Part shown: piece after piece, positions 1-64,000 of the stretch
Layout of the letters: each line of letters starts with the position of its first letter
Numbering within the stretch: position 1 is the stretch's first letter
Source: Candidatus Altimarinota bacterium
Lineage (GTDB): Bacteria; Patescibacteriota; Gracilibacteria; BD1-5; UBA6164
Assembly (NCBI GenBank): GCA_028713225.1
Contig: JAQTOS010000006.1
Location: forward strand, 1 to 64,000
Length of the DNA stretch: 64,000 nucleotides
Direction: 5' to 3'
Notes under the pieces: generated by a model
Told to the model about the DNA's origin: nothing
Database searches by the model: none
The model's input: the letters and a program-made list of their open reading frames with translations, nothing else
Position numbers and translations under genes: made by a program

Positions 1-15
1 TATAATATTAGTTAT

Positions 16-255
16 CTAAATCCAATTATGATTACAACAATGCAAAAAATCTTTCAACTCATACAAATCAATCCTTGACAATAATTGTATATAAGTTCTA
101 ATATCGAACTCGTCAGGGCCTCCATAACAAGAATTAACAAATTTTACGAGTTTCAAAAGAGAGTTTTCCGCAATGGTAAGCTCTTTTTTGTTGTCTATTG
201 AAAGTTCGATAGTTTTAAAGTTTTTAAATAAAAAAAAGAGTGATCTATTGATCAC
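16..255 (-). CDS. Uncertain small ORF, hypothetical
   Basis: This is a possible 79-residue protein without ATG. The only start in range is GTG at 253-255, and it lies inside the terminator hairpin of the gene upstream on the same strand. The middle and end read like a real, partly charged helical protein (with CYGGPDEFD and DLYELKDFLHCC), and its two glycines are GGN codons. It could be a gene remnant, or coding sequence with an unseen start. I recognise no family. Low confidence that it is translated as drawn. Confidence 0.25.
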   Translation of the reverse strand: MINRSLFFLFKNFKTIELSIDNKKELTIAENSLLKLVKFVNSCYGGPDEFDIRTYIQLLSRIDLYELKDFLHCCNHNWI

Positions 256-257
256 TC
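229..257 (-). terminator. Rho-independent terminator
   Basis: GAGTGATC-TATT-GATCACTC hairpin followed on the minus strand by a run of T. It lies 22 bases past the stop of the membrane protein gene 279-929. Confidence 0.8.
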
Positions 258-278
258 AAACTCTCTTAAGAAAGAAAG

Positions 279-929
279 TTATGTATATTGCTTTGTCTTC
301 GCATACTCTTCAATTCTCGAATGAGTTTTGTTTGCAAAGTAACGAACCAAAGAAAATGCAATTGTAAACCCAGCAGTTAATGCAAAAATAACTAATATAA
401 TTGCTAATACTGCAGCATTACCTTTTGAATCACTTTTACTACTTCCTAATGAATCAAAAAGCCCACCAACACTTTTAAATGCTCCGCCTAGATTATTCAC
501 AGCAGAAATAGTATTGTGAATTTGAGCAAATGTATTCCAACCTGCTGTTGCAATACTTGCAAAATCACGATTTTTGAAAGCAATTCTTAGAGAGTGCGCC
601 CAAATCGCTAATCCACTACCAAGTATTGGAAAGATTACAGCAATATACCAAAGGGAAAAAATCCATTGCATCATTTGCTTGCCGTCTTCAGGGCTCAATT
701 CTGGTTTTTCTCCAGAAGTGAAATATGCTACGGATCCATACGCTAAAGCAATTAATATAGGCATTGAAAACCCTACACCTGATTGGATAATTCCTGACCA
801 GAGTAATGCTTTATCAAACTTTGTACCAAAAGCCATTGTATCTTTCCAAGCTGTTCCAACAGCATATGTATTCCAAACAGAAATTAGCACATTAATTGCT
901 AAAATCATAAAAAGCATAAAAGCTTCCAT
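279..929 (-). CDS. Multi-pass membrane protein with no TGA-Gly codons
   Basis: A 216-residue protein of unknown function, probably in the cytoplasmic membrane. Hydrophobic segments are visible at about residues 1-24, 40-65, 88-112 and 175-198, with a Gly/Ser-rich stretch (NNLGGAFKSVGGLFDSLGSS) before the last one. I chose the ATG at 927-929 because GGAGG lies five bases upstream, an excellent Shine-Dalgarno site; the earlier in-frame ATG at 968 has none. All glycines (about 20) are GGN codons, none TGA, which is unusual for this window, and the stop is TAA. It has its own promoter (TTGACT-16-TATAAA) and terminator. It may be a recent arrival from a standard-code genome. I do not recognise the family. 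Confidence 0.75.
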   Translation of the reverse strand: MEAFMLFMILAINVLISVWNTYAVGTAWKDTMAFGTKFDKALLWSGIIQSGVGFSMPILIALAYGSVAYFTSGEKPELSPEDGKQMMQWIFSLWYIAVIFPILGSGLAIWAHSLRIAFKNRDFASIATAGWNTFAQIHNTISAVNNLGGAFKSVGGLFDSLGSSKSDSKGNAAVLAIILVIFALTAGFTIAFSLVRYFANKTHSRIEEYAKTKQYT

Positions 930-957
930 TTTTTCCTCCAATATTTTAGGTAAATAT

Positions 958-985
958 TTTATAACCATAAAAATAAGAAAGTCAA
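958..985 (-). promoter_or_regulatory. Promoter of membrane protein gene
   Basis: On the minus strand TTGACT (985-980), a 16-base spacer, then TATAAA (963-958). The GGAGG ribosome site follows before the ATG at 929. Confidence 0.6.
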
Positions 986-1072
986 TTATATTTTTATATA
1001 AAGAACTGCATTCTAATATTTTTCTTAATTTTCGATAACTACTATTTAGTTACCCTCAATAACAAGAAACAA

Positions 1073-1098
1073 AAAATCCTAGTGAGAACTAGGATTTT
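1073..1098 (-). terminator. Terminator after the immunity-like gene
   Basis: AATCCTAG/CTAGGATT hairpin with a T-tract on the minus strand, 36 bases past the stop at 1134. Confidence 0.7.
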
Positions 1099-1133
1099 AT
1101 TTATTTACTATTTTTTATACTTTGAATAATTAA

Positions 1134-1643
1134 TTAATAATCTCATTTATTTCTTAACTTAAAAGCTTTTTGAAAACTAGTATTCCAAGATTTAGCTTTC
1201 ATTTCTCTTGAAGAAAGTACAAGTTCCTTTATTTTATCTGGTAATATATCATCTTGATATTTTCTTTCCTCCTCAAAAGATTTTCATTCAAAAATTATTG
1301 CTTTAAGAGAATATTCTGCTCAACCTGGAGCATGGTCTGCCATATGAGCTGTAGAAACAGCATGTCAGGCAGCACGAGCAATCGCAATTTGTGCTGGATT
1401 AGTTAGTTCTCTTGCAAGTGCAATAACGGCAAAAGCAGCATTTCTAGCATCTCCTACGCTTGCTTCGTCTTTCGTCCATTTATCAGCTATTTCAAGTGCA
1501 TATATAATACGTCAATTTATATTTTCACCATACAATGCTAATACATGTCTAATACAATCACAAGACCATTTTATCAAAAGTTTATGTTCCTCTTTTGTTA
1601 GAGGTCATCCTCTATGTTCAGCCACAAAACGTTTATCACGCAT
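1134..1643 (-). CDS. Putative immunity protein (Imm-5-like family)
   Basis: A 169-residue soluble protein that matches from memory the family usually annotated 'putative immunity protein' (Imm-5-like). The N-terminus reads FVAEHRGGPLTKEEHKLL, and the centre has the hallmark ARAAGHAVSTAHMADHAPGA. Several of these conserved glycines are TGA, so the gene fits the host code. Family members are predicted to protect against contact-dependent or polymorphic toxins, but the biochemical role is not established. No toxin gene is adjacent here, so it may act as an orphan immunity gene. Start is the ATG at 1641-1643; no Shine-Dalgarno is visible. Confidence 0.8.
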
Positions 1644-1693
1644 TTTTTTGATATTATGATATAAAATAAATACTTAATTCTTTTATACCTATT

Positions 1694-2581
1694 TTAATAA
1701 GATAAATTATAATACAAATTTCATTTACTTGTATTTGTATAATTTTCCATTTGATTAATATTTAAAGCTAACTTCCAATTATGTACTATATCATTAATTA
1801 CTTTAATTTTTTCTTTATATTCTTTCGGATATTCTAAATATAATGTTGTGCTATATCAATTTTTATTAATTTCTTTTTTTGCTTGTTTTTGGTCACGATG
1901 TGAAATAGATTTATCTCTATCATTTTTTATTTCTTCGTTAATTTTATTAAGTTTACAAATATCATCGATAATTTTATCTTTTTCAAAACATCCAAGTTCA
2001 ATTATATCTAATAAAATATTTGTTAAACTATGGGCTTTTTTATCTTTATCAACATAATGCCAAATTGAAGTAAAAAGATATGAACGAGTCGCTTGAAATA
2101 GAAAAAAATTAAAATGATGTAAATCATCGGTATTTTCCTGATCAGGTTTTAATTTTAATCTTTTAATTATATTTAATGAATCATTAAGATTCATTAGGTA
2201 GTGCTCCAATCTAAAAAAATTTCAAAATATTTTATTTATTTTATCTTTGTTTAAAATTATTCAATTTATAATTATTGGTCTTAATGTATAATCCAATGTT
2301 TCAGTTTGACTTATATCTTCAAGTAATTCCCAAATCTTAATATTTTTACTAGATATATAACGAGTCCCTGTTCAAGAAATATCTTTTATAAGCCAAGTAC
2401 TATTATCTTTTAATTCAATAAAAGAGTTTTGTAATAAAATATCTCTTTCAATTTCATCTATCTTGATTTTATTTTTATCAAATAGTATTTCAGTTGCCTT
2501 AATAGTAAGATATTTTGGATATTGTTTTATTAAATCATTAAGTTCTGATATTTTTGTTATTGTCATTTTTAATTTGGTCAT
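1694..2581 (-). CDS. Hypothetical protein, HEPN-like C-terminal half
   Basis: A 295-residue protein, continuous only if three internal TGA codons are glycine. I recognise no family with certainty. The C-terminal half is helical and contains FQATRSYLFTSIWHY followed later by NDRDKSISHRDQ; the R-D-K-x-I-x-H pattern resembles HEPN-fold proteins such as AbiU2-like abortive-infection factors, an inference only. It is transcribed away from the endonuclease V gene; the shared 96-base gap contains a perfect inverted repeat. The start is the ATG at 2581, with a second ATG five codons on. Confidence 0.65.
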
Positions 2582-2616
2582 AATTTATTTTTTATATTTA
2601 ATAAAAACTAGTTAAT

Positions 2617-2653
2617 TAAAATTGTAATAAATATTTTTTTTATTACAATTTTA
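2617..2653. promoter_or_regulatory. Inverted repeat between divergent genes
   Basis: TAAAATTGTAATAA and its reverse complement, 14 bp each, separated by nine bases. It sits between two divergent start codons (2581 and 2678), so an operator controlling one or both genes is more likely than a terminator. Confidence 0.5.
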
Positions 2654-2677
2654 AAAACAAAACTAATCCAAAATATT

Positions 2678-3064
2678 ATGACTAGAGTAAACCTAATAAA
2701 TCCAAAAGAATTGTATGACCAGCATCTTTTGTCGGAACATAGAGAGATAAAAAGAATTCCGAATGTGGTGAAATCTGGGAAGTTTGTATATGAGAATATT
2801 CCGGAAAGCTATGTTTTGTGAAAATGACATGTGAAATTCTTTTATGATAAATTGAAATTCTTGCATAAAAGATATAATTTACTGTACACGGAATGTTTAA
2901 ATAGAAACTTTAAGGTAGAAAATTATGAAGAATCTTTCTTGAATTTGCCGGAAAATTTGTATAATGATTTCGTTCCTAGTGAAGAAAATGTTGAACTTAA
3001 TAAAAAGAGATTGAAAGAAAAATATAAACCGAATTTTTATAGATATTATTGAGAAATTAGATAA
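2678..3064 (+). CDS. denV: Pyrimidine dimer DNA glycosylase (T4 endonuclease V type)
   Basis: A 128-residue homologue of phage T4 endonuclease V, a glycosylase/AP lyase that excises UV-induced cyclobutane pyrimidine dimers. It has the T4 length and can be aligned end to end: MTRVNLINPKELYDQHLLSE keeps Thr2 (the catalytic amino group after Met removal), Arg3, Arg22 and Glu23. VLGKGHVKFFYDKLKFL matches the T4 core and the C-terminus ends FYRYYGEIR. Two conserved glycines are TGA. The gene is solitary, without phage genes nearby. In an organism with reduced metabolism, a one-protein UV repair route makes sense. Confidence 0.95.
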
Positions 3065-3119
3065 ACACTACTCTTCCCTAGAAGAAAAAATACTCTTCCC
3101 TAGAATAAAAAATAAATTT

Positions 3120-3180
3120 TTGACAAAAATAATTATTGAAATATACTTGACTAATCAACTATATTTCAATAATTATTTTT
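3120..3180 (+). promoter_or_regulatory. marR-MATE promoter with 21-bp inverted repeat operator
   Basis: TTGACA at 3120-3125, 16 bases, TATACT at 3142-3147. A perfect 21-bp inverted repeat (arms 3125-3145 and 3160-3180, 14-base loop) overlaps the -10 box and flanks the predicted start near 3154. It ends three bases before the marR ATG. This fits autorepression by the MarR protein encoded next. Confidence 0.8.
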
Positions 3181-3182
3181 TT

Positions 3183-3608
3183 ATGCTGCAAAATATTGAG
3201 TTTTTTATGAATATTGCGAAATTTTATGCAATATTATCAAAGAGTTTGGATTGAAAATTGGGAGGAATTGGATTTAATGATTTTATAGTTTTGTATCATC
3301 TGAATCTTGCTCCAGAACATAAATTGAAGAGAATAGAACTTGCTGAAAAAGTAGGACTTACAGCTTCAGGTGTGACAAGACTTTTGTTACCGATGGAAAA
3401 AATAGGACTTGTAAATAAAGAATCTAACCCAAATGATGCTAGGGTTAGTCTGGTTATACTTACTCCTGGATGAAAAATGAAACTTGATGAAGCTTTGGAA
3501 AGAATTGAAATATTTGCGAGTGATATTTTACCAACTAGCTCAAATACACAAATTAATGAAATTAATAAATTGATAAGTGAAATTTGAGGAAAAATTATGT
3601 GGAAATAA
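3183..3608 (+). CDS. MarR family transcriptional regulator
   Basis: A 141-residue winged-helix regulator. The core LKRIELAEKVGLTASGVTRL is the helix-turn-helix, and NPNDARVSLVILTPGG is the wing with the typical D-x-R signature; its second glycine is TGA. Helical ends would form the dimer. It lies 27 bases upstream of a MATE efflux gene and three bases downstream of a large palindrome, so the simplest reading is a local repressor of the efflux operon that is released by a transported compound. The ligand cannot be told from sequence. Confidence 0.9.
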
Positions 3609-3635
3609 AAATTATATTTATAAAAATTAGAAAAA

Positions 3636-5063
3636 ATGAAAAAAAATAAAAATCTAGAAATGTCCCTGGAATGACCTATACTTAAGTCAATTTTCTTGCT
3701 TACTTTGCCTATATTGTTTGCTAATTTATTGCAAAGTGCTTATCAATTAACTGATGCTTTTTGGGTTTGAAGACTTGGTTGAGATGCTGTTGCTTCAGTT
3801 TCAGTTAGTTTCCCTATAACTTTTTTTATGATATCTCTTGGTGCTGGGTTTGCTGTTGCTGGTTCTACTTTTATTGCACAATATGCTTGAGCTAAAAATC
3901 AAAAAATGGTAAATCATGTTGCAGCACAAACTCTACTTATGGTAGTTGTGATTTCTGTGATAATTTGAGCTATTTGATATGCAATTGCTCCAAATTTATT
4001 ATCTTTAATGTGAGTTAGTAAATGAGTTTATGTTGATGCGCTTAGTTTCCTAAGAATTTCATTTATATGAATGATATTTGTTTTCTCATTTTCTATGTTC
4101 CAATCAATAATGAGATGACTTTGAGAAGTTAAAATGCCTTTAAATATCGTTTTATTTACCGTTTTACTTAATCTAATTATAGATCCACTTTTTATATTTT
4201 GATATGGGGTTATTCCTGCTATGTGAGTTTCATGAGCAGCTATGGCAACATTAATTACTCAAGCAATTGCATCTATTATGTGACTTATTATTTTACTTAA
4301 AGGTAAATATCATATTCATTTGAATATGTATGATTTCAAACCTGACTTTTCTTATATTAAAAAAGCTTTTTTTATTGGATTACCTTCTTCTATAGAAATG
4401 TCGGCTCGTAGTTTATGAATGGTTCTTATGACTTTTTTGATTGCTAGTTTTTGAACGCTTGCTGTTGCATCATATTGAGCTGCTTGAAATATTTTTCAAT
4501 TAATAATGATTTTTTGATTATGATTTTCTATGGCTTGAGCTGTTTTAATAGGACAGAATTTAGGAGCTAAAAATATTGCTAGAGCTGAAAAAATCGGTGT
4601 AATGAGTTTATTGATATCTTTTCTTATTTTATCATTAATTGGTATTGTGGTATTTTTTGCGGGTGCATATTTGGTTAGTTTCTTTATTCCTGGAGACACT
4701 GCAATTATACAATGATGAGCTAGAATATTAACTATCACTGCCCTTTCTTTCGGTTTAATTTGAATACAAATGTCTGTAAGCTGAGTACTTCGTGCTTCTT
4801 GAAATATGAGTACTAGTTTGATTCTTACTCTAGTTTCGCAATGAGTTGTGCAATTCCCTCTTGCTTATATTTTATCTAAACATACTTCCCTGTGAGTAGA
4901 CTGAGTTTGGTATGCTATGCTTGCTACAAATTTAATCATGGCAACTATTAGTATTTTGGTATTTATGAAATGAGATTGGAAAAAAAATAATTTGATTTCT
5001 AAAGAAGATAAAATGAAAGAACAGGTTTGTGAAGATGCTATGATTGAAGACGTGAGTAGATAA
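3636..5063 (+). CDS. MATE family multidrug efflux transporter
   Basis: A 475-residue inner-membrane protein with twelve hydrophobic segments in two homologous halves, the usual MATE length. The first half has LPILFANLLQSAYQLTDAFW followed by VGRLGGDAVASVSVSFPI. The start of the second half reads GLPSSIEMSARSLGMVLMTF. Members exchange Na+ or H+ for cationic drugs and metabolites. More than twenty glycines are TGA. It is cotranscribed with the marR gene upstream, and a strong terminator follows. The charged tail after the last helix is typical. Confidence 0.93.
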
Positions 5064-5077
5064 TAATATTAAATATA

Positions 5078-5108
5078 AAAAACCTTATCACTTTTCGATA
5101 AGGTTTTT
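5078..5108 (+). terminator. Terminator of the marR-MATE operon
   Basis: AAACCTTATC / GATAAGGTTT hairpin followed by T-run. It also lies just past the stop of the convergent gene at 5113 and can serve both. Confidence 0.85.
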
Positions 5109-5112
5109 TATA

Positions 5113-7032
5113 TTAGTAGTTATTTAATCTAGAATTAAATATATCAATTGCATTAGATTTGAAACCAGATTCATAAGTATTACTATTTCTTAGATAATCA
5201 ATTTCTTGGTTTATATAATATTTTCTATCTGCAGAATTATAATGATTCGCTTCAATTACTTTTATTTTATCCCAAGCGTATTTATATGATTCTGAAGTAT
5301 TACTTGAATCATAATTATTGTTATAAGTATTATCGTAATAGTTATTATTACTAGTATTGTATTTGTAATAAACTCCGTTGCTGTAGTAATAGTCGCTATT
5401 GTTATAATAAGTACTGTTATTATAGTTGGTGTTACAATTATTATTTATATTTTTATAATATACTCCATTGCAGTAATAATATCAATTGTTGTAATAATAA
5501 TTACTGTCATAGTTGTTCAAATTAGTTACATATACTGTAGTTGAATTAGTATATTTTGTAACATTTGAATAATTATCTATTATGCTGTAAGTCATATAAT
5601 AACTAGTACTTGCATATGAATTATCTAAATAAATATTAAAACTAGCATGTAATTGATTATTAGAAGATTCATATGAGAAATAACTAGTATAATAAGTTCA
5701 ATTCAAATATATTTTTATATAATAGCTATCTTGTGGTTGAGTGTAAATACTGCTAACATAAAAATCCAAATTTAATTCTCTATTAGAACTATTATAAACA
5801 TTTGTATTTCTTATATTTGACCAACTTATATTATTATCGTTGTAATATGTATTGTTGTTGTTACAATAATAATATGTACCATTAGAATAATAACCAGTAT
5901 TATTGTTATAGCAATTACTATTTGTATTATAATAAGTGTTATTATAGTTTAGATTATTGTTATAATTAAGATTGTTATAATAATAGTTTGATACTGTTAT
6001 TTGTTGGCTTGTTTTAGTGTATATTCGCACATTATTTGAATCATATACTGTGTACGAAATATAATAATAATTTCTTAAATCACTAGTATTTACACCAACT
6101 AGGAAACTTGTAGATAATTTATTATTTGATGGATCATATATCAAATCACTGTTATAAGTAGTGTTTGAAGTATTTCAAAAATTTAATTTTATAGAATAAT
6201 TATTTGATGGTTTAGTTTGAATATTATTTAAATTGAAATCGATTTCTAGATTTTGATTATCTTTATCATAAGAATTTGATGTAGTCATTGATGACCAAGA
6301 AATATTTTCATTATTTACAATATTTAGTTTATAGCTAGATTTATTATAAACTAATGTATTTGTATTATTATTTATAACTGAGTATCCTATAATATAATAA
6401 TTTTTTAAATCTGCTTTATTTACATCGATAGAAAAGAATGCATATAATTTTTTCCCAGCTGAATCATAAATAACATCGCTTGTATAATCTCTATTATTGA
6501 ATTTTAACTTCATATAATAATTAAGATTTGGATTACTAGTGATATTTGAAAGAGAAAAAGTTAATTTCATTTTTCTATATGCAGAATCGTAAGTATTTAC
6601 AAGTTTTGCATTTCCCCAATTTAATCAACTAGCATCAGATGATAGAAGTACTTTATAATTCATTTGTGAATACTCATGTACATTTCCAGAATTACTTACT
6701 ACATAATAATTCATATAGTAATAATTTTTTAAATTACTTTTAGCTATAGGTATAGTCATAAAAGAGTACATTTTTCCAATAGAAGTATCATATACTAAAT
6801 CGCTAGTATAATAATTCCCATTTATAGATACTTTTATATAATAATCCTGACTTGGTCCTGAACTTACATTATTTAAAATAAATGTTAATTTCAAAGCTTC
6901 CGCATGAGTATCATAAATATTAGTTATTTGGAGATTTGAGAAACTAGGAGTATAGGCTAGAGTTTGATTGTAACCTATTATTCCGGCTAGAAATATAGCT
7001 ATTACTAGCAAAAACTTTTTTATATTTTTCAT
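5113..7032 (-). CDS. Secreted Tyr/Asn-rich repeat protein
   Basis: A 639-residue exported protein with a signal peptide (MKNIKKFLLVIAIFLAGIIG, then cleavage near TLAYTP). It has four imperfect repeats of about 110-130 residues, each with a W-S/G-x-x-x-T-N-x-Y-D start, a Y-x-I-K-L-x-x-x-G-x-x-Y-T-S-D-L centre and a D-L-K-N-Y-Y-Y-I end. Between repeats are low-complexity stretches of Tyr and Asn. Repeats with beta-rich Tyr faces suggest a cell-surface adhesin or fibre, but I know no matching family. Under code 11 it breaks into several ORFs at TGA codons in the repeat junctions. No partner genes adjoin it. Confidence 0.75.
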
Positions 7033-7163
7033 AAGTAAAAAGCTTAAATGATAATTTATCCTGACATTATATTTAATGCAAGTTATGATAATAATCTTTT
7101 AGAGAAAAATATCAAGTAAATTATTAAATAAAATTAAAGATAAGTAAAATATTTCAAATAAAA

Positions 7164-7191
7164 TTGACTATTCCCTATCATTTCATATACT
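7164..7191 (+). promoter_or_regulatory. Promoter of 7229 gene
   Basis: TTGACT, 16 bases, TATACT; start predicted about 30 bases before the ATG at 7229. Confidence 0.65.
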
Positions 7192-7228
7192 ATTTTTTGA
7201 ATTTATTACACAAATAAGATATACAAAA

Positions 7229-7657
7229 ATGGCTACAGTTTGAGATAAAATAAGACAATTTCATGAAGAAAAAAAAGCAATTAAATCAAAAGTAATGTTT
7301 AACTGAAAATATTATAAAGAATTAGAAGATTTGATGGAGAAAATTGAAGAACTAGTTGAAAAAGAAATAGTTCCAAATTATCCTATAGAATACATAAGTT
7401 ATTGAAATTCTAATATAAAAGTAAAAGTAGACGATACAGAAAATGATATAGAAAGACTTATAAATTGCGCTTTGGAATATACAAAAAATGATGAAAGATA
7501 TTGATATATTAATTTAAAATTTCTAGTTACTGAGTTTTCTCAAAATAAAAAAGTTTTTGATTCAGGTAAATTTTTTATCAGAGATAAAGATAAAATTTTA
7601 GCTAAATTTCTAAATGATTTAAAACCAAAAATTACAGAAATTCACTTGTGAAATTAA
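7229..7657 (+). CDS. Hypothetical protein, 142 aa
   Basis: Soluble, charged protein with a helical N-terminal half (KYYKELEDLMEKIEELVEKE) and no signal or membrane segment. Six glycines are TGA, so it is a native host gene. I recognise no family. It has a clean promoter upstream and its own terminator, so it is expressed as a single gene. A REP pair lies just beyond. Confidence 0.65.
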
Positions 7658-7660
7658 AAA

Positions 7661-7686
7661 AAATGCGAATATTCGCATTTTTTTTT
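7661..7686 (+). terminator. Terminator
   Basis: Perfect palindrome AAATGCGAAT-ATTCGCATTT followed by a T-run, directly after the stop at 7657. Confidence 0.8.
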
Positions 7687-7696
7687 AAAAATTTTT

Positions 7697-7764
7697 TAGG
7701 AACGATGCAATCGTTCCCTACGGAAAATTTATTACCCCGTAGGGAACGAATATTTTCGTTCCTA
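7697..7764. repeat. REP pair (BIME-like), two inverted copies
   Basis: Two head-to-head REP hairpins: GGAACGAT/ATCGTTCC followed by CTACGG, then CCGTAGGGAACGAA with TTCGTTCC. They belong to the same family as copies near 43550, 48050 and inside the transposase gene at 56155-56784. Together the two could also fold into one long cruciform. Confidence 0.85.
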
Positions 7765-7778
7765 AAAATTGGATTTTT

Positions 7779-8021
7779 TTACAATTTCTTGAAAAATTCT
7801 GTTCTAAGTACCATTTTTCCAGATTCTATTAATTCAACATTATCTGTTAATCTGATTTTCGCGAATTTATCTCATCTTTTTATGTCCGATGCTCATTTTA
7901 CTTTTATATCTTTAATTGCGATAACTGTATCTCAATCTTGTAATATATTTCAATTAGCATCTTTTACAACTAGAGTTTCTTCATCAGAACTAGCATCATC
8001 TTGCCAAAAATCTCTTCACAT
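7779..8021 (-). CDS. PhnA-type C-terminal domain protein, short form
   Basis: An 80-residue protein matching the C-terminal domain of PhnA/YjdM proteins: LVVKDANGNILQDGDTVIAI followed by KDIKVKGASDIKRGDKFAKI. The usual members are about 110 residues with an N-terminal zinc ribbon, which is missing here; no in-frame zinc-binding cysteines lie upstream. Five glycines are TGA. The role of this SH3-like domain is not known despite the historic 'alkylphosphonate' name. Start is the ATG at 8019-8021. Confidence 0.85.
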
Positions 8022-8086
8022 ATTCTTTAAATTTAATAAATAATAAATGGATTTTATTTATTTTTAGAGTTTTTTCAATAATTATT

Positions 8087-8114
8087 TTGACTTTTATTTT
8101 TAAAAGCTTATAAG
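8087..8114 (+). promoter_or_regulatory. Promoter of small acidic protein gene
   Basis: TTGACT, 16 bases, TATAAG. The predicted leader is about 90 bases and has two Shine-Dalgarno-like sequences: AAGGAG near 8141, with no good start after it, and AGGAAGG near 8191, which serves the ATG at 8209. Confidence 0.55.
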
Positions 8115-8208
8115 ACTAAGCGTGTGCGATATAAATATTTAAGGAGAATATTAAAATATATTTCACCAAAAAGAAATAAAAATAAACAAATAGGAAGGTA
8201 ACGGAAAA

Positions 8209-8424
8209 ATGTGTAAAGTAATATTAATAAGCGATGAAGAATTAAATAGAATTCTAGAAGAAGATACTTTGTATCGAAAAATTTTAGAATTAGATAATAA
8301 TGTATTTGAAGAAATAAGTTTTGAACAACTTGCTGAGCTTGAAGAAGAAAATTACAATAGCTTAGAAACGGATTATTCCAAAATGCATAACAAATATTCG
8401 AGTTTCGAATTAGACGAAGAATAA
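8209..8424 (+). CDS. Small acidic hypothetical protein
   Basis: 71 residues, strongly acidic (ILEEDTLYRKILELDNNVFE, C-terminal ELDEE), probably helical and cytoplasmic. It has no glycine at all, so its code cannot be judged. A GGAAGG Shine-Dalgarno-like sequence lies upstream, unlike most genes here. I recognise no family. It stands alone between two structured intergenic stretches. Confidence 0.6.
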   Translation: MCKVILISDEELNRILEEDTLYRKILELDNNVFEEISFEQLAELEEENYNSLETDYSKMHNKYSSFELDEE

Positions 8425-8434
8425 AAACAAAAAG

Positions 8435-8553
8435 ATCTTTGTACCAGAAATACAGATACAAAGATTGTAGAAAAAATGAATATTTTTGGTTTAGAAAATT
8501 CTATAATCATTAAATTGGACTGAGACTTGGGATAATGCCTAAGTTTTTTTATT
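8435..8553. other. Intergenic stretch with two hairpins
   Basis: First hairpin ATCTTTGTA/TACAAAGAT (8435-8465) has its T-run on the minus side. The second, ACTTGGG/CCTAAGT (8526-8545), is followed by seven T on the plus strand and works as a plus-strand terminator. A 19-codon ORF (8476-8535) lies between them; I do not call it a gene. Confidence 0.5.
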
Positions 8554-8560
8554 TTTTTAC

Positions 8561-8587
8561 TTGCAAACTAAAAAAAATCCATATAAT
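8561..8587 (+). promoter_or_regulatory. Promoter of bL33 gene
   Basis: TTGCAA, 15 bases, TATAAT, 37 bases before the ATG at 8624. Confidence 0.5.
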
Positions 8588-8623
8588 GACTGCAACTTAT
8601 TTTAATTTAATAATAATAAATGT

Positions 8624-8803
8624 ATGGCAAAAGGAAAAAGAACATATGTTGGTTTTTACTCTGAAGAAACAGGAAATCTAGTACACGTAACTAATATTCA
8701 AAAGAAAAATTTCGCAGCTGGTGAAAAATTATCTTTAAGAAAATATAATAAAAGAACTAAACAACATGAAGTGTTGAAATTAAAAGAAATTAAAAAAGGT
8801 TAA
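8624..8803 (+). CDS. rpmG: 50S ribosomal protein bL33
   Basis: 59-residue ribosomal protein of the large subunit near the E site. MAKGKRTYVGFYSEETGN and LRKYNKRTKQHEVLKLKEIK are typical. I chose the second ATG (MAKG), as the ATG four bases earlier is out of frame. The zinc-binding Cys pairs of C+ L33 proteins are absent, so this is a C- (zinc-free) form. Its five glycines are GGN, which suits a highly expressed short gene. It is monocistronic with its own promoter and terminator. Confidence 0.93.
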   Translation: MAKGKRTYVGFYSEETGNLVHVTNIQKKNFAAGEKLSLRKYNKRTKQHEVLKLKEIKKG

Positions 8804-8813
8804 TTCCTTATAG

Positions 8814-8852
8814 AAAAGAGATATTTTGTAAACTAAAAATATCTCTTTTTTG
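8814..8852 (+). terminator. Terminator of rpmG
   Basis: AAAAGAGATATTTT / AAAATATCTCTTTT hairpin with T-run. Confidence 0.85.
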
Positions 8853-8879
8853 TTGACAAAAAAATACTATCTATATACT
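8853..8879 (+). promoter_or_regulatory. Promoter of 8947 gene
   Basis: TTGACA, 15 bases, TATACT, immediately after the rpmG terminator. Confidence 0.6.
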
Positions 8880-8946
8880 TGTTTTGTTAATTTATGATAA
8901 ATAAATGATAAAATATTTATTTAGAAACTTAATTTTAAAAAACAAT

Positions 8947-10860
8947 ATGTACAAAGTTAGTTACAATAAAGCTCAAAGAGAAAATTTAATGAACTATGTT
9001 CAAGAAAAAACGATAACAATAGATAAAGATATTACTGCTTTTATATTGGTTGATGCTTCTGAAAAAAGAATTTGAGATATCATTACAAATAAGATAGTTG
9101 ATTATATCATAGATAATATAACAAGTGATTCAAAAAATATTTATGATAGTTTTTCTGTTGTTCTTGATTTCTTGAATGGATTTTTTAAATCATTTTCACT
9201 AAAATGAGAAAGTTTAGGATTACTAAATATTTCAATCTGAATACTTGAAGAAAATAAATTTCATTTTTCGAAAATATGAAAATCAGCTATTTATTTATTA
9301 CAAGATGACGATTTAACTGAAGTTACTCAAGCTAGCAGTCAAGATAAAAATACAAATGAGTTCTCTTATATATCAAGTTGATCATTAAGAGTTGAGGATA
9401 TAATTATAATGGCTAATGAAAAATTAACTGATTATCTAACAAAATGAGATTTTACAGAATCTGTTAATATTGATTCAATAGATGAAACTTGAGCTAATTT
9501 AGAAAATATATTAAATAATGAAAATATTTCTACTAATATAATGCTTGTATCTTTTGTTTATGATTTCGCTAGAGAAGAAATTAAAGCAAATAAACATTTA
9601 GAAAATCTTAAACATTTTTGATTAAAATTACTAGATAATAATTATACAAAAAAAAGTTTAGCCGCTGCATTAGTAATGAAAGATAAATTTAATATAAGCG
9701 ATAAGATTTTTAGAAATTCATTATTCGTTGCTTGAATAGTAGTTAGCGTTTCCCTGCTTTACATAATAATAGGATCTATAGTTTCTACTACTAATAATTC
9801 TATGAATATCTCTACAGCAAAAGAAAAACTAATCGAAGCTAGAGATTATATAAGAGTTGCTAATGAAAATATGAATAATGCAGATCTTTTTGATTTAAAT
9901 ATACAAAAAGCTACAGAGATAACTACTGAAATAAAAGATAAGAAATTATTTTTAAATGATGTGGATAAAATAATTGATGATATATCTATATTAAAAAAAC
10001 AATACGATTGAGTTGAGAGTTTTGAATCAACTACTTCAAATCTAATTTATAGAACAGAAGAAAAATGATTTATTAAAACTATTGAATTAAATAATAAAAC
10101 ATATTTAATAAATTCAAATTTCTTACTTTGACCTATCGTCTCTGGAGAAAAACCAAAAAAATACTTATTTGATAAATTAGAAGATGATTTTTTCATAGAT
10201 TGAAAAGTGATGCGAGATAAAATAGTATTGCTTACTAAATCTTCTAGAGTTGTAACATTTGATAAAAATTTCGAATTTAAATTTGTAAATGTTATTGGTC
10301 AAGATAAATGGGAAAGTTCTGATTCAATAGATACTTTTGGAACTAATATTTATCTACTTGATAAAGAAAAAAATCAAATATTTAAGCATAAAACTGCTAT
10401 AAATGGATATTCTATAGGACAATGATTTTTAGAAGATTCTGATATAAAAAGCATTGGTAAAATTTCTACAATTGCAGTTGATGGTTGAGTGTATATATTG
10501 AAAAATGATTTATCATTACTTAAATTATTTACTGCTCCTAAATATGAATTAGAAACAATTACTCTAAATAAATTACCAAAAAATTATAAATCAATGTCTC
10601 CTAGTAATTCTACAATTATAACAAGAGATGATTTAAATTATATATACATATATGTAAATAATACTATATTCGTATTTAATCCTAGTAGTAAAAGATATCA
10701 AGATGTAAAAAGTCTTACATATATTGGGCAAATTGAATGAAAAAAATATAGAATAAATTCTTTCTATATTAAACATGATTGAGAAATAAATATATTAAAT
10801 GAAACTGGATTATATAAATTATGATTTGATGTTTCAGATGGTAAACTTATGTTAAAATAA
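8947..10860 (+). CDS. Membrane protein with degenerate PP2C-like domain and extracytoplasmic propeller-like domain
   Basis: 637 residues. The first ~240 residues follow the order of PPM/PP2C phosphatase motifs, but metal ligands are lost: AFILVDASEKRIGDIITNKI stands where VDGxGG..GE..S is usual, FSKIGKSAIYLL replaces the GDSR motif, and RVEDIIIMANEKLTDYL replaces gD.lll.SDGL. This suggests a pseudophosphatase, perhaps a binding or signalling module. One membrane helix follows (about 267-290, SLFVAGIVVSVSLLYIIIGS), then a coiled-coil stretch and a beta-rich C-terminal half resembling a propeller. The catalytic loss is my inference from motif order. No partner gene is cotranscribed. Confidence 0.7.
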
Positions 10861-10879
10861 TATTACAAACTTCCCTATA

Positions 10880-10914
10880 AAAAAAGATTAGAATAAAAAC
10901 TAATCTTTTTTTTG
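10880..10914 (+). terminator. Terminator
   Basis: AAAAGATTAG / CTAATCTTTT hairpin with T-run, 20 bases after the stop at 10860. Confidence 0.85.
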
Positions 10915-10963
10915 TATACAAATAATATAATTTACTCTTTAGTTTTTAACATCAATTTTTAAA

Positions 10964-11092
10964 AGTGTTTGAAAAAGATTTTAAGTTCTATATAATTGCG
11001 ACAAGCTTTGCTTAGCTAATAAGAACTTGTTTGTAAAGTATTTGTATCAGTAAAAGCCTTAGCTAGTACAAATATTTTGAACACACTATTTA
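10964..11092 (+). ncRNA. Candidate structured RNA or leader upstream of ftsA
   Basis: Three possible helices nest in about 130 bases: an outer AGTGTT with AACAC(AC)T, AAGTTCT (10983-10989) with AGAACTT (11022-11028), and TATTTGTA (from 11040) with TACAAATA. The octamer CTTAGCTA occurs in both inner parts, and its palindromic core could form a loop-loop contact. The segment lies between a terminator and the ftsA start. It is not a class I recognise. Confidence 0.35.
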
Positions 11093-11113
11093 CTTTGTAA
11101 TATTTAAATAAAG

Positions 11114-12352
11114 ATGAGCTTTGATAATATAATCACATCTATCGATATAGGTGGCTCTAAGATAAAAACTGTTATTTGAAGATTTGATGAAAATGATAAA
11201 AACAAATTTGCAGTTTTATGAGTATGAGTAGTTTCCTCTAATGCGATAAGAAAATGAAATATACTTGATATGGATGAATTTAAACAAAACTTAGATAAAT
11301 CTCTGGAAGAAGCCGAAAGAATGGCAGGAGAACAAGTTGCTTGAGCATATATTTCATTTAACTCTTCATCTATTGAAGTTGTTAATAATAAATGAATTAT
11401 AGCAGTTTCAGGAGATGAAATTAAAAATGATGATATAATAAGAGTTCTAGATATGGCTAGAAACTGAGTAGAATTACCAAATAGAGAAATCTTAAAAGTT
11501 ATTCCAGATAGTTTCACAGTTGATTTAGAAGAATGAATTAAAAGTCCTGTATGAATGACTGCAAGAAAACTTGAAGTAAGAGCAAATATATTTTCAATTG
11601 GTACTAACGTTTTGAATAATATCAAAAAAGCGATTTCTGATGTAGGAATAGAAGTTCTTGATATTTATCCAAATATAATATCTGCTCCAGAATGAGTTTT
11701 AACTAAAAGACAAAAAGAATTATGAGTTGTATGTATCGATATTGGTTCATCAACTACATGAATTTCAGTTTATGAAGAAGGTTCACTAAAATTTGCATCA
11801 ATCATCCCAATGGGGTGAGATAGTGTTACAAATGATATAGCTTTATGAATTAGAACATCTATTGATACTGCTGAAAAATTAAAATTAGAATTTGGAAGCT
11901 TAGCTCTTGATAGAGATGAATCTTTCAAAGATGTTGAATTAGATTTAGCTAAAATTACAAACAATGCAGAAGAATGAGTTATAAGTAAAAAATACTTATC
12001 ACAAATAATCACTGCTAGATATGATGAAATAATACATTTTGTAAAAGATGAATTAAAAAGAATTTGAAGAGACTGAATGCTTCCAGAAGGAGCTGTTATC
12101 GTATGATGAGCTGCTAAAATGAAAGGATTAGTTGATTTAACAAAAGAAGTTCTTAGATTACCAACTATTGTATGATTACCTACAGAAAAAGATGTTCTAT
12201 CTGGTACATTCATAAGTGATCCTAGTTTTGCTTCAGTAATCTGAGCAATGATTCTAGCAAATAGACATTCTATGGAACATACTGGTTTAAATATAAATAT
12301 GTGAAATATTTTTGCTTCTATAGTAAAAGTATTTAAAAAATTGGTTCCTTAA
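11114..12352 (+). CDS. ftsA: Cell division protein FtsA
   Basis: 412-residue actin-like ATPase that tethers FtsZ to the membrane. SIDIGGSKIKTVIG is the phosphate-1 loop, VVCIDIGSSTTGISVYEEG phosphate-2, and EGAVIVGGAAKMKGL the adenosine motif. The C-terminus ends in a short amphipathic stretch (GNIFASIVKVFKKLVP), the expected membrane-binding helix. About twenty conserved glycines are TGA. ftsZ follows after 68 bases, the usual order. No other dcw-cluster genes (mur, mra) are near. A candidate structured RNA lies just upstream. Confidence 0.96.
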
Positions 12353-12420
12353 ATATAGTAAAATTCGTTTTCTTATATTTAACTAAATTATAAATTTAAT
12401 TATTAATTTACACTTATATT

Positions 12421-13617
12421 ATGGTAGTAAAAAAAGATGATAGACTAAAAAGTCTTTTCACAACTGGAACTTTATCAAACGGACCTGAAGAAGTAAACAT
12501 GACTTCATTTATGTCTCCAATTGCTAGAATTAAAGTAATTTGAGTTGGTTGAGCTTGATCTAATGCAGTTAATAGAATGATTGATTCTGGACTTGAAGGT
12601 GTAGAATTTATCGCAATTAATACTGATGCTCAAGCATTATACAATTCTAATGCTCCTAAAAAAATCAATATAGGTAAAGCTGTTACTAGAGGTCTTGGTG
12701 CTGGTGCTAATCCAGAACAAGGTAAAAAAGCTCGAGAAGAATCAACTGAAGAAATCAAAGCTGCTCTAGAAGGAGCTGACATGGTTTTCATTACTTGTGG
12801 TCTTGGTGGTGGTACTGGTACTGGTGCTGCTCCAGTTATAGCCGAAATTGCAAAACAATTATGAGCTTTAACTATTTGAGTAGTTACTAAACCATTTTCA
12901 TTTGAAGGACAAAGAAGATCTGCTCAATCTGTTGATGGATTCAATAAATTAAGAGAAAAAGTTGATACTCTTATCACTATACCAAATGATAAAATCCTTA
13001 CTATTATAGATAAAAGAACTCCCCTTCTTGATGCTTTCTCAATAGTTGATGAAGTATTAAATCAATGAGTACAATGAGTTTCAGATCTTATAACTCAACC
13101 AGGTTTAATAAATGTAGATTTCGCCGATGTTAGATCAGTTATGCAAAATGCAGGTTCTGCATTAATGGGAATCTGATATGGTTCTGGTGATAATAGAGCT
13201 GTTGAAGCTGCTAGATCTGCAATTGATTCACCTCTTCTAGAACTTTCTATTGCTTGAGCTAAATGAATTTTATTCAACATAACTTGAGGAACTGATTTAT
13301 CAATGTATGAAGTAGATGAAGCTGCTAGAATTATAACTGAATCTGTTGATACTGATGCAAATATTATATTTGGTGCAACTATCAATGAACATTATACTGG
13401 TGAAATCAAAATTACTGTTGTTGCTACTGGATTTGATGAAGATACAAATAGTAAATTCAGAGAAACTGGTGTTGCTGCTTCAAAAGCTAATCCTTTTGGA
13501 AAAAAATCAATAAATGAACCTAAGCCTATGACAACTCAATCTCCAGTTAGACCAGCTACTCCAGTTAATCCTGCTGAAGACTATGATGTTCCAGCTTTCT
13601 TAAGAAAAAAAATATAG
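12421..13617 (+). CDS. ftsZ: Cell division protein FtsZ
   Basis: 398-residue tubulin-like GTPase that forms the division ring. [18 protein letters not shown] is the N-terminal nucleotide motif, [18 protein letters not shown] the tubulin signature, and the C-terminal peptide [11 protein letters not shown] is the site for FtsA binding. The signature GGTGTG uses GGT, but GVGGAGS has three TGA codons, clear proof of UGA = Gly. A variable linker separates core and tail. It is cotranscribed with ftsA and followed by a strong terminator. Confidence 0.98.
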
Positions 13618-13651
13618 TATTAATTTTGTTAAAGCCTTAAAAAATACTAGT

Positions 13652-13686
13652 AAAAATCCAAACGAAATTCGTTTGGATTTTTTTGT
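13652..13686 (+). terminator. Terminator of ftsAZ
   Basis: AAATCCAAACGAA / TTCGTTTGGATTT hairpin with T-run. Confidence 0.9.
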
Positions 13687-13730
13687 TTTAAAAAAGTTTG
13701 CATTTTGTAACAGATTCTACGAATAATATT

Positions 13731-13758
13731 TTGACTTTATTTTAATTTTCATTATAAA
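13731..13758 (+). promoter_or_regulatory. Promoter of 13789 gene
   Basis: TTGACT, 16 bases, TATAAA; ATG follows 31 bases later. Confidence 0.6.
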
Positions 13759-13788
13759 TAACTCTTATTTTAAAATTATTATATTAAT

Positions 13789-15174
13789 ATGGAAACTTTT
13801 CAACATAAATTTAGTTCACATAATGTACTATGATTAGATGAAACAGAAAATATTAAAGATTTAGAAGATATTATTAAAAATATATGATGAAATTATGAAT
13901 TATTGAATCAAGTAGAAATTAGATTTAATAATAGAATTTTGGCTTTTTATGAATGACAAATTTTGTTATTACCTAAATTAGAATGATATAATGAAATAGA
14001 AAAATATTATGAAATATGATGAAAAAGAATTTTCGTCTTTAAATATTGAAGGAAATGACTAGTTTTAAATAGTAAAAATACATGGGATATTTTGAAGTTT
14101 GACTCAGAATATAATATATCAGGAATTAAATTAATAGAATGACTTATAATATTTGATTTAAAAAATAGAAATAATTACTCAAAAACTGCTATTCTTGAAG
14201 AAAATAATACATTAAACGAAATTCCATTTAAAAGTAGTAAGTCTTTAAAAGAAATATATACTTTATGAGATAGAAAAATATTTAGAGACCATGGATTATC
14301 ATTATTTTCAGAGCCTTTTCCGATGCTAAATTCTCAAAATGAATGGGAGGAATTTACGTGACCAGAAAATGTTTATGACCTAGAATTCATAAAGGAAGTG
14401 AATTGAAAAGAAATATTACTTTATAGAATGTGTCAACTAGATAGGCTATTATTAATTAATAATATTAAAATTGAATTACCTGAATGAGTATGAGAAATTG
14501 AAGATGTTGTTGAGCATAATTGAAATTTATTATTTTTATTTAAAAATTGAAAAAATACATCAGCAAAACGGCTAGAATGAATGCGATATATTTTGAATGA
14601 GAATAATTCATGGAGCGAAAAAATTAATTATCCAAAATGAAAAAAATCAATATCAGAAATTTATAAGCATGATTGAGTTAATATATTTGAGTTCTATTAT
14701 TGAGAATTATTTGCGACATTAGATAATGCTAATAATTGGCAAATAACCAAAGAATATTATTCTTCATCTAAGCCAAATGAATTTAAGCTGAATAATTGAA
14801 AAACATATTATTCGTTTCGTGATGATGGATTACTTGAAGTTGTAAAGAATAATGATGGAAATATATTATTTGTTGAAACGAAATGTTATCTTTCAAGTAT
14901 TAATTCCATAAAGATTCTTAATTGAATTACCATTGTTACATGATCTAATTCATCAATAATTTTAAATCAAGATAATACTGTTTTTGAATTCAATATTGAA
15001 TGAAAAAAAATAAAGAATTTTCATGAAATTAAAAATTGAGATAAAATAATATATTCATTTGATATAAATTGAACTTCTAGATTATTTACACAAGAAGAAT
15101 TTATGCAATTAGTTAAGATAAGTGATAGCATTGTAAATAATATAACAAATAAAGTTGAGAAAATTTTAAATTAA
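13789..15174 (+). CDS. Hypothetical protein, 461 aa, beta-rich
   Basis: Soluble protein without signal peptide or membrane segment. It consists of short beta-prone units with repeated hydrophobic-N-N/N-G turns (LEFIKEVNGKEILLYR, IYKHDGVNIFEFYYGELFAT, IKILNGITIVTGSNSSI), suggestive of a propeller-like fold. About thirty glycines are TGA, so it is well adapted to the host code. I recognise no family. It is monocistronic between ftsZ and nusA, with a promoter and a terminator hairpin of its own. Confidence 0.65.
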
Positions 15175-15185
15175 ATTCAAAAGGC

Positions 15186-15226
15186 AAAATTATTTTGTAA
15201 ATTTACGAATTTATAAAATAATTTTT
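15186..15226 (+). terminator. Terminator after 13789 gene
   Basis: AAAATTATTTT-g-TAAATT with the reverse complement, followed by T-run. Confidence 0.7.
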
Positions 15227-15287
15227 TCCAAAAAAAATTTGATTTTTAGAAAAAAAGCTTACAATAGAAATTGTAATAAAGGAAAAG

Positions 15288-15314
15288 ACGAGAGTTTGGA
15301 ACAAATTCTCGTTT
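15288..15314 (+). promoter_or_regulatory. Leader hairpin before nusA
   Basis: ACGAGA and TCTCGT separated by 13 bases, 38 bases before the nusA start. It may stabilise the leader or be a protein site; NusA operons are often autoregulated, but nothing here proves it. Confidence 0.35.
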
Positions 15315-15351
15315 TAATTTATATATTTTAATTTTTAAAAAATTTTTATCT

Positions 15352-16422
15352 ATGATAGATATAAAGAAAATTGAAGCTGCAATAAATTTGATTGCTGCAG
15401 AGAAAAAAATACCAAAAGAAAAATTGGTTGATATAATTGAATCAGCTATTAAAACGGCTTATAAAAAGGATTATGGAACTAAAGATGAAAATGTAATTGT
15501 AAAATTAGATGTTGATAATGGTTCTATTGAAATTACTGTTGAAAAAACTTTAGTTAAAGAAGTTGTAAATCCTTCAACTGAAATAAGTTTTGAAGAATTA
15601 GGAGATGATGCTGCTGGTTTTAAAGAATGAGATACTATTGAAATTGATGTAACTGAAGAAGTTATGAGTAAAGATTTAGAATCTAGTTTTGGTAGAATCG
15701 CATCTCAAGCTGCTAGACAAGTAATTATTCAAAAAATTGGTGATAGTGAAAAAGAAAAAATCTATGAATTATTTAGAGGTAGAGAATGAGAAGTTGTAAG
15801 TATGAAAGTAGAACTTATCGAAAGTGGTAAAGTTATACTTAATTATAATGGTAATCAAGTTGTTTTACCTAAATCAGAACAAGTTTCAAAAGATAGATAT
15901 GCTGCAGATCAAAGACTTAATGTTTATGTTGCTGCTGTTATAAATGATGAAAAAACTGGACCAAGAGTAATCTTATCTAGAAAAAATACAGGTTTAGTAA
16001 GTGGATTATTTAAAATATATGTTCCTGAATTAAATGACGGAACTGTTGTTATAGATTCTATTGCTAGAGTTGCTGGTCTTAAAACAAAAATTCTTGTTTC
16101 TACAAATAATGATGAAATAGATCCAGCTGGAACTATGATTGGGCAAAAATGAATAAGAGTAAAATCTGTTATGGATGAACTTGGTGGAGAAAGAATTGAT
16201 ATTATTTCAAACACTGGAAATATTGCTGAAATTATAGCTAAAGCTCTTGCTCCAGCTGAAATATTAAAAGTTGAAGTAGATGAAGATAATCAAGAAGCTG
16301 TAGTTTTACTTCTTCCATCTGAAAGATCTAAAGCAGTTTGAAAAGGATGATTAAATGTAAATCTTGCTTCTCAATTAACTGGATACAGAATTTCAATAAA
16401 TGAAGTAAATATAGAAGAATAA
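15352..16422 (+). CDS. nusA: Transcription termination/antitermination protein NusA
   Basis: 356 residues, the length of NusA without the C-terminal acidic repeats. In order: the N-terminal RNA-polymerase-binding domain (MIDIKKIEAAINLIAAEKKI), S1 domain (around GDSEKEKIYELFRGREGEVV), and KH domains (PAGTMIGQKGIRVKSVMDEL, then VGKGGLNVNLASQLTGYRI). It binds RNA polymerase and nascent RNA at pauses. Key glycines in the KH GxxG loops include TGA. It starts a plus-strand block with rplI and ruvX. Confidence 0.96.
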
Positions 16423-16447
16423 TTTTTTACTCCTAATTCAATAAATT

Positions 16448-16903
16448 ATGTACAGAGTATTACTTTTGAAAAAAGTTCCTTGAGTTGGACTTGAATGAGA
16501 AATAAAAGAAGTTAGTGATGGCTATGCTCAAAATTTTCTTTTTAAGAAAGGTTTAGCTATCGAAATAGATGAAAAGAAAGAAAAACAATTAGCTGAAAAG
16601 AAGAAAAAAGAAGAACAAAGAAGAAGGGATTTAGTTACAAAAAAACATGAATATGTTGATATGTTGAATTATAAAGTTTTAGAATTTTCAATGAAATCTA
16701 AAGAAAATTGACATATATTTTGATCTATTTGAGAAAAGGAAATTATAGAAAGAATATCTAAAGATTTCAAACTTGATTTAGAAAAAAAACATATTGATAT
16801 GTGAAAAGAAGGGCATATTAAACATATTTGAAAAAGAGATATTTTTATAAAATTTTCTCCAAAAGACATAGCTAAAATAATCATAGAAGTAAAATGAGTA
16901 TAA
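16448..16903 (+). CDS. rplI: 50S ribosomal protein bL9
   Basis: 151-residue large-subunit protein. The N-terminal domain is diagnostic: VLLLKKVPGVGLEGEIKEV then SDGYAQNFLFKKGLA. The central helix is Lys/Glu-rich and the C-terminal domain has GSIGEKEIIERI and IGKRDIFIKF. bL9 contacts 23S rRNA near L1 and helps keep reading frame. It follows nusA by 25 bases, and its last ten bases overlap the start of ruvX, indicating coupled translation. Confidence 0.95.
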
Positions 16904-17265
16904 TAGCAATCGATTTTTGAAAAAAAAGAGTTGGAATAGCAATTTCTGTTCAAAATATAGCAATTCCTCATAAAATAGTAGAAAGGCATCTTATAATTGA
17001 TGAAATTAAAAAGATGATAAAAGAAAGAAATATTTCAACTATAATTTTATGAGATCCAATGAATATGGATTGAAGTTTATCTCAAACTTCAATGAAAGTT
17101 AGGGAATTTCAAAATACACTCTCTTCCCTATTTCCAGATTTAAAAATCATTTTAGTTGATGAAAGATTATCTTCATTTGAAGCAAGTTTCGTAAATGATA
17201 AAATCTGAGAAAAAGATGATATAGCTGCTAGTTTAATATTAGCTTCATATCTTTCTTCTAAATAA
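16894..17265 (+). CDS. ruvX: YqgF/RuvX family nuclease (16S rRNA processing)
   Basis: 123-residue RNase H-fold protein. IAIDFGKKRVGIAIS is the first motif with the catalytic Asp, ILGDPMNMDGS the second, LVDERLSSFEA the third, and the last Asp lies in KDDIAASLIL. In E. coli the protein matures the 5' end of 16S rRNA; it was first predicted as a Holliday junction resolvase. Start is the ATG overlapping the rplI stop by ten bases. TGA encodes the conserved glycine of DFG. Confidence 0.94.
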
Positions 17266-17295
17266 TTAATTTAATTCTTAAAAAAATTTAAGACT

Positions 17296-18765
17296 ATGAG
17301 TTATACAAGTAATAGGAATTCAAAAGGAACTCAAAAAAATATAAAAGATTATATTTTACCTATAATATCAGTTGTTTTCATCTTAGCACTTTTTATAAGT
17401 GTTTTATCTGGTGGTAAAAAAACAGCAACTAATGAACTAGTAAATAATGATTTAATTAAAATATCTTTAGTTTGAGAAAGTCCTGAAGCTTATGTTACTT
17501 TTCCTGGTTGATCTAAAGAAAAAATAGATGATTCTATAAAAAATATCAATATTTGAGAAAAAATACAAGTTACAAGTTGAAATGTGAAATTAGACTTATG
17601 AACTAAATGAAAAATGCTTTTAAATAAATTATGAGAATTAAAATTAAATGATGATAATTCATTTACTCTTAGCTCTTCTGATTTATGGGTTGAAGCAAAT
17701 GCGGCTGAAAAAATATCTCTTAGTTATTTAAATGCTGAATTAAATCCAGGATCTGTAGCTAATTTTACTCAAAATGAAGTTTCAAATACAGTTTATGTTC
17801 TAAAATGATCTGTAAAAATAACTAATTTATCAGGTAATTCTACTACTTTAAATGCTGGTTCTAATCTTTCTCTTATGATGAATGAATCAAATAATCCTAG
17901 TTTAGATTTAGCTTCAAAAATTGGAACTATTGATGATTATACAAAAACAGATGATTGGTTTAAACAAAATTCTGGTATGGATTATTTAAATGCTATAGAT
18001 TTATCAGCTTCTATGTCAGGTTCTACAGCTTCTTGATCTACTGCGTCTGGAACGACTATGACTTCTGACTCATGATCTACAGTAGATACTCAGGCTTCTA
18101 CAAATAATTCTACTTATATAAATATAGATTTTCCAAAAGATGAATATGTTTCAGAAACTTCTACTATTAATATTAAATGAACTGTTATAGATCCAAATGT
18201 AACAAAAATTGCTTTTGATTATGATAAAGCTACAATTAGTAATTGAACTTTTGAAATAAAAAATTTCACACTTAAATCAAAAACAAATGATATAGTTTAT
18301 AGAATTTATGATGCAAATAATAATTTAGTTCAAAAATGAGTTGTAACTGTTTATTATACAAATTCACCAAAAGCTGATGAAACAACTACTGATAATAAAT
18401 TAGGTCTTGAAAATTACACTCTAAAACCAAGTGAATTTAGTTTTATTTCTCCTACAGAGAATCCTTATACTACTACAGATGATGTTGTAATGATTGAATG
18501 AAGAGTTCCTGCTAAAAGAGTAGCAAAGGTTATAGTAAATTGATTTGCTCTTAGTAAATTTGTTCCAAATTGAACTTACTGGAAATATTTTGCAAATGCT
18601 GCAACTGATAATCTAAAAGAAGGATTAAATCTTTATAAAGTTGAATATTATGGAGCTGATGGTAAATTCTTGTATTCAAATGTATTTACAATTATTAAAA
18701 AGGCTAAAGATACTGCAACTGATGGAAATCAAAAAGATACTACTGGAACTTGATCTGCTCAATAA
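17296..18765 (+). CDS. Membrane-anchored FecR-like protein
   Basis: 489 residues. One N-terminal membrane helix (about 22-40, YILPIISVVFILALFISVLS) puts the rest outside. The first outer part resembles FecR domains: a hydrophobic beta series ending NTVYVLKGSVKITNLSGNS. After a Ser/Thr/Gly-rich linker come two Ig-like beta modules (INIDFPKDEYVSETSTINIK and a second near 420). It is probably an envelope structural or sensory protein; no ECF sigma gene is adjacent, so classical FecR signalling is not supported. It follows ruvX by 30 bases. Confidence 0.7.
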
Positions 18766-18782
18766 TATAACCAAATTAATAT

Positions 18783-20180
18783 ATGAATACTAAAATTTAC
18801 CCAAAAAATACGGAAGAAAATGAAGTTTTTATAAGAGACTGATTTTGGCATGATATAGAAGAAAGTCTTGCTAAATATGCTCATATAATAATGATTGCAA
18901 CAAAACCAGATATTATTAAACAAGCCCCGCTTTATCTAGAACTTAAAAAAAGAGGTGAACTTGTAATTCTAGTTCATACTGGACAACATTTTGATTATAA
19001 TTTATCTAAATGAGTTTTGGCTGAGTTTGGTATGGATGTAGATGTAAATTTAAATATTTTTGGTCCAATTCATAAGAAATTTTCTCTAATAGTTGAAAGA
19101 CTTGGAAATTTTCTTGTTGAATTAAATGAAAAATACAAAAAAATCCCAGTTCCCTATGTTCACTGAGATACTCTTACTGCTGCGACTGCTGATAAAGCTG
19201 CATTTTTGAATAAATTTGCAGTAGTTCATGTTGAAGCTGGTATTAGAACTTTTACTCCAAATAAAAACTTTTTCGTAGATTTATTCTATGATTTTGAAAA
19301 TGGTAAATTTGATTGGAATACATATTATAAATCACTTCAAGACTTAAATGTTTATGAAAGAGGTAGTTTAGAACCATTTCCAGAACAATTTGATACTAGA
19401 AGTATTGAAGGTTCAACTGGTTATTTTGCTGCTCCAGTAGAGCTTTATAGAGATACTCTTATCAAAGAAGGTTTTGACCCAGTAAAAATTGAAGTTGTTT
19501 GAAATACTGTAGTTGATGCTATTGAAATTTCAAAGAAAAAAATGTCTTCATCAAAAGCTTTTGAAACTTTTCCAAATATGAAATGAAAAGATTTTATTTT
19601 CGTTACTATTCATAGAAGAGAAAATTGTGAGAAAAAAGAAAGATTTTTGACTCTGTTTTATGCTTTAAAAAAACTTGTTCAAGACGGAGTTCCTGTTTGT
19701 TTCCTAGGACTTTATGCTTCAGAATTCGCAATAGATAATTACGGTCTTAGAGCTGAACTTGAAGAAATGAAAGAAAAATACAAAGATAATTTTGCTTACG
19801 GACCAGCTTTAGCACATCACGCTGAAGTTATAGATATGATAAGCAAAGCTTGAGCTGTAGTAACAGATTCTGGTTCTATGCAAGAAGAAGCAAATATAGT
19901 TTGAACTCCTTGTGTTACTCTTAGATTTGGTTCAGATAGAATTGAAACAGTTTTAGCTTGAGCTAATATAATTGCTCCTCCGACTAATTCTAGATTAATA
20001 GCTGAAATTATTAAAGGTGCTATCGGAAATAAAGAAATGAGAAAAGAAAATATTTATGGGTCTAATGTTTCAGAAAAAATAGTTAATTGAGTTATGTGAA
20101 TGCTAAAAACTCATGGTAAATTATTCTTACTTGATGATGAAAGATTAGGACTAGAAAGATTTGTTGATTATAAGATATAG
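18783..20180 (+). CDS. wecB: UDP-N-acetylglucosamine 2-epimerase (non-hydrolysing)
   Basis: 465 residues, longer than usual (about 370-380) through an N-terminal extension and a middle insertion (around NPNKNFFVDLFYDF-type sequence). It interconverts UDP-GlcNAc and UDP-ManNAc for surface polysaccharide. Motifs: VHTGQHFDYNLS, PYVHGDTLTAATADKAAF, VVHVEAGIRT, FVTIHRRENCE and VVTDSGSMQEEANIVGTPCV, covering the substrate and catalytic sites. Several key glycines (HGD, VGTP) are TGA. It lies between the FecR-like gene and a peptidase gene one base downstream. Together with galU at 28.7 kb it points to a nucleotide-sugar-dependent envelope. Confidence 0.93.
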
Positions 20181-20181
20181 A

Positions 20182-21222
20182 ATGAAAGAACTTGAAACTC
20201 TAGCTTTGGAAGCTACAAAAAATATTCTGGAGAAGAATTTGCAGATATATAATCCTGATTTGATTGGGAAAAAGGTAGTGTTAGTTTATGATACTGACTC
20301 TGTTTTATCGCGTTTGATTTCAGCTTGATATATAGAAAATTTAAAAGCTTATCCAAATACTGAAATAATTCTTTATTCTAGTATAAATTCAGCTGATTTA
20401 AGAGAAAAATTAATATCTTTGGAAGAATGACGAACTGTTGTAATGGTAGAATCTACAAATTTCAGACTTGAAGAATTTAGAATTCGTATAAACTTACAAA
20501 AGAGAAAAATTGCTCAAATTGAGCATAATCATCTAGTTTATATAAAAGAACATGAAACTCAGACTTATTTAGAAGCTATAAGTTATCAAACTCCTTATTT
20601 TCAGAAAGTATCTGATTTTTTAAAAGAAAAAGTAGAATCAGGAAATACTATGAAAATAATAGCACCAGATTGAACTACAATGACTTTGGAATGAGGATTT
20701 GAAAACATGAAGCAAAATACTTGAAATTTTCCATTACATAATAGATATGGAACTCTTCCAATGTGAGAAAATTTTTCTGAAGTTAAAGATTTTTCAAAAG
20801 TTAATTGAGAGCTTTATATTCGTGCTTATCCACTAGAAGATTTACAAGTAAGGATTTGTGAAACTCCATTTAAAGTTTCTATAAAAGAAAGTATGATTAC
20901 TTATGATAAAGATCAAGTTCCAGCTGAATTTTATGCCTTAATGAATAAAATAGTCGCTTCAGAATGAGAAATAATGATTAGAGAACTTGGTTTTTGACTA
21001 AATAGAGCTATAGATTTCACTAGAACTCTATCGGATGTAAACCCATTTGAAAGACTTTCTGGTTTTCATCTTTCTCTTGGAAAAAAACACAATATTTATA
21101 GAAAAAAATTAGCAACAAATATAGTTCAAAGATATCATATAGATGTCTTCCCTCTAGTTTCTGAAATCTATATAGATGATGAGTTAGTTTTTGATAGTGA
21201 AAATCATTATGCAGTGAAATAG
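20182..21222 (+). CDS. M29-like aminopeptidase family protein
   Basis: 346 residues resembling leucyl aminopeptidase family M29 (thermophilic type). The C-terminal half has EGEIMIRELGFGLNRAIDF, a histidine series FHLSLGKKHNI and RYHIDVFP, at the positions where M29 enzymes bind two metals (H..H and H-x-D). The N-terminal Rossmann-like half begins GKKVVLVYDTDS. The start lies one base after the wecB stop, so translation is likely coupled. The substrate is unknown, and family assignment rests on motifs I can see, not a full alignment. Terminator follows. Confidence 0.7.
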
Positions 21223-21253
21223 AAAAAAGTTTAGCATTTGCTAAACTTTTTTT
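21223..21253 (+). terminator. Terminator of the nusA-peptidase block
   Basis: AAAAGTTTAGC-attt-GCTAAACTTTT hairpin with T-run. Confidence 0.9.
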
Positions 21254-21288
21254 GGTTTTATAAACTATTTTTAATATGTATTTAATTC

Positions 21289-21660
21289 TTAAAGAATAAA
21301 ATTTAAAGCAATTTTTTTATATATATTTAGCAATACAGGATATAAAAAAGAAAAATACAATAAAATTACTGTCAATGTAAGAACAAATATTATTTTATAA
21401 ATAGAATTATTATTAATATAATCAAATATTACCTTAAAAATATTAAATTTCTTTATTTCAAAAATATAAAGCATTCAAATAAAAATAATTCAGAAAAAAA
21501 TTGGTATTACATCTTTCGGTATATCTTGTGCATAACGTACAGGTAATCAAAATGTAAATGCGATTAAAAAGGCAAAAAATAAATAAAAATATATAAGAAA
21601 TATCTTATCAAAGATATTTAATAATTTACTTTGTATGTATAATGTAATTTTATTTGCCAT
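21289..21660 (-). CDS. Small membrane protein, hypothetical
   Basis: 123 residues with three to four hydrophobic segments: IFLIYFYLFFAFLIAFTFG, VIPIFFGIIFIGMLYIF and IIFVLTLTVILLYFSFLYPV. Its five or so glycines are mostly TGA. No family recognised. It lies downstream of, and in the same direction as, the toxin-antitoxin pair, but separated by 45 bases and a hydrophobic character that gives no hint of a link. Confidence 0.6.
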
Positions 21661-21705
21661 AAAAAATGTTATAAAAAAACTATTTAAAAAATTCTAAATC
21701 ATCAA

Positions 21706-21999
21706 CTACATTTTAGAAATCACATATTCTTTCCATTTTTTATAATCTTTTAGAGTATCTTTTTCTATATCAATAATCCAAATAGTTATATCTAGATTTT
21801 TTATTGTAAATAAAATTCTCCATCTTCAGATTCTTTTCCTGAATATATTATCTCAAATGTTTTTTGTATTTTTTGATTTTAATCCATTATTTTTGATGTC
21901 TGATAACTCAGATATAACTAAAGAAAAAAGATTTTTATCATTGTTTTTGATTAAATCTAGTTTTTCTTCTCGCTTTCTAGTTAATTCTAAATTATACAT
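21706..21999 (-). CDS. RelE/ParE-like toxin
   Basis: 97 residues with the compact RelE-superfamily pattern: helical N-terminus with KREEKLDLIKNNDKNLFSL, then NTKNIGDNIFRKRIGRWRIL and TIKNLDITIWIIDIEK. The R-x-G-R-W-R-I-L-F segment matches the beta hairpin that places catalytic Arg residues in ribosome-dependent mRNA interferases. The start overlaps the antitoxin stop by eight bases. Two glycines are TGA. Whether it cleaves mRNA or poisons gyrase cannot be told. Confidence 0.75.
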
Positions 22000-22174
22000 T
22001 TTTTAGATAATTATCGAAACTAATTCTGTATCAGTCATCATTTTTAATTTCATTTTTTACTTTTTCTTTGTCTTCTAAATCTTGCATATAATCAATAACA
22101 TACAAAAATAAATCTTTTGTGTCTACAAAGTGAGTTTTTGATATATCAGTTTTTTCTATAGTTAAAGTTGTCAT
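21992..22174 (-). CDS. Antitoxin of the RelE-like pair
   Basis: 60-residue acidic protein (MTTLTIEKTDISKTHF, then DLEDKEKVKNEIKNDDGYRI) of the size and position of a RelB/Phd-like antitoxin, immediately upstream of and overlapping a RelE-like toxin. The family cannot be named from sequence alone. Its promoter lies inside the end of the helicase gene (TTGACT at 22230-22225, 15 bases, TATAAT at 22209-22204). Confidence 0.65.
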
Positions 22175-22203
22175 ACTTTGAAAAATTAAATTTTATTATT
22201 TTT

Positions 22204-22230
22204 ATTATAGAGATATTAGATAAAAGTCAA
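22204..22230 (-). promoter_or_regulatory. Promoter of the toxin-antitoxin pair
   Basis: On the minus strand TTGACT, 15 bases, TATAAT, 30 bases before the antitoxin ATG. Confidence 0.55.
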
Positions 22231-22231
22231 A

Positions 22232-25200
22232 TTATACCACTTCCCTCCAAAATTCTAGGTTATTTATCTTGTTCCGTGAATCTTTGATGATTTCTTTTAG
22301 ATTTTCTAAATCTTCAGGAGAATATGCTATATCTATGAATTTATAATTTCCATCTTTCCCTTCTACGAAGTCTATTGCAAGAGATCAAATCTCGTATTTT
22401 GAGATAAATTCTCTATCTAATGAACCCATCAAATCATAGAAAAGTAATTGTCTGAAATATTGACCTTCTGAATTTTGAGTTAATCATTTGATTTCGTTTT
22501 CTGATTTTGCTCTACCGGTTTTGTAGTCTACAAATCTTACAAGTTTTTTATAATTTGCTTCAAAAAGTGAAGCTTGTCAGATGCTGTTTTCTTCTAAGCA
22601 TGTTGATTCTCAAATAATCTCAACTTTGTCTATTTTTCAAGTTAGAGGAATACCATCAAATAATACATTTTTAGATCTAAAATTATATTCCAAAAATATT
22701 GGAACTCATATATTTCAAGCGATATTATCGTAATATCATTCTAATCCTGAAACTCATTTTTCTGTAAGTCTTTCTAATTCATCAGGTGATAAAATTTCTT
22801 TTTTGATAAGTAATTTAAAAGTTTCACTTAGATATGATTTTTCTGGCAAGATTCCTGAATCTTTGTATTTGATATAGAAAAGTTCCAAAACTCTATGGTA
22901 AACAGAACCAAAAATTGTGAATTCATTTCCGATAAATGGGTATTTAAAAACTACTCTATGCAAGAAATCTACAGGCGAAGACAAGAAAGTATTAAGATCT
23001 GAAGCTGATAATTTATAATTTTCCAAAAATGTTTTTATATATTGAAGTTCTTCATCTTTTAGTTTAGTTTTGTGATAAGTTAAATCATTTTTCACTATTT
23101 CTACGATTTTCGAAGTATCAATTTGTTCATCTTTGATTTCTTCTAAACTATCTTTTATTTCTCACAAAAATGAAGATTCTATATAAAGTTTATTTTCACT
23201 TGATAATGGGTAAGATAAAAATAAATGATTTTTTGCTCTAGTCAAAGCTACGAAAAATAATCTTCTATCTTCTTCTTCAGCAGATTCTTTTGTTGTTTGT
23301 AATCAAGCTCAAGCCAAACTTGGAAGTTTTAATTTGTCTATATTTTTTTTATTATCCCAATTTCCATTATAAAGTCCTGGAATAAAAACTACTTCATATT
23401 CTAGTCCTTTTGATCCATGAGCTGTCAAAATTTGTACTCAAGAAGTATTTTCTTTTAGAATTTGTCTAGAAATATTTATATTATAAGTTTTGTGAAGATT
23501 TATTTTCTTCAGTAGTTTAGGGATATTTAATTCCCTATCTCTTTCATTCCATTTTTTTATTTTGTTGAAAAATGTATAAATATCTTCCAAATCAGAAAAA
23601 TCTCAATTTTTTTCTACGAAATCTACGAAATTTAGTTTTTCCAAAATAAGAGAAACTATTTCATAAAGTGATTTTGAAGCAAAATTACCCGAAATAGATT
23701 CAGATATAAATTCTATAATATTTTGGAGAGCTTCCCTATTTTTGATTTCAAAATCTAGATTTTGTCCCTTTTTTAAATTAATTCGAATAATTTCCAAATA
23801 CGAAAACAAATTAAGCTTTTCTTTTCTAGAATAATTTAGATTATACAGTGATTTATTGATATTTAAGATGTCTATATTATCAATTTCGCATAGTTCGCTC
23901 CTAAGAAAATTTAGAAGCTTATAATCGTCAGAAAATGGATTATCTATAATTTCCAAAATATCCAGCAATAAACTTACATAAGAATTTTTCAAAATATCAG
24001 TTTTTTGTTTTGATTCAACAATAATTCAATTTTGAGTCAGAAAATTACTCCATTCCTCAACTTCCCTATTATTTCTGACGATGATGGCAATTTCTTGAGA
24101 TTCAATATTTTTCCCTATAAACCCCCTTATTTTCTCTAAAACAAAGGCTTTTTCTGTAAGTGGTTTTAGTGCTGTAAATAGTTTAGGTTTATTTGAAATA
24201 TCTTTATATTTCCCTGCTGCCGTCAGATTTTTATTTAAAAATGTTAGTTTAGAAGTTAGTCTTTCTTGATTATTTTTGATTAATTTATCAGATGTATCTA
24301 AAATATCTTGATTAGATCTATAATTTTTATCCATAACTATGAATTTTGTTTCTGGATATGAACTTGAAAAATCAAGCATATTTTCTATATTTGCTCATTG
24401 GAATCTATAAATTGACTGGTCATCATCTCAAACCGTCATGATATTTGGTGAGTCATTACCCACTATCTCACTCAAAATCTTATTTTGAGCATTGTTTGTA
24501 TCTTGATATTCGTCAATCATAACAAATTGAAATCTCTCCATATAGTAATATTTCAATTCTTCATCTGATGTGATTTTTTCTAGTACAAAGCTGATTAAAT
24601 CAGAAAAATCATACAGACTATTTGTTCTACAATAAGTATTAAATTCTCTATAAATTTCTCTAAGTTCATAAAGTTTTGCGATTTGTTTTCTTGTAGTTTC
24701 TTCTTTATTAGCAAAAGTTTTAGTTGTTTTATTCTTAACTAAGTCTAATTCTTCTTGAAGTCTTACATTTTCATCTTCTATTTTGATTTTGAAATAGTCA
24801 TAATCTACGGCTTCTTGTTTCAAAGTACTTATTCTAGATTTGATATCTCTCAAATAAATATATTTATCAAAATCTGATTTCAATTCTTTTATAGTTCCAT
24901 TATCCACCATTTTATCAATCAAATGTTTGATAATTTCCAAACTTTCAATTTCATCTATCAAAGTTCCAGCCTTGAATTCTACGAATTTTTCTGGGAATGA
25001 TGAAATAATATCCGCGCAAAGCGAATGAATAGTAGAAACGTTTACTTTATAAGCAGTTTGACCCAAAAATTGCACCAATCTTTTCTTAATCGCCACAACT
25101 CCAGCTTCCGTAAAAGTAGTAATCAAAATATTTTCAGGATTTGTTCCGGTTTTTAGTATTATATTAGCCACTCTCAAAGCCAAGATTTGAGTTTTACCAG

Positions 25201-25306
25201 CACCAGGACCAGCAACTACCATAACAGGACCATAAATCGTGTCCACGGCTTGTTTTTGTTCTTCATTTAGTTTATCATATTGTGTTTGGAAATCTGTGTT
25301 TTGCAT
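22232..25306 (-). CDS. UvrD/AddA-type helicase with C-terminal PD-(D/E)XK nuclease
   Basis: 1024 residues, superfamily 1A helicase. Motif I is VAGPGAGKTQILALRV (about 32-47), motif II MIDEYQDTN, motif III VGDDDQSIYRFQGAN (its G is TGA), motif V LTAHGSKGLEYEVVF, motif VI FVALTRAKNHLF. The last ~280 residues hold a RecB-family nuclease: LSASDLNTFLSSPVDFLHR, FGSVYHRVLELF and VRFVDYKTGRA with the catalytic D-x-K. It should unwind and degrade or process double-strand DNA ends. An AddB-like partner is not next to it. The gene is intact in code 25 but breaks into more than six ORFs in code 11. Confidence 0.93.
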
Positions 25307-25380
25307 ATGAGCGGGAGTTTAATTTTTATTGTGTTTTAGAATATGGAAAATGGGAGAATTTGCAAATTTTTGGGAAAATA

Positions 25381-25410
25381 AAAACTCATCAAAATAAATT
25401 GATGAGTTTT
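25381..25410 (-). terminator. Terminator after the P-loop ATPase gene
   Basis: AAAACTCATCAA / TTGATGAGTTTT hairpin, six-base loop, just past the stop at 25414; T-run on the minus strand. Confidence 0.8.
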
Positions 25411-25413
25411 CTT

Positions 25414-26985
25414 TTAAATTACTCATAATGCTTTATATAATCAAGAGTGTAGAATGCATTGTTGTGTCTCATCAAATGATATGATATTATTTTCTCTATA
25501 ATTAAATCTATAAAAATCCATATTTTTATCTATATTTCAAAAAACTGAATAATCATAAAGTTTATTTAAGGTTTTACGCGCATTATTTTCAATTTTTTTT
25601 TCATCTTCATTAAAGTTTTCTAATAAATATATTTTTTTATAATTTTCAATATATTCATTTGCTGAAAATATTGCTCTGTTATTACTTACTGTTTTTGATA
25701 ATGCTTTAATAGCTATATCTATTTTTCAGATTTTCATTAATATAGGAGTTAATTCATCTTGAATTTCTCATAATAAATAATCTGAATAACTTTTCATGAA
25801 ATTCTCCCAGGAATTTGATATTGATAAAAAGTGGAAAAATTTTACAAAATCTCTAGGTCTTAAAAATGTTCTATTAAATAATCATTTCTTTATTTCTAAA
25901 TTATCAATATGTTTTAGTCACAAATAAGGATCATCTTTTAATATATACGTATATTCTAAAGCATTTTTTATATATGGTGATTTATAATAATGGTTTCAGT
26001 TTCTAAATTTTAAACCATACTCTATTCTTTTTTCAATCATTTTACATAGATTTGATAGTATTCATAATTGTAAATCCGATTGCCAATCTATTTTAATCAT
26101 TTCATCTTGCCATATTTTATTTAAATTTCAATCTAATCATCTTATAATCTCAACCATATCGCTTCTAATAAAAATTATTATTTTAGATTTTGATGATTTT
26201 TTACTATTTCTAAATTTATAATTTAAATCTTTAATAACTGTTAAAAAACTAACTATAATTCTATTATATACATCTCAATAACTACTCCAAAATTCATCGA
26301 GTTTATCAATTAAAATATAATAATCTTTTCAAATTTTTTCTAATGTGTTAAATATATATAATTCTAAATCTGGTAATAATTGAGAATAATTAATTTTATT
26401 AAAACTATCCTTTTCATTTTTAAAACTTTTTTCTCAACTAACAACTCAAAAAAGATTAATTCAAATTTTATCAACTAAAATTTCATCATCATTTTGTAAT
26501 TTTCAATATAATTGAGAAAATGATTCAAGTCTAAATCAATTATACTGCAAAAATTCTATAATAACATTTCTATCATTTTGTGAAACCAAATCTTCATCAG
26601 CAATTATCATTAATAAACGAATTAACATTAAAAACTTTATTAAATCCCTATATGTTTTATTATCTTCATAAGTAATATTGTCAAAAAAAGTTGAAGTAAA
26701 TATATCATCGAAGTTTAGGTTTAGTACAAATGTATTTGCCTTATTCTTATATTGTTCTTCAAATTGAGATTTTAGAGCGCTTTTTCAAGTTCATTTTCTT
26801 CAAGCAACTAAGAATTTCTTTGTTGTACTTAATTCTAAAAAAGCGCTTGTTTGAAGAAAATATTCTTTTAATAAATTGTCTTGACTACTTTCAACTCTCC
26901 AAATATCCAATATATCCAATTGGGGATTATTTGAATTAAATATTTTTAAATCAAGTTTTTGATTATCACCTATACTTTTTTGCAT
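25414..26985 (-). CDS. P-loop ATPase, Sll1717-like family
   Basis: 523 residues. FLVAGRKGTGKSALKSQFEE (about 59-78) is a Walker A P-loop, with the first Gly encoded by TGA; DYYILIDKLDEFW is the Walker B-like segment. The G-R-K-G-T/S-G-K-S form is typical of the family annotated 'P-loop ATPase, Sll1717 family', STAND/KAP-like ATPases often found near mobile or defence genes. The long helical C-terminal part holds RPRDFVKFF. Function is unknown; a phage-sensing role is an inference. The 5' region carries a conserved element shared with the gene at 56799 and a 16-bp inverted repeat. It neighbours a HigBA-like pair. Confidence 0.8.
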
Positions 26986-26990
26986 ATAAA

Positions 26991-27030
26991 AATTTAATTA
27001 AGATTATAGTTTATTAATCTTAATTAAATT
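26991..27030 (-). promoter_or_regulatory. 16-bp inverted repeat in the ATPase leader
   Basis: AATTTAATTAAGATTA and its perfect reverse complement flank an eight-base loop, ending five bases before the ATG at 26985. The predicted -10 (TAAGAT, 27022-27017) is within the upstream arm and the predicted start falls in the loop. Confidence 0.55.
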
Positions 27031-27033
27031 CCT

Positions 27034-27089
27034 ACTAAAATCAAGACTTTTTCAGAGATAGAAGCCAAAATTTAAGATGGATTTAAGGT
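27034..27089 (-). promoter_or_regulatory. Conserved upstream element, copy A
   Basis: Matches 57194-57250 over 57 positions with one gap. Read on the minus strand it has tandem CTTAAAT repeats 11 bases apart, then GGCT, then AAAAAGTCTTGATTTT with a -35-like TTGATT. It ends 49 bases before the start codon, compared with 45 for copy B. Confidence 0.65.
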
Positions 27090-27178
27090 TGGATTAGTTA
27101 TAACACAAATTAGTATTTTGTATTTATTATTGCAAAGCTCTGAATATTGAATTTATGAAAAATTAGAAATAATTGCTT

Positions 27179-27206
27179 TTGTGATATTAGATAAGTTATG
27201 TATAAT
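27179..27206 (+). promoter_or_regulatory. Promoter of the HigBA-like pair
   Basis: TTGTGA, 16 bases, TATAAT, 35 bases before the toxin ATG. Confidence 0.45.
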
Positions 27207-27240
27207 ATCCTTTAATATTTTTTAAAATAATCATAAAATC

Positions 27241-27582
27241 ATGAAAGAAATAATTCTATATCAAAAACGAAATTGAGAAATTCCTGTAAAAATCTTTTTA
27301 GATGATTTAGAAATAAAAAATCCTAAATTATATTCAAAAACATGGTTAAAAATCAAACTATTAATAGTTGATAATTTATGAAATGAAGATATTAAATATA
27401 TTTGAGATAAAATTTATGAACTTAGGCTTAAGCAGTCTTCAAATATTTCTAGAATATTTTATTTTACTATAAAAAATGAAAAAATAGTACTGCTAGATTG
27501 AATACTAAAAAAGACTCAAAAACTTGATAATTCAATTATAGAAAGAGTTAAAAAATTTAAAGATGATTTTTTATTTAAATAA
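27241..27582 (+). CDS. HigB/RelE-like toxin (phage Gp49-like)
   Basis: 113 residues. The pattern IYELRLKQSSNISRIFYFTI followed by KIVLLDGILKKTQKLD and IERVKKFKDDF is typical of the phage-derived Gp49-like/HigB group: E-L-R, R-x-x-Y/F, a hydrophobic strand and H/L-x-F-x-K-K. These are usually ribosome-dependent endoribonucleases. Toxin before antitoxin is the HigBA order. Four glycines are TGA. Confidence 0.85.
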
Positions 27583-27650
27583 ATTTGATTTCAAAAAGTA
27601 TTTCTATAATATATAGCATATATGGTATATTATTTCCTAATTATTAAATT

Positions 27651-27935
27651 ATGGTTTATACATTCGAACAATATCAAAAAGAAGTTTTTGAAAGAAATCC
27701 TAAAATAAAAGAACTTTGCGAAAAAGAAATGTTAAATTATATAATTGCTGAAAGATTAAAAAAAGCTAGAGAGAAAAAATGATTATCTCAATTAGAACTT
27801 GCAAAACTAGCAAATACAACTCAATCAGTTATAGCTAGAATTGAGAGAGGAAATCAAAATCTTTCACTTACTACATTATCAAAATTTTTAAAACTTTTAG
27901 ATTTAGAATTAAATATTACTGAACTTAAAGTTTAG
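27651..27935 (+). CDS. HigA-like XRE-family antitoxin
   Basis: 94 residues with a Cro/C1 helix-turn-helix: AERLKKAREKKGLSQLELAK then LANTTQSVIARIERGNQNLS. It would neutralise the toxin 68 bases upstream and repress their promoter. The glycine in EKKGLSQ is TGA. The N-terminal helix (FEQYQKEVFERNPKIKELCE) may bind the toxin. Confidence 0.9.
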
Positions 27936-27971
27936 TAATATTTGCAATTACATGCAAAATTTATATAATTA

Positions 27972-28022
27972 TCTCACAATCGTCCTTCGGGATCTTCCCA
28001 CTTCCAAAAGAAGTGGAGAACA
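27972..28022 (+). other. GC-richer hairpins in convergent 3' region
   Basis: Between the antitoxin and tspO: a short GTCC-TTCG-GGAT hairpin and CCACTTC-CAAAA-GAAGTGG, ahead of a bidirectional terminator. It could be an antitoxin-mRNA 3' end or a small RNA; no known class fits. Confidence 0.3.
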
Positions 28023-28050
28023 AAAAACTCTCATTAATGAGAGTTTTTTT
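28023..28050. terminator. Bidirectional terminator of higBA-like pair and tspO
   Basis: AAAAACTCTCATT-AATGAGAGTTTTT palindrome with T-runs on both sides; overlaps the tspO stop codon by two bases. Confidence 0.85.
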
Positions 28051-28516
28051 AATTTAAGATGTATAGCGATAAATTCAATGCACTTGCAAATGTTACCCAG
28101 AGTAAATATGGAATCATTATAGATCAGGCTTTCTTATCAATTTTGTAAAATAATATTATGTTGTAAATTATAATTAGCCAAAGTAATATTATGTTAACTA
28201 GTCAGTATAATGGATTTTGTAAATAGAAAAATGTAAATGACCATGAAAAATTTAGTAATAATTGTAAGAAATATACTATTTTTACTTTGCTCTTCTCTGC
28301 TCAAAATCATTTCATCCAAATTAGATAAAATGAAATTCAGATTAATATGTATAAGATAGTCCATACTGGTCAGAAAATCCAGTTTGGTGGATTAAATGAA
28401 GGCTTATTTAAATCTATGTACCAGCTTTCTATTGACCCCATTGTGAAGTATGATCATGCAAATCATACTAGTAGTGTTAATGATATAGATGAAATCATCT
28501 TTAAATATTTGTTCAT
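28049..28516 (-). CDS. tspO: TspO/MBR family membrane protein
   Basis: 155 residues, five membrane helices, standard TspO length. The family core is clear: [52 protein letters not shown], and PYLLWVTFASALNLSLYILN. TspO binds tetrapyrroles and cholesterol-like molecules and is tied to stress responses. Six or so conserved glycines are TGA, so code 11 shows no long ORF and the gene would be missed. I chose the ATG at 28516; one six codons on (28498) is possible. It is transcribed away from galU. Confidence 0.93.
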
Positions 28517-28664
28517 AAAGATTTATTTTTAGTTTTAAAACTATTTTAGTTTATGCTTTCTTGTACATATTTCAAATCTTTTAAAATCTTTTATTATTTT
28601 CCCTTTGCAAAAATAGAAAAAATCCCTAAAATCTTTGCAAATTTATTAAGTAAATAATAACTTT

Positions 28665-29531
28665 ATGACACAAATTACAAAATGTATAATTCCTGCGGCT
28701 GGTTTTGGTACTAGATTCTTGCCTGCGACTAAGGCTCAACCAAAAGAAATGCTTCCTATTGTTGATAAACCGGTAATTCAATATCTTGTTGAAGAAGCTG
28801 TTGCCTCAGGAATCAAGGATATAATAATTATCACAGGTAGAGGAAAAAGAAGTATAGAAGACCATTTTGATGCTTCATTTGAATTGGAAAAAACTCTTGT
28901 AGAAAAAGGTAAAACAAAAGAATTGGCACTTGTAGAATCTATTTCTAATTTGGCAAATATTGCTTATGTTAGACAACCGCTTCCTAGAGGTGATTGAGAT
29001 GCAATTCTTAGAGCAAAACATTTTATGTGAAATGAACCATTTTTGGTACTTTTTGGTGACGATTTAGTTGATGGTGAAATTCCAGCAGCTAGACAACTAA
29101 TTGAAGCTTATCAAAGAAAAAATTCTACAGTAATAGCACTTGAAAAAGTGTCTGATGATAAAGTATCAAGTTATTGAATAATTGAAGCAAAAGATTCTGA
29201 TAATAAATTACATACTGTAAATAAATTCCTAGAAAAACCAAAAGCAAGTGAAACAACTTCAAGACTTGGTGTAATTGGGAAATATGTACTTAGTCCAGAT
29301 ATTTTTGATTATCTGGAAAAAGCTCCAGCTGGGAAAGATTGAGAAATTAGACTTGCTGATGCATTTGAACTTATGAGACAAGAAAAAGATATTTATGGTT
29401 TAGAAATAGAATGAACTAGATATGATACTGGTGATAAATTAGGATTCCTAAAAGCTTCAATAGATTTCGCTCTAAAAAGAGATGATCTATGAGAAGACTT
29501 AAAAGAATTCTTAAAAGCAAAAAGTTTATAA
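28665..29531 (+). CDS. galU: UTP-glucose-1-phosphate uridylyltransferase
   Basis: 288 residues. Makes UDP-glucose for surface glycans. [20 protein letters not shown] is the nucleotide-binding signature, [19 protein letters not shown] the substrate loop, and [11 protein letters not shown] the metal-binding Asp; [11 protein letters not shown] and [14 protein letters not shown] complete the GalU pattern. Six or more conserved glycines are TGA. It is monocistronic. Its terminator overlaps the 3' end of the convergent cation transporter gene. Confidence 0.96.
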
Positions 29532-29532
29532 T

Positions 29533-29567
29533 AAAAAAGAAGTTTCTAAGCAGAAACTTCTTTTTTT
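29533..29567 (+). terminator. Terminator of galU
   Basis: AAAGAAGTTTC / GAAACTTCTTT hairpin with T-run. It contains the last codons of the convergent gene at 29546. Confidence 0.85.
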
Positions 29568-30475
29568 GTGTCTTGATTTTCAAATATTACTCGGCAAGCA
29601 TCTATATGACTATCATCAAGCGGATCTAGATGAACAGTGAGAATTGAATTTGGGATTTCTTTTTTGATTTTACATTCAATTAAATCTCAAATTTGATGTG
29701 CTTCAAATAATGTTATTTCTTTATTAAAAACTAAGTGAAATTCTATGAATACACTTCCCCCGGATTTTCTAGTTTTTAGAAAATGATGAGATGTAACAGC
29801 TGGTGAGCTTGTATCTATTATTTCTTTTATTATCTTGATTTTTGAACTTTCCAGAGCTTTATCCATAAGCATTTCATAAGCCTCTTTTATAATCGCTCAA
29901 GCTCAAATCATTATATAAACTGAAATAGCTAGTGAAACGATCAAATCTATAACAAATAATCCAGTTAATTTGATAAGTATGATTGTAATAATAATTCAAG
30001 CATTTGTATATAAATCTGTTTTATAATGAAGCGCATCAGATTTGATAATCAGATTATCGGTATTTTTAGCAACTCTATTTAAATAATATACAACAAATAT
30101 TGTGAAAAATATAGAAACTCCCATGAAATATAGAGATATACTAGAATCCATTTCAAAATTTCAAGTAAAGTATTTTTTCATAGCTAGAAATGCTACAAGT
30201 GAACCTGAAATAAGAATAATCACTCCTTCTGTTAATGCTGCAAATCCTTCGATTTTTGAATACCCATAATTATATAATTCGTCTTCTTTTTTAGCTGATT
30301 TTTTCAAAGCTAATCAGTTAACAATAGATACGAAGAAATCCAGTAATGAATCAATTGCACTAGAAATTACAACCAAAGACCCTGACATTATTCAACCAAC
30401 AAGTTTGATTATAGCAAGTAAAACAGCTGTAGTACTGGCTATTTGTATAGCTTTTTTAGGAGAGTTAAAACTCAT
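29546..30475 (-). CDS. Cation diffusion facilitator (CDF) family transporter
   Basis: 309 residues, six membrane helices and a cytoplasmic C-terminal domain, normal CDF length. Helix II has SSAIDSLLDFFVSIVN and helix V LHYKTDLYTNAGI (H-x-x-x-D), the transport-site residues; the C-terminal part has HHFLKTRKSGGSVFIEFHLV and ILTVHLDPLD. The family exports Zn2+, Mn2+, Fe2+ or Co2+ against protons; the first site reads D-x-x-x-D here, which leaves the metal open. Its end lies inside the galU terminator. Confidence 0.92.
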
Positions 30476-30546
30476 ATTTTTTTCTTTAAGTAGTAATTTG
30501 TATATTGCTAGATAATATTCAAAAAGCTCTTTTTTACAAGCTAAAA

Positions 30547-30579
30547 AATAAAAGCGAAGAACTTATCTTCGCTTTTATT
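30547..30579 (-). terminator. Terminator of the giant-protein operon
   Basis: AATAAAAGCGAAG / CTTCGCTTTTATT hairpin directly after the stop at 30580. Confidence 0.85.
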
Positions 30580-30867
30580 TTATTTTTTCTTATTTATATA
30601 AGTTATGTCTCAATTTGCTATGATTATAGTTCCATATCAAACAGGTAGACTTACTTCACAGTTCTTTTTATCTATTTTAGATTTTACTAAATTTCAGAAA
30701 ACTACTTTTCAATAGAAAGGATGAAGAGCTGTATAAGCTCGTCATTTTCTAGCTAAAATATCCCAATTTTCATCAGATAAAATTTCTTCAATCAGATTTT
30801 TTTCTTCTTTAGATATTTTCTTAGAATTTTTTAGTTTTTCTAATATTTCAGCATATTCTTCTTGCAT
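30580..30867 (-). CDS. Small paralogue of the giant protein's C-terminal domain
   Basis: 95 residues, cytoplasmic. It aligns by eye with the last ~85 residues of the 1397-residue protein encoded just upstream: both have L-x-K-L-K-N, a D-x-x-W segment, HPFYGKVV (HPFYGEMK in the giant), and G-x-I-x-Y-x-N near the end. The ATG lies three bases after the giant gene's stop, so the two are translated together. Candidates are a decoy, an assembly partner or an immunity-like protein; nothing in sequence decides. I know no family. Seven glycines are TGA. Confidence 0.7.
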
Positions 30868-30870
30868 ATA

Positions 30871-33800
30871 TTATTTTTTAGGTGAATTTGTATAATCGAT
30901 TTTTCCTTGCATCTTTTTAATTAATCCATTTCAATCAAATAGAGTAATTAAAAAATTATTATAATCTAGTTTTCAATTTACTAAAGATATTTTCATTTCT
31001 CAATAAAAAGGATGTTCTAAATTAGCTGAATTCTTATCTTTTTTTATAGTTTCCCATAATAAATCTTTTGATATTAATTCAACTAGTTTAATTTGTTCGG
31101 GACTTCAATTTTTTAATTTTTTAAGATTTGCTATATTTGTATTGCATTCATCTTCTTTTTCTTCCAAATCTTCATCATCTAATTCAATTTTAGATTCTTT
31201 TTCTTCTTTTTTAGGAGATTCTTTATTTAAATCAGAAACTTTCTTTTCTCATTTAAGAATTTTAAAAACATCGTCTTCTACTTTTATTTTTTCTTCTTTT
31301 GTTTTTTCAAATTCAGATTTTCATTTTTCTTCAATAAGAGTTTTATCTATAAATCTAGCTTTATAATTAGCCCATTGTTCATCTAAAAATTTATCATAAT
31401 CTTTTGATTTAGAATAATCTGGATTTCATACAGCATTTGGATTTTGATACATTTCGAATCAAACCGCAGCTTTTAATTTCAAATGAATCGCACTAGCAGA
31501 CTTAGTTTGCATAGCTTTGTCAAATCTATCTCAATATTTATTATGAATTATCGTTTCCATAGTTTTATAATAATACTTGAAAACTTTTTTCATATCATCT
31601 TCGTCTTTGTTTATATTAGCAATTCCTTTAAATCAATTTATATATTGAACTAAAATCATTCTTCAATCATTATTTACGTTAAATGTTTGATCATTTATTC
31701 AAAATCATAATTTATCCAAAGATGGTCATCCTCAAATATCTCATCAAAACATAAATAAAGATGCATTATCATAATCATAAAATCACGCTCATAAAGCTCA
31801 TTTATCTACAGTATATTCACTAGCATCAAAATTATATAATTCGTGTAATTTATCATAATATTTTTTAAAATCAGGGTCTTTATCTTTTTCTAAAAATATT
31901 ATAGGATCTTGATTAATCATTAACTTTTTAGTTAAATCTTCTCCATGTTTTTCGTAAAATACTTTAGCTGCTTTTATTCTATCTGCTTCATTAACATTAT
32001 CATTAATAGAAGTTTCGAAAAGAGATTTATCTTCTTTGCTTACTCACATTTTATCTACTAATTTTCTACATACATTTCTATAAGTTTGTATATCTTCCTT
32101 AGTTTTACAAAAATGCAATGCTGGATAAGGTTTAGTGAAGCTTTTTCAATAAAGCATACTTAATGTAGAATCCCATAAAGATTGAGATAATCAAGTTGAA
32201 GTTATAATATGGGGAATCATGTTATTCAGATGAGCATCTCATCATTTTTTCCAAACTTCCTCCATAGCTCAAAGTCAGTTATTGTGGGCTAATTTAGAAA
32301 ATTCTCAAAGAGAATATTCTATTATTGATTTAGCTGAAAGCATTCATTCTGTTTTAGCTTTTCAATCAGCTAATTCATCTTTTATTCAAGCTCAAATATA
32401 TCAACCAAAATCCTTACCAAATTTAGATCTTCTTTTCTTTATTATTCAATATTTATCTCTTTTTTCATGTGGAATTGGAAGAGATTGTATTTTTAATAAT
32501 TCTTCAAGAAGTAATTCTTCTGTAAAAGGAGTATTATTTTTTTCACATCTATCTTTTATATCATTATACAAAGTATCATTTGGTTTTCCTCCTAAAGATT
32601 TATACCAAATAAAACTTCCTTTATATTTAGCTAAACCTCACCGATAAAGTACTCAATATTTTTTAAGTATTGAAATCATAGCAGCTTCAACTTCATAATC
32701 TTCACTCGCTCAATCCTTAATTACATTTTCTATTCTTGGAATAAATTCTGTAGAATCAAGTCATATCCATTTCCCTACCAAGTCTTCAACCGCTTTTTTC
32801 TCTTCTGATTCTACTTTTGCTTGTAACTGTAATCTAACAGCATCTGGAAGATTTTTTCACAAAGCTAAAGCTAATTTAGCAGACCTTATACTTGATCATT
32901 GTTTTAAATAATCTTCAACCAAAGTAGGAAGCATTTTTAAACCTGTAACAATATCAGCTGTACAATAAAAACTAAATAATTTTTTTCAAATACTATATCA
33001 TCTTTTTGCATCTTTAATTTCATCAGGTTTTCTTTCTTTTCCGTCAAGTACTGGTTTATAGCTTTCTTCTTCACTCTTAAAATCATTTATATGATTATAA
33101 AAATCTTCATATGTTACTCTTTGAGGATAAGATAGAGAAAATGTTTTTTTATTATCTTTTTCTTTTAATTCTCAAGTACAAATACTTACATAATCACTTC
33201 CCCATTCTTCCACTTTTATAGCTTTTCATGCTGAGTTAGCAAAATATTCTAATTTTCTAGCTTTTTCTCACTTTTCTACTTTTTCTATCATTTCACCATC
33301 TTTGAATTCAAATTTTCATTCAAAGGCTTTCATTTTCAAAAAATCTGCTACAAAAGGATCTCTAGCTCATATAAAAGTTCATCTTTTAGCTTCTTTTGAT
33401 TCAAATGCTGTTAAAAAATCACTAAAACTAAGAGTTTCATAAACTCAAGTTTTGTAATCTTTACTTGAAAGAGTTATTTCTCATTTAGCTTCATTTATAG
33501 CAAGTATAGAAAAATGACCATAATCTTTATCTCAAGGTTTTCATACAACAAAAGTAGTTGATCATGGAATTGTAATATCTTTATCAACTCAAGCTGGGTC
33601 TATTGCATCTATTTTTGCTTTTAAATCTGCTTTATTCTCAACTCATTCTTCTTTCTCTACTTGTGGAATTTCTTCCCCAGTTTTTTCATAAGTTCAATCA
33701 TCTTTTTTAGTTTCTCATTTTAGATAATGTTCGTAATCTTCCTCGCTTAAAAAATTTATACTTACATCTTCTTCATTTTGTTTAGCATTTTGAGGAATTT

Positions 33801-35064
33801 GTAAAAAGTTATAAAAATCATCATAAAAAAATATATCTGTTTTATCTGAACTTTTTAGTACTCAATAAGAACTAGTATAATTTGTTAATTTGATAGCTTT
33901 CGATTCTATAGAATGACCTAAATCAACAGCTTCAATTTTTTGAATAATTCTGTGACTTGTTCCATCTGGTTTTTTAGTTTCCAATACTAAAAAGTTTTTA
34001 GCCTTAAGATTTTCTATTCAATTTACTCAATCAAGTGGATTTTGTTTAATATAATCTATAAAAGATTGATTTACATTATCACTATCTCATTTTGGTGACA
34101 ATTTAGACAAAATACTATTTTGATAATTTTCTTTAATAGTTTCATCTTTTAATTTATTGATTTCTTTAGCTGTAATATAAGCAAGAGTTTCTTCTAATTC
34201 AGGAGTAAATTTAATTTCTTCATGATTATCTAAAAATATATTATTTTCATCTAAATCACTTGTTTCTAGTTTTAAATTTTTATAATTTTCCTTATGCTTA
34301 TCAATTATGTCTTGTTTTATTTTTTCAACTTCTGTTTCTTTTTTAAATCAAGTATCTTTTAGTGTTTTTAGTGAAATTTTTGAAATAAAATAATTATACA
34401 AAGATGTTTTTTGTTCATCATTTAAATATGCAAAAAGAATAATTAAATCATCCCTAGATATATGATTAATAGAATTAAAATCCCTTATTAAGTCTGTAAT
34501 TATAATTTTATGTTCATTGTTTTCTATTTCAGAATGAACTCAAAAAACATCTTCTAGTAAAGACGTATTATTTTCTTTATATTCTATTTCAGAAGCCTTT
34601 TTATAAATACCTGATTCTATTAAAAATTTTTCTTGTAATGATTTAAATAAAGAAATATTTCTTAATTTTTCTGTATTTAATAAATTTGCAGATGCTTTAA
34701 ATACATCTTTTTGTTCAGCTGATAAGTCAAAAGTTTTATCAAAAACTAGAGATAAATCATTAATTAATTTATCTTTTTCTATGAAATTTTTTTCTAATTT
34801 TTTTTGAATTAACTCGGATAATTTAGAATCTTTAGTTTTATCATCCAATTCATTAAATTTCTTTCCCAATTCTTCATTTTCTCTCAAAAAATCTTTTCAT
34901 TGTAATCTTAAATGATCTTCAGTTAAATCTTCTAGTTTAGATATATTTTTGTCAACTAAAAAAGAATCTAATTTAGAATCTAGATTTAATGATTCGAATG
35001 TAGTTCAAGATTCTTTATGTGTATTATTTTGTTCTTCATTATCTAAATTTTCTTTTGGTATCAT
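30871..35064 (-). CDS. Giant hypothetical protein, 1397 aa
   Basis: The largest gene here. No signal peptide or convincing membrane helix; acidic, helix-rich N-terminal ~330 residues, a beta-rich middle with HRIIQKIEAVDLG and DKDYGHFSILAINEAKGEIT, a long helical region with repeated K/E blocks, and a C-terminal ~85-residue module (HPFYGEMKISLVNGKLDYNN) repeated in the next gene. Many glycines are TGA. The start MIPKENLDNEEQ has no Shine-Dalgarno. I recognise no family; large proteins of unknown function that stay in conserved pairs with small partners are common in reduced, host-associated bacteria. A role in host interaction is speculation. Confidence 0.7.
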
Positions 35065-35137
35065 AAATCCTAATAAATTTATAAAAATATTTTCTTTATT
35101 TTAACATAAAATTGCTTATTTTGCAAGAAAAAGAAGA

Positions 35138-35163
35138 AAAAAGACTATTAAAATAGCCTTTTT
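35138..35163 (-). terminator. Weak hairpin after peroxiredoxin gene
   Basis: AAAGaCTATT / AATAGcCTTT with T-run, past the stop at 35167. Confidence 0.5.
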
Positions 35164-35166
35164 ATA

Positions 35167-35628
35167 TTATTCTCAAATTTCTCTTAAAACTTTTGTAGCA
35201 TGACCTGTAGCTTTTACATTTCTCCATTCTCTCAGAATTTCACCATTTTTAGCTACTAAAAAAGTAGATCTAATTACTCACATAACTATTTTTCAGTAAT
35301 TATTTTTTTCTCCATAAACTCCTAATTCCTTATGTAAAGATAAATCTGAATCAGAAATAAAAGGAATTTCTAAAGCTAAATTAGTAATAAACTTTTTATG
35401 AGATTCTATTGAATCTTTTGAAACTCAAATTATATCAATTCCAATTTTCTTGAATTCTCACATTAAACAATTGAAATCTTTAGCTTCTAGGCTACAACCT
35501 GGAGTATTATCTTTTGGATAAAAATAAACTATAGTCTTATCAGATTTAAGTATTTCTCAAAATTTCTTAGTTTCAACTGATAAATCACGATTTACTATCA
35601 CGTAAGTATTTTCTAAATTTAATTTCAT
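35167..35628 (-). CDS. bcp: Peroxiredoxin, Bcp/PrxQ type
   Basis: 153 residues, thioredoxin fold. YFYPKDNTPGCSLEAKDFNC contains the peroxidatic Cys (about residue 45) in the P-x-x-x-x-x-C-S/T context; IIGVSKDSIESHKKFI and RSTFLVAKNGEI are typical. It reduces peroxides. The resolving Cys of Bcp proteins five residues later is Lys here; another Cys occurs nine residues after the first, so the resolving chemistry may differ. The start overlaps the stop of the upstream gene by ten bases. Confidence 0.9.
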
Positions 35629-36542
35629 GGATTATTTAAATTAATTTGTAAATTATTTATAATCTTTCTTTTTTCTTCATTGTTTCAAATAATATTTCGC
35701 ACAATATTATCATTAAGACCTGAATAATCTATATTTTTTCTAACTAATTCTTTTATATTTAAATTTACTCAATTTTCAAATAATTTTTTCCTATATGTTT
35801 CTAAAATTTTTATTTGTTTCTCATTTAATCTCTTACTTGAATATTTAGAATTAAATACAAAATCCAAAGCTCATGAAAATCATTTTAAAGCATCATTAAA
35901 TACAAGTGGTGTATGTTGTCATATAAATTCTATTTTTCAATCATTAATGATTATAAAAGGATAAGTAAATGCTATTTCATTAAAATATATGTTTGGATAT
36001 ACTTCAACTTTCCAATAATTTTGAATTACATCACAATAATCCGCATAACTTTCAAAATTTTCAAATAAACTTTCATTTAATCTAGAATATACTATTTTTT
36101 CTTTATATGGATTTACAGTATCATTTCATACATCTAAAAAATAATCTCAAAATTGTATAGCGTTATGTAAATATTCCTTATTATATATTCAATAAATTGG
36201 CTTTATAATTGTTCAATATTTTTTTAATTTTATAATTTTTTCTATTCTTATTTTTGTAAGATTTGTAAATACTTTATTTCTAATTTCTCAACAATATCAT
36301 ATTGGATAAAATTCTGGTTCTTTAATTAATCATTGTTTAGATAAATTGTAATCAATACTGTCTTTATTTAATCAAAATTTTTTGAAATAAATATTATCTA
36401 CAGTAGTTCTTATATTTCAGACTAAGCCAATAATGTCAGGCATTAAATCAGATAAATGTTTTTCACTTATCTCAATTTGTTTCGGATTTTCAAAAATAGC
36501 TCTTCTCGCATTAGCTAATTTTCTAACTTCATGTAATGCCAT
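35619..36542 (-). CDS. Hypothetical protein, 307 aa
   Basis: Soluble, rich in aromatic residues and Asn, with about twenty TGA glycines. Visible stretches include IIGLVGNIRTTVDNIYFKKF, FPIGYCGEIRNKVF-like sequence and LVFNDALKGFSGALDFVF. No family recognised. It is translationally coupled to the peroxiredoxin gene by a ten-base overlap, which hints at a shared stress context, but only by position. It has its own promoter (TTGACA-16-TATAAA at 36603-36576). Confidence 0.6.
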
Positions 36543-36547
36543 AAAAT

Positions 36548-36578
36548 AAAAACAATCTTAGTTTATAAGATTGTTTTT
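36548..36578 (-). terminator. Terminator of secD overlapping the next promoter
   Basis: AAAAACAATCTTA and reverse complement, T-run on the minus side. The -10 box of the next gene (36581-36576) runs into its upstream arm. Transcripts coming from secD would form the hairpin, while those starting near 36569 would lack the upstream arm. Confidence 0.65.
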
Positions 36579-36603
36579 ATAATGAAATAATTATTTTTGT
36601 CAA
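36576..36603 (-). promoter_or_regulatory. Promoter of 36542 gene
   Basis: TTGACA (36603-36598), 16 bases, TATAAA (36581-36576) on the minus strand. Confidence 0.6.
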
Positions 36604-38307
36604 TTATTCTTTATCTTTTAATCAAACAAAAGCTTTGTTAGAAATTCATTTTTTATTTGCAATAAGTATAACAAATATTCTACTTATCCACATTGCTGAG
36701 AATAAACTAACTACAAGACCTATACCAAGCATTAACCCAAATCATTTAATCATATTAATACCAAATATAAATAGGATTATTGCGATGATTATACCTGTTA
36801 TATGAGAATCCCATATAGCTGACCAAGAATGTTCAAAACCTATTTCAACAGCTTTTTTAATTGGAGTTTTTTTTCTAAGTTCTTCTTTTACTCTTTCAAA
36901 GATAAGAACATTTGCATCAATTGCCATACCAATAGTAAGTATAATACCTGCTATTGAAGCTAGAGTTAGAACTGAACCTGACATTTTTACAAGTACAAGT
37001 AACATAGCTGTATATATAAGTAATGCTACTGCAGCTAATACTCAAGACCAAGAATATGTAAATACTAAAAATATAAATATTAATGTAAATCAAATTATTC
37101 AAGCATAAATTAAGTTTTGAAGAGAATTCATACCAAGTTTAGCATCTATAGATTTTTCACTTGTTAAATAAATTGGAGCTGGAATAACTCAAGTATTGAT
37201 ATCATCTGCTAATTTTTTAGCTTCATCTGGAGTATAATTACCTGTAATTACAGCTTTACCATCTCTTATTGGTTCATTTACATTTGGGGCAGTTAACATT
37301 TGTCCTCATACAAATATAGCAATTTGTTTTCCAACTAATCTAGTACTAAGTTCACCAAATATATCAGCTCAAATAGAATTGAAAGTAAGTTCCACCATTG
37401 GTTGAAAAGCTTGATTGTATTGAACTGATGATTTTGTAAAATATCTATCATCCAAACTTCTTCATTTAGCATCTTTAGCGATTATCCATTCAGAAGGAGC
37501 TGATCAAACAGCTAAATAATTGATAGTGTAAATTTTTGTTTTTGCATCTATATTAGAAATTTGAATAGCATAATATGTCTTTTCTCCTGATTTTTGTGAT
37601 ATTTTACCGTCAGATCACATAGCAAATGATGCTGATCAAGTTCATACTATTAATTGATCTACTAATCAAGTTTTAGCATCAATTTTAGATAAATCTATAG
37701 TTTCTTTTAATTTATCTATAGTACCTGACATAGTTCCAGCTTGAACATTTTCATTATCATCTTTATATTTATTTGCAGTAACGAAAAAATTATATTTTGA
37801 TATTTTTAATTCTTCAAGTGCTGATCTAACTATATCTTTTCTAGCTTTATAATCTGCATCAGTTAATTCACTAGTTCTTTTTTCTTTAAATTCAATTTTT
37901 ACTACTTTTCAAATTGCATCTTTAGCTCTTTTGATATTTGCATTATCTTCAGTTGTATCTTTCCCTTTTAATGGAATTTGTACAATTATATGTTTTTCTG
38001 TTCCATAATCAGCTGTAGTTATAACTGAATCACTTATATTTAATGATTCTATTCTTTTATCTACTATAGATTTTAATCATTCTACAATAGAATCTTCTTT
38101 TTGTTTATTATTATCTTTATCTGCTCTTACTTTATCTAAATCTACTTTATAATCTAATTCTACTCAACCTTGTAAATCTAATCAAAGTTTATAAATATTT
38201 CAAGTAAATGGCATAGTTATACCAAAAGAAGCCCATGGTATTGTGTAAAAAAGTGAAAACGCTGCTATAAAAACAATTATCACTAAATTAAAAAATCTTT
38301 TTTCCAT
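36604..38307 (-). CDS. secD: Protein translocase subunit SecD
   Basis: 567 residues, six membrane helices. LGLDLQGGVELDYKVDLDKV is the SecD signature after helix 1; a large periplasmic part contains GKAVITGNYTPDEAKKLADD; the C-terminal block holds LIYAGIIGFTLIFIFLVFTY and GIILTIGMAIDANVLIFERV with the R-x-x-E motif. SecD with SecF uses proton motive force to pull secreted proteins across the membrane. SecF is not adjacent. The two glycines of LQGG are GGT and TGA. The end is extended by a short basic tail. Confidence 0.95.
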
Positions 38308-38388
38308 CCCTGTTTTTTTATTAAAAATTAAGTTATTTTGCTTTCATTATATGAAAACTTCTTTTTTATCAAGTTTTTGTGAGACAAA

Positions 38389-38422
38389 AAATAAAAGTCT
38401 AGAAATTCTAGACTTTTATTTT
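38389..38422 (-). terminator. Terminator of the surface protein operon
   Basis: ATAAAAGTCTAGAA / TTCTAGACTTTTAT hairpin directly after the stop at 38423. Confidence 0.85.
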
Positions 38423-41221
38423 TTAATTTGAGCTAAATCATATGGGTGGATTTATTTGAATTGAAGAATTGTAAATAATTACAACATTATTAGAATTGTT
38501 ATTATTTAATATTTTATTTAAATCCCATCAATCATTAGATCTTCTTACATAATTTAAATCATACATCATAGCTTGATTAAAATCACTTGTACTAGCTCAA
38601 CCAGGAAGTATATATTTTCAAGTACTTCATTTTACAGCTCAACCAATAGTATTTCTAGTAAATAAGCTTCATTTTATAAGAAGTTGTTTACTTAAATCAT
38701 TTGTTCTAGTATCAGTATCTGAACTATATGGAATTCAAGAATCATTTGCACTTATTACTCATCAATCAGAATATATAACTGCACTTATATAAGTTACTCA
38801 TGGTATTATATAAACATTCCCTATATTAATTTTTGAATTATCATCTCTTGTTACAATTATTCCAAATTTAGATTTACTTATATTTTGATCAATTATAAGG
38901 TTTCAATTTTTTATAATTAAAGTCTCAACAGATGATAAATTACTTATTTGACTAAGTTTTTTATCTCAATTAAAATATTCTACTCAATTATTTACTTTTC
39001 ATTCAATTAATCATTTAGTTATAATTGAAGCATTTCTTTTTATAGTAGATCTCATAGTAGATTTAGATAAATCTGAAAAATTTACTATATTGTTTGTAGT
39101 TGTAGCTTTTCAAGTAGTTTGTGAAGTTCAAACTACCTTTATTCAAGAAATTCAAGCTGTTCAAGATAAAAATATTTTATTTAAATCTAATGGATTAATA
39201 GTAGAATTTAAATTGTATTTAATATTTTTTCAATCTAGTACATATGATATTTCTGGATTTATACTAATACTTGGAGCTATATTTACTCAAGCATTAGTTA
39301 TTGCATCTATAGTAAAATTATATTTAAGATTATTTGTAGATGAAACAAGACTAGGTCAAGTTGTAAATTCATGATTAGTAGTATCAGCAAGTTTAAAACT
39401 TGAAGAAAAATCATTTATAGAATAAGTACTTAATGAACTTTTTTGACTAATTGAAAGTAAAGCATTTAATGATGGTCATATCTCTAATTTTTTTGACGCA
39501 TTAGTTATAGATAAATCTCAAGTAAATGGTTTATTAAAAATAATATTTTGTATAAATGATATTTGTTTATGTCCTGATATATCTCAATTAATATTATAAG
39601 TAGGAACTATAGCATTAAATACTAAATTTTTAGAACCTGGAGAATATGATTTAACATTAAAACATATTTTAGAATTATTAAATGTATTATTATAAATATC
39701 TAATCATTCTCAAGAATTATTTATTTGATCTAAATAAAATCAATTTCAAGATATATTTACATCAATGTTTCATAAATTAGCATAAGTATTTCAATAAGAA
39801 TCTGTAATATTTTGACAAAGATTATAATTATCTGAATTATTAGCATATGTTCATCAACTTGTAATTGAATTAATAGCTCAAATTTTTGTATAATCATTAT
39901 TTGCTTTTATAAGTAATCAACTAGCTAAAGCTCAAATATTATTTCAATTGTATTTAAATATAATTTCCATTCAATAATTATCAGAAGGAATTGATGTTGT
40001 AGTAAGACAAGAAGCTTCAGTTCAATCGCTACAAGTAGATGTTTTATCTTTTAACACAAAAGCCAAATTTCAGAAATCTCTATCAGATATTCATTTTGTA
40101 GGAATATTTATTGTAGAAACCCATTTTGTAAATTCATCTTTTTTTATAGTTAAAGTAACTTGATTAACTTTATCCTTTACTCATCAAATTTCTCAAACAA
40201 CTTGATAATATATTCAGGCGATATTAACATTAGAATCAGCAAACATTTTATCTGCTGCCAATCAATTTATTTTCATATTATCTCAAGAAAATACTGATTG
40301 AGAAATTCATGCTAGAGTTCAGTTAAATGATTCTGAGTTTAATTCATTTGTTTTTCAGTCAGAGTATTCAGTTAATGAACAGTTAATATTTACTGGATAA
40401 ACATTAACTTTTGTAGTTGTATAATAATCTTGAGTATAATCCCAAAAATTTAATCAAGTTGTATAACCTGGTCCTCGTGCATTTTTATTAGATGACAAAG
40501 TAAATCATAAATTAGTTCAAGCATATGCTTCAAATGTATTCATACTAGCTGTACTTTTTGTAGTTCAAGTATTTACTCTTTTGAATGATTTTCTTTTTAA
40601 AATTATAGTTTTATTATCAGAAGAAACTGAATAATAAAATTCATTTTGAGATGCATAAACATTATTAGTAAAACTATATATAGTTTGTTTATCTCAATTA
40701 ACATCTAAAATTATTTTATTATTTTGCATATCAATAGAAACATTATCTCAAGAAAAATCATAAGTATTTCATCCATATGTTATTTTTAGTGAAGATCAAT
40801 TTCAATGAGATTTTCAATCTATATTAATAGTATTATCTGTTTTAAGAATAGCTAAATCAGTTTCAATTAATATAGTCTTATAATCAATATCAGATCATGT
40901 AAGATATTCCCAATTTCAATTAGCTGTTATATTACAACTAGTAGGCACAAAATTACATCAATCAATAGAAATATTTGAATTTTTAGAAACTGTAGTATGA
41001 TTAGAATCAGCTATTTCTATCACTCCAGGATTATCTATTTTATAGTCTCTTTTATAATGATGATGTCCTCATAAAGAAAAGTCTGTATGAAGTATTCATC
41101 CAGCAGCAGTACAATCATATCTAAAAGTTGAAGCATTTGTAACATCAACATTAGCATTTGTTATATTTAATATTCAAAAAAAACTAAATAAGAATAATAA
41201 AATGTGTATTTTTGTTTTCAT
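38423..41221 (-). CDS. Large exported surface protein, hypothetical
   Basis: 932 residues with a signal peptide (MKTKIHILLFLFSFFGILNI, cleavage near NANVDV). The mature part is Asn/Ser/Thr/Ile-rich and beta-prone with many N-x-T/S sites and scattered Cys pairs (SCNI, STCSDGTEASCL); a segment LEGKVNNGVEYFNGDKK-like and later INIGNVYIIPG suggest a beta-helix. It is likely anchored to or released from the cell surface. Glycines are largely TGA. It lies 20 bases downstream of a membrane-anchored protein gene, so the two probably form one system, possibly with the prepilin 2.5 kb away. No named family. Confidence 0.65.
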
Positions 41222-41241
41222 AATTTTAAAATAATTAATTA

Positions 41242-42333
41242 TTAATATAATTTAAATTCATAATTTCACTTTTCATCTAATATTTTCATACTAGAAGTTT
41301 TCCAAACTCAATTAGTTTGGTCTAAATTCCAAAAAGGTGGAATATTATATTTATCTAAATCTACTTTAGTTAACCAAGTATTTTTAGGAACATTTACTAA
41401 ATCTATTCAAGGAGCTCTTTCTAAATTTTGAATAATTCCTGTTCAAGTTATTTCTTTGGCTAATTTTAATTCATTTTCTCAAGAATAAGCTTTTATTAAA
41501 GGCATTCATAAAGTACTCATTGAACTTCAAAGTAAAGTTCAATTTTCATCAAATACGTCTAAATTAAGTACACTTAAATCTCAATCAGAAGCTCATATAT
41601 CAAAAAAGTAAATATCGATATTTCCAGAAACAGGACTTCAATCTAAATTAACAAAAGAATTTGCATCTATTTTGTAATCAAATTTTTTAGTCTTGTATGA
41701 AATTTCTTTATTTGAGTCAGTATTTATAATATAGTTAGTTTTTAGTAATTTTGGATTAGTTTCAATAATAGAATCAGATCAATTTCATAAAACTACTTTT
41801 TCATACGAATCTAGATATCATTTTTTAGAAAACCTAAGTCTATGAACAAAATTATTATATAGGTCTTTATTTTGATTAAAATTAATATTTCAATCAACAC
41901 TAATTTTAACTCAAGTTATTTTATTTCATTTTGTATCAGAAATAGATAATTTTAATTTTGTATCTAATTTATCACAAAATTCTTTATTTTCATTATTTTG
42001 ATTTTTACATAAAGAATCTCTATAATTTAGTGAATTTTTATAATCTCATAAAAATGAAGATAAAAAAGATGCTTTTCATAAATCATTTTTTGAAACAAGA
42101 TAATCAATTTTTTTATTTATTTCAGTAGCTCAAGATTCAGTATATAAAATTCAAGCTAATTTATTTATAGAAATAGTATCCAAATAATTAGATACATTAG
42201 TATTTTCTATTATTTTTTTATTTTCATAATTATTAGTTTTTCATCATTTATTCAATAAAAAGAATATAACTATTCAAATAATAACAATTATAATAATAGA
42301 GCCGTAAACAAGTTTTGATTTTTGTTTATCCAT
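41242..42333 (-). CDS. Membrane-anchored extracytoplasmic protein, hypothetical
   Basis: 363 residues. One N-terminal membrane helix (about 8-28, LVYGSIIIIVIIGIVIFFLL), then an outer domain with a helical part (tetratricopeptide-like, WKASFLSSFLGDYKNSLNYR) and a beta part (KLSISDTKGNKITGVKISVD, resembling carboxypeptidase-regulatory-like or Ig domains that bear surface contacts). It heads an operon with the 932-residue surface protein. Function unknown; possibly assembly or anchoring of that protein. A 16-17 bp spaced TTGACA / TAAAAT promoter is seen at 42394-42366. Confidence 0.6.
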
Positions 42334-42424
42334 AAAAAATATAATTTAAAAAATAAATCCCTTGAATTTTAAGATATTAATCGGGTTTTGTCAAGGTTTT
42401 AATATCTAACTAAGAATTATAAAT

Positions 42425-42471
42425 AAAAAAGAATAATGTAAAGAGATTATTCCTTTACATTATTCTTTTTT
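42425..42471 (-). terminator. Terminator of rlmN
   Basis: AAGAATAATGTAAAG / CTTTACATTATTCTT long hairpin with T-run, 14 bases after the stop. Confidence 0.85.
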
Positions 42472-42484
42472 ATTATCTAGTTTT

Positions 42485-43528
42485 TTATTCTTCCTCTTTT
42501 TTGTTTGCAAGTTGTCCACATGCTGCATCAATATCATCTCACATTGTGGCTCTAATAGTAGAAACCACTCATGCTTTTTCAAGAATTTTTTGAAATTTTT
42601 CTATCATAATTCTAGAAGTAGGTTTATATCAATCTGAAGAAACTCATTCCCCTGGATTGTATGGGATGAAATTTACATGAGCCAACTTCCCTTTTAGTAA
42701 TTCTGCTAGTTTATAAGCCATTGATAAATCATCATTTACTCACTGAATCATTATGTATTCATAAAATACTCTTTTATTTGTAACAGCTGTATATTCATCC
42801 AAAGATTTCATAAGCTCAGAAAGAGGATATGTATTATCAACTGGCATTATTTGTTTTCTAACTTCATCATCAGGAGCATGAAGAGAAATTGCAAGTGAGG
42901 TTTGTGGAAAATCAATAGTAAATTTTTTGATTCCTGGAACTATTCAACAAGTAGAAATTGTAACCCTTCTATTTGCTAGATTTAATTTCTTTTGATTTGT
43001 TGCAATATCAATTGATTTTTTTACATTTTCATAGTTAAGCATAGGTTCTCACATTCCCATATAAACAACATTTCTAAGTATTTTTCACTCTTTTGTTAAA
43101 ATATTTACTGCTTCCATAATTTGGTCTAAAATTTCATAAGATTCTAGATTTCTTTTTAAACCAAGTTTTCAAGTAGCACAAAAAGAACAAGCCATAGGAC
43201 AACCAACCTGACAAGAAACACAAAGTGTATTTCTACCAGTTAAATGTCTCATAATAACAGCTTCTACGAAATATCAATCTTTAGTTTTGAAAAGAATTTT
43301 TGTAGTTTGTCAGTTTTCTCATGTAACAATATGATCTATTTCTAGAGAAGAATAAAAAAATTCTTTTTTCAACATTTCTCTAATCGGTTTTGAAATTGTT
43401 GTTATTTCATCAAAATCCACAACATTATTTTTATAGATTGCATTTTCAATTTGCGCGTATCTAAAAGGTTGTTCTTTTATTTCTTTTATAAATTCTTTAA
43501 TTTTATCTTCATCGTGTATTGAATACAT
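42485..43528 (-). CDS. rlmN: 23S rRNA (adenine2503-C2)-methyltransferase RlmN
   Basis: 347-residue radical SAM enzyme that methylates A2503 of 23S rRNA (and A37 of some tRNAs). [18 protein letters not shown] contains the C-x-x-x-C-x-x-C iron-sulfur motif; [17 protein letters not shown] and the C-terminal [15 protein letters not shown] carry the two other conserved Cys regions, including the methyl-carrier Cys. Start [13 protein letters not shown] is slightly shorter than usual. Many glycines are TGA. A REP copy lies 15 bases upstream of the start. Confidence 0.95.
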
Positions 43529-43542
43529 AGTTTTTTAATTAT

Positions 43543-43589
43543 TTGTAGGGAATGAATATTTTCATTCCTATTAAGGAAATTAATTCCTA
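43543..43589. repeat. REP copy near rlmN
   Basis: TAGGGAATGAATATTTTCATTCCTA: same as the family consensus, but both sides of one stem pair changed (C-G to T-A), preserving the hairpin. A degenerate second copy (AAGGAAATTAATTCCTA) follows. Confidence 0.8.
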
Positions 43590-43698
43590 TAAAATTTGAA
43601 GCTTAGAATATAGAAAAACAGCAAAAAGTAAAATTATTTGAAAAAAAAATGCTTTTGCTTATTATTAAATTAAATTTATATAAAAAATAAAAAATTTC

Positions 43699-44289
43699 AT
43701 GTTTAAATCAAAAAAGGCAACCAGTATAGTTGAAGTTATGGTAATAATGCTAATTATTGTAGTATGAACTGTTTGAATGTATAGTATTTTTGGACAGTGA
43801 CAAAAATTATCTATTACAACATCAAATAGAATACAAGCTATTCAAATATCTAGAGAATGACTTGAGGCTATGATAAATATAAGAGATAGTAATTATTTAC
43901 TATATTCTGCTAATTATAAAGATTGTTGGAACACAATAAATTATGATACAAATTGTGTTTCATGAACTCCTAATAATATACGAGCTGGTTCTTATAAAAT
44001 ATTTCAGTGAAATGATTCAAAATGGTATTTATCATGATTTAGCAGCTGATTATATTCAGATACAACTTACAGGAATAATTTCAAAGTATGAATCGATTCT
44101 AACTGATTATATACTCAAAGTTGATGAACTGATACAAAACCATTATTTACAAGGGAAATTAAAGTAAGCTATCCGCAAACAGATGAAATGAAATTAACAA
44201 GTTTAGTTCAATGGACTGATTCTTCAAAACAATGAGCGTTAAAAGTAGAATTATCAACTACTATTACAAATTTTAAAAACAAAAATTAA
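43699..44289 (+). CDS. Type IV prepilin-like protein
   Basis: 196 residues. The N-terminus MFKSKKATSIVEVMVIMLII is a class III signal: short basic leader, A-T-S at the cleavage region, Glu at +5 of the mature protein, then a hydrophobic helix. The remaining domain has two Cys (DCWNTINYDTNC) that could form a loop disulfide. It resembles minor pilins of the PilV/PulG kind. No pilus ATPase or peptidase genes are in this window. Seven or more glycines are TGA. It could take part in attachment to a host cell; this is inference. Confidence 0.8.
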
Positions 44290-44315
44290 ATTTAAAATTT
44301 AAAATTTAAAATTTA
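44288..44315 (+). repeat. Heptamer tandem repeat AAATTTA x4
   Basis: Four exact copies of AAATTTA follow the prepilin stop and run into the terminator. Number of copies could vary between strains by slippage. Confidence 0.8.
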
Positions 44316-44343
44316 AAAAAACCAAGAAATTTCTTGGTTTTTT
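44315..44343. terminator. Bidirectional terminator of prepilin and rnr
   Basis: AAAACCAAGAAA / TTTCTTGGTTTT hairpin with T-runs on both sides. Confidence 0.85.
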
Positions 44344-44345
44344 AT

Positions 44346-46328
44346 TTAAGCTAAAATAAAATCTATTTTTCATTCCATAGGACTTACTCTATCGATTTTA
44401 ATATCTAGAGAATCTCATAATCTATAAGTTTTTCAGGTTCTTTCATCTCTCATTTCCATAAAATCAATATCATATAAGAAATTTCATCATAAATTTTCTA
44501 TTCTTATCATTCATTCAACGTAATTTTCAAGTTCTACAAATATTCCATTCGCGATAATTCATGAAATAGTTCAAGAAAAAGTTTGTCCTATTTTATCTTC
44601 TACAAATTTTGCTTTTAGATAATCATTTATTTTGTATTCAATTTTTTCAGATTTCTCCTCTTTTTCACTTGTTATTTGAGCAACACTTGGAAGCAAGGCT
44701 CTATAATGTTTTATTCTTTCTCTATCTAGTTTCTTATTAATTTTTTCTTTGATAATTCTATGAATTTGCAAATCTGGATATCTTCTAATTGGTGAAGTGA
44801 AATGACTATAATGGTCTAATGCAAGTCCAAAATGTCCTTCATTTACTTCTGAATAAATTGCTTTTTGCAGAGTTCTTAAAACAAATTTTGAAACTATTTC
44901 TGGTTTTGGACATAATTTAATTTCATCTAATACTAATTGAAGAGATTTTGGAGAAATTTTATCATCAAGTTGAAATTTAATTCAGAAAATATGTAGCATT
45001 TTTTGCAGTTTTTCTATATCTTCACTTGCTGGATCTCTATGAATTCTATATAAAAATGGGGTTGTAGAAAACTTTTTTCAAATAGCTTCATTTGCAATTA
45101 TCATAAATTCTTCAATAATTTTATGAGCAAAATGTCTAGTGTATTTAGATATTTTTATTGGCTTAAATTCTTCATTAACTTCTATTTTTATTTCAGAAAA
45201 ATCAAAATCCAAAACTCACATCATTTTCTTTCTCTGTTCTATAATTTTTTTCAAATTATTTGCAGTTTGTAAAAATTCTAGTAGCTCTTTATCTTGTTTT
45301 TTCTTGGTAATATCTGCTTGAAGTTCTAATTCATTAGAAGATAATGTTTTGGTATCTCAAAGTAAATAAAAAACTTCATCATATGTTAATCTATAATTTG
45401 ATTTTATAATAGATTCGTAAACTTCTGTATTTATGATTTCTCAAGTTTTCCCAATTTCCATGCAAGCAGTAAGAGTCAATTTATCCTCATTTGGATTCAA
45501 ACTACAAAGTCAATTACTAAGTTTTTCTGGAAGCATTGGAATAACTTCAGATGGATAATATGTACTTGTAGAGCGATTTAAAGCTTCGACATCAAGAGAA
45601 GATCATTCTTTTACATAATGAGTAACATCAGCTATATGAACATAGAGTTTATGATTTCCATTTTCTAATTTTTCTATACTTATCGCATCATCTAAGTCTT
45701 TTGCAGTAATTCAATCTATAGTAGTAGTAAATAAATTTCTGAAATTTTTTCTTCTTTCGTTTTCATATTGATTAATTTTTGGAGCAATTTTAGCAACATC
45801 TTCCAAAACTTTTGGACTAAAACTTAGTTTCAAACCTGATTCAATAACTATTTTGATTAAATCTCATTTATTTCACTTGAAATCTGGAAGAATTTCCGTA
45901 ATTTTACCATCTGGATTTTTCCTTTCCCATTTCATGATTTTTACTATTACTTTATCTCCATTTTTAGCTCTCATGGAATTAACTCAAGCAACAAAAATAT
46001 CATGTTGAACCAAAGCTGAATCAACTCTAACAAATCAGAAATTTTTAGATATTTCATAAGTTCAGATAAAAATATGTTCCGCTCTTTTCAAAATTTTTGT
46101 AACAACAGCCTCATCTCTTCATTTGAAACTTTTAACTTCGGCTTCTACTTGGTCTCAATCAATAGCAGTATTTCTATTTCTCGGAAATACATAAAATCCT
46201 TTTTTTTCAGTTTCTAAATCAACAAAACCAAAATCTCATTTTCATTGGTGATAAATTCAAGTTATTTTCTGAATGTTTTGAGAAGCCGGTTCTTCCCTTC
46301 TTGTATATTCTTTTTTAAAATTATTCAT
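44346..46328 (-). CDS. rnr: Ribonuclease R (RNB family exoribonuclease)
   Basis: 660 residues. N-terminal cold-shock-like part (ITGIYHQG.. and [17 protein letters not shown]), RNB catalytic domain with [20 protein letters not shown] (the Asp cluster that binds Mg2+), [24 protein letters not shown] and [20 protein letters not shown], and a C-terminal S1 domain. It degrades structured RNA 3' to 5'. Usually D-x-x-D-x-D-D is seen; here the motif reads [11 protein letters not shown], which is the normal arrangement. The gene is monocistronic. Confidence 0.95.
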
Positions 46329-46391
46329 TTTTATATATATGATGTGTAAAATTTTTCTTTGATTATATGAATTTTTCTAATTTAAACAATA

Positions 46392-46423
46392 AAAAAGCCT
46401 AAGTTGAGAAACTTAAGCTTTTT
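46392..46423 (-). terminator. Terminator of pentapeptide gene
   Basis: AAAGCcTAAGTT-gaga-AACTTAaGCTTT hairpin right after the stop at 46425. Confidence 0.75.
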
Positions 46424-46424
46424 C

Positions 46425-46973
46425 TTAATCTAAAATAATATCAAAATATTGAAGCAATCAGATACTATGTTCTCTAGAAAATTTTGTTTTTTCCAATTTA
46501 TTTAAATTAGGATTAATAGAAAAATTATAAGTTCCTGTTAAATCAGTCTTCTTCAGGTTTGTATTCAAAAAAATAGATTTTTCTAAATCACAGTACAATA
46601 TTTTAGAACCTTCTAGATTCGCATTTGTAAAATCAGTTTCTTTGATTTCCGAATCCTCAAAATATACATTTTTTAGATTTAATCAGTAAAAAGAAGACAA
46701 AGAAATATTACAATCCTTGAAATTAAAATTAGATAAAAAATTATTCAAATCCACAAATTTAAATCACATTATTTTTGAATTTATAAATGAAACATTATTA
46801 AAACTCGCATTTTTTATAATTACATTTGATAAATTACACTTTTCAAAAGCACAATCATTAAATTTTTTTCACGAAAAATCATAAGCCGAAAAATCAATTC
46901 AATAAAACTGTTTATTACTTATTTCATCTAATCGTAAGATATCATCGACATTATTATTTAGTACTTTTTCCAT
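46425..46973 (-). CDS. Pentapeptide repeat protein
   Basis: 182 residues of A(D/N)LxX-type repeats forming a right-handed quadrilateral beta helix: FNDCAFEKCNLSNVIIKNAS, FNNVSFINSKIMG, FKDCNISLSSFYGLNLKNVY, FTNANLEGSKIL, then SIFLNTNLKKTDLTG. Length and form recall Qnr/McbG DNA-mimic proteins that protect gyrase, but most such proteins have unknown roles. No signal peptide. Several glycines are TGA. It is monocistronic. Confidence 0.88.
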
Positions 46974-47025
46974 TTTATTTTTTGTGTTTAAAATATTTTT
47001 TGACTATTATATTTTTAAACAAACA

Positions 47026-47057
47026 AAAAACAACTTCCTTTTATAGAAGTTGTTTTG
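47026..47057 (-). terminator. Terminator after tRNA-Leu
   Basis: ACAACTTC / GAAGTTGT hairpin with T-run on the minus strand, 12 bases beyond the tRNA 3' end. Confidence 0.8.
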
Positions 47058-47068
47058 AATATTTTATA

Positions 47069-47152
47069 TGGTGCCTAGAGAGAGACTCGAACTCTCATGG
47101 ATCGCTCCGGGGGATTTTGAGTCCCCTGTGTCTACCATTTCACCATCCAGGC
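47069..47152 (-). tRNA. tRNA-Leu (anticodon CAA)
   Basis: 81-base class II tRNA plus encoded CCA. Acceptor GCCTGGA pairs with TCTAGGC (one G-U), anticodon stem GGGGA/TCCCC with loop CTCAAAA (anticodon CAA, reads UUG), a 14-base variable arm, and T-arm GAGAG-TTCGAGT-CTCTC. The 3' CCA is encoded (47071-47069). It is the only tRNA in the window; the suppressor-like tRNA-Gly(UCA) that the code requires is not here. Confidence 0.95.
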
Positions 47153-47285
47153 ATATACTTTTCTAGTTAGAAGCACCAGAAAAGTGACTGGATTATATGT
47201 AAAAGCCTTATAAATTCAAATCTTTTTTTAAAATTTTAATTTTTATATATAATGACGAAAATATTAATTTAAACAAAATTATAAA

Positions 47286-47990
47286 ATGCAAAGATTTTAC
47301 TTGGAAAGAAGATTTGGTGAACAAATGAAAATAACTGATACTATTATGTATAATCAAATAACTAGAGTTCTTAGAGCTAGAGTAGGAAATGAGTATATAT
47401 TTTTCAATTCTACAGATAATATAGATTATGTTTACAAAATTGATTCAATTGATAAAAATACTGTAGTTTTATCTCAAATAGAAAAAATAAATAAATTAGA
47501 GTATAATCTAGAAATCAATCTATATCAATCACTTCCAAACAAACATGAAAAAATAGATAACATAATACAAAAATGAGTAGAAGTTGGAATATCTAATTTC
47601 TATTTCTATAAATGAGAAAGAAGTCAAAAACTCGATGTAGAAGCTAAAAAAATAACAAGATTTCAAAAAATAATGTGAGAGGCTGTGGAACAATCTGGAA
47701 GAAATAAAATGCCTGATTTAGAATTTACAGATAAATTAGATTTTAATACTGATAAAAATGAATTAAATCTTTTCTTTCATACAAATTCTGAAAATTCTCT
47801 AAATTTAAAAAGCCTAGATTTTAGTGGATTTAAAACTATAAATATCTTCGTTTGACCAGAAGGTTGATTTTCTGATAATGAAGTCTTAAACTTCGAAAAA
47901 GATTGATTTAAAAGAGTGAATTTAGGAGAAAATATTATGAGAACAGAAACTGTTTGAACTGTGGTTTGATTTTATATAAGACAAAGCTAA
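47286..47990 (+). CDS. rsmE: 16S rRNA (uracil1498-N3)-methyltransferase RsmE
   Basis: 234-residue SPOUT-fold enzyme that methylates U1498 of 16S rRNA with SAM. MQRFYLERR at the start, ITRVLRARVGNEYIFF in the PUA-like domain, then the knot: QSGRNKMPDLEF, NIFVGPEGGFSDNEV and NLGENIMRTETVGTVVGFYI. The glycines of GPEGG include TGA. It is monocistronic and followed directly by three REP copies. Confidence 0.94.
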
Positions 47991-47993
47991 TTT

Positions 47994-48106
47994 TCCCTAC
48001 GGATGTGAATATTTTCATTACAAAAAAAATCAACTCCGTAGGGAATGAATATTTTCATTCCGAAAAAAGATTGAATAAAAAAGGAACGATAATAATCGTT
48101 CCCTAC
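47994..48106. repeat. Three REP copies after rsmE
   Basis: Copy 1 is degenerate (CCCTACGGATGTGAATATTTTCATTA, 47994-48020 region); copy 2 is CCGTAGGGAATGAA/TTCATTCC (48036-48062); copy 3 is GGAACGAT/ATCGTTCCCTAC (48083-48106). Orientations alternate, as in BIME clusters, and stem changes are compensatory between copies. Confidence 0.85.
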
Positions 48107-48112
48107 AAATAT

Positions 48113-49309
48113 TTATTCTATTTCTTCTTGTTTTTGATATTCTTTATAATCTGAAACCTTGAAACTCATTTCGTTTTCTTCGTTGTGTTTAGATTTTGCA
48201 ATATGTAATAATTCTAAAATAAAGAAAATAATTGATTCTAGAAGTTCATAAGCATCATTTAAAAAAGCTAATCTATAATCAAGTCTTGGTAAATATGCAA
48301 TTCAGAAGAATATTGGGAAAAGCAATAATAGAAGCCAATTTAGAGAAACTAGATAGAAATAATTCAAAAGTAGAATAAGTATAAATAAACTAGTTATAGC
48401 TAAACCATTTTTGATATGATTTATGTATTTTGAGTTTTTAATAAAACAAAACATTATATTTATAATTGGAATATAAATAAGAAAACTTGGAATTTTTGTA
48501 TCATTTTTAGTTGAAAGAATTGCTATATTATCTTTGGCTCTTTGTTCTTCTTTTAATCTAGTTTCAAGTTCTATAACTGAGAATTTTTGAAAGGCCGTAA
48601 AATATCTTTTTAAATATATGAAAAATGATTTAAAGAAAACAAAATATGAAAGAGTATCTTTTAAATATCTTAAATTGAAATTCAAAATATTTCATTTCAT
48701 AACTATTTGTATAGAAGAAAAAACTACAAATAATATGTAAAACAAAACAAAAACTGAAGCAATATTTGAATATCCTAAAATATAAATCAAAATTATTAAA
48801 AAACTAGAATAAGAATTTAATTTGATGATATTATCTAGTAACTGGTTTCTATAATTATAATATTTTCCATAAACTAAAAATCAGATAAATGGGATATGAG
48901 CCAGAATTAAAGTCATTTTTTCTTTTTCATTCATTTCAACATTTTCAGCAACTTCAACTAAATTTTCAGTTTTAGTCATAGAACCAAAATCTCTTATAGT
49001 GAAATATTCTCATTTCCCTGCTTTATACATACCGTAAAGCATAAAAGCAAAAGTAAACAAGAACAAAATTATAGAAATAATTTCATTTAATCCATAATTT
49101 AAGAAAACAAAACCTGATAGAATAGATAAATGTAAGAATAAAAACCAAGTAACAACTAAAAATAATTGTAAAAGTAATGCTGTTTTTGTATGAGATTTAA
49201 CAAAATCATTATCAATGTATTCGTTATTTTTCACGAATAAAAAAGTTGCACAAACTCAAACTAACATATAAGCAGATAAAGCATTATTTTTTGTTCTTGT
49301 ATCAAACAT
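48113..49309 (-). CDS. Polytopic membrane protein, hypothetical
   Basis: 398 residues with about eight hydrophobic segments. The N-terminal block has NDFVKSHTKTALLLQLFLVV, similar to Tic20/DUF4870-like small membrane proteins (F-V-r-x-H-x-x-q-A-L), and a second copy-like region follows (LILAHIPFIWFLVYGKYYNY). The C-terminal tail is charged (EYQKQEEIE). Its glycines are few and mixed GGN/TGA. Function unknown. It lies 22 bases downstream of engB and may be cotranscribed. Confidence 0.65.
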
Positions 49310-49331
49310 AGTTTTTAAAATTAAGTATTAT

Positions 49332-49916
49332 TTATTTTTTAAAAGATTCATCTAGAATAGAAATAAGTTCTTTAAGTCCTTCTTTTGTTACAGTTGAAAA
49401 ATTTATAATTTTTTCTCCGAAAAATACCTGGCTAGCATGATTATGAGATTTATTTGCATCATTTTTACTAAGTTTATCTATTTTATTATTTAATATCAGA
49501 ATAGGCATATTTAGTTTTTTTAGATACAAATACATATCTTCATCTTGTTTTTGAGGTCCTAATTTTGAATCTACTATCATTATAGCTTGTTTCAAATACA
49601 TACTTCTAGCTTCTGTATACCAACTTATAAGAGCATCTATTTTATCTCTTGAAACTATACCAAGTTTAGCAAAACCATAACCAGGTAAATCTGTAAAATA
49701 ATATTTATTATTAACCAAAAACATATTTACAGTTTTAGTCGACCCAGGTTTAGAACTAGTTCTAGCCATAGATTTTGTATTAAACAAAGTGTTTAGTAGA
49801 CTAGACTTCCCTGCATTAGATCTTCCCAAAAATATTATTTCTTTTCTTTCATCAAAAAATACGTCTTTCGTTTCTATATTTAGAACTTTATAAAGTTCTA
49901 CTTTTTCTATTTTCAT
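49332..49916 (-). CDS. engB: Ribosome biogenesis GTPase EngB (YihA/YsxC)
   Basis: 194 residues. G1 is FLGRSNAGKSSLLNTLF, G3 YFTDLPGYGFAKLG, G4 ILNNKIDKLS; the switch region has ARTSSKPGSTKTVNMFLV. EngB is needed for 50S subunit assembly and division in many bacteria. All nine glycines are GGN, but they are few and mostly in the nucleotide sites, so I do not read this as transfer. It is followed by a membrane protein gene. Confidence 0.94.
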   Translation of the reverse strand: MKIEKVELYKVLNIETKDVFFDERKEIIFLGRSNAGKSSLLNTLFNTKSMARTSSKPGSTKTVNMFLVNNKYYFTDLPGYGFAKLGIVSRDKIDALISWYTEARSMYLKQAIMIVDSKLGPQKQDEDMYLYLKKLNMPILILNNKIDKLSKNDANKSHNHASQVFFGEKIINFSTVTKEGLKELISILDESFKK

Positions 49917-50012
49917 TTATGCTTTTTTATTTTATAATCTATTTTATTTGGCTTTGATTATATATAAAAATCAAAAATAGTAAAATTTAAATAAACACTC
50001 ATTAAAAATTAT

Positions 50013-50040
50013 TTGACTTTTTTCCCATTCCTCTTATACA
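50013..50040 (+). promoter_or_regulatory. Promoter of the flavin oxidoreductase gene
   Basis: TTGACT, 16 bases, TATACA; start predicted near 50047, ahead of a long palindrome. Confidence 0.6.
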
Positions 50041-50063
50041 TTACAAGTCCCAAATAGGCAATT

Positions 50064-50105
50064 TGAACTCTATTTTATACTATCCATAGTATATGATAGA
50101 GTTCA
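50064..50105 (+). promoter_or_regulatory. 42-bp palindromic operator in leader
   Basis: TGAACTCTAT-TTT-ATACTAT-CC-ATAGTAT-ATG-ATAGAGTTCA: all but the inner three-base pair match. The arms and centre fit a dimeric repressor site, or a strong leader hairpin, 33 bases before the start codon. No repressor gene adjoins. Confidence 0.65.
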
Positions 50106-50138
50106 TAAGAAAAACAAAAAAAACAAGGAGAAGAAGAA

Positions 50139-51221
50139 ATGGAACCTGTAAAAATTGGAAAATGGCCAATTAAAATTCCTATTATCCAAGGTGGTATGGG
50201 AGTTGGTATCAGCTGGGATGGACTAGCCGGTGCTGTAAGTATAAATGGTGGACTTGGAGTAATTAGTTCCGTTGGGACTGGCTATTACCAATTCCCTAAA
50301 TTTGCAGGAAAATTAATTAATGGAAGACCTAATGATGAAAATTTTTGCTCATCTGAGGCTCTGAAAGAGATTTTCAAAAATGCTCGTAAAAAATGTGGTG
50401 ATGCTCCTCTTGCTACAAATATTATGCACGCACTTACTGACTTTAAAGCAGGAGTGATTTCAGCATGTGAGGCTGGAACAAATATTATCATTTCTGGTGC
50501 TGGTTTAGCAACATCTCTTCCTGAATATACAAAAGATTATCCAGATGTAGCACTTGTTCCGATTATTTCAAGTGCACAAGCTGCGAAAATTTTTTGTAAA
50601 AAATGGTCGAAAAGTTACAGCCGACTTCCTGATGCATTTATTGTTGAAGGACCTAAAAGCGGTGGGCATCAAGGTTTTGCTTTTGAGGATTGTGAAAAGC
50701 CTGAATATCAACTCGAAGCAATTATTCCAGAAATTTTGGAAGAAGTTGCAAAATGGGGAGAAATTCCTGTATTTGCAGCCGGTGGAATCTGGGATAAAGC
50801 GGATATCGATAAATTCATTGAAATGGGATGTGTTGGTGTACAAATGGGTACTCGCTTCATAGCTACACATGAATGCGATGCTCCAGAATACTACAAGCAG
50901 CTTCTTATTGCTTCAAATGAAAATGATATCGTTCTTGGCGAAAGTCCTGTCGGTTTACCAAGTCGCAGACTCTACACAAATTTACATAAACTTATGGCAC
51001 GAGAAAAGGCACCAAAAATTGCCTGTATCTCAAATTGCGTAAGCGCATGTAAACATGGAGAAGGAGCAAAAAAAGTAAAATACTGTATCGCAGATAGACT
51101 TGCTGATGCAATTATGGACAAACGCGAAACAGGTCTTTATTTTACCGGAACAAATGGTTATAGAGTAAATGAAATTATCTCTGTACATGAACTTCTACAA
51201 AAACTCACGCAAGGAGAGTAA
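50139..51221 (+). CDS. NAD(P)H-dependent flavin oxidoreductase (nitronate monooxygenase family), likely acquired
   Basis: 360 residues, TIM-barrel FMN enzyme. IPIIQGGMGVGISWDGLAGA is the N-terminal signature; GPKSGGHQGF binds FMN with the conserved His; VFAAGGIWDKADIDKFIEMG then GVQMGTRFIATHEC is the phosphate-binding end. Relatives oxidise nitronates or act as FabK-like enoyl-ACP reductases; no fatty-acid genes adjoin. About forty glycines are all GGN and none TGA. Arg and Leu codons include CGC, CGT and CTC, rare in neighbours. An AAGGAG Shine-Dalgarno lies 12 bases before the ATG. These point to recent transfer from a standard-code bacterium. The stop is TAA, so it reads correctly in both codes. 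Confidence 0.93.
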   Translation: MEPVKIGKWPIKIPIIQGGMGVGISWDGLAGAVSINGGLGVISSVGTGYYQFPKFAGKLINGRPNDENFCSSEALKEIFKNARKKCGDAPLATNIMHALTDFKAGVISACEAGTNIIISGAGLATSLPEYTKDYPDVALVPIISSAQAAKIFCKKWSKSYSRLPDAFIVEGPKSGGHQGFAFEDCEKPEYQLEAIIPEILEEVAKWGEIPVFAAGGIWDKADIDKFIEMGCVGVQMGTRFIATHECDAPEYYKQLLIASNENDIVLGESPVGLPSRRLYTNLHKLMAREKAPKIACISNCVSACKHGEGAKKVKYCIADRLADAIMDKRETGLYFTGTNGYRVNEIISVHELLQKLTQGE

Positions 51222-51226
51222 ATTTT

Positions 51227-51258
51227 AGCTGGCCAAATATGGCTAGCTTTTCTTTTTT
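51227..51258 (+). terminator. Terminator of the oxidoreductase gene
   Basis: AGCTgGCCA-aata-TGGCtAGCT hairpin (one G-U) with T-run; GC-richer than most terminators here. Confidence 0.8.
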
Positions 51259-51269
51259 CAAAAATTTTC

Positions 51270-51297
51270 TTTACATTTTATATTCCTTATCTATAAT
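51270..51297 (+). promoter_or_regulatory. Promoter of 51330 gene
   Basis: TTTACA, 16 bases, TATAAT, 33 bases before the ATG. Confidence 0.6.
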
Positions 51298-51329
51298 GCA
51301 AACTTAATTTTAATAAAAATTTAAGATAT

Positions 51330-52487
51330 ATGTGAATAAAACTAGATAATATTCCCGTTTTTGATGATACTATTTTATGACAATATAATGAAATTGCTTG
51401 AAATTTAAATGGTATACAAGAAGCTATTTATGAATTATTTAGTAAAGAAAATGAAAAAGGTGAATCTATTCCTTTTGATGAAAATGACCACGAATTAAAT
51501 ATGGATTTTTCATATTCTGATTTATTAAAAGAAGATTTAGAGTATTTAAAATGAGAATTAAATGCAGAAGAATATGCGAAAATTGCTGATTTTTATGCTA
51601 TAATAGATGATAAAAAAGAAAAAGCTGAAGAGATAAATATAGCATTTGCTCAAAATTTACAAAAATTATTTAATTTAATATGAAAAATTAAAAAAGATAT
51701 AGATAATAAAATGTTAAATGAATCTTTATATTTTTTTAAATCAAATATAGAAAAAATTATAAAAGAACAATGACAAATATTTGAAGTTATATCATCAAAT
51801 GCAAATATAGACTTAATAGAGATAAGTAAATCTCCATATTTATATATATTTAATAAACTAACAAAAGAAGCTCAAAGAATAGCTAAATCTTATGAATTTG
51901 CATGCTTAGAAACTGATATTTATGAAAGATTAAAACTAATTGAACATATCTATTTTTCTGATTTAAACTTAGTTGCGAAATTTGAAGACACTATAGAAAA
52001 ACATGATTTAAATCTATGAAGTATAGAGATGCTTGTATATTATACTCATATGTTTGAACAAAATATAAAAAATATGTGAGACAAAATTTCTAGCTCTAAA
52101 ATTATAGAATACAAAACAAAACTTCTTCAAATAACAGAAACAAATATAGAAAAATTTTGATTCAGTGATGATTTTAATCTAGATGATTTTGTTGAAAAAG
52201 AATTTATGTGACACCTAGAAATATTAAAAGAAAAATTAGAAGATGATATAAAAGCACTTTGAAGTTCAATTAGTAAATATGATAAAGAATTATTAAAATT
52301 TCCAAATTTAAGCAATATTATAAAAATATATAATATTCTGAATACAAGAAGAAATAAAAAATTAAACCATATTTCAGAAATGATTGCTGAAATAAATAAC
52401 ATAGATATTTCAAAACTTACAAAAAAAGAAATTTCTGAAGCAAAAGTTGAACTAGATAAGATATTTAATAATTGAAGTTTATTATAA
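51330..52487 (+). CDS. Helical coiled-coil hypothetical protein
   Basis: 385 residues, acidic, almost all helix with heptad-like patterns (LKEDLEYLKGELNAEEYAKI, IGKIKKDIDNKMLNESLYFF, EYKTKLLQITETNIEKF). No signal, membrane segment or catalytic motif. The second codon is TGA (Gly), which shows the start lies in host code. Could be structural or scaffold; family unknown. Monocistronic. Confidence 0.65.
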
Positions 52488-52518
52488 AAAAGTTCCTGAA
52501 ATTTCAGGAACTTTTTTC
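52486..52518. terminator. Terminator between 51330 gene and htrA
   Basis: AAAGTTCCTGAAA / TTTCAGGAACTTT, T-runs both sides, serves two convergent genes. Confidence 0.9.
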
Positions 52519-53712
52519 TTAATATTCACCAAGTGTTAAAGTCAAATTTTTAGTAGATCAATCTCATCTCAAAACTTTTAATTTTATTAGGTCACCTGGA
52601 ATTTTGTTTTGAATAATATCTGATAAATTAGTTTTTTCATCTATTTTCATTCCATCAGCTTCTTGTATAATATCTCCTGCTTTAATTCATGCTTTTTCAG
52701 CATTTGAACCAACAACTACTGTTCCGTCTTTATTTGGGATATAATCTCAAGTTTGAACAGATAAATTATAAGTTTTAGCTAAATTAGCATTAAGTGGAAT
52801 ATATTGAATTCCCAAAAAAGCTCTTTTGATTTTTCCTGATTCATCTATAGATTTCAATATATAATTTACTTTTTGAAGAGAAAGAGGAATTGCAAATCAT
52901 AGATTTTGTGAATTCCCTGCTATCGCTGTGTTTATCGCCAAAACTTTTCAATCCAAATCAATAAGTGGTCATCCACTATTTCCTGGATTTATAGCTGTAT
53001 CTGTTTGTAATAATCATGATAATTTTTCACTTTGTGTTCAATCTGATGATGTACTAGCCTCTATACTTCTTCATTTTCCGCTTATTATTCAAAAAGTTAC
53101 AGTGTTTTGAAATTCAGCCAAAGCATTTCAAATAGCCATTACAAATTGTCCAATATTTACTGGATTTTTCTCATCCAGAAATTCAAGAGGAATAATTTTA
53201 TCCAAATCATTTTGACTTGCTCAAACTAATTTGATAACAGCTAAATCAGTAAGTGGGTCTTTTGCAATAACTTTAGCGTCAAATTGTTTTCCGTCACTAG
53301 TAATAACTGTATAATCAGCATTATCATCGGCTACAACGTGTTTATTTGTTAAGATTGTACCATCTTTTCTAACAAAAAATCAACTTCATCCACCAACTTG
53401 TCTTTTTTCTTTTCCAACTGGAGTTTGAAAAAAGCCAAATGGATCAGCTTGATAAACTACTAAATCTTTTTTAATTATTATACTTACAACTGATGGTGAA
53501 GCTGTTTTAGCTAAGCTTGTTATTTGGCTTTGTAAATCAGTTAAATTAATAGTTTTTGTTATAATATTACTTGTTATTTTTTCTCATAAATTTTCAACAC
53601 TTGCTGTAATTTCTGGCATTTTCCCAAGAATATAAATCATAAAATATGACCCAATAAATCCAGAAATAAGCGAAAAAAATATTATATAAATTGCGAGTTT
53701 TTTGTGATTCAT
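52519..53712 (-). CDS. HtrA/DegP-like serine protease
   Basis: 397 residues. N-terminal membrane anchor (LAIYIIFFSLISGFIGSYF), trypsin-like domain with the triad LTNKHVV (His), LTDLAVIKL (Asp) and QTDTAINPGNSGGPLIDLDG (Ser), then one PDZ domain (KAGIKAGDIIQEADG). It degrades misfolded proteins outside the membrane. Linker SVENLGEKITSN has TGA-Gly. The last two residues of the linker to the PDZ include IQYIPLNANLAKTY. The gene is close to a C1q-like exported protein and an ECF sigma pair, an envelope-stress setting. Confidence 0.94.
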
Positions 53713-53791
53713 ATTAGTTTTTATTTAAGTTCTAAATTAGAAATTATTATATTTTAGAAATTATAAAAATCAATATTAAAATAATCTTAGA

Positions 53792-53818
53792 AAAAAGACT
53801 AGAAATTCTAGTCTTTTT
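53792..53818 (-). terminator. Terminator of C1q-like gene
   Basis: AAAGACTAGAA / TTCTAGTCTTT hairpin with T-run, just after the stop at 53820. Confidence 0.8.
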
Positions 53819-53819
53819 G

Positions 53820-54461
53820 TTATGGTCTTAGATAATGACCTGATATTCTAGTTTGAAGACCTCATTGCTGTAATGTAGCAGTTCCTCCATTCCAAAAATA
53901 ATATCATTCTAAATAATCTGTAGTTCAATTCATATAGACATCAGTATCAACATTTAATGATTGATAAAATCAGCCTGTCCGATTTATTAAATTTAAATCC
54001 CATTTATAAGCATTACCATTTTTATATAATGATACATAATATGTACTTCATCAAGTTCAAACTCAATAAAAAGTAACAGTAAGAGATATATTATAGTATC
54101 CTGCTTGTGTCGGCTGAAAACGACTATTTGTTGTATCAAAAGCATTACTTGTATCGAATTCTTTAGCATTAAATGGAACTTTAGTCCATGTATTAATAGT
54201 TGAGGATCGTGCTTGATTTAAGTTAGCTGAAAATATTGGAAATGTTGTTATTCTAGTATTTATATCGTTTGTATTATCTATAAGAGAATTTACTTTCGCA
54301 ACCAAATTATTCCATATACTTGCATTTAATGTATCATTATTTTGCTGAGTTGGAATAGTAGCTGTAAGACTAGTCCAAGCTGCATATCATACTATTGATA
54401 AAAATGTTGTTGAGATAAATGCTATAGCAAAAATAACTCATTTCAGAAAAGTTTGTCTCAT
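53820..54461 (-). CDS. Exported protein with C1q-like domain
   Basis: 213 residues. Signal or membrane anchor MRQTFLKGVIFAIAFISTTF, a coiled stretch ending NTRITT, then a C-terminal C1q/TNF-like jelly-roll: VPFNAKEFDTSNAFDTTNSR, FQPTQAGYYNISLTVTFYG, YYVSLYKNGNAYK. Bacterial C1q-like domains are found in tail fibres and surface adhesins where they trimerise. Glycines in the domain are mostly TGA. It could be an adhesin tip; the organism's host-attached lifestyle makes that plausible, but this is inference. Confidence 0.75.
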
Positions 54462-54524
54462 ATACTAAATATTATGTTAAATAAAACTTAGATGATTTTA
54501 TATTATTCATATAAATAGTCAAAT

Positions 54525-55484
54525 TTAATAATTCACTTTAATTTCGCCATAAAATCAATAAAAATCTGACATAGTATCTTTTATAATTTTCATATTTTCT
54601 GGAATATTTATAGTATCAAAATCTGATTTAGAACTAGCTTTTATAGTCAAAATATCATTTTCTAGTTTGATTTCACTAGATTTAAGTATTGGGATTAATG
54701 TTCAAGAATAAGATTTTTCGATAAAATTTATGAAATTTGTTTGAACAAAGTCTTTTTTTGGAGGAAGAGCCATCATTAGTCACATAGTCATTGGCATAGT
54801 TCTATCTGCTGAAATATCTGCTGTCATTCAAGTATCTTGAGTTCAAGAAATGGAATCATTTGCTTGAGTTTGATTATCTTGATTTGTTGGAATTGATTTG
54901 AAACTTGATGAAGTGTCAGAACTTGTATTACTAGGAGCTATTTTCGCCATAGCTAAATCAGAATTTTTAGTTTCACTTGTTTTATTATCTATTTTTTGAT
55001 TATTTTCAGGAACTGGCTCTTTTATCTCTGTATTTGCTTTTTCTGTCTTTAAAACATTTGTTTTTGGACTAATTTTAGCTAAAGGTTTTGAAATTTCTTT
55101 TGGGCTTGATATGATTTTTCCTGAATCCTTTAAACTTAGTTCATTTCCACTAATTTCACTTCAAGTATTTGTAATGTTTTTGATATTATTAATTGGTTCA
55201 CTTGGATTTACTGTAATAAAAACAGCATAAGAAAAAGCTGCTCCTGATAATAAAAATCCTAGAGTTTTAAAAGGGAAAAAATTAAAAGCTTTTTTATTTC
55301 TCAAAGCTATTTCTTTCATAATTTCTTTTTTCAAATTAGCTTTGAAAGTTTTATTTTCTATTTGTGGTTTAGCTTTAAGCATCTGAGAAACGATGAGTTT
55401 CAATTTCTCATCTTTTTCGTTTATTTCAGGATTTATGAATTTGAGTTCCCTCAGGATTTGCTCAATATTTTCTATATTTTTCAT
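54525..55484 (-). CDS. Putative anti-sigma factor, membrane-anchored
   Basis: 319 residues. Cytoplasmic N-terminus of ~75 residues (NPEINEKDEKLKLIVSQML), one membrane helix (about 80-100, TLGFLLSGAAFSYAVFITV), then a long low-complexity Ser/Thr/Lys/Asn linker and a small beta-rich end (FDTINIPENMKIIKDTM). The start lies three bases after the stop of the ECF sigma gene, a standard sigma/anti-sigma arrangement. There is no zinc motif (H-x-x-x-C-x-x-C). Function is inferred from position and topology. Confidence 0.7.
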
Positions 55485-55487
55485 GAT

Positions 55488-56057
55488 TTATAAGGTGAAT
55501 AATATTACAAGTAAGACCATAGTTATACTTTCTTTGATTTTCCCTAGATTTCTAGAAACAATTTTTTTACAATTATCAACAGAGAGTCCTGTAATTTCTC
55601 GAATTTCTCTATAAGATAAGTCATCCCAAAATCTCATAACAATAACATCTTTTTGATTTTTAGGCAAAGTTTCCAAATATCCCAAAATTTCTTCTATTTT
55701 CATATCATTATCTAATTTCTGAGCATAATCTTCATCAAATCACAAAGTATCTTCTATATCTTCCATTTCCACTCTCTCCCCTTTTTTTGCTCTATAATTA
55801 TCCACAACCAGATTATAAGCCATACGATAAATCCGCGCAGACAATTCCCTTTCTGTATTACCAGGAAATTTCTCTATACTTTTAAGCAGCTTAAAAAATA
55901 CTTCGCTCACCAAATCCTCCGTAAGTTCATGGTCAAAGGTTTTGTTGTAGCAGAAATTGTATATTTTTTGCACAAAAGTATCGTAGATAATCGCGAAATT
56001 ATCCATTTTTCACTTCTTACAAAGTTCTATAGCTTCATCTATGTTTTGTAGCGACAT
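55488..56057 (-). CDS. ECF-type RNA polymerase sigma factor
   Basis: 189 residues. Region 2: KMDNFAIIYDTFVQKIYNFC then ELTEDLVSEVFFKLLKSIEK and MAYNLVVDNYRAKKG; region 4: LETLPKNQKDVIVMRFWDD then LSYREIREITGLSVDNCKKI with the helix-turn-helix. I start it at the ATG at 56057, with the typical short helix MSLQNIDEAIELCKKGKMD and a TGA-Gly before the second Met; starting at MDNFA would lose part of region 2. It is coupled to a membrane anti-sigma gene. Targets are unknown. Confidence 0.9.
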
Positions 56058-56356
56058 AAAGGTAGGAGTTAATGTTTACAAATATTAATACGGAGATTGT
56101 GTTATTTGGTGACAAGATTATATTCAATTTTAAAATATATCCAAAAATACGTGATTATTTGAATATATTGTTTACATCATCCTCCCATTTTAAAGGATTA
56201 TCAAGGATATATTGCCTTGTTTTTTCTAATTGGTCATCGTTTTTTATAAGGATATCGTAAAATGATTTTTGCCAGGAAAATTGGAAATCATTGTATTGGT
56301 TTCTTATTTCTTTTGTACATCAAATTTTAAATCATTTAATTATATTTGAAAGATTT

Positions 56357-56382
56357 GGTAGGGAACGAATATTTTCGTTCCT
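56357..56382. repeat. REP copy inside the transposase gene (1)
   Basis: GGTAGGGAACGAATATTTTC then GTTCC; same hairpin as the family, read in frame by the transposase gene. Confidence 0.9.
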
Positions 56383-56471
56383 ATTGTTTTGATTTACATT
56401 ATTTTCATCTCCATTGTTTTGTTTTCCATTATTTTTGTACGTATTATTATTTTGATTTTGATTTCAAATAC

Positions 56472-56500
56472 AGGAACGAAAATATTCGTTCCCTACGGGG
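56472..56500. repeat. REP copy inside the transposase gene (2)
   Basis: GGAACGAA / TTCGTTCC followed by CTACGG; inverted relative to the first copy. Confidence 0.9.
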
Positions 56501-56798
56501 ATTTCATTTCAAAAAATCATTGTATTATCAATAATAATTATTCCGTGAAAATGATTAGGCATAATCATAAATTCATCAATTATAACATTTTGATAATGTT
56601 TTGTAATTTCTTGCCAAGATTTTTCCACAATTAATCCATATTCATTCAAAATCATTTTTTCATCAATTATTTCGCCAAAATAATTTTCTCTATTTTTCGT
56701 ACAAATTGTAATAAAATAAAATCAATTTCTAGAATAATCATAATTTGAAAATCTTAATTTTTTTCTTTCTGGTCAGAAATACATATAATCCTATTTTA

Positions 56799-57149
56799 TT
56801 AATCTAAATGGTCTTTTATGGTATCTATATAAGATAAATCGCAAGGACAATATAGAATCGCTGCTACCTGATTTTTTATATATGGGGGGATTTCATATTC
56901 TGAAAAACAAGTAGATAAAATAATTGCTATTTTGGAATTTATGCTTTTTATTTCTAAAATTAATTTTTCTTGTATATCTTTTCAAGAATAATTTAATAAT
57001 ATTAGTTCTGTGTTTTCAGCAATAGCATCTAATAATGAATTTATATTTGATATATTATTTATAGTTTTCCCCGCTAAAAGAGTAGATATTTGATGTTCAA
57101 ATGAATATCGCATATGATTATTTTCATGAAATATTAATATATTTGTCAT
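56799..57149 (-). CDS. Receiver-like protein with degenerate active site
   Basis: 116 residues with the alternating pattern of a response-regulator receiver domain: ILIFHENNHMRYSFEHQIST, LLLDAIAENTELILLNYSGK, IAIILST and AAILYCPCDLSYI. The phospho-acceptor Asp is Asn (LLNY), and the usual Lys before Pro is Cys. So it may be a phosphate-independent pseudo-receiver; no DNA-binding domain is attached. One TGA-Gly. Its upstream region has conserved element copy B. It follows the TGA-ending gene at 57338 in the same direction, but a terminator separates them. Confidence 0.55.
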
Positions 57150-57193
57150 ACTATATTTTATTAAAATTAAATAATTTTATTATACAAATCCAA

Positions 57194-57250
57194 ACTAAAA
57201 ATCAAGACTTTTTGTTTTTATATAGCCGAAATTTAAGATAAATTTAAGGT
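57194..57250 (-). promoter_or_regulatory. Conserved upstream element, copy B
   Basis: On the minus strand ACCTTAAATTTATCTTAAAT (tandem CTTAAAT, 11-base period), GGCT, then AAAAAGTCTTGATTTTTAGT; -10 TATAAT follows 15 bases after TTGATT. Ends 45 bases before the ATG at 57149. Confidence 0.65.
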
Positions 57251-57302
57251 CATTTTCTCTAGCTGTTTTACTAATCAGAAAATGCAAAACAAAAAACAGC
57301 AC

Positions 57303-57326
57303 AAAAAAACACCCCGAAATGGGGTG
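57303..57326 (-). terminator. GC-rich terminator of the TGA-ending gene
   Basis: CACCCC-gaaat-GGGGTG hairpin with seven T on the minus strand, eleven bases after the TGA at 57340-57338. Confidence 0.85.
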
Positions 57327-57337
57327 ATTTGTGTAAA

Positions 57338-57709
57338 TCAGGGATAATTGATAGCTACCAAGTTGATTTCTTTTGTAAACCGACTAATAGTATATTTTAT
57401 TCCGATCTGATCTTTTGTGTCTAGACTGTCATAAAATTTTTTATCAACAGAGAAATTTTCAATCGCACTTTCAAAAGCGATTACTAAAATCCATTCATCT
57501 TCATGGTATGAAATTATTGGGTTTATACCATTCAACATCATACTGAAAAGATTGGCATTTTCATGTTCAGGAATAAATTCTTTTTCCAAGACTATTCCAA
57601 CTGCTACTGCTCTGGGTAAAAAAGCCGAATTAGCGATTAAAAACAATAAAAATAAAGTAGATAATCCGACTAATGTTAGCATCATTCCAATAAACAAATG
57701 TTCTGACAT
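57338..57709 (-). CDS. Membrane-anchored small protein, apparently ending in TGA (standard-code gene)
   Basis: 123 residues in standard code: an N-terminal membrane helix (FIGMMLTLVGLSTLFLLFLI), then a beta-rich domain with LEKEFIPEHENANLFSMMLN and DEWILVIAFESAIENFSVDK. No TGA occurs within it; glycines are GGN. It ends at TGA 57340-57338, eleven bases before a GC-rich terminator. Under the host code reading would go on for 35 codons through the terminator to TAA at 57235-57233. It has TTGACA-16-TATAAA and an AAGGAG Shine-Dalgarno six bases before ATG. I read it as a cassette from a standard-code genome. No family recognised. Confidence 0.8.
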   Translation of the reverse strand: MSEHLFIGMMLTLVGLSTLFLLFLIANSAFLPRAVAVGIVLEKEFIPEHENANLFSMMLNGINPIISYHEDEWILVIAFESAIENFSVDKKFYDSLDTKDQIGIKYTISRFTKEINLVAINYP

Positions 57710-57715
57710 GACGAG

Positions 57716-57764
57716 CTCCTTAAATTAAGTTATTCTTTTATAATTAAATATTAATTTTTGTCAA
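57716..57764 (-). promoter_or_regulatory. Promoter and ribosome site of the TGA-ending gene
   Basis: TTGACA (57764-57759), 16 bases, TATAAA (57742-57737), and AAGGAG (57721-57716) six bases before ATG. Confidence 0.75.
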
Positions 57765-57840
57765 AATATTTTGAAAAAGATATGTCACCTTTTAATATTT
57801 CATTCGTATTAAAGATTGTCGTTAAAGGCCTTAATGAATA

Positions 57841-57875
57841 AAAAAGAGAAACTTTGTAGCAAGTTTCTCTTTTTT
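57841..57875 (-). terminator. Terminator of cysS
   Basis: AAAGAGAAACTT / AAGTTTCTCTTT hairpin, five bases after the stop at 57881. Confidence 0.85.
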
Positions 57876-57880
57876 ATGTT

Positions 57881-59347
57881 TTATATTTTTTCTAATTTAG
57901 TTCAAGTTCTATCATCAATTATCTTGTATCCAAAAGCTAAAAGTTCATCTCTATATTTATCAGCAAGTTCAAAATTCTTATCTGTTTTAGCTGTATTTCT
58001 AGCTTCAAAAAGTCCCGCTATATTATCTGGAATAATTTCATCTTCTTTTTCAAAAAGTGAGAAATCAATTATAGATAATATTCGATTAAAACTTTTCAAA
58101 AAATCAATTGATGCAAGTATTTCTTTTTTTGTTATTTCTAGACTATCTATTTTAGAATTTAGATAAGTAATAAGTTCATTGAAAACACTTATAGCTATTG
58201 GAGTATTTAAATCATCTTCCATAGCATCAACATAATCCATCATAAATCCTTGTAAATCCATACTAAAAGCTTTTGATATCTTATTATTTTCTTCTCACAA
58301 GTTATCATAAGTTCTTTTTAATTTCTTTAGAAGTTCATCTATTTTTTTAATAACTACGATATTTGATTCTAGTTTTGAAAAAGAAAAATCAATATTTTCT
58401 CTATATTTTCCATTTAAGAAGCTTAATCTAATAGCTCTTGTAACTACATTTTCAGGAGTATCTTTGTATTTAGAAATCAAATCAGATAATGTATAGAAAT
58501 TATTAGCAGATTTTGCCATTTTTTTACCGTCTATCATCAAATGTCCAGAATGTAACCAGTATTTAGAGAATTCTTTTCCTGTTAAAGCTTCAGTTTGAGC
58601 AATTTCATTTTGATGATGGGGAAAAATTAAATCAACTCCACCCATATGAATATCAATTTGTGGTCCAAAATATTTCATATTACAAGCACTACATTCTATA
58701 TGCCAACCTGGTCTTCATTTCAAAACTTTTTCTTCTCCATTTATCATAAATTTTTCTTCCCAAAAATTTTCTCCATCTTCTTTTTTCCAAGCTTTCCATA
58801 AAACAAAATCAGATGCATTTTCTTTGTCATATTCATCATTATCTACCCTAGCTCAAGCTTTCATTCCAGCAAAATCTATATTTGCAAATTTTCCATAATC
58901 TTCAAATTTTGAAATATCATAATAAATACTTCAGTCTTCTCAAACATAAGCCATTTTTCTAGTAAGTAATTTATTTACTATTTTTAGCATTTCAGGCATA
59001 AGTGAAGTAACTGGAACTATTTCATCAGCTCTATCTATATTTAATTTAGCAATATCAGCCAAAAAAGCATCAGTAAATTTAGATGTAAATTCAGCTAATT
59101 TTAATCCTGCGGCTTGGCTTCCAGCTATAGTTTTGTCATCAATATCAGTTATATTCATAACAGTTTTAACTCTATGTCATAAATATTTCAAAGTTTTTAT
59201 AACTAAATCTTCAAAAACAAATGTTCTTAAATTTCCAATATGAGCATAATTATAAACCGTTGGTCCACAAAAATAAACCTTAACCATATCTTGTTTAAGT
59301 GGTTTAAAATTTTCTATCTCTCTTGTCTTTGTATTATAAAATTGCAT
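57881..59347 (-). CDS. cysS: Cysteine-tRNA ligase
   Basis: 488 residues. [20 protein letters not shown] contains the first zinc Cys and the HIGH-type motif (H-I-G-N); [18 protein letters not shown] and [20 protein letters not shown] hold the other zinc ligands and the cysteine pocket. The second class I motif reads [10 protein letters not shown] rather than KMSKS. Several conserved glycines are TGA. It lies upstream of nothing coupled; a ferredoxin gene precedes it by 16 bases. Confidence 0.95.
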
Positions 59348-59363
59348 ATTTTTTTGTTAATTA

Positions 59364-59606
59364 TTATCCTAATCTATTATTTATTTTTTCCATCATTATT
59401 TTCGCAGCTTTTGCTGGGTCGCAGTAGTTTATTTCTTCTCAATCTATAGAAATATTTGGTCATTTTTTACAAGCTCCAGTACAAGCTCAATGTTCTATAA
59501 TAACATTCTTTAAATCAAATTTTGCGATATCTGAATTAAGTCTTTTATCTATATAATTACAAAATCTATCTTGGCAAGCTTTCCCTTTACATATTACTAT
59601 TTTCAT
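59364..59606 (-). CDS. Thioredoxin-like [2Fe-2S] ferredoxin
   Basis: 80 residues with the NuoE-like/thioredoxin-like ferredoxin fold. Cys ligands: VICKGKACQDRF (C, +5 C), EHGACTGACKKGPNISI (C-x-x-x-C), plus NYCDPAKAAKIM. The GP-N-I-S-I-D-G segment is typical. It carries electrons to unknown partners; no hydrogenase or NADH dehydrogenase genes adjoin. Four glycines are TGA. It lies upstream of cysS on the same strand. Confidence 0.88.
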
Positions 59607-59763
59607 CTTTTTTTTATTAGTTTATATCTCTATTTCTAAGCGAAAGTATATTTAAAAAGCTATTTTAGACAAATTATATTTTTTAAATAAATTTTGATTT
59701 ATTCTAAATAAGACTTAAAATGTGCCCGCCTTAAATTTTTATTACAATAAAACAAAAACAAAT

Positions 59764-60156
59764 ATGAGCAAAATGGATTTGAGTTCTGATGAAAAAATAG
59801 ATTTGATATATGATATGTTAGACAAACAAGAATCAAGATATAAAAGAAATCTAATTTGAAAATGGATTTTTAGAGTAATTATTCTAGTATTTATAGTAAG
59901 TTTTTATACAGTAATCTTACCTAAGCTTGATATAAATAAAATAATAAAAGAAGTTATAGCTCCTAGAATGAGTCAAATTATTGCTCCAATGGCAGCTGAA
60001 AGTATGAAATCTATAAGTGCTGATATGTTATCTGGATGATTAAATTGAGCTTCAATTAATATGACTGATATTCAAAACATACAAAATAATTGATGAACAG
60101 ATGCAAGTAAAAAAGCTGAACTTTTAAAAAGATTAAAAGCAATGCAAAATAAATAA
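59764..60156 (+). CDS. Single-span membrane protein, hypothetical
   Basis: 130 residues. Cytoplasmic N-terminus (MSKMDLSSDEKIDLIYDMLD), one helix (WIFRVIILVFIVSFYTVIL), and an outer Gly/Ser/Asn-rich tail with LKRLKAMQNK at the end. Tail glycines are mostly TGA. No family. It begins a plus-strand run of envelope genes, divergently from the ferredoxin gene. Confidence 0.6.
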
Positions 60157-60172
60157 TTTTTAAAATATACTT

Positions 60173-60397
60173 ATGTTTATAGTAAAACTAATTTATGCAA
60201 TTTTACTTATTACAGGATGATACTCAATTGTGAGATATAGAAGAAATGTTCACGAATGGACTGGTAATTTTGTCTGGGCTGAACAATATTTAGGTTCTGG
60301 ATGAACTTATATAGTTATAACATTTGCATGACTTGCTCTAATATTCTTCTGAACACTTTATCCATTCTGATGAATTGCAATAATAATCTGAAATTAA
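60173..60397 (+). CDS. Small two-span membrane protein
   Basis: 74 residues: two or three hydrophobic segments (FIVKLIYAILLITGGYSIVR and TYIVITFAGLALIFFGTLYP) around a short loop VHEWTGNFVWAEQYLGSGG. Eight of its glycines are TGA, so it has no ORF in code 11. It lies 16 bases after the preceding gene and 27 before the S41 protease, and is likely in that operon. Function unknown. Confidence 0.65.
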
Positions 60398-60424
60398 AAA
60401 TTTATCCTATAATAAATAAATTAA

Positions 60425-61990
60425 ATGAAACAAATAAAATATATAATACTATCACTCATAATAAGTCTTTCTATTTTAACAAGTGTAAATGCTAGTCAAA
60501 TAGATGATTTAAAATCTACAGTAATTAAAGAAGTTTGAGTATCTGATTCAGGAACTACACTTACTAGAGCTGATGCATTTAATTTCTTTTCAGATTATTA
60601 TCTAACAGATTTAGCTAAATCATATAAATATATAAATCTTAATTTTAAAGATGTTAAAAAATGAACTAGGACTTATGAAAGTCTTCAAAAATTAGTTTAT
60701 CTAGATCTTATTGATAATAAATCAGTAAAAATAAATCCTACATATAAAATATCAGCTTATAATTTCTATTTTCTGTCTGAAAAAACATTATGAGAAAAAA
60801 TTATAGATCAATCTGAAGTAAATAAATTAAGAAACAATTCTGCTAATCTAGTAGATATGTATATTGTTAAACAATTAATAGAAGATAAAAAAAATACAGA
60901 TAATACTATTAATTTAAACAGTGATGCGCTTCAAAATCAAAAAGCAATTTTTGATGATGTTTATAATACAATATTAAGTCGACATTATAATAAAGCTAAT
61001 ATTAATTCAACTGATATGATGTATTCAGCTATACAATGATTAGCTGCTTGATCAAAAGATAAATTCACTACTTATTTCCCTCCAGTTGAGAAAAAACAAT
61101 TTAATGAAATGCTATCTTGAGAATATGATTGAATAGGTGCTTATGTAGATATGGTAAAACCTGGGGAATTTAGAATAATTTCACCTCTGTCTGGATCTCC
61201 TGCTGAAAAAGCTTGAATTAAAGCCAATGATATAGTTACAAAAATAGATAATTTCGAAATAACTACTGATACAACTAGTGATGAAGCTGTTTCAAAAATC
61301 AAATGACTTGCTGGAACAAAAGTAAAACTTACTATAGTAAGATGAACTGATACTTTAGTTATAGAAGTAGAAAGAGCAAAAATAACTCTTAAAGATGTTG
61401 AAGGAAAATCTCTTAGCGATGATACTTATTATATGAATATTAGAATATTTGGTGATAATGTAACTTCTGATTTCAAAACTAGTTTAAATGATTTAAAAAC
61501 AAAAACTAACACTAGAAAATTAATAATTGATTTAAGAAATGACCCGGGTTGATATTTAGATTCTGTTGCTGATATTCTTAGCTATTTCGTTCCTGCTGGA
61601 GAAAATGTAGCAGTTGTAAAATATCAAGGAATAACACAAAATTATATGTCAAAATGATACACTGATTATGATTTTTCAAAATTAAAAATAGTTCTTTTAG
61701 TAAACTGAGGGTCTGCTTCAGCTTCTGAAATAATGGCTGGTACTCTAAAAGATTATTATCCAAATTTAAATCTAGTTTGAGAAAAAACTTATGGAAAATG
61801 ATCGGTTCAAACAATAAAAACATATTTTGATTGATCTAGTCTAAAATATACTATCGCTCATTGGTTTACAGGAAAAACTGAAACTGGAATAGATCAAATA
61901 GGAATTAAGCCAGATATTGAAATAAAATTAGATGAAACTTTGATGAAATCATGAACAGATAATCAATTAGAAAAAGCAAAAAGTTTATAA
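60425..61990 (+). CDS. S41 family C-terminal processing peptidase
   Basis: 521 residues. Signal peptide MKQIKYIILSLIISLSILTS, an N-terminal helical region (S-layer-like, DAFNFFSDYYLTDLAKSYKY), PDZ domain (GIGAYVDMVKPGEFRIISPL, SPAEKAGIKANDIVTKID), and the protease core RKLIIDLRNDPGGYLDSVAD, VNGGSASASEIMAGTLKD (catalytic Ser) and GEKTYGKGSVQT (catalytic Lys). It cleaves exported proteins near their C-termini. Most catalytic-region glycines are TGA. It is in a run with a transglutaminase-like and an MltG-like gene. Confidence 0.95.
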
Positions 61991-62006
61991 GCTTAAATAA
62001 AAATTA

Positions 62007-62264
62007 ATGGAAACAACGAAAGAATTGTGAGAATATATATGAAAAGTACACCAATCACTAATTAAGATTAAAGATATATTAAGTACAACTGATACAGAAA
62101 GAGAAACTCTTATATTTGTTGAAAATATTCATAGAATAATTTTTGCTTGAGGAAAAGCTACAATGATAATAAATGATTTAAAAAATGTATCAGACTATTG
62201 AGTAGATGAATTAATAGCAGGATTAAAAAAAGACATTTTGGAATGATTAAAAAATTTTAATTAA
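62007..62264 (+). CDS. Small soluble hypothetical protein
   Basis: 85 residues, helical (LGEYIGKVHQSLIKIKDILS, LKKDILEGLKNFN), no signal or membrane segment. Five of six glycines are TGA. It lies 16 bases after the S41 protease gene and seven before the transglutaminase-like gene, so it is cotranscribed with exported proteins although itself cytoplasmic. No family. Confidence 0.6.
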
Positions 62265-62271
62265 AATAATT

Positions 62272-63738
62272 ATGAAAAAATATATATTGTCATTTGTAAT
62301 ATTTTTGGGATTATTTCAAATAAGCCCAAGTTTTGCTGATACTCCAAGTTATATAACTCAATTAATTAAAAATACTGATTCAAATTATTATGAATTAAAT
62401 AAATGATTTGAATTTACTGATGAATCTGGAATAAAAAATAGATTAGCATCTTATTCTTGTTATAAAATAGACTCTTCAAATTATCCAGCTTTTACTCAAA
62501 AATGATATATATTAAAAACATATGATTGAAATTATTGTTTTGCAAAGACGATAAATAAAGAAAAGAAGATCCTATATACAGATGCTTCCATTTATTTCAA
62601 AGTATTAAATTTTAGTTCGCCTGTAAATTTAGAAAATAATTCTTATTATGCTTATAAATTTACTACATATTTTATTTTTCAAGATAATGAATGATTCTAT
62701 TTATCTAATTTTACTAAACTTTGATATACTCAAGATAATACAATAATTTTAGTAAAGGATTGAAAATATTATATAGCTAAAGATTTTAAAAAAACAAAAT
62801 TATTTGATGCGAGTTTAATATCTGGAATAAAAGACAAAAACAAATTTTTAAGTTATGTTTACGATGATATAAAAAAATCTGATATAAATACTAATGATAT
62901 AGAAACTAATTTGAAAAATATAAAACAGATTACTTCTAATTTCAAATCTACAGATAAAACAGAAGATGCTTATTCATGGATATTATCAAATATAAGTTAT
63001 TTTACATGAGATCTAAATGATAGTAAAAATAATTCTATATTTTCTTGATTGTATACATTTCAAAATAAAACTTGAGTATGTGACTGATATACAAAAATTT
63101 TCTCTTATCTACTTATGTTTTCTTGAATAGAAAATCTTGAAATAAAAACTGGATTCGTATTAAATAGTGACTTATTTCCAAATTTTTGACATGCTTGGGT
63201 GAAAGTAGGAGATTTTTATTATGATCCGACTTTTGATGATCCGATCTGACAAAAAACAACAAAAACTGAAACTGATTATAAATATTTTAAACTTCCGAGT
63301 AGTATACTTTATGCTGATAGAATTGATTGAACTAATATAAGTGATTCTATTAAAAAATCATCAAAAGCATTAAGAGATTTACTAGTTTCAAAAAGATTTT
63401 ATGATGTAGGAAAAAAATATAAAAATTCTAATTATTTAATTTTAAAACCATATATAACAAAGATAAATTTATGATTAAAATTTAATGAAAAATTAGATAC
63501 AAGCAAAGCAATAAAACTATTTTCATATCTAGAAGCAAAAAATGATTATAGCGCTGTTGATGCAAATTGAAATAAAAAATATATAAAAAATATAATATAC
63601 TATAAAGTTGATAATAGTAATTTAGAAAATATATTTGCTCAAGTTTTTGCGTATAATACTGCTTGAGTATATCTAATTAAATGGGATTTATGAAATGGGC
63701 AATATGAATACAGATTATCAAATAATATAAAATTTTAA
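62272..63738 (+). CDS. Exported transglutaminase-like protein
   Basis: 488 residues. Signal peptide MKKYILSFVIFLGLFQISPS, a beta-rich N-terminal part, then a transglutaminase/protease-like core: GVCDGYTKIFSYLLMF (catalytic Cys), NFGHAWVKVGDFYYDPTFDD (His and Asp). The C-terminal region is Asn/Lys-rich and beta-prone. Such proteins crosslink or hydrolyse peptides at the cell surface, or serve in wall remodelling. It lies beside an S41 protease and an MltG-like gene, which fits wall or envelope work. Glycines in the catalytic region are largely TGA. Confidence 0.88.
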
Positions 63739-63743
63739 AAAAA

Positions 63744-64000
63744 ATGTCTAGATTTAAAAAAAATAATTCAAAAAATAAATATATTAAATATTCCCGAGCA
63801 ATTTTAGTAATAGTATTACTTTTAATTCGTTTTATTATTTATGATAATGCTATAAATAAGCCACTAATTAACTCAAATACTAGTATAAAAATAGAAAAAG
63901 GTGATACTTACTATTCCCTATCAGATAAACTAGATATAAAAAGTATTATATTAAAAGTATATTTAAAATTAAATCCACCAAAAACTGATTTAAAAGCTTG
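63744..64000 (+). CDS. MltG/YceG-like endolytic transglycosylase, N-terminus (cut by window end)
   Basis: Only 85 residues are in the window. Basic N-terminus, membrane helix (AILVIVLLLIRFIIYDNAIN), then IKIEKGDTYYSLSDKLDIKS, similar to the start of YceG-domain proteins (K-G-x-S-x-x-x-I/L-A-x-x-L). These trim nascent peptidoglycan strands. The catalytic region is beyond the window. It might also be another membrane-anchored protein. Confidence 0.55.
   Translation, partial: MSRFKKNNSKNKYIKYSRAILVIVLLLIRFIIYDNAINKPLINSNTSIKIEKGDTYYSLSDKLDIKSIILKVYLKLNPPKTDLKA

Follow-up and report, generated by a model that had tools for sequence, protein, structure and literature searches.

Background

In the Gracilibacteria, the reassignment of UGA from stop to glycine has been confirmed by proteomics, and prfB is absent (PMC6851277). 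How far a change of code impedes gene transfer tends to be discussed in the abstract; the present locus is one concrete case. The nearest described precedent is a set of phages that are compatible with the standard code (code 11) and predicted to infect Gracilibacteria and Absconditabacteria. These phages carry no in-frame TGA, and where they stop at TGA, other stop codons close behind are found (PMC10746230). Their existence already implies that standard-code DNA enters bacteria with code 25. A further point of comparison is provided by arfA of E. coli and brfA of B. subtilis, in which a terminator or hairpin lies before the stop codon, an arrangement that has evolved as regulation of ribosome-rescue factors (PMC8012679).

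The locus described here lies in a contig of a Candidatus Altimarinota bacterium (GCA_028713225.1), of which a stretch of 64,000 nucleotides, hereafter the window, was analysed. With the code-11-compatible phages (PMC10746230) it shares the arrival, in a code-25 host, of standard-code sequence free of in-frame TGA. It differs from them in that the next 34 codons contain no backup stop, the terminator coming first, and in that a single chromosomal gene is involved, with no phage. It is the lack of a backup stop that makes the gene an instructive case. As in arfA and brfA (PMC8012679), an intrinsic terminator comes before the codon at which the host would end the frame; with the hairpin inside the frame that is effectively read, a non-stop mRNA, dealt with by tmRNA, is to be expected, and a protein made to full length would be hydrophobic at its C-terminus. 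Unlike in those genes, the arrangement arises from a code mismatch, and the product is not a ribosome-rescue protein of ~60-70 residues but a longer, membrane-anchored protein of 123 aa that matches no family.

We see in the insertion a clear-cut if minor example of a process already known, ordinary gene transfer in an unusual form, and no new system. The case combines an empty site, an ancestral stop located from homologues, a visible release factor, a UCA tRNA and a tmRNA, and it yields a testable prediction for a TGA-ended import, namely non-stop rescue or read-through. As the host probably runs past the intended end of the gene, the locus would offer a natural example of a changed genetic code spoiling a borrowed gene.

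Results and discussion

A cassette ending in TGA

The gene, which the initial annotation had carried without a strand, lies on the minus strand with its ATG at 57709, and its product has 123 aa in translation table 11 (Table 1). The cassette reported there was recovered in every part: AAGGAG at six bases from the start, glycines of the GGN type only, a terminal TGA and a terminator 11 nt on. A promoter-like TTGACA-16-TATAAA is also present; our promoter scanner does not list it because it requires a final T in the -10 box. The 35 extra codons predicted for the host's code are borne out as well, the frame in table 25 being open to a TAA at 57235-57233 and encoding 158 aa, of which residues 124 and 145 are glycines specified by TGA.

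Table 1. Features of the insertion and its surroundings, in window coordinates
Feature	Position	Strand	Remarks
cysS, upstream neighbour	57881..59347	-	79% identical orthologue in the sister genome G001 anchors the empty site
Promoter-like TTGACA-16-TATAAA	57737..57764	-	may be part of the insert or of the host spacer
Ribosome-binding site AAGGAG	57715..57720	-	6 bases 5' of ATG
ORF, 123 codons + TGA	57338..57709	-	N-terminal membrane helix (~residues 3-29) and predicted beta-rich domain
TGA, probable donor stop, glycine in the host	57338..57340	-	coincides with the C-terminal end of the family
Intrinsic terminator, 6-bp stem, 5 G-C pairs, 7 T	57303..57326	-	11 nt 3' of TGA, upstream of the code-25 stop
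Read-through tail in code 25	57233..57337	-	34 residues past the glycine at TGA, then TAA; in no homologue
Inserted segment relative to G001	57253..57763	-	equal-scoring borders 57763-57283 (481 bp) or 57721-57253 (469 bp)

All five glycines of the 123-codon ORF are encoded by GGN and none by TGA, an outcome with a chance of 0.019 at host usage. The chance of 123 codons without TGA is 0.014, a test that overlaps the previous one, so that the two p values are not independent. GC3 is 0.26, against 0.13 ± 0.06 in host ORFs, and by codon-usage score the gene would come third from the bottom in the window's set of 44 long ORFs. The codon statistics amount to a modest foreign signature (p ~0.01-0.02).

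The insertion site

In G001, a genome of the same genus, cysS is followed by a spacer that lacks the gene and is homologous to the window's spacer on both sides. When the two spacers were aligned from both ends with one free gap (MAFFT had placed the site badly), the two-flank alignment scored 150, compared with 41 ± 12 (maximum 71) for shuffled spacers. The empty site is that of one sister genome, and the borders of the insert are ambiguous by ~40 bp. Within them fall the ribosome-binding site, the gene and the terminator (~470-480 bp); the promoter is inside only with the borders 57763-57283, and no second gene fits into the ~480 bp. The insert shows no transposase, clear target duplication, terminal repeats or attachment site (the repeat search gave short AT-rich repeats only), and inspection by eye found no attC-like site of the kind carried by integron cassettes. 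These results do not support describing the insert as an integron gene cassette or a transposon.

The 123-codon gene was found neither in 59 relatives nor in the remaining 352 genomes of the class. A class-wide search returned seven weak matches (E 0.0009-0.007), four of which were opened and ascribed to chance: three fall inside unrelated larger ORFs or straddle them, and the fourth is a hydrophobic segment of a small ORF in which the family's motifs are missing. It is possible in principle that the gene was lost in G001 and retained here, a reading that would also need its loss in all the other genomes searched.

In G001 (L024 3264-4464), a DNA methyltransferase-like gene is found downstream of cysS at the place where the window has a 116-aa ORF, a replacement that marks the site as a point of gene turnover.

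A sparse family that ends at the TGA position

No significant family was found with the 123-aa protein in searches of Pfam, NCBIfam, PHROGs and PDB sequences. A profile built from the gene together with two Vibrio phage proteins gave a full-length match (P0005, E 9.5e-17) to a Patescibacterium of another class, whose genome (G455) uses the standard code. This protein, from the lake contig CAIZMI010000021.1, has 144 aa and a TAG stop, and BLASTP (6e-14) aligns it to residue 120 of the 123. The Vibrio phage proteins, River4 gp184 (TAA) and 207E48.1 p0030 (TGA), and a TAG-ended ORF of the Nostoc plasmid NZ_CP151107 also end within a few residues of the TGA position, and the tail that follows this position is found in none of the homologues. 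Identity to the 123-aa protein is low throughout the family (12-28%), and all of these genes reside in standard-code genomes. Because such distant standard-code relatives end within a few residues of the TGA, we take it to be the ancestral stop. The initial annotation had proposed a search of standard-code genomes, which returned distant homologues ending close to that position; close homologues in code-25 genomes with the 35-residue tail, one of the findings that it had named as counting against it, were absent from the code-25 relatives searched.

The members have an N-terminal hydrophobic helix and an [FY]-x-P motif in common and, in most cases, a C-terminal G/S-R-[FI]-[ST] region; there is a weak link to phrog_4392. 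The structure models are of low confidence (mean pLDDT 59 and 56), for which reason only the order of helix and strands was used; in both, a single helix leads and strands come after it, the final one at the C-terminus. The family is sparse and uncharacterised, with one N-terminal membrane helix and a small beta-rich domain according to the models. Since members occur on phages and on a mobilisable plasmid, the gene may be an accessory one carried by mobile elements. A close homologue, which would point to the donor lineage, was found in none of the GTDB species genomes, viral contigs, phages and plasmids. The GTDB and viral contig scans used short patterns, which reach close relatives only, and recovered just the known Patescibacteria and River4 sequences; an alignment of four family sequences was too divergent for pattern scanning. 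The family ORF of the Nostoc plasmid (L021 1405-1791, 128 codons) is missing from the listed gene table of that plasmid.

Genetic code and ribosome rescue in the host

TGA accounts for 3.4% of all codons in the window's 44 long ORFs and for 55% of their glycine codons (601/1098), and is the commonest codon for glycine. The host genome encodes one RF-1-family protein, from a gene that itself contains 15 in-frame TGA codons; we take it to be RF1-type from its PET...HTSAIT region, as set against RF1 and RF2 signatures. RF2 was not found in the genome, which is 97% complete. A tRNA with the anticodon UCA (L048 1625-1703), labelled as selenocysteine by ARAGORN, has an acceptor stem that starts with GCG and ends with CGC-U, as does this genome's tRNA-Gly(UCC), and is probably a tRNA-Gly(UCA) to judge by this resemblance. 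With RF1 only, a UCA tRNA and TGA in use as glycine, the host is a code-25 organism. The components of ribosome rescue are encoded as well: a tmRNA (66.6 bits, cut-off 47), whose tag reads ANNRMYAGLTAFVKKVSTPSFALAA up to its stop and ends in ...ALAA, and SmpB (132 bits).

The terminator and the read-through tail

The hairpin, read from 57326 to 57303, is CACCCCATTTCGGGGTG followed by TTTTTTT, and this stretch has a folding energy of -14.8 kcal/mol (z -2.9). It is one of seven strong terminator-like hairpins in the whole window. Four of the seven lie 3' of long ORFs ended by TAA or TAG (229, 398, 398 and 360 aa), and the present one is alone in following a TGA-ended ORF of more than 26 aa. The placement of a terminator after this TGA is more than chance.

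The hydrophobicity of the tail needs no function, because each of the three frames through the T-rich tract of the terminator gives a hydrophobic peptide (2.38, 1.94 and 2.23), and the observed value is equalled or exceeded in 26% of base shuffles. It is a by-product of that tract, and the suggestion that the tail might form a second membrane segment is not upheld, all the more as no homologue has the tail. When the 96 bp downstream were used as a query for further copies, the matches were all short and T-rich.

Probable transfer and fate of the gene

The empty site, the absence of the gene from code-25 relatives, the ends of its homologues and its foreign codon usage argue together for a donor that used the standard code. 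We conclude that the gene is most likely a single insertion from such a donor into a code-25 bacterium, the TGA being the stop of the donor, and that it is probably impaired here. The arrival proposed by the initial annotation is supported; its qualification as recent draws on the intact ORF and the unreplaced TGA and is no more than suggested by them.

By this account, some 470-480 bp comprising the ribosome-binding site, the 123-codon ORF with its TGA and the terminator were inserted into the spacer downstream of cysS. Since the host has a UCA tRNA and no RF2 was found in it, its ribosomes should decode UGA as glycine, which would place the hairpin inside the reading frame; the components of the host suggest that the ribosome would enter it, and the product would then contain NYPGFTQITPFR. 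Were transcription to end at the U-tract (~57303), the message would end after ...NYP-GFTQITPFRGVF with no stop codon, and, since tmRNA and SmpB are both encoded, its product would be tagged for destruction. Were the translating ribosome to melt the hairpin, transcription would continue to the TAA and a protein of 158 residues with a hydrophobic tail would result. Either outcome would probably leave the gene impaired in this host, as a cost of the code difference that a single TGA-to-TAA substitution would lift.

Several other readings were weighed. A frame open in code 25 as far as a TAA, with a hydrophobic tail, is what would be expected of a native code-25 gene with a real product of 158 residues, for which the tail is useful and the hairpin incidental. 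We consider this very unlikely, given that no homologue occurs in the code-25 genomes searched, that the site is empty in the sister genome, that the family ends at TGA, that the T-rich tract confers hydrophobicity in any frame, and that the terminator precedes the code-25 stop. We would give equally long odds to an assembly artefact by which a stretch of DNA of a standard-code organism ended up in this contig. The assembly has 19 contigs and an estimated contamination of 1.8%, but such an artefact needs two joins in one spacer, importing exactly one gene and its terminator, and both host flanks are collinear with the sister genome within a contig of 126.6 kb.

The otherwise intact state of the cassette, as if it were still in use, could also mean that translation still stops at this UGA in the host, context-dependent release being one conceivable means, and that the 123-residue protein is made normally; a mechanism that still stops here had been offered at the outset as the alternative to recent arrival. 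With a sole release factor of RF1 type, no RF2 found, a UCA tRNA present and TGA as the commonest glycine codon, we judge this highly improbable. Finally, by analogy with arfA and brfA, the mismatch might be put to use: the protein would be made mainly from terminator-ended, stop-less messages, and tmRNA activity would set its level, a form of control that would have arisen in one step, with the move of a TGA-ended gene to a host using code 25. Its chances appear slim, and we retain the insertion of a donor gene that is probably impaired by its own stop codon.

Other genes in the window

The search for further standard-code imports covered the window. A nitronate monooxygenase-like gene at 50139-51221 on the plus strand (PF03060, 1e-70; GC 0.38) encodes 37/37 glycines by GGN, contains no TGA, and has its own AAGGAG, terminator and TAA stop; it is probably another standard-code import, one compatible with code 25. 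An ORF at 279-968 on the minus strand (229 aa) similarly has 18/18 GGN glycines, no TGA, a TAA stop and its own terminator. It matches no Pfam family and has 33% identity over 147 residues (3e-11) to a hypothetical protein of a Burkholderia vietnamiensis plasmid, and it too was probably imported. As both genes end in TAA, they escape the TGA problem.

A minus-strand ORF at 56155-56784 resembles, by eye, a REP-associated (Y1-type) transposase. Palindromes of the form GGGAACGA...TCGTTCC occur within it (at 56361) and near 48104, and are possibly REP-like elements.
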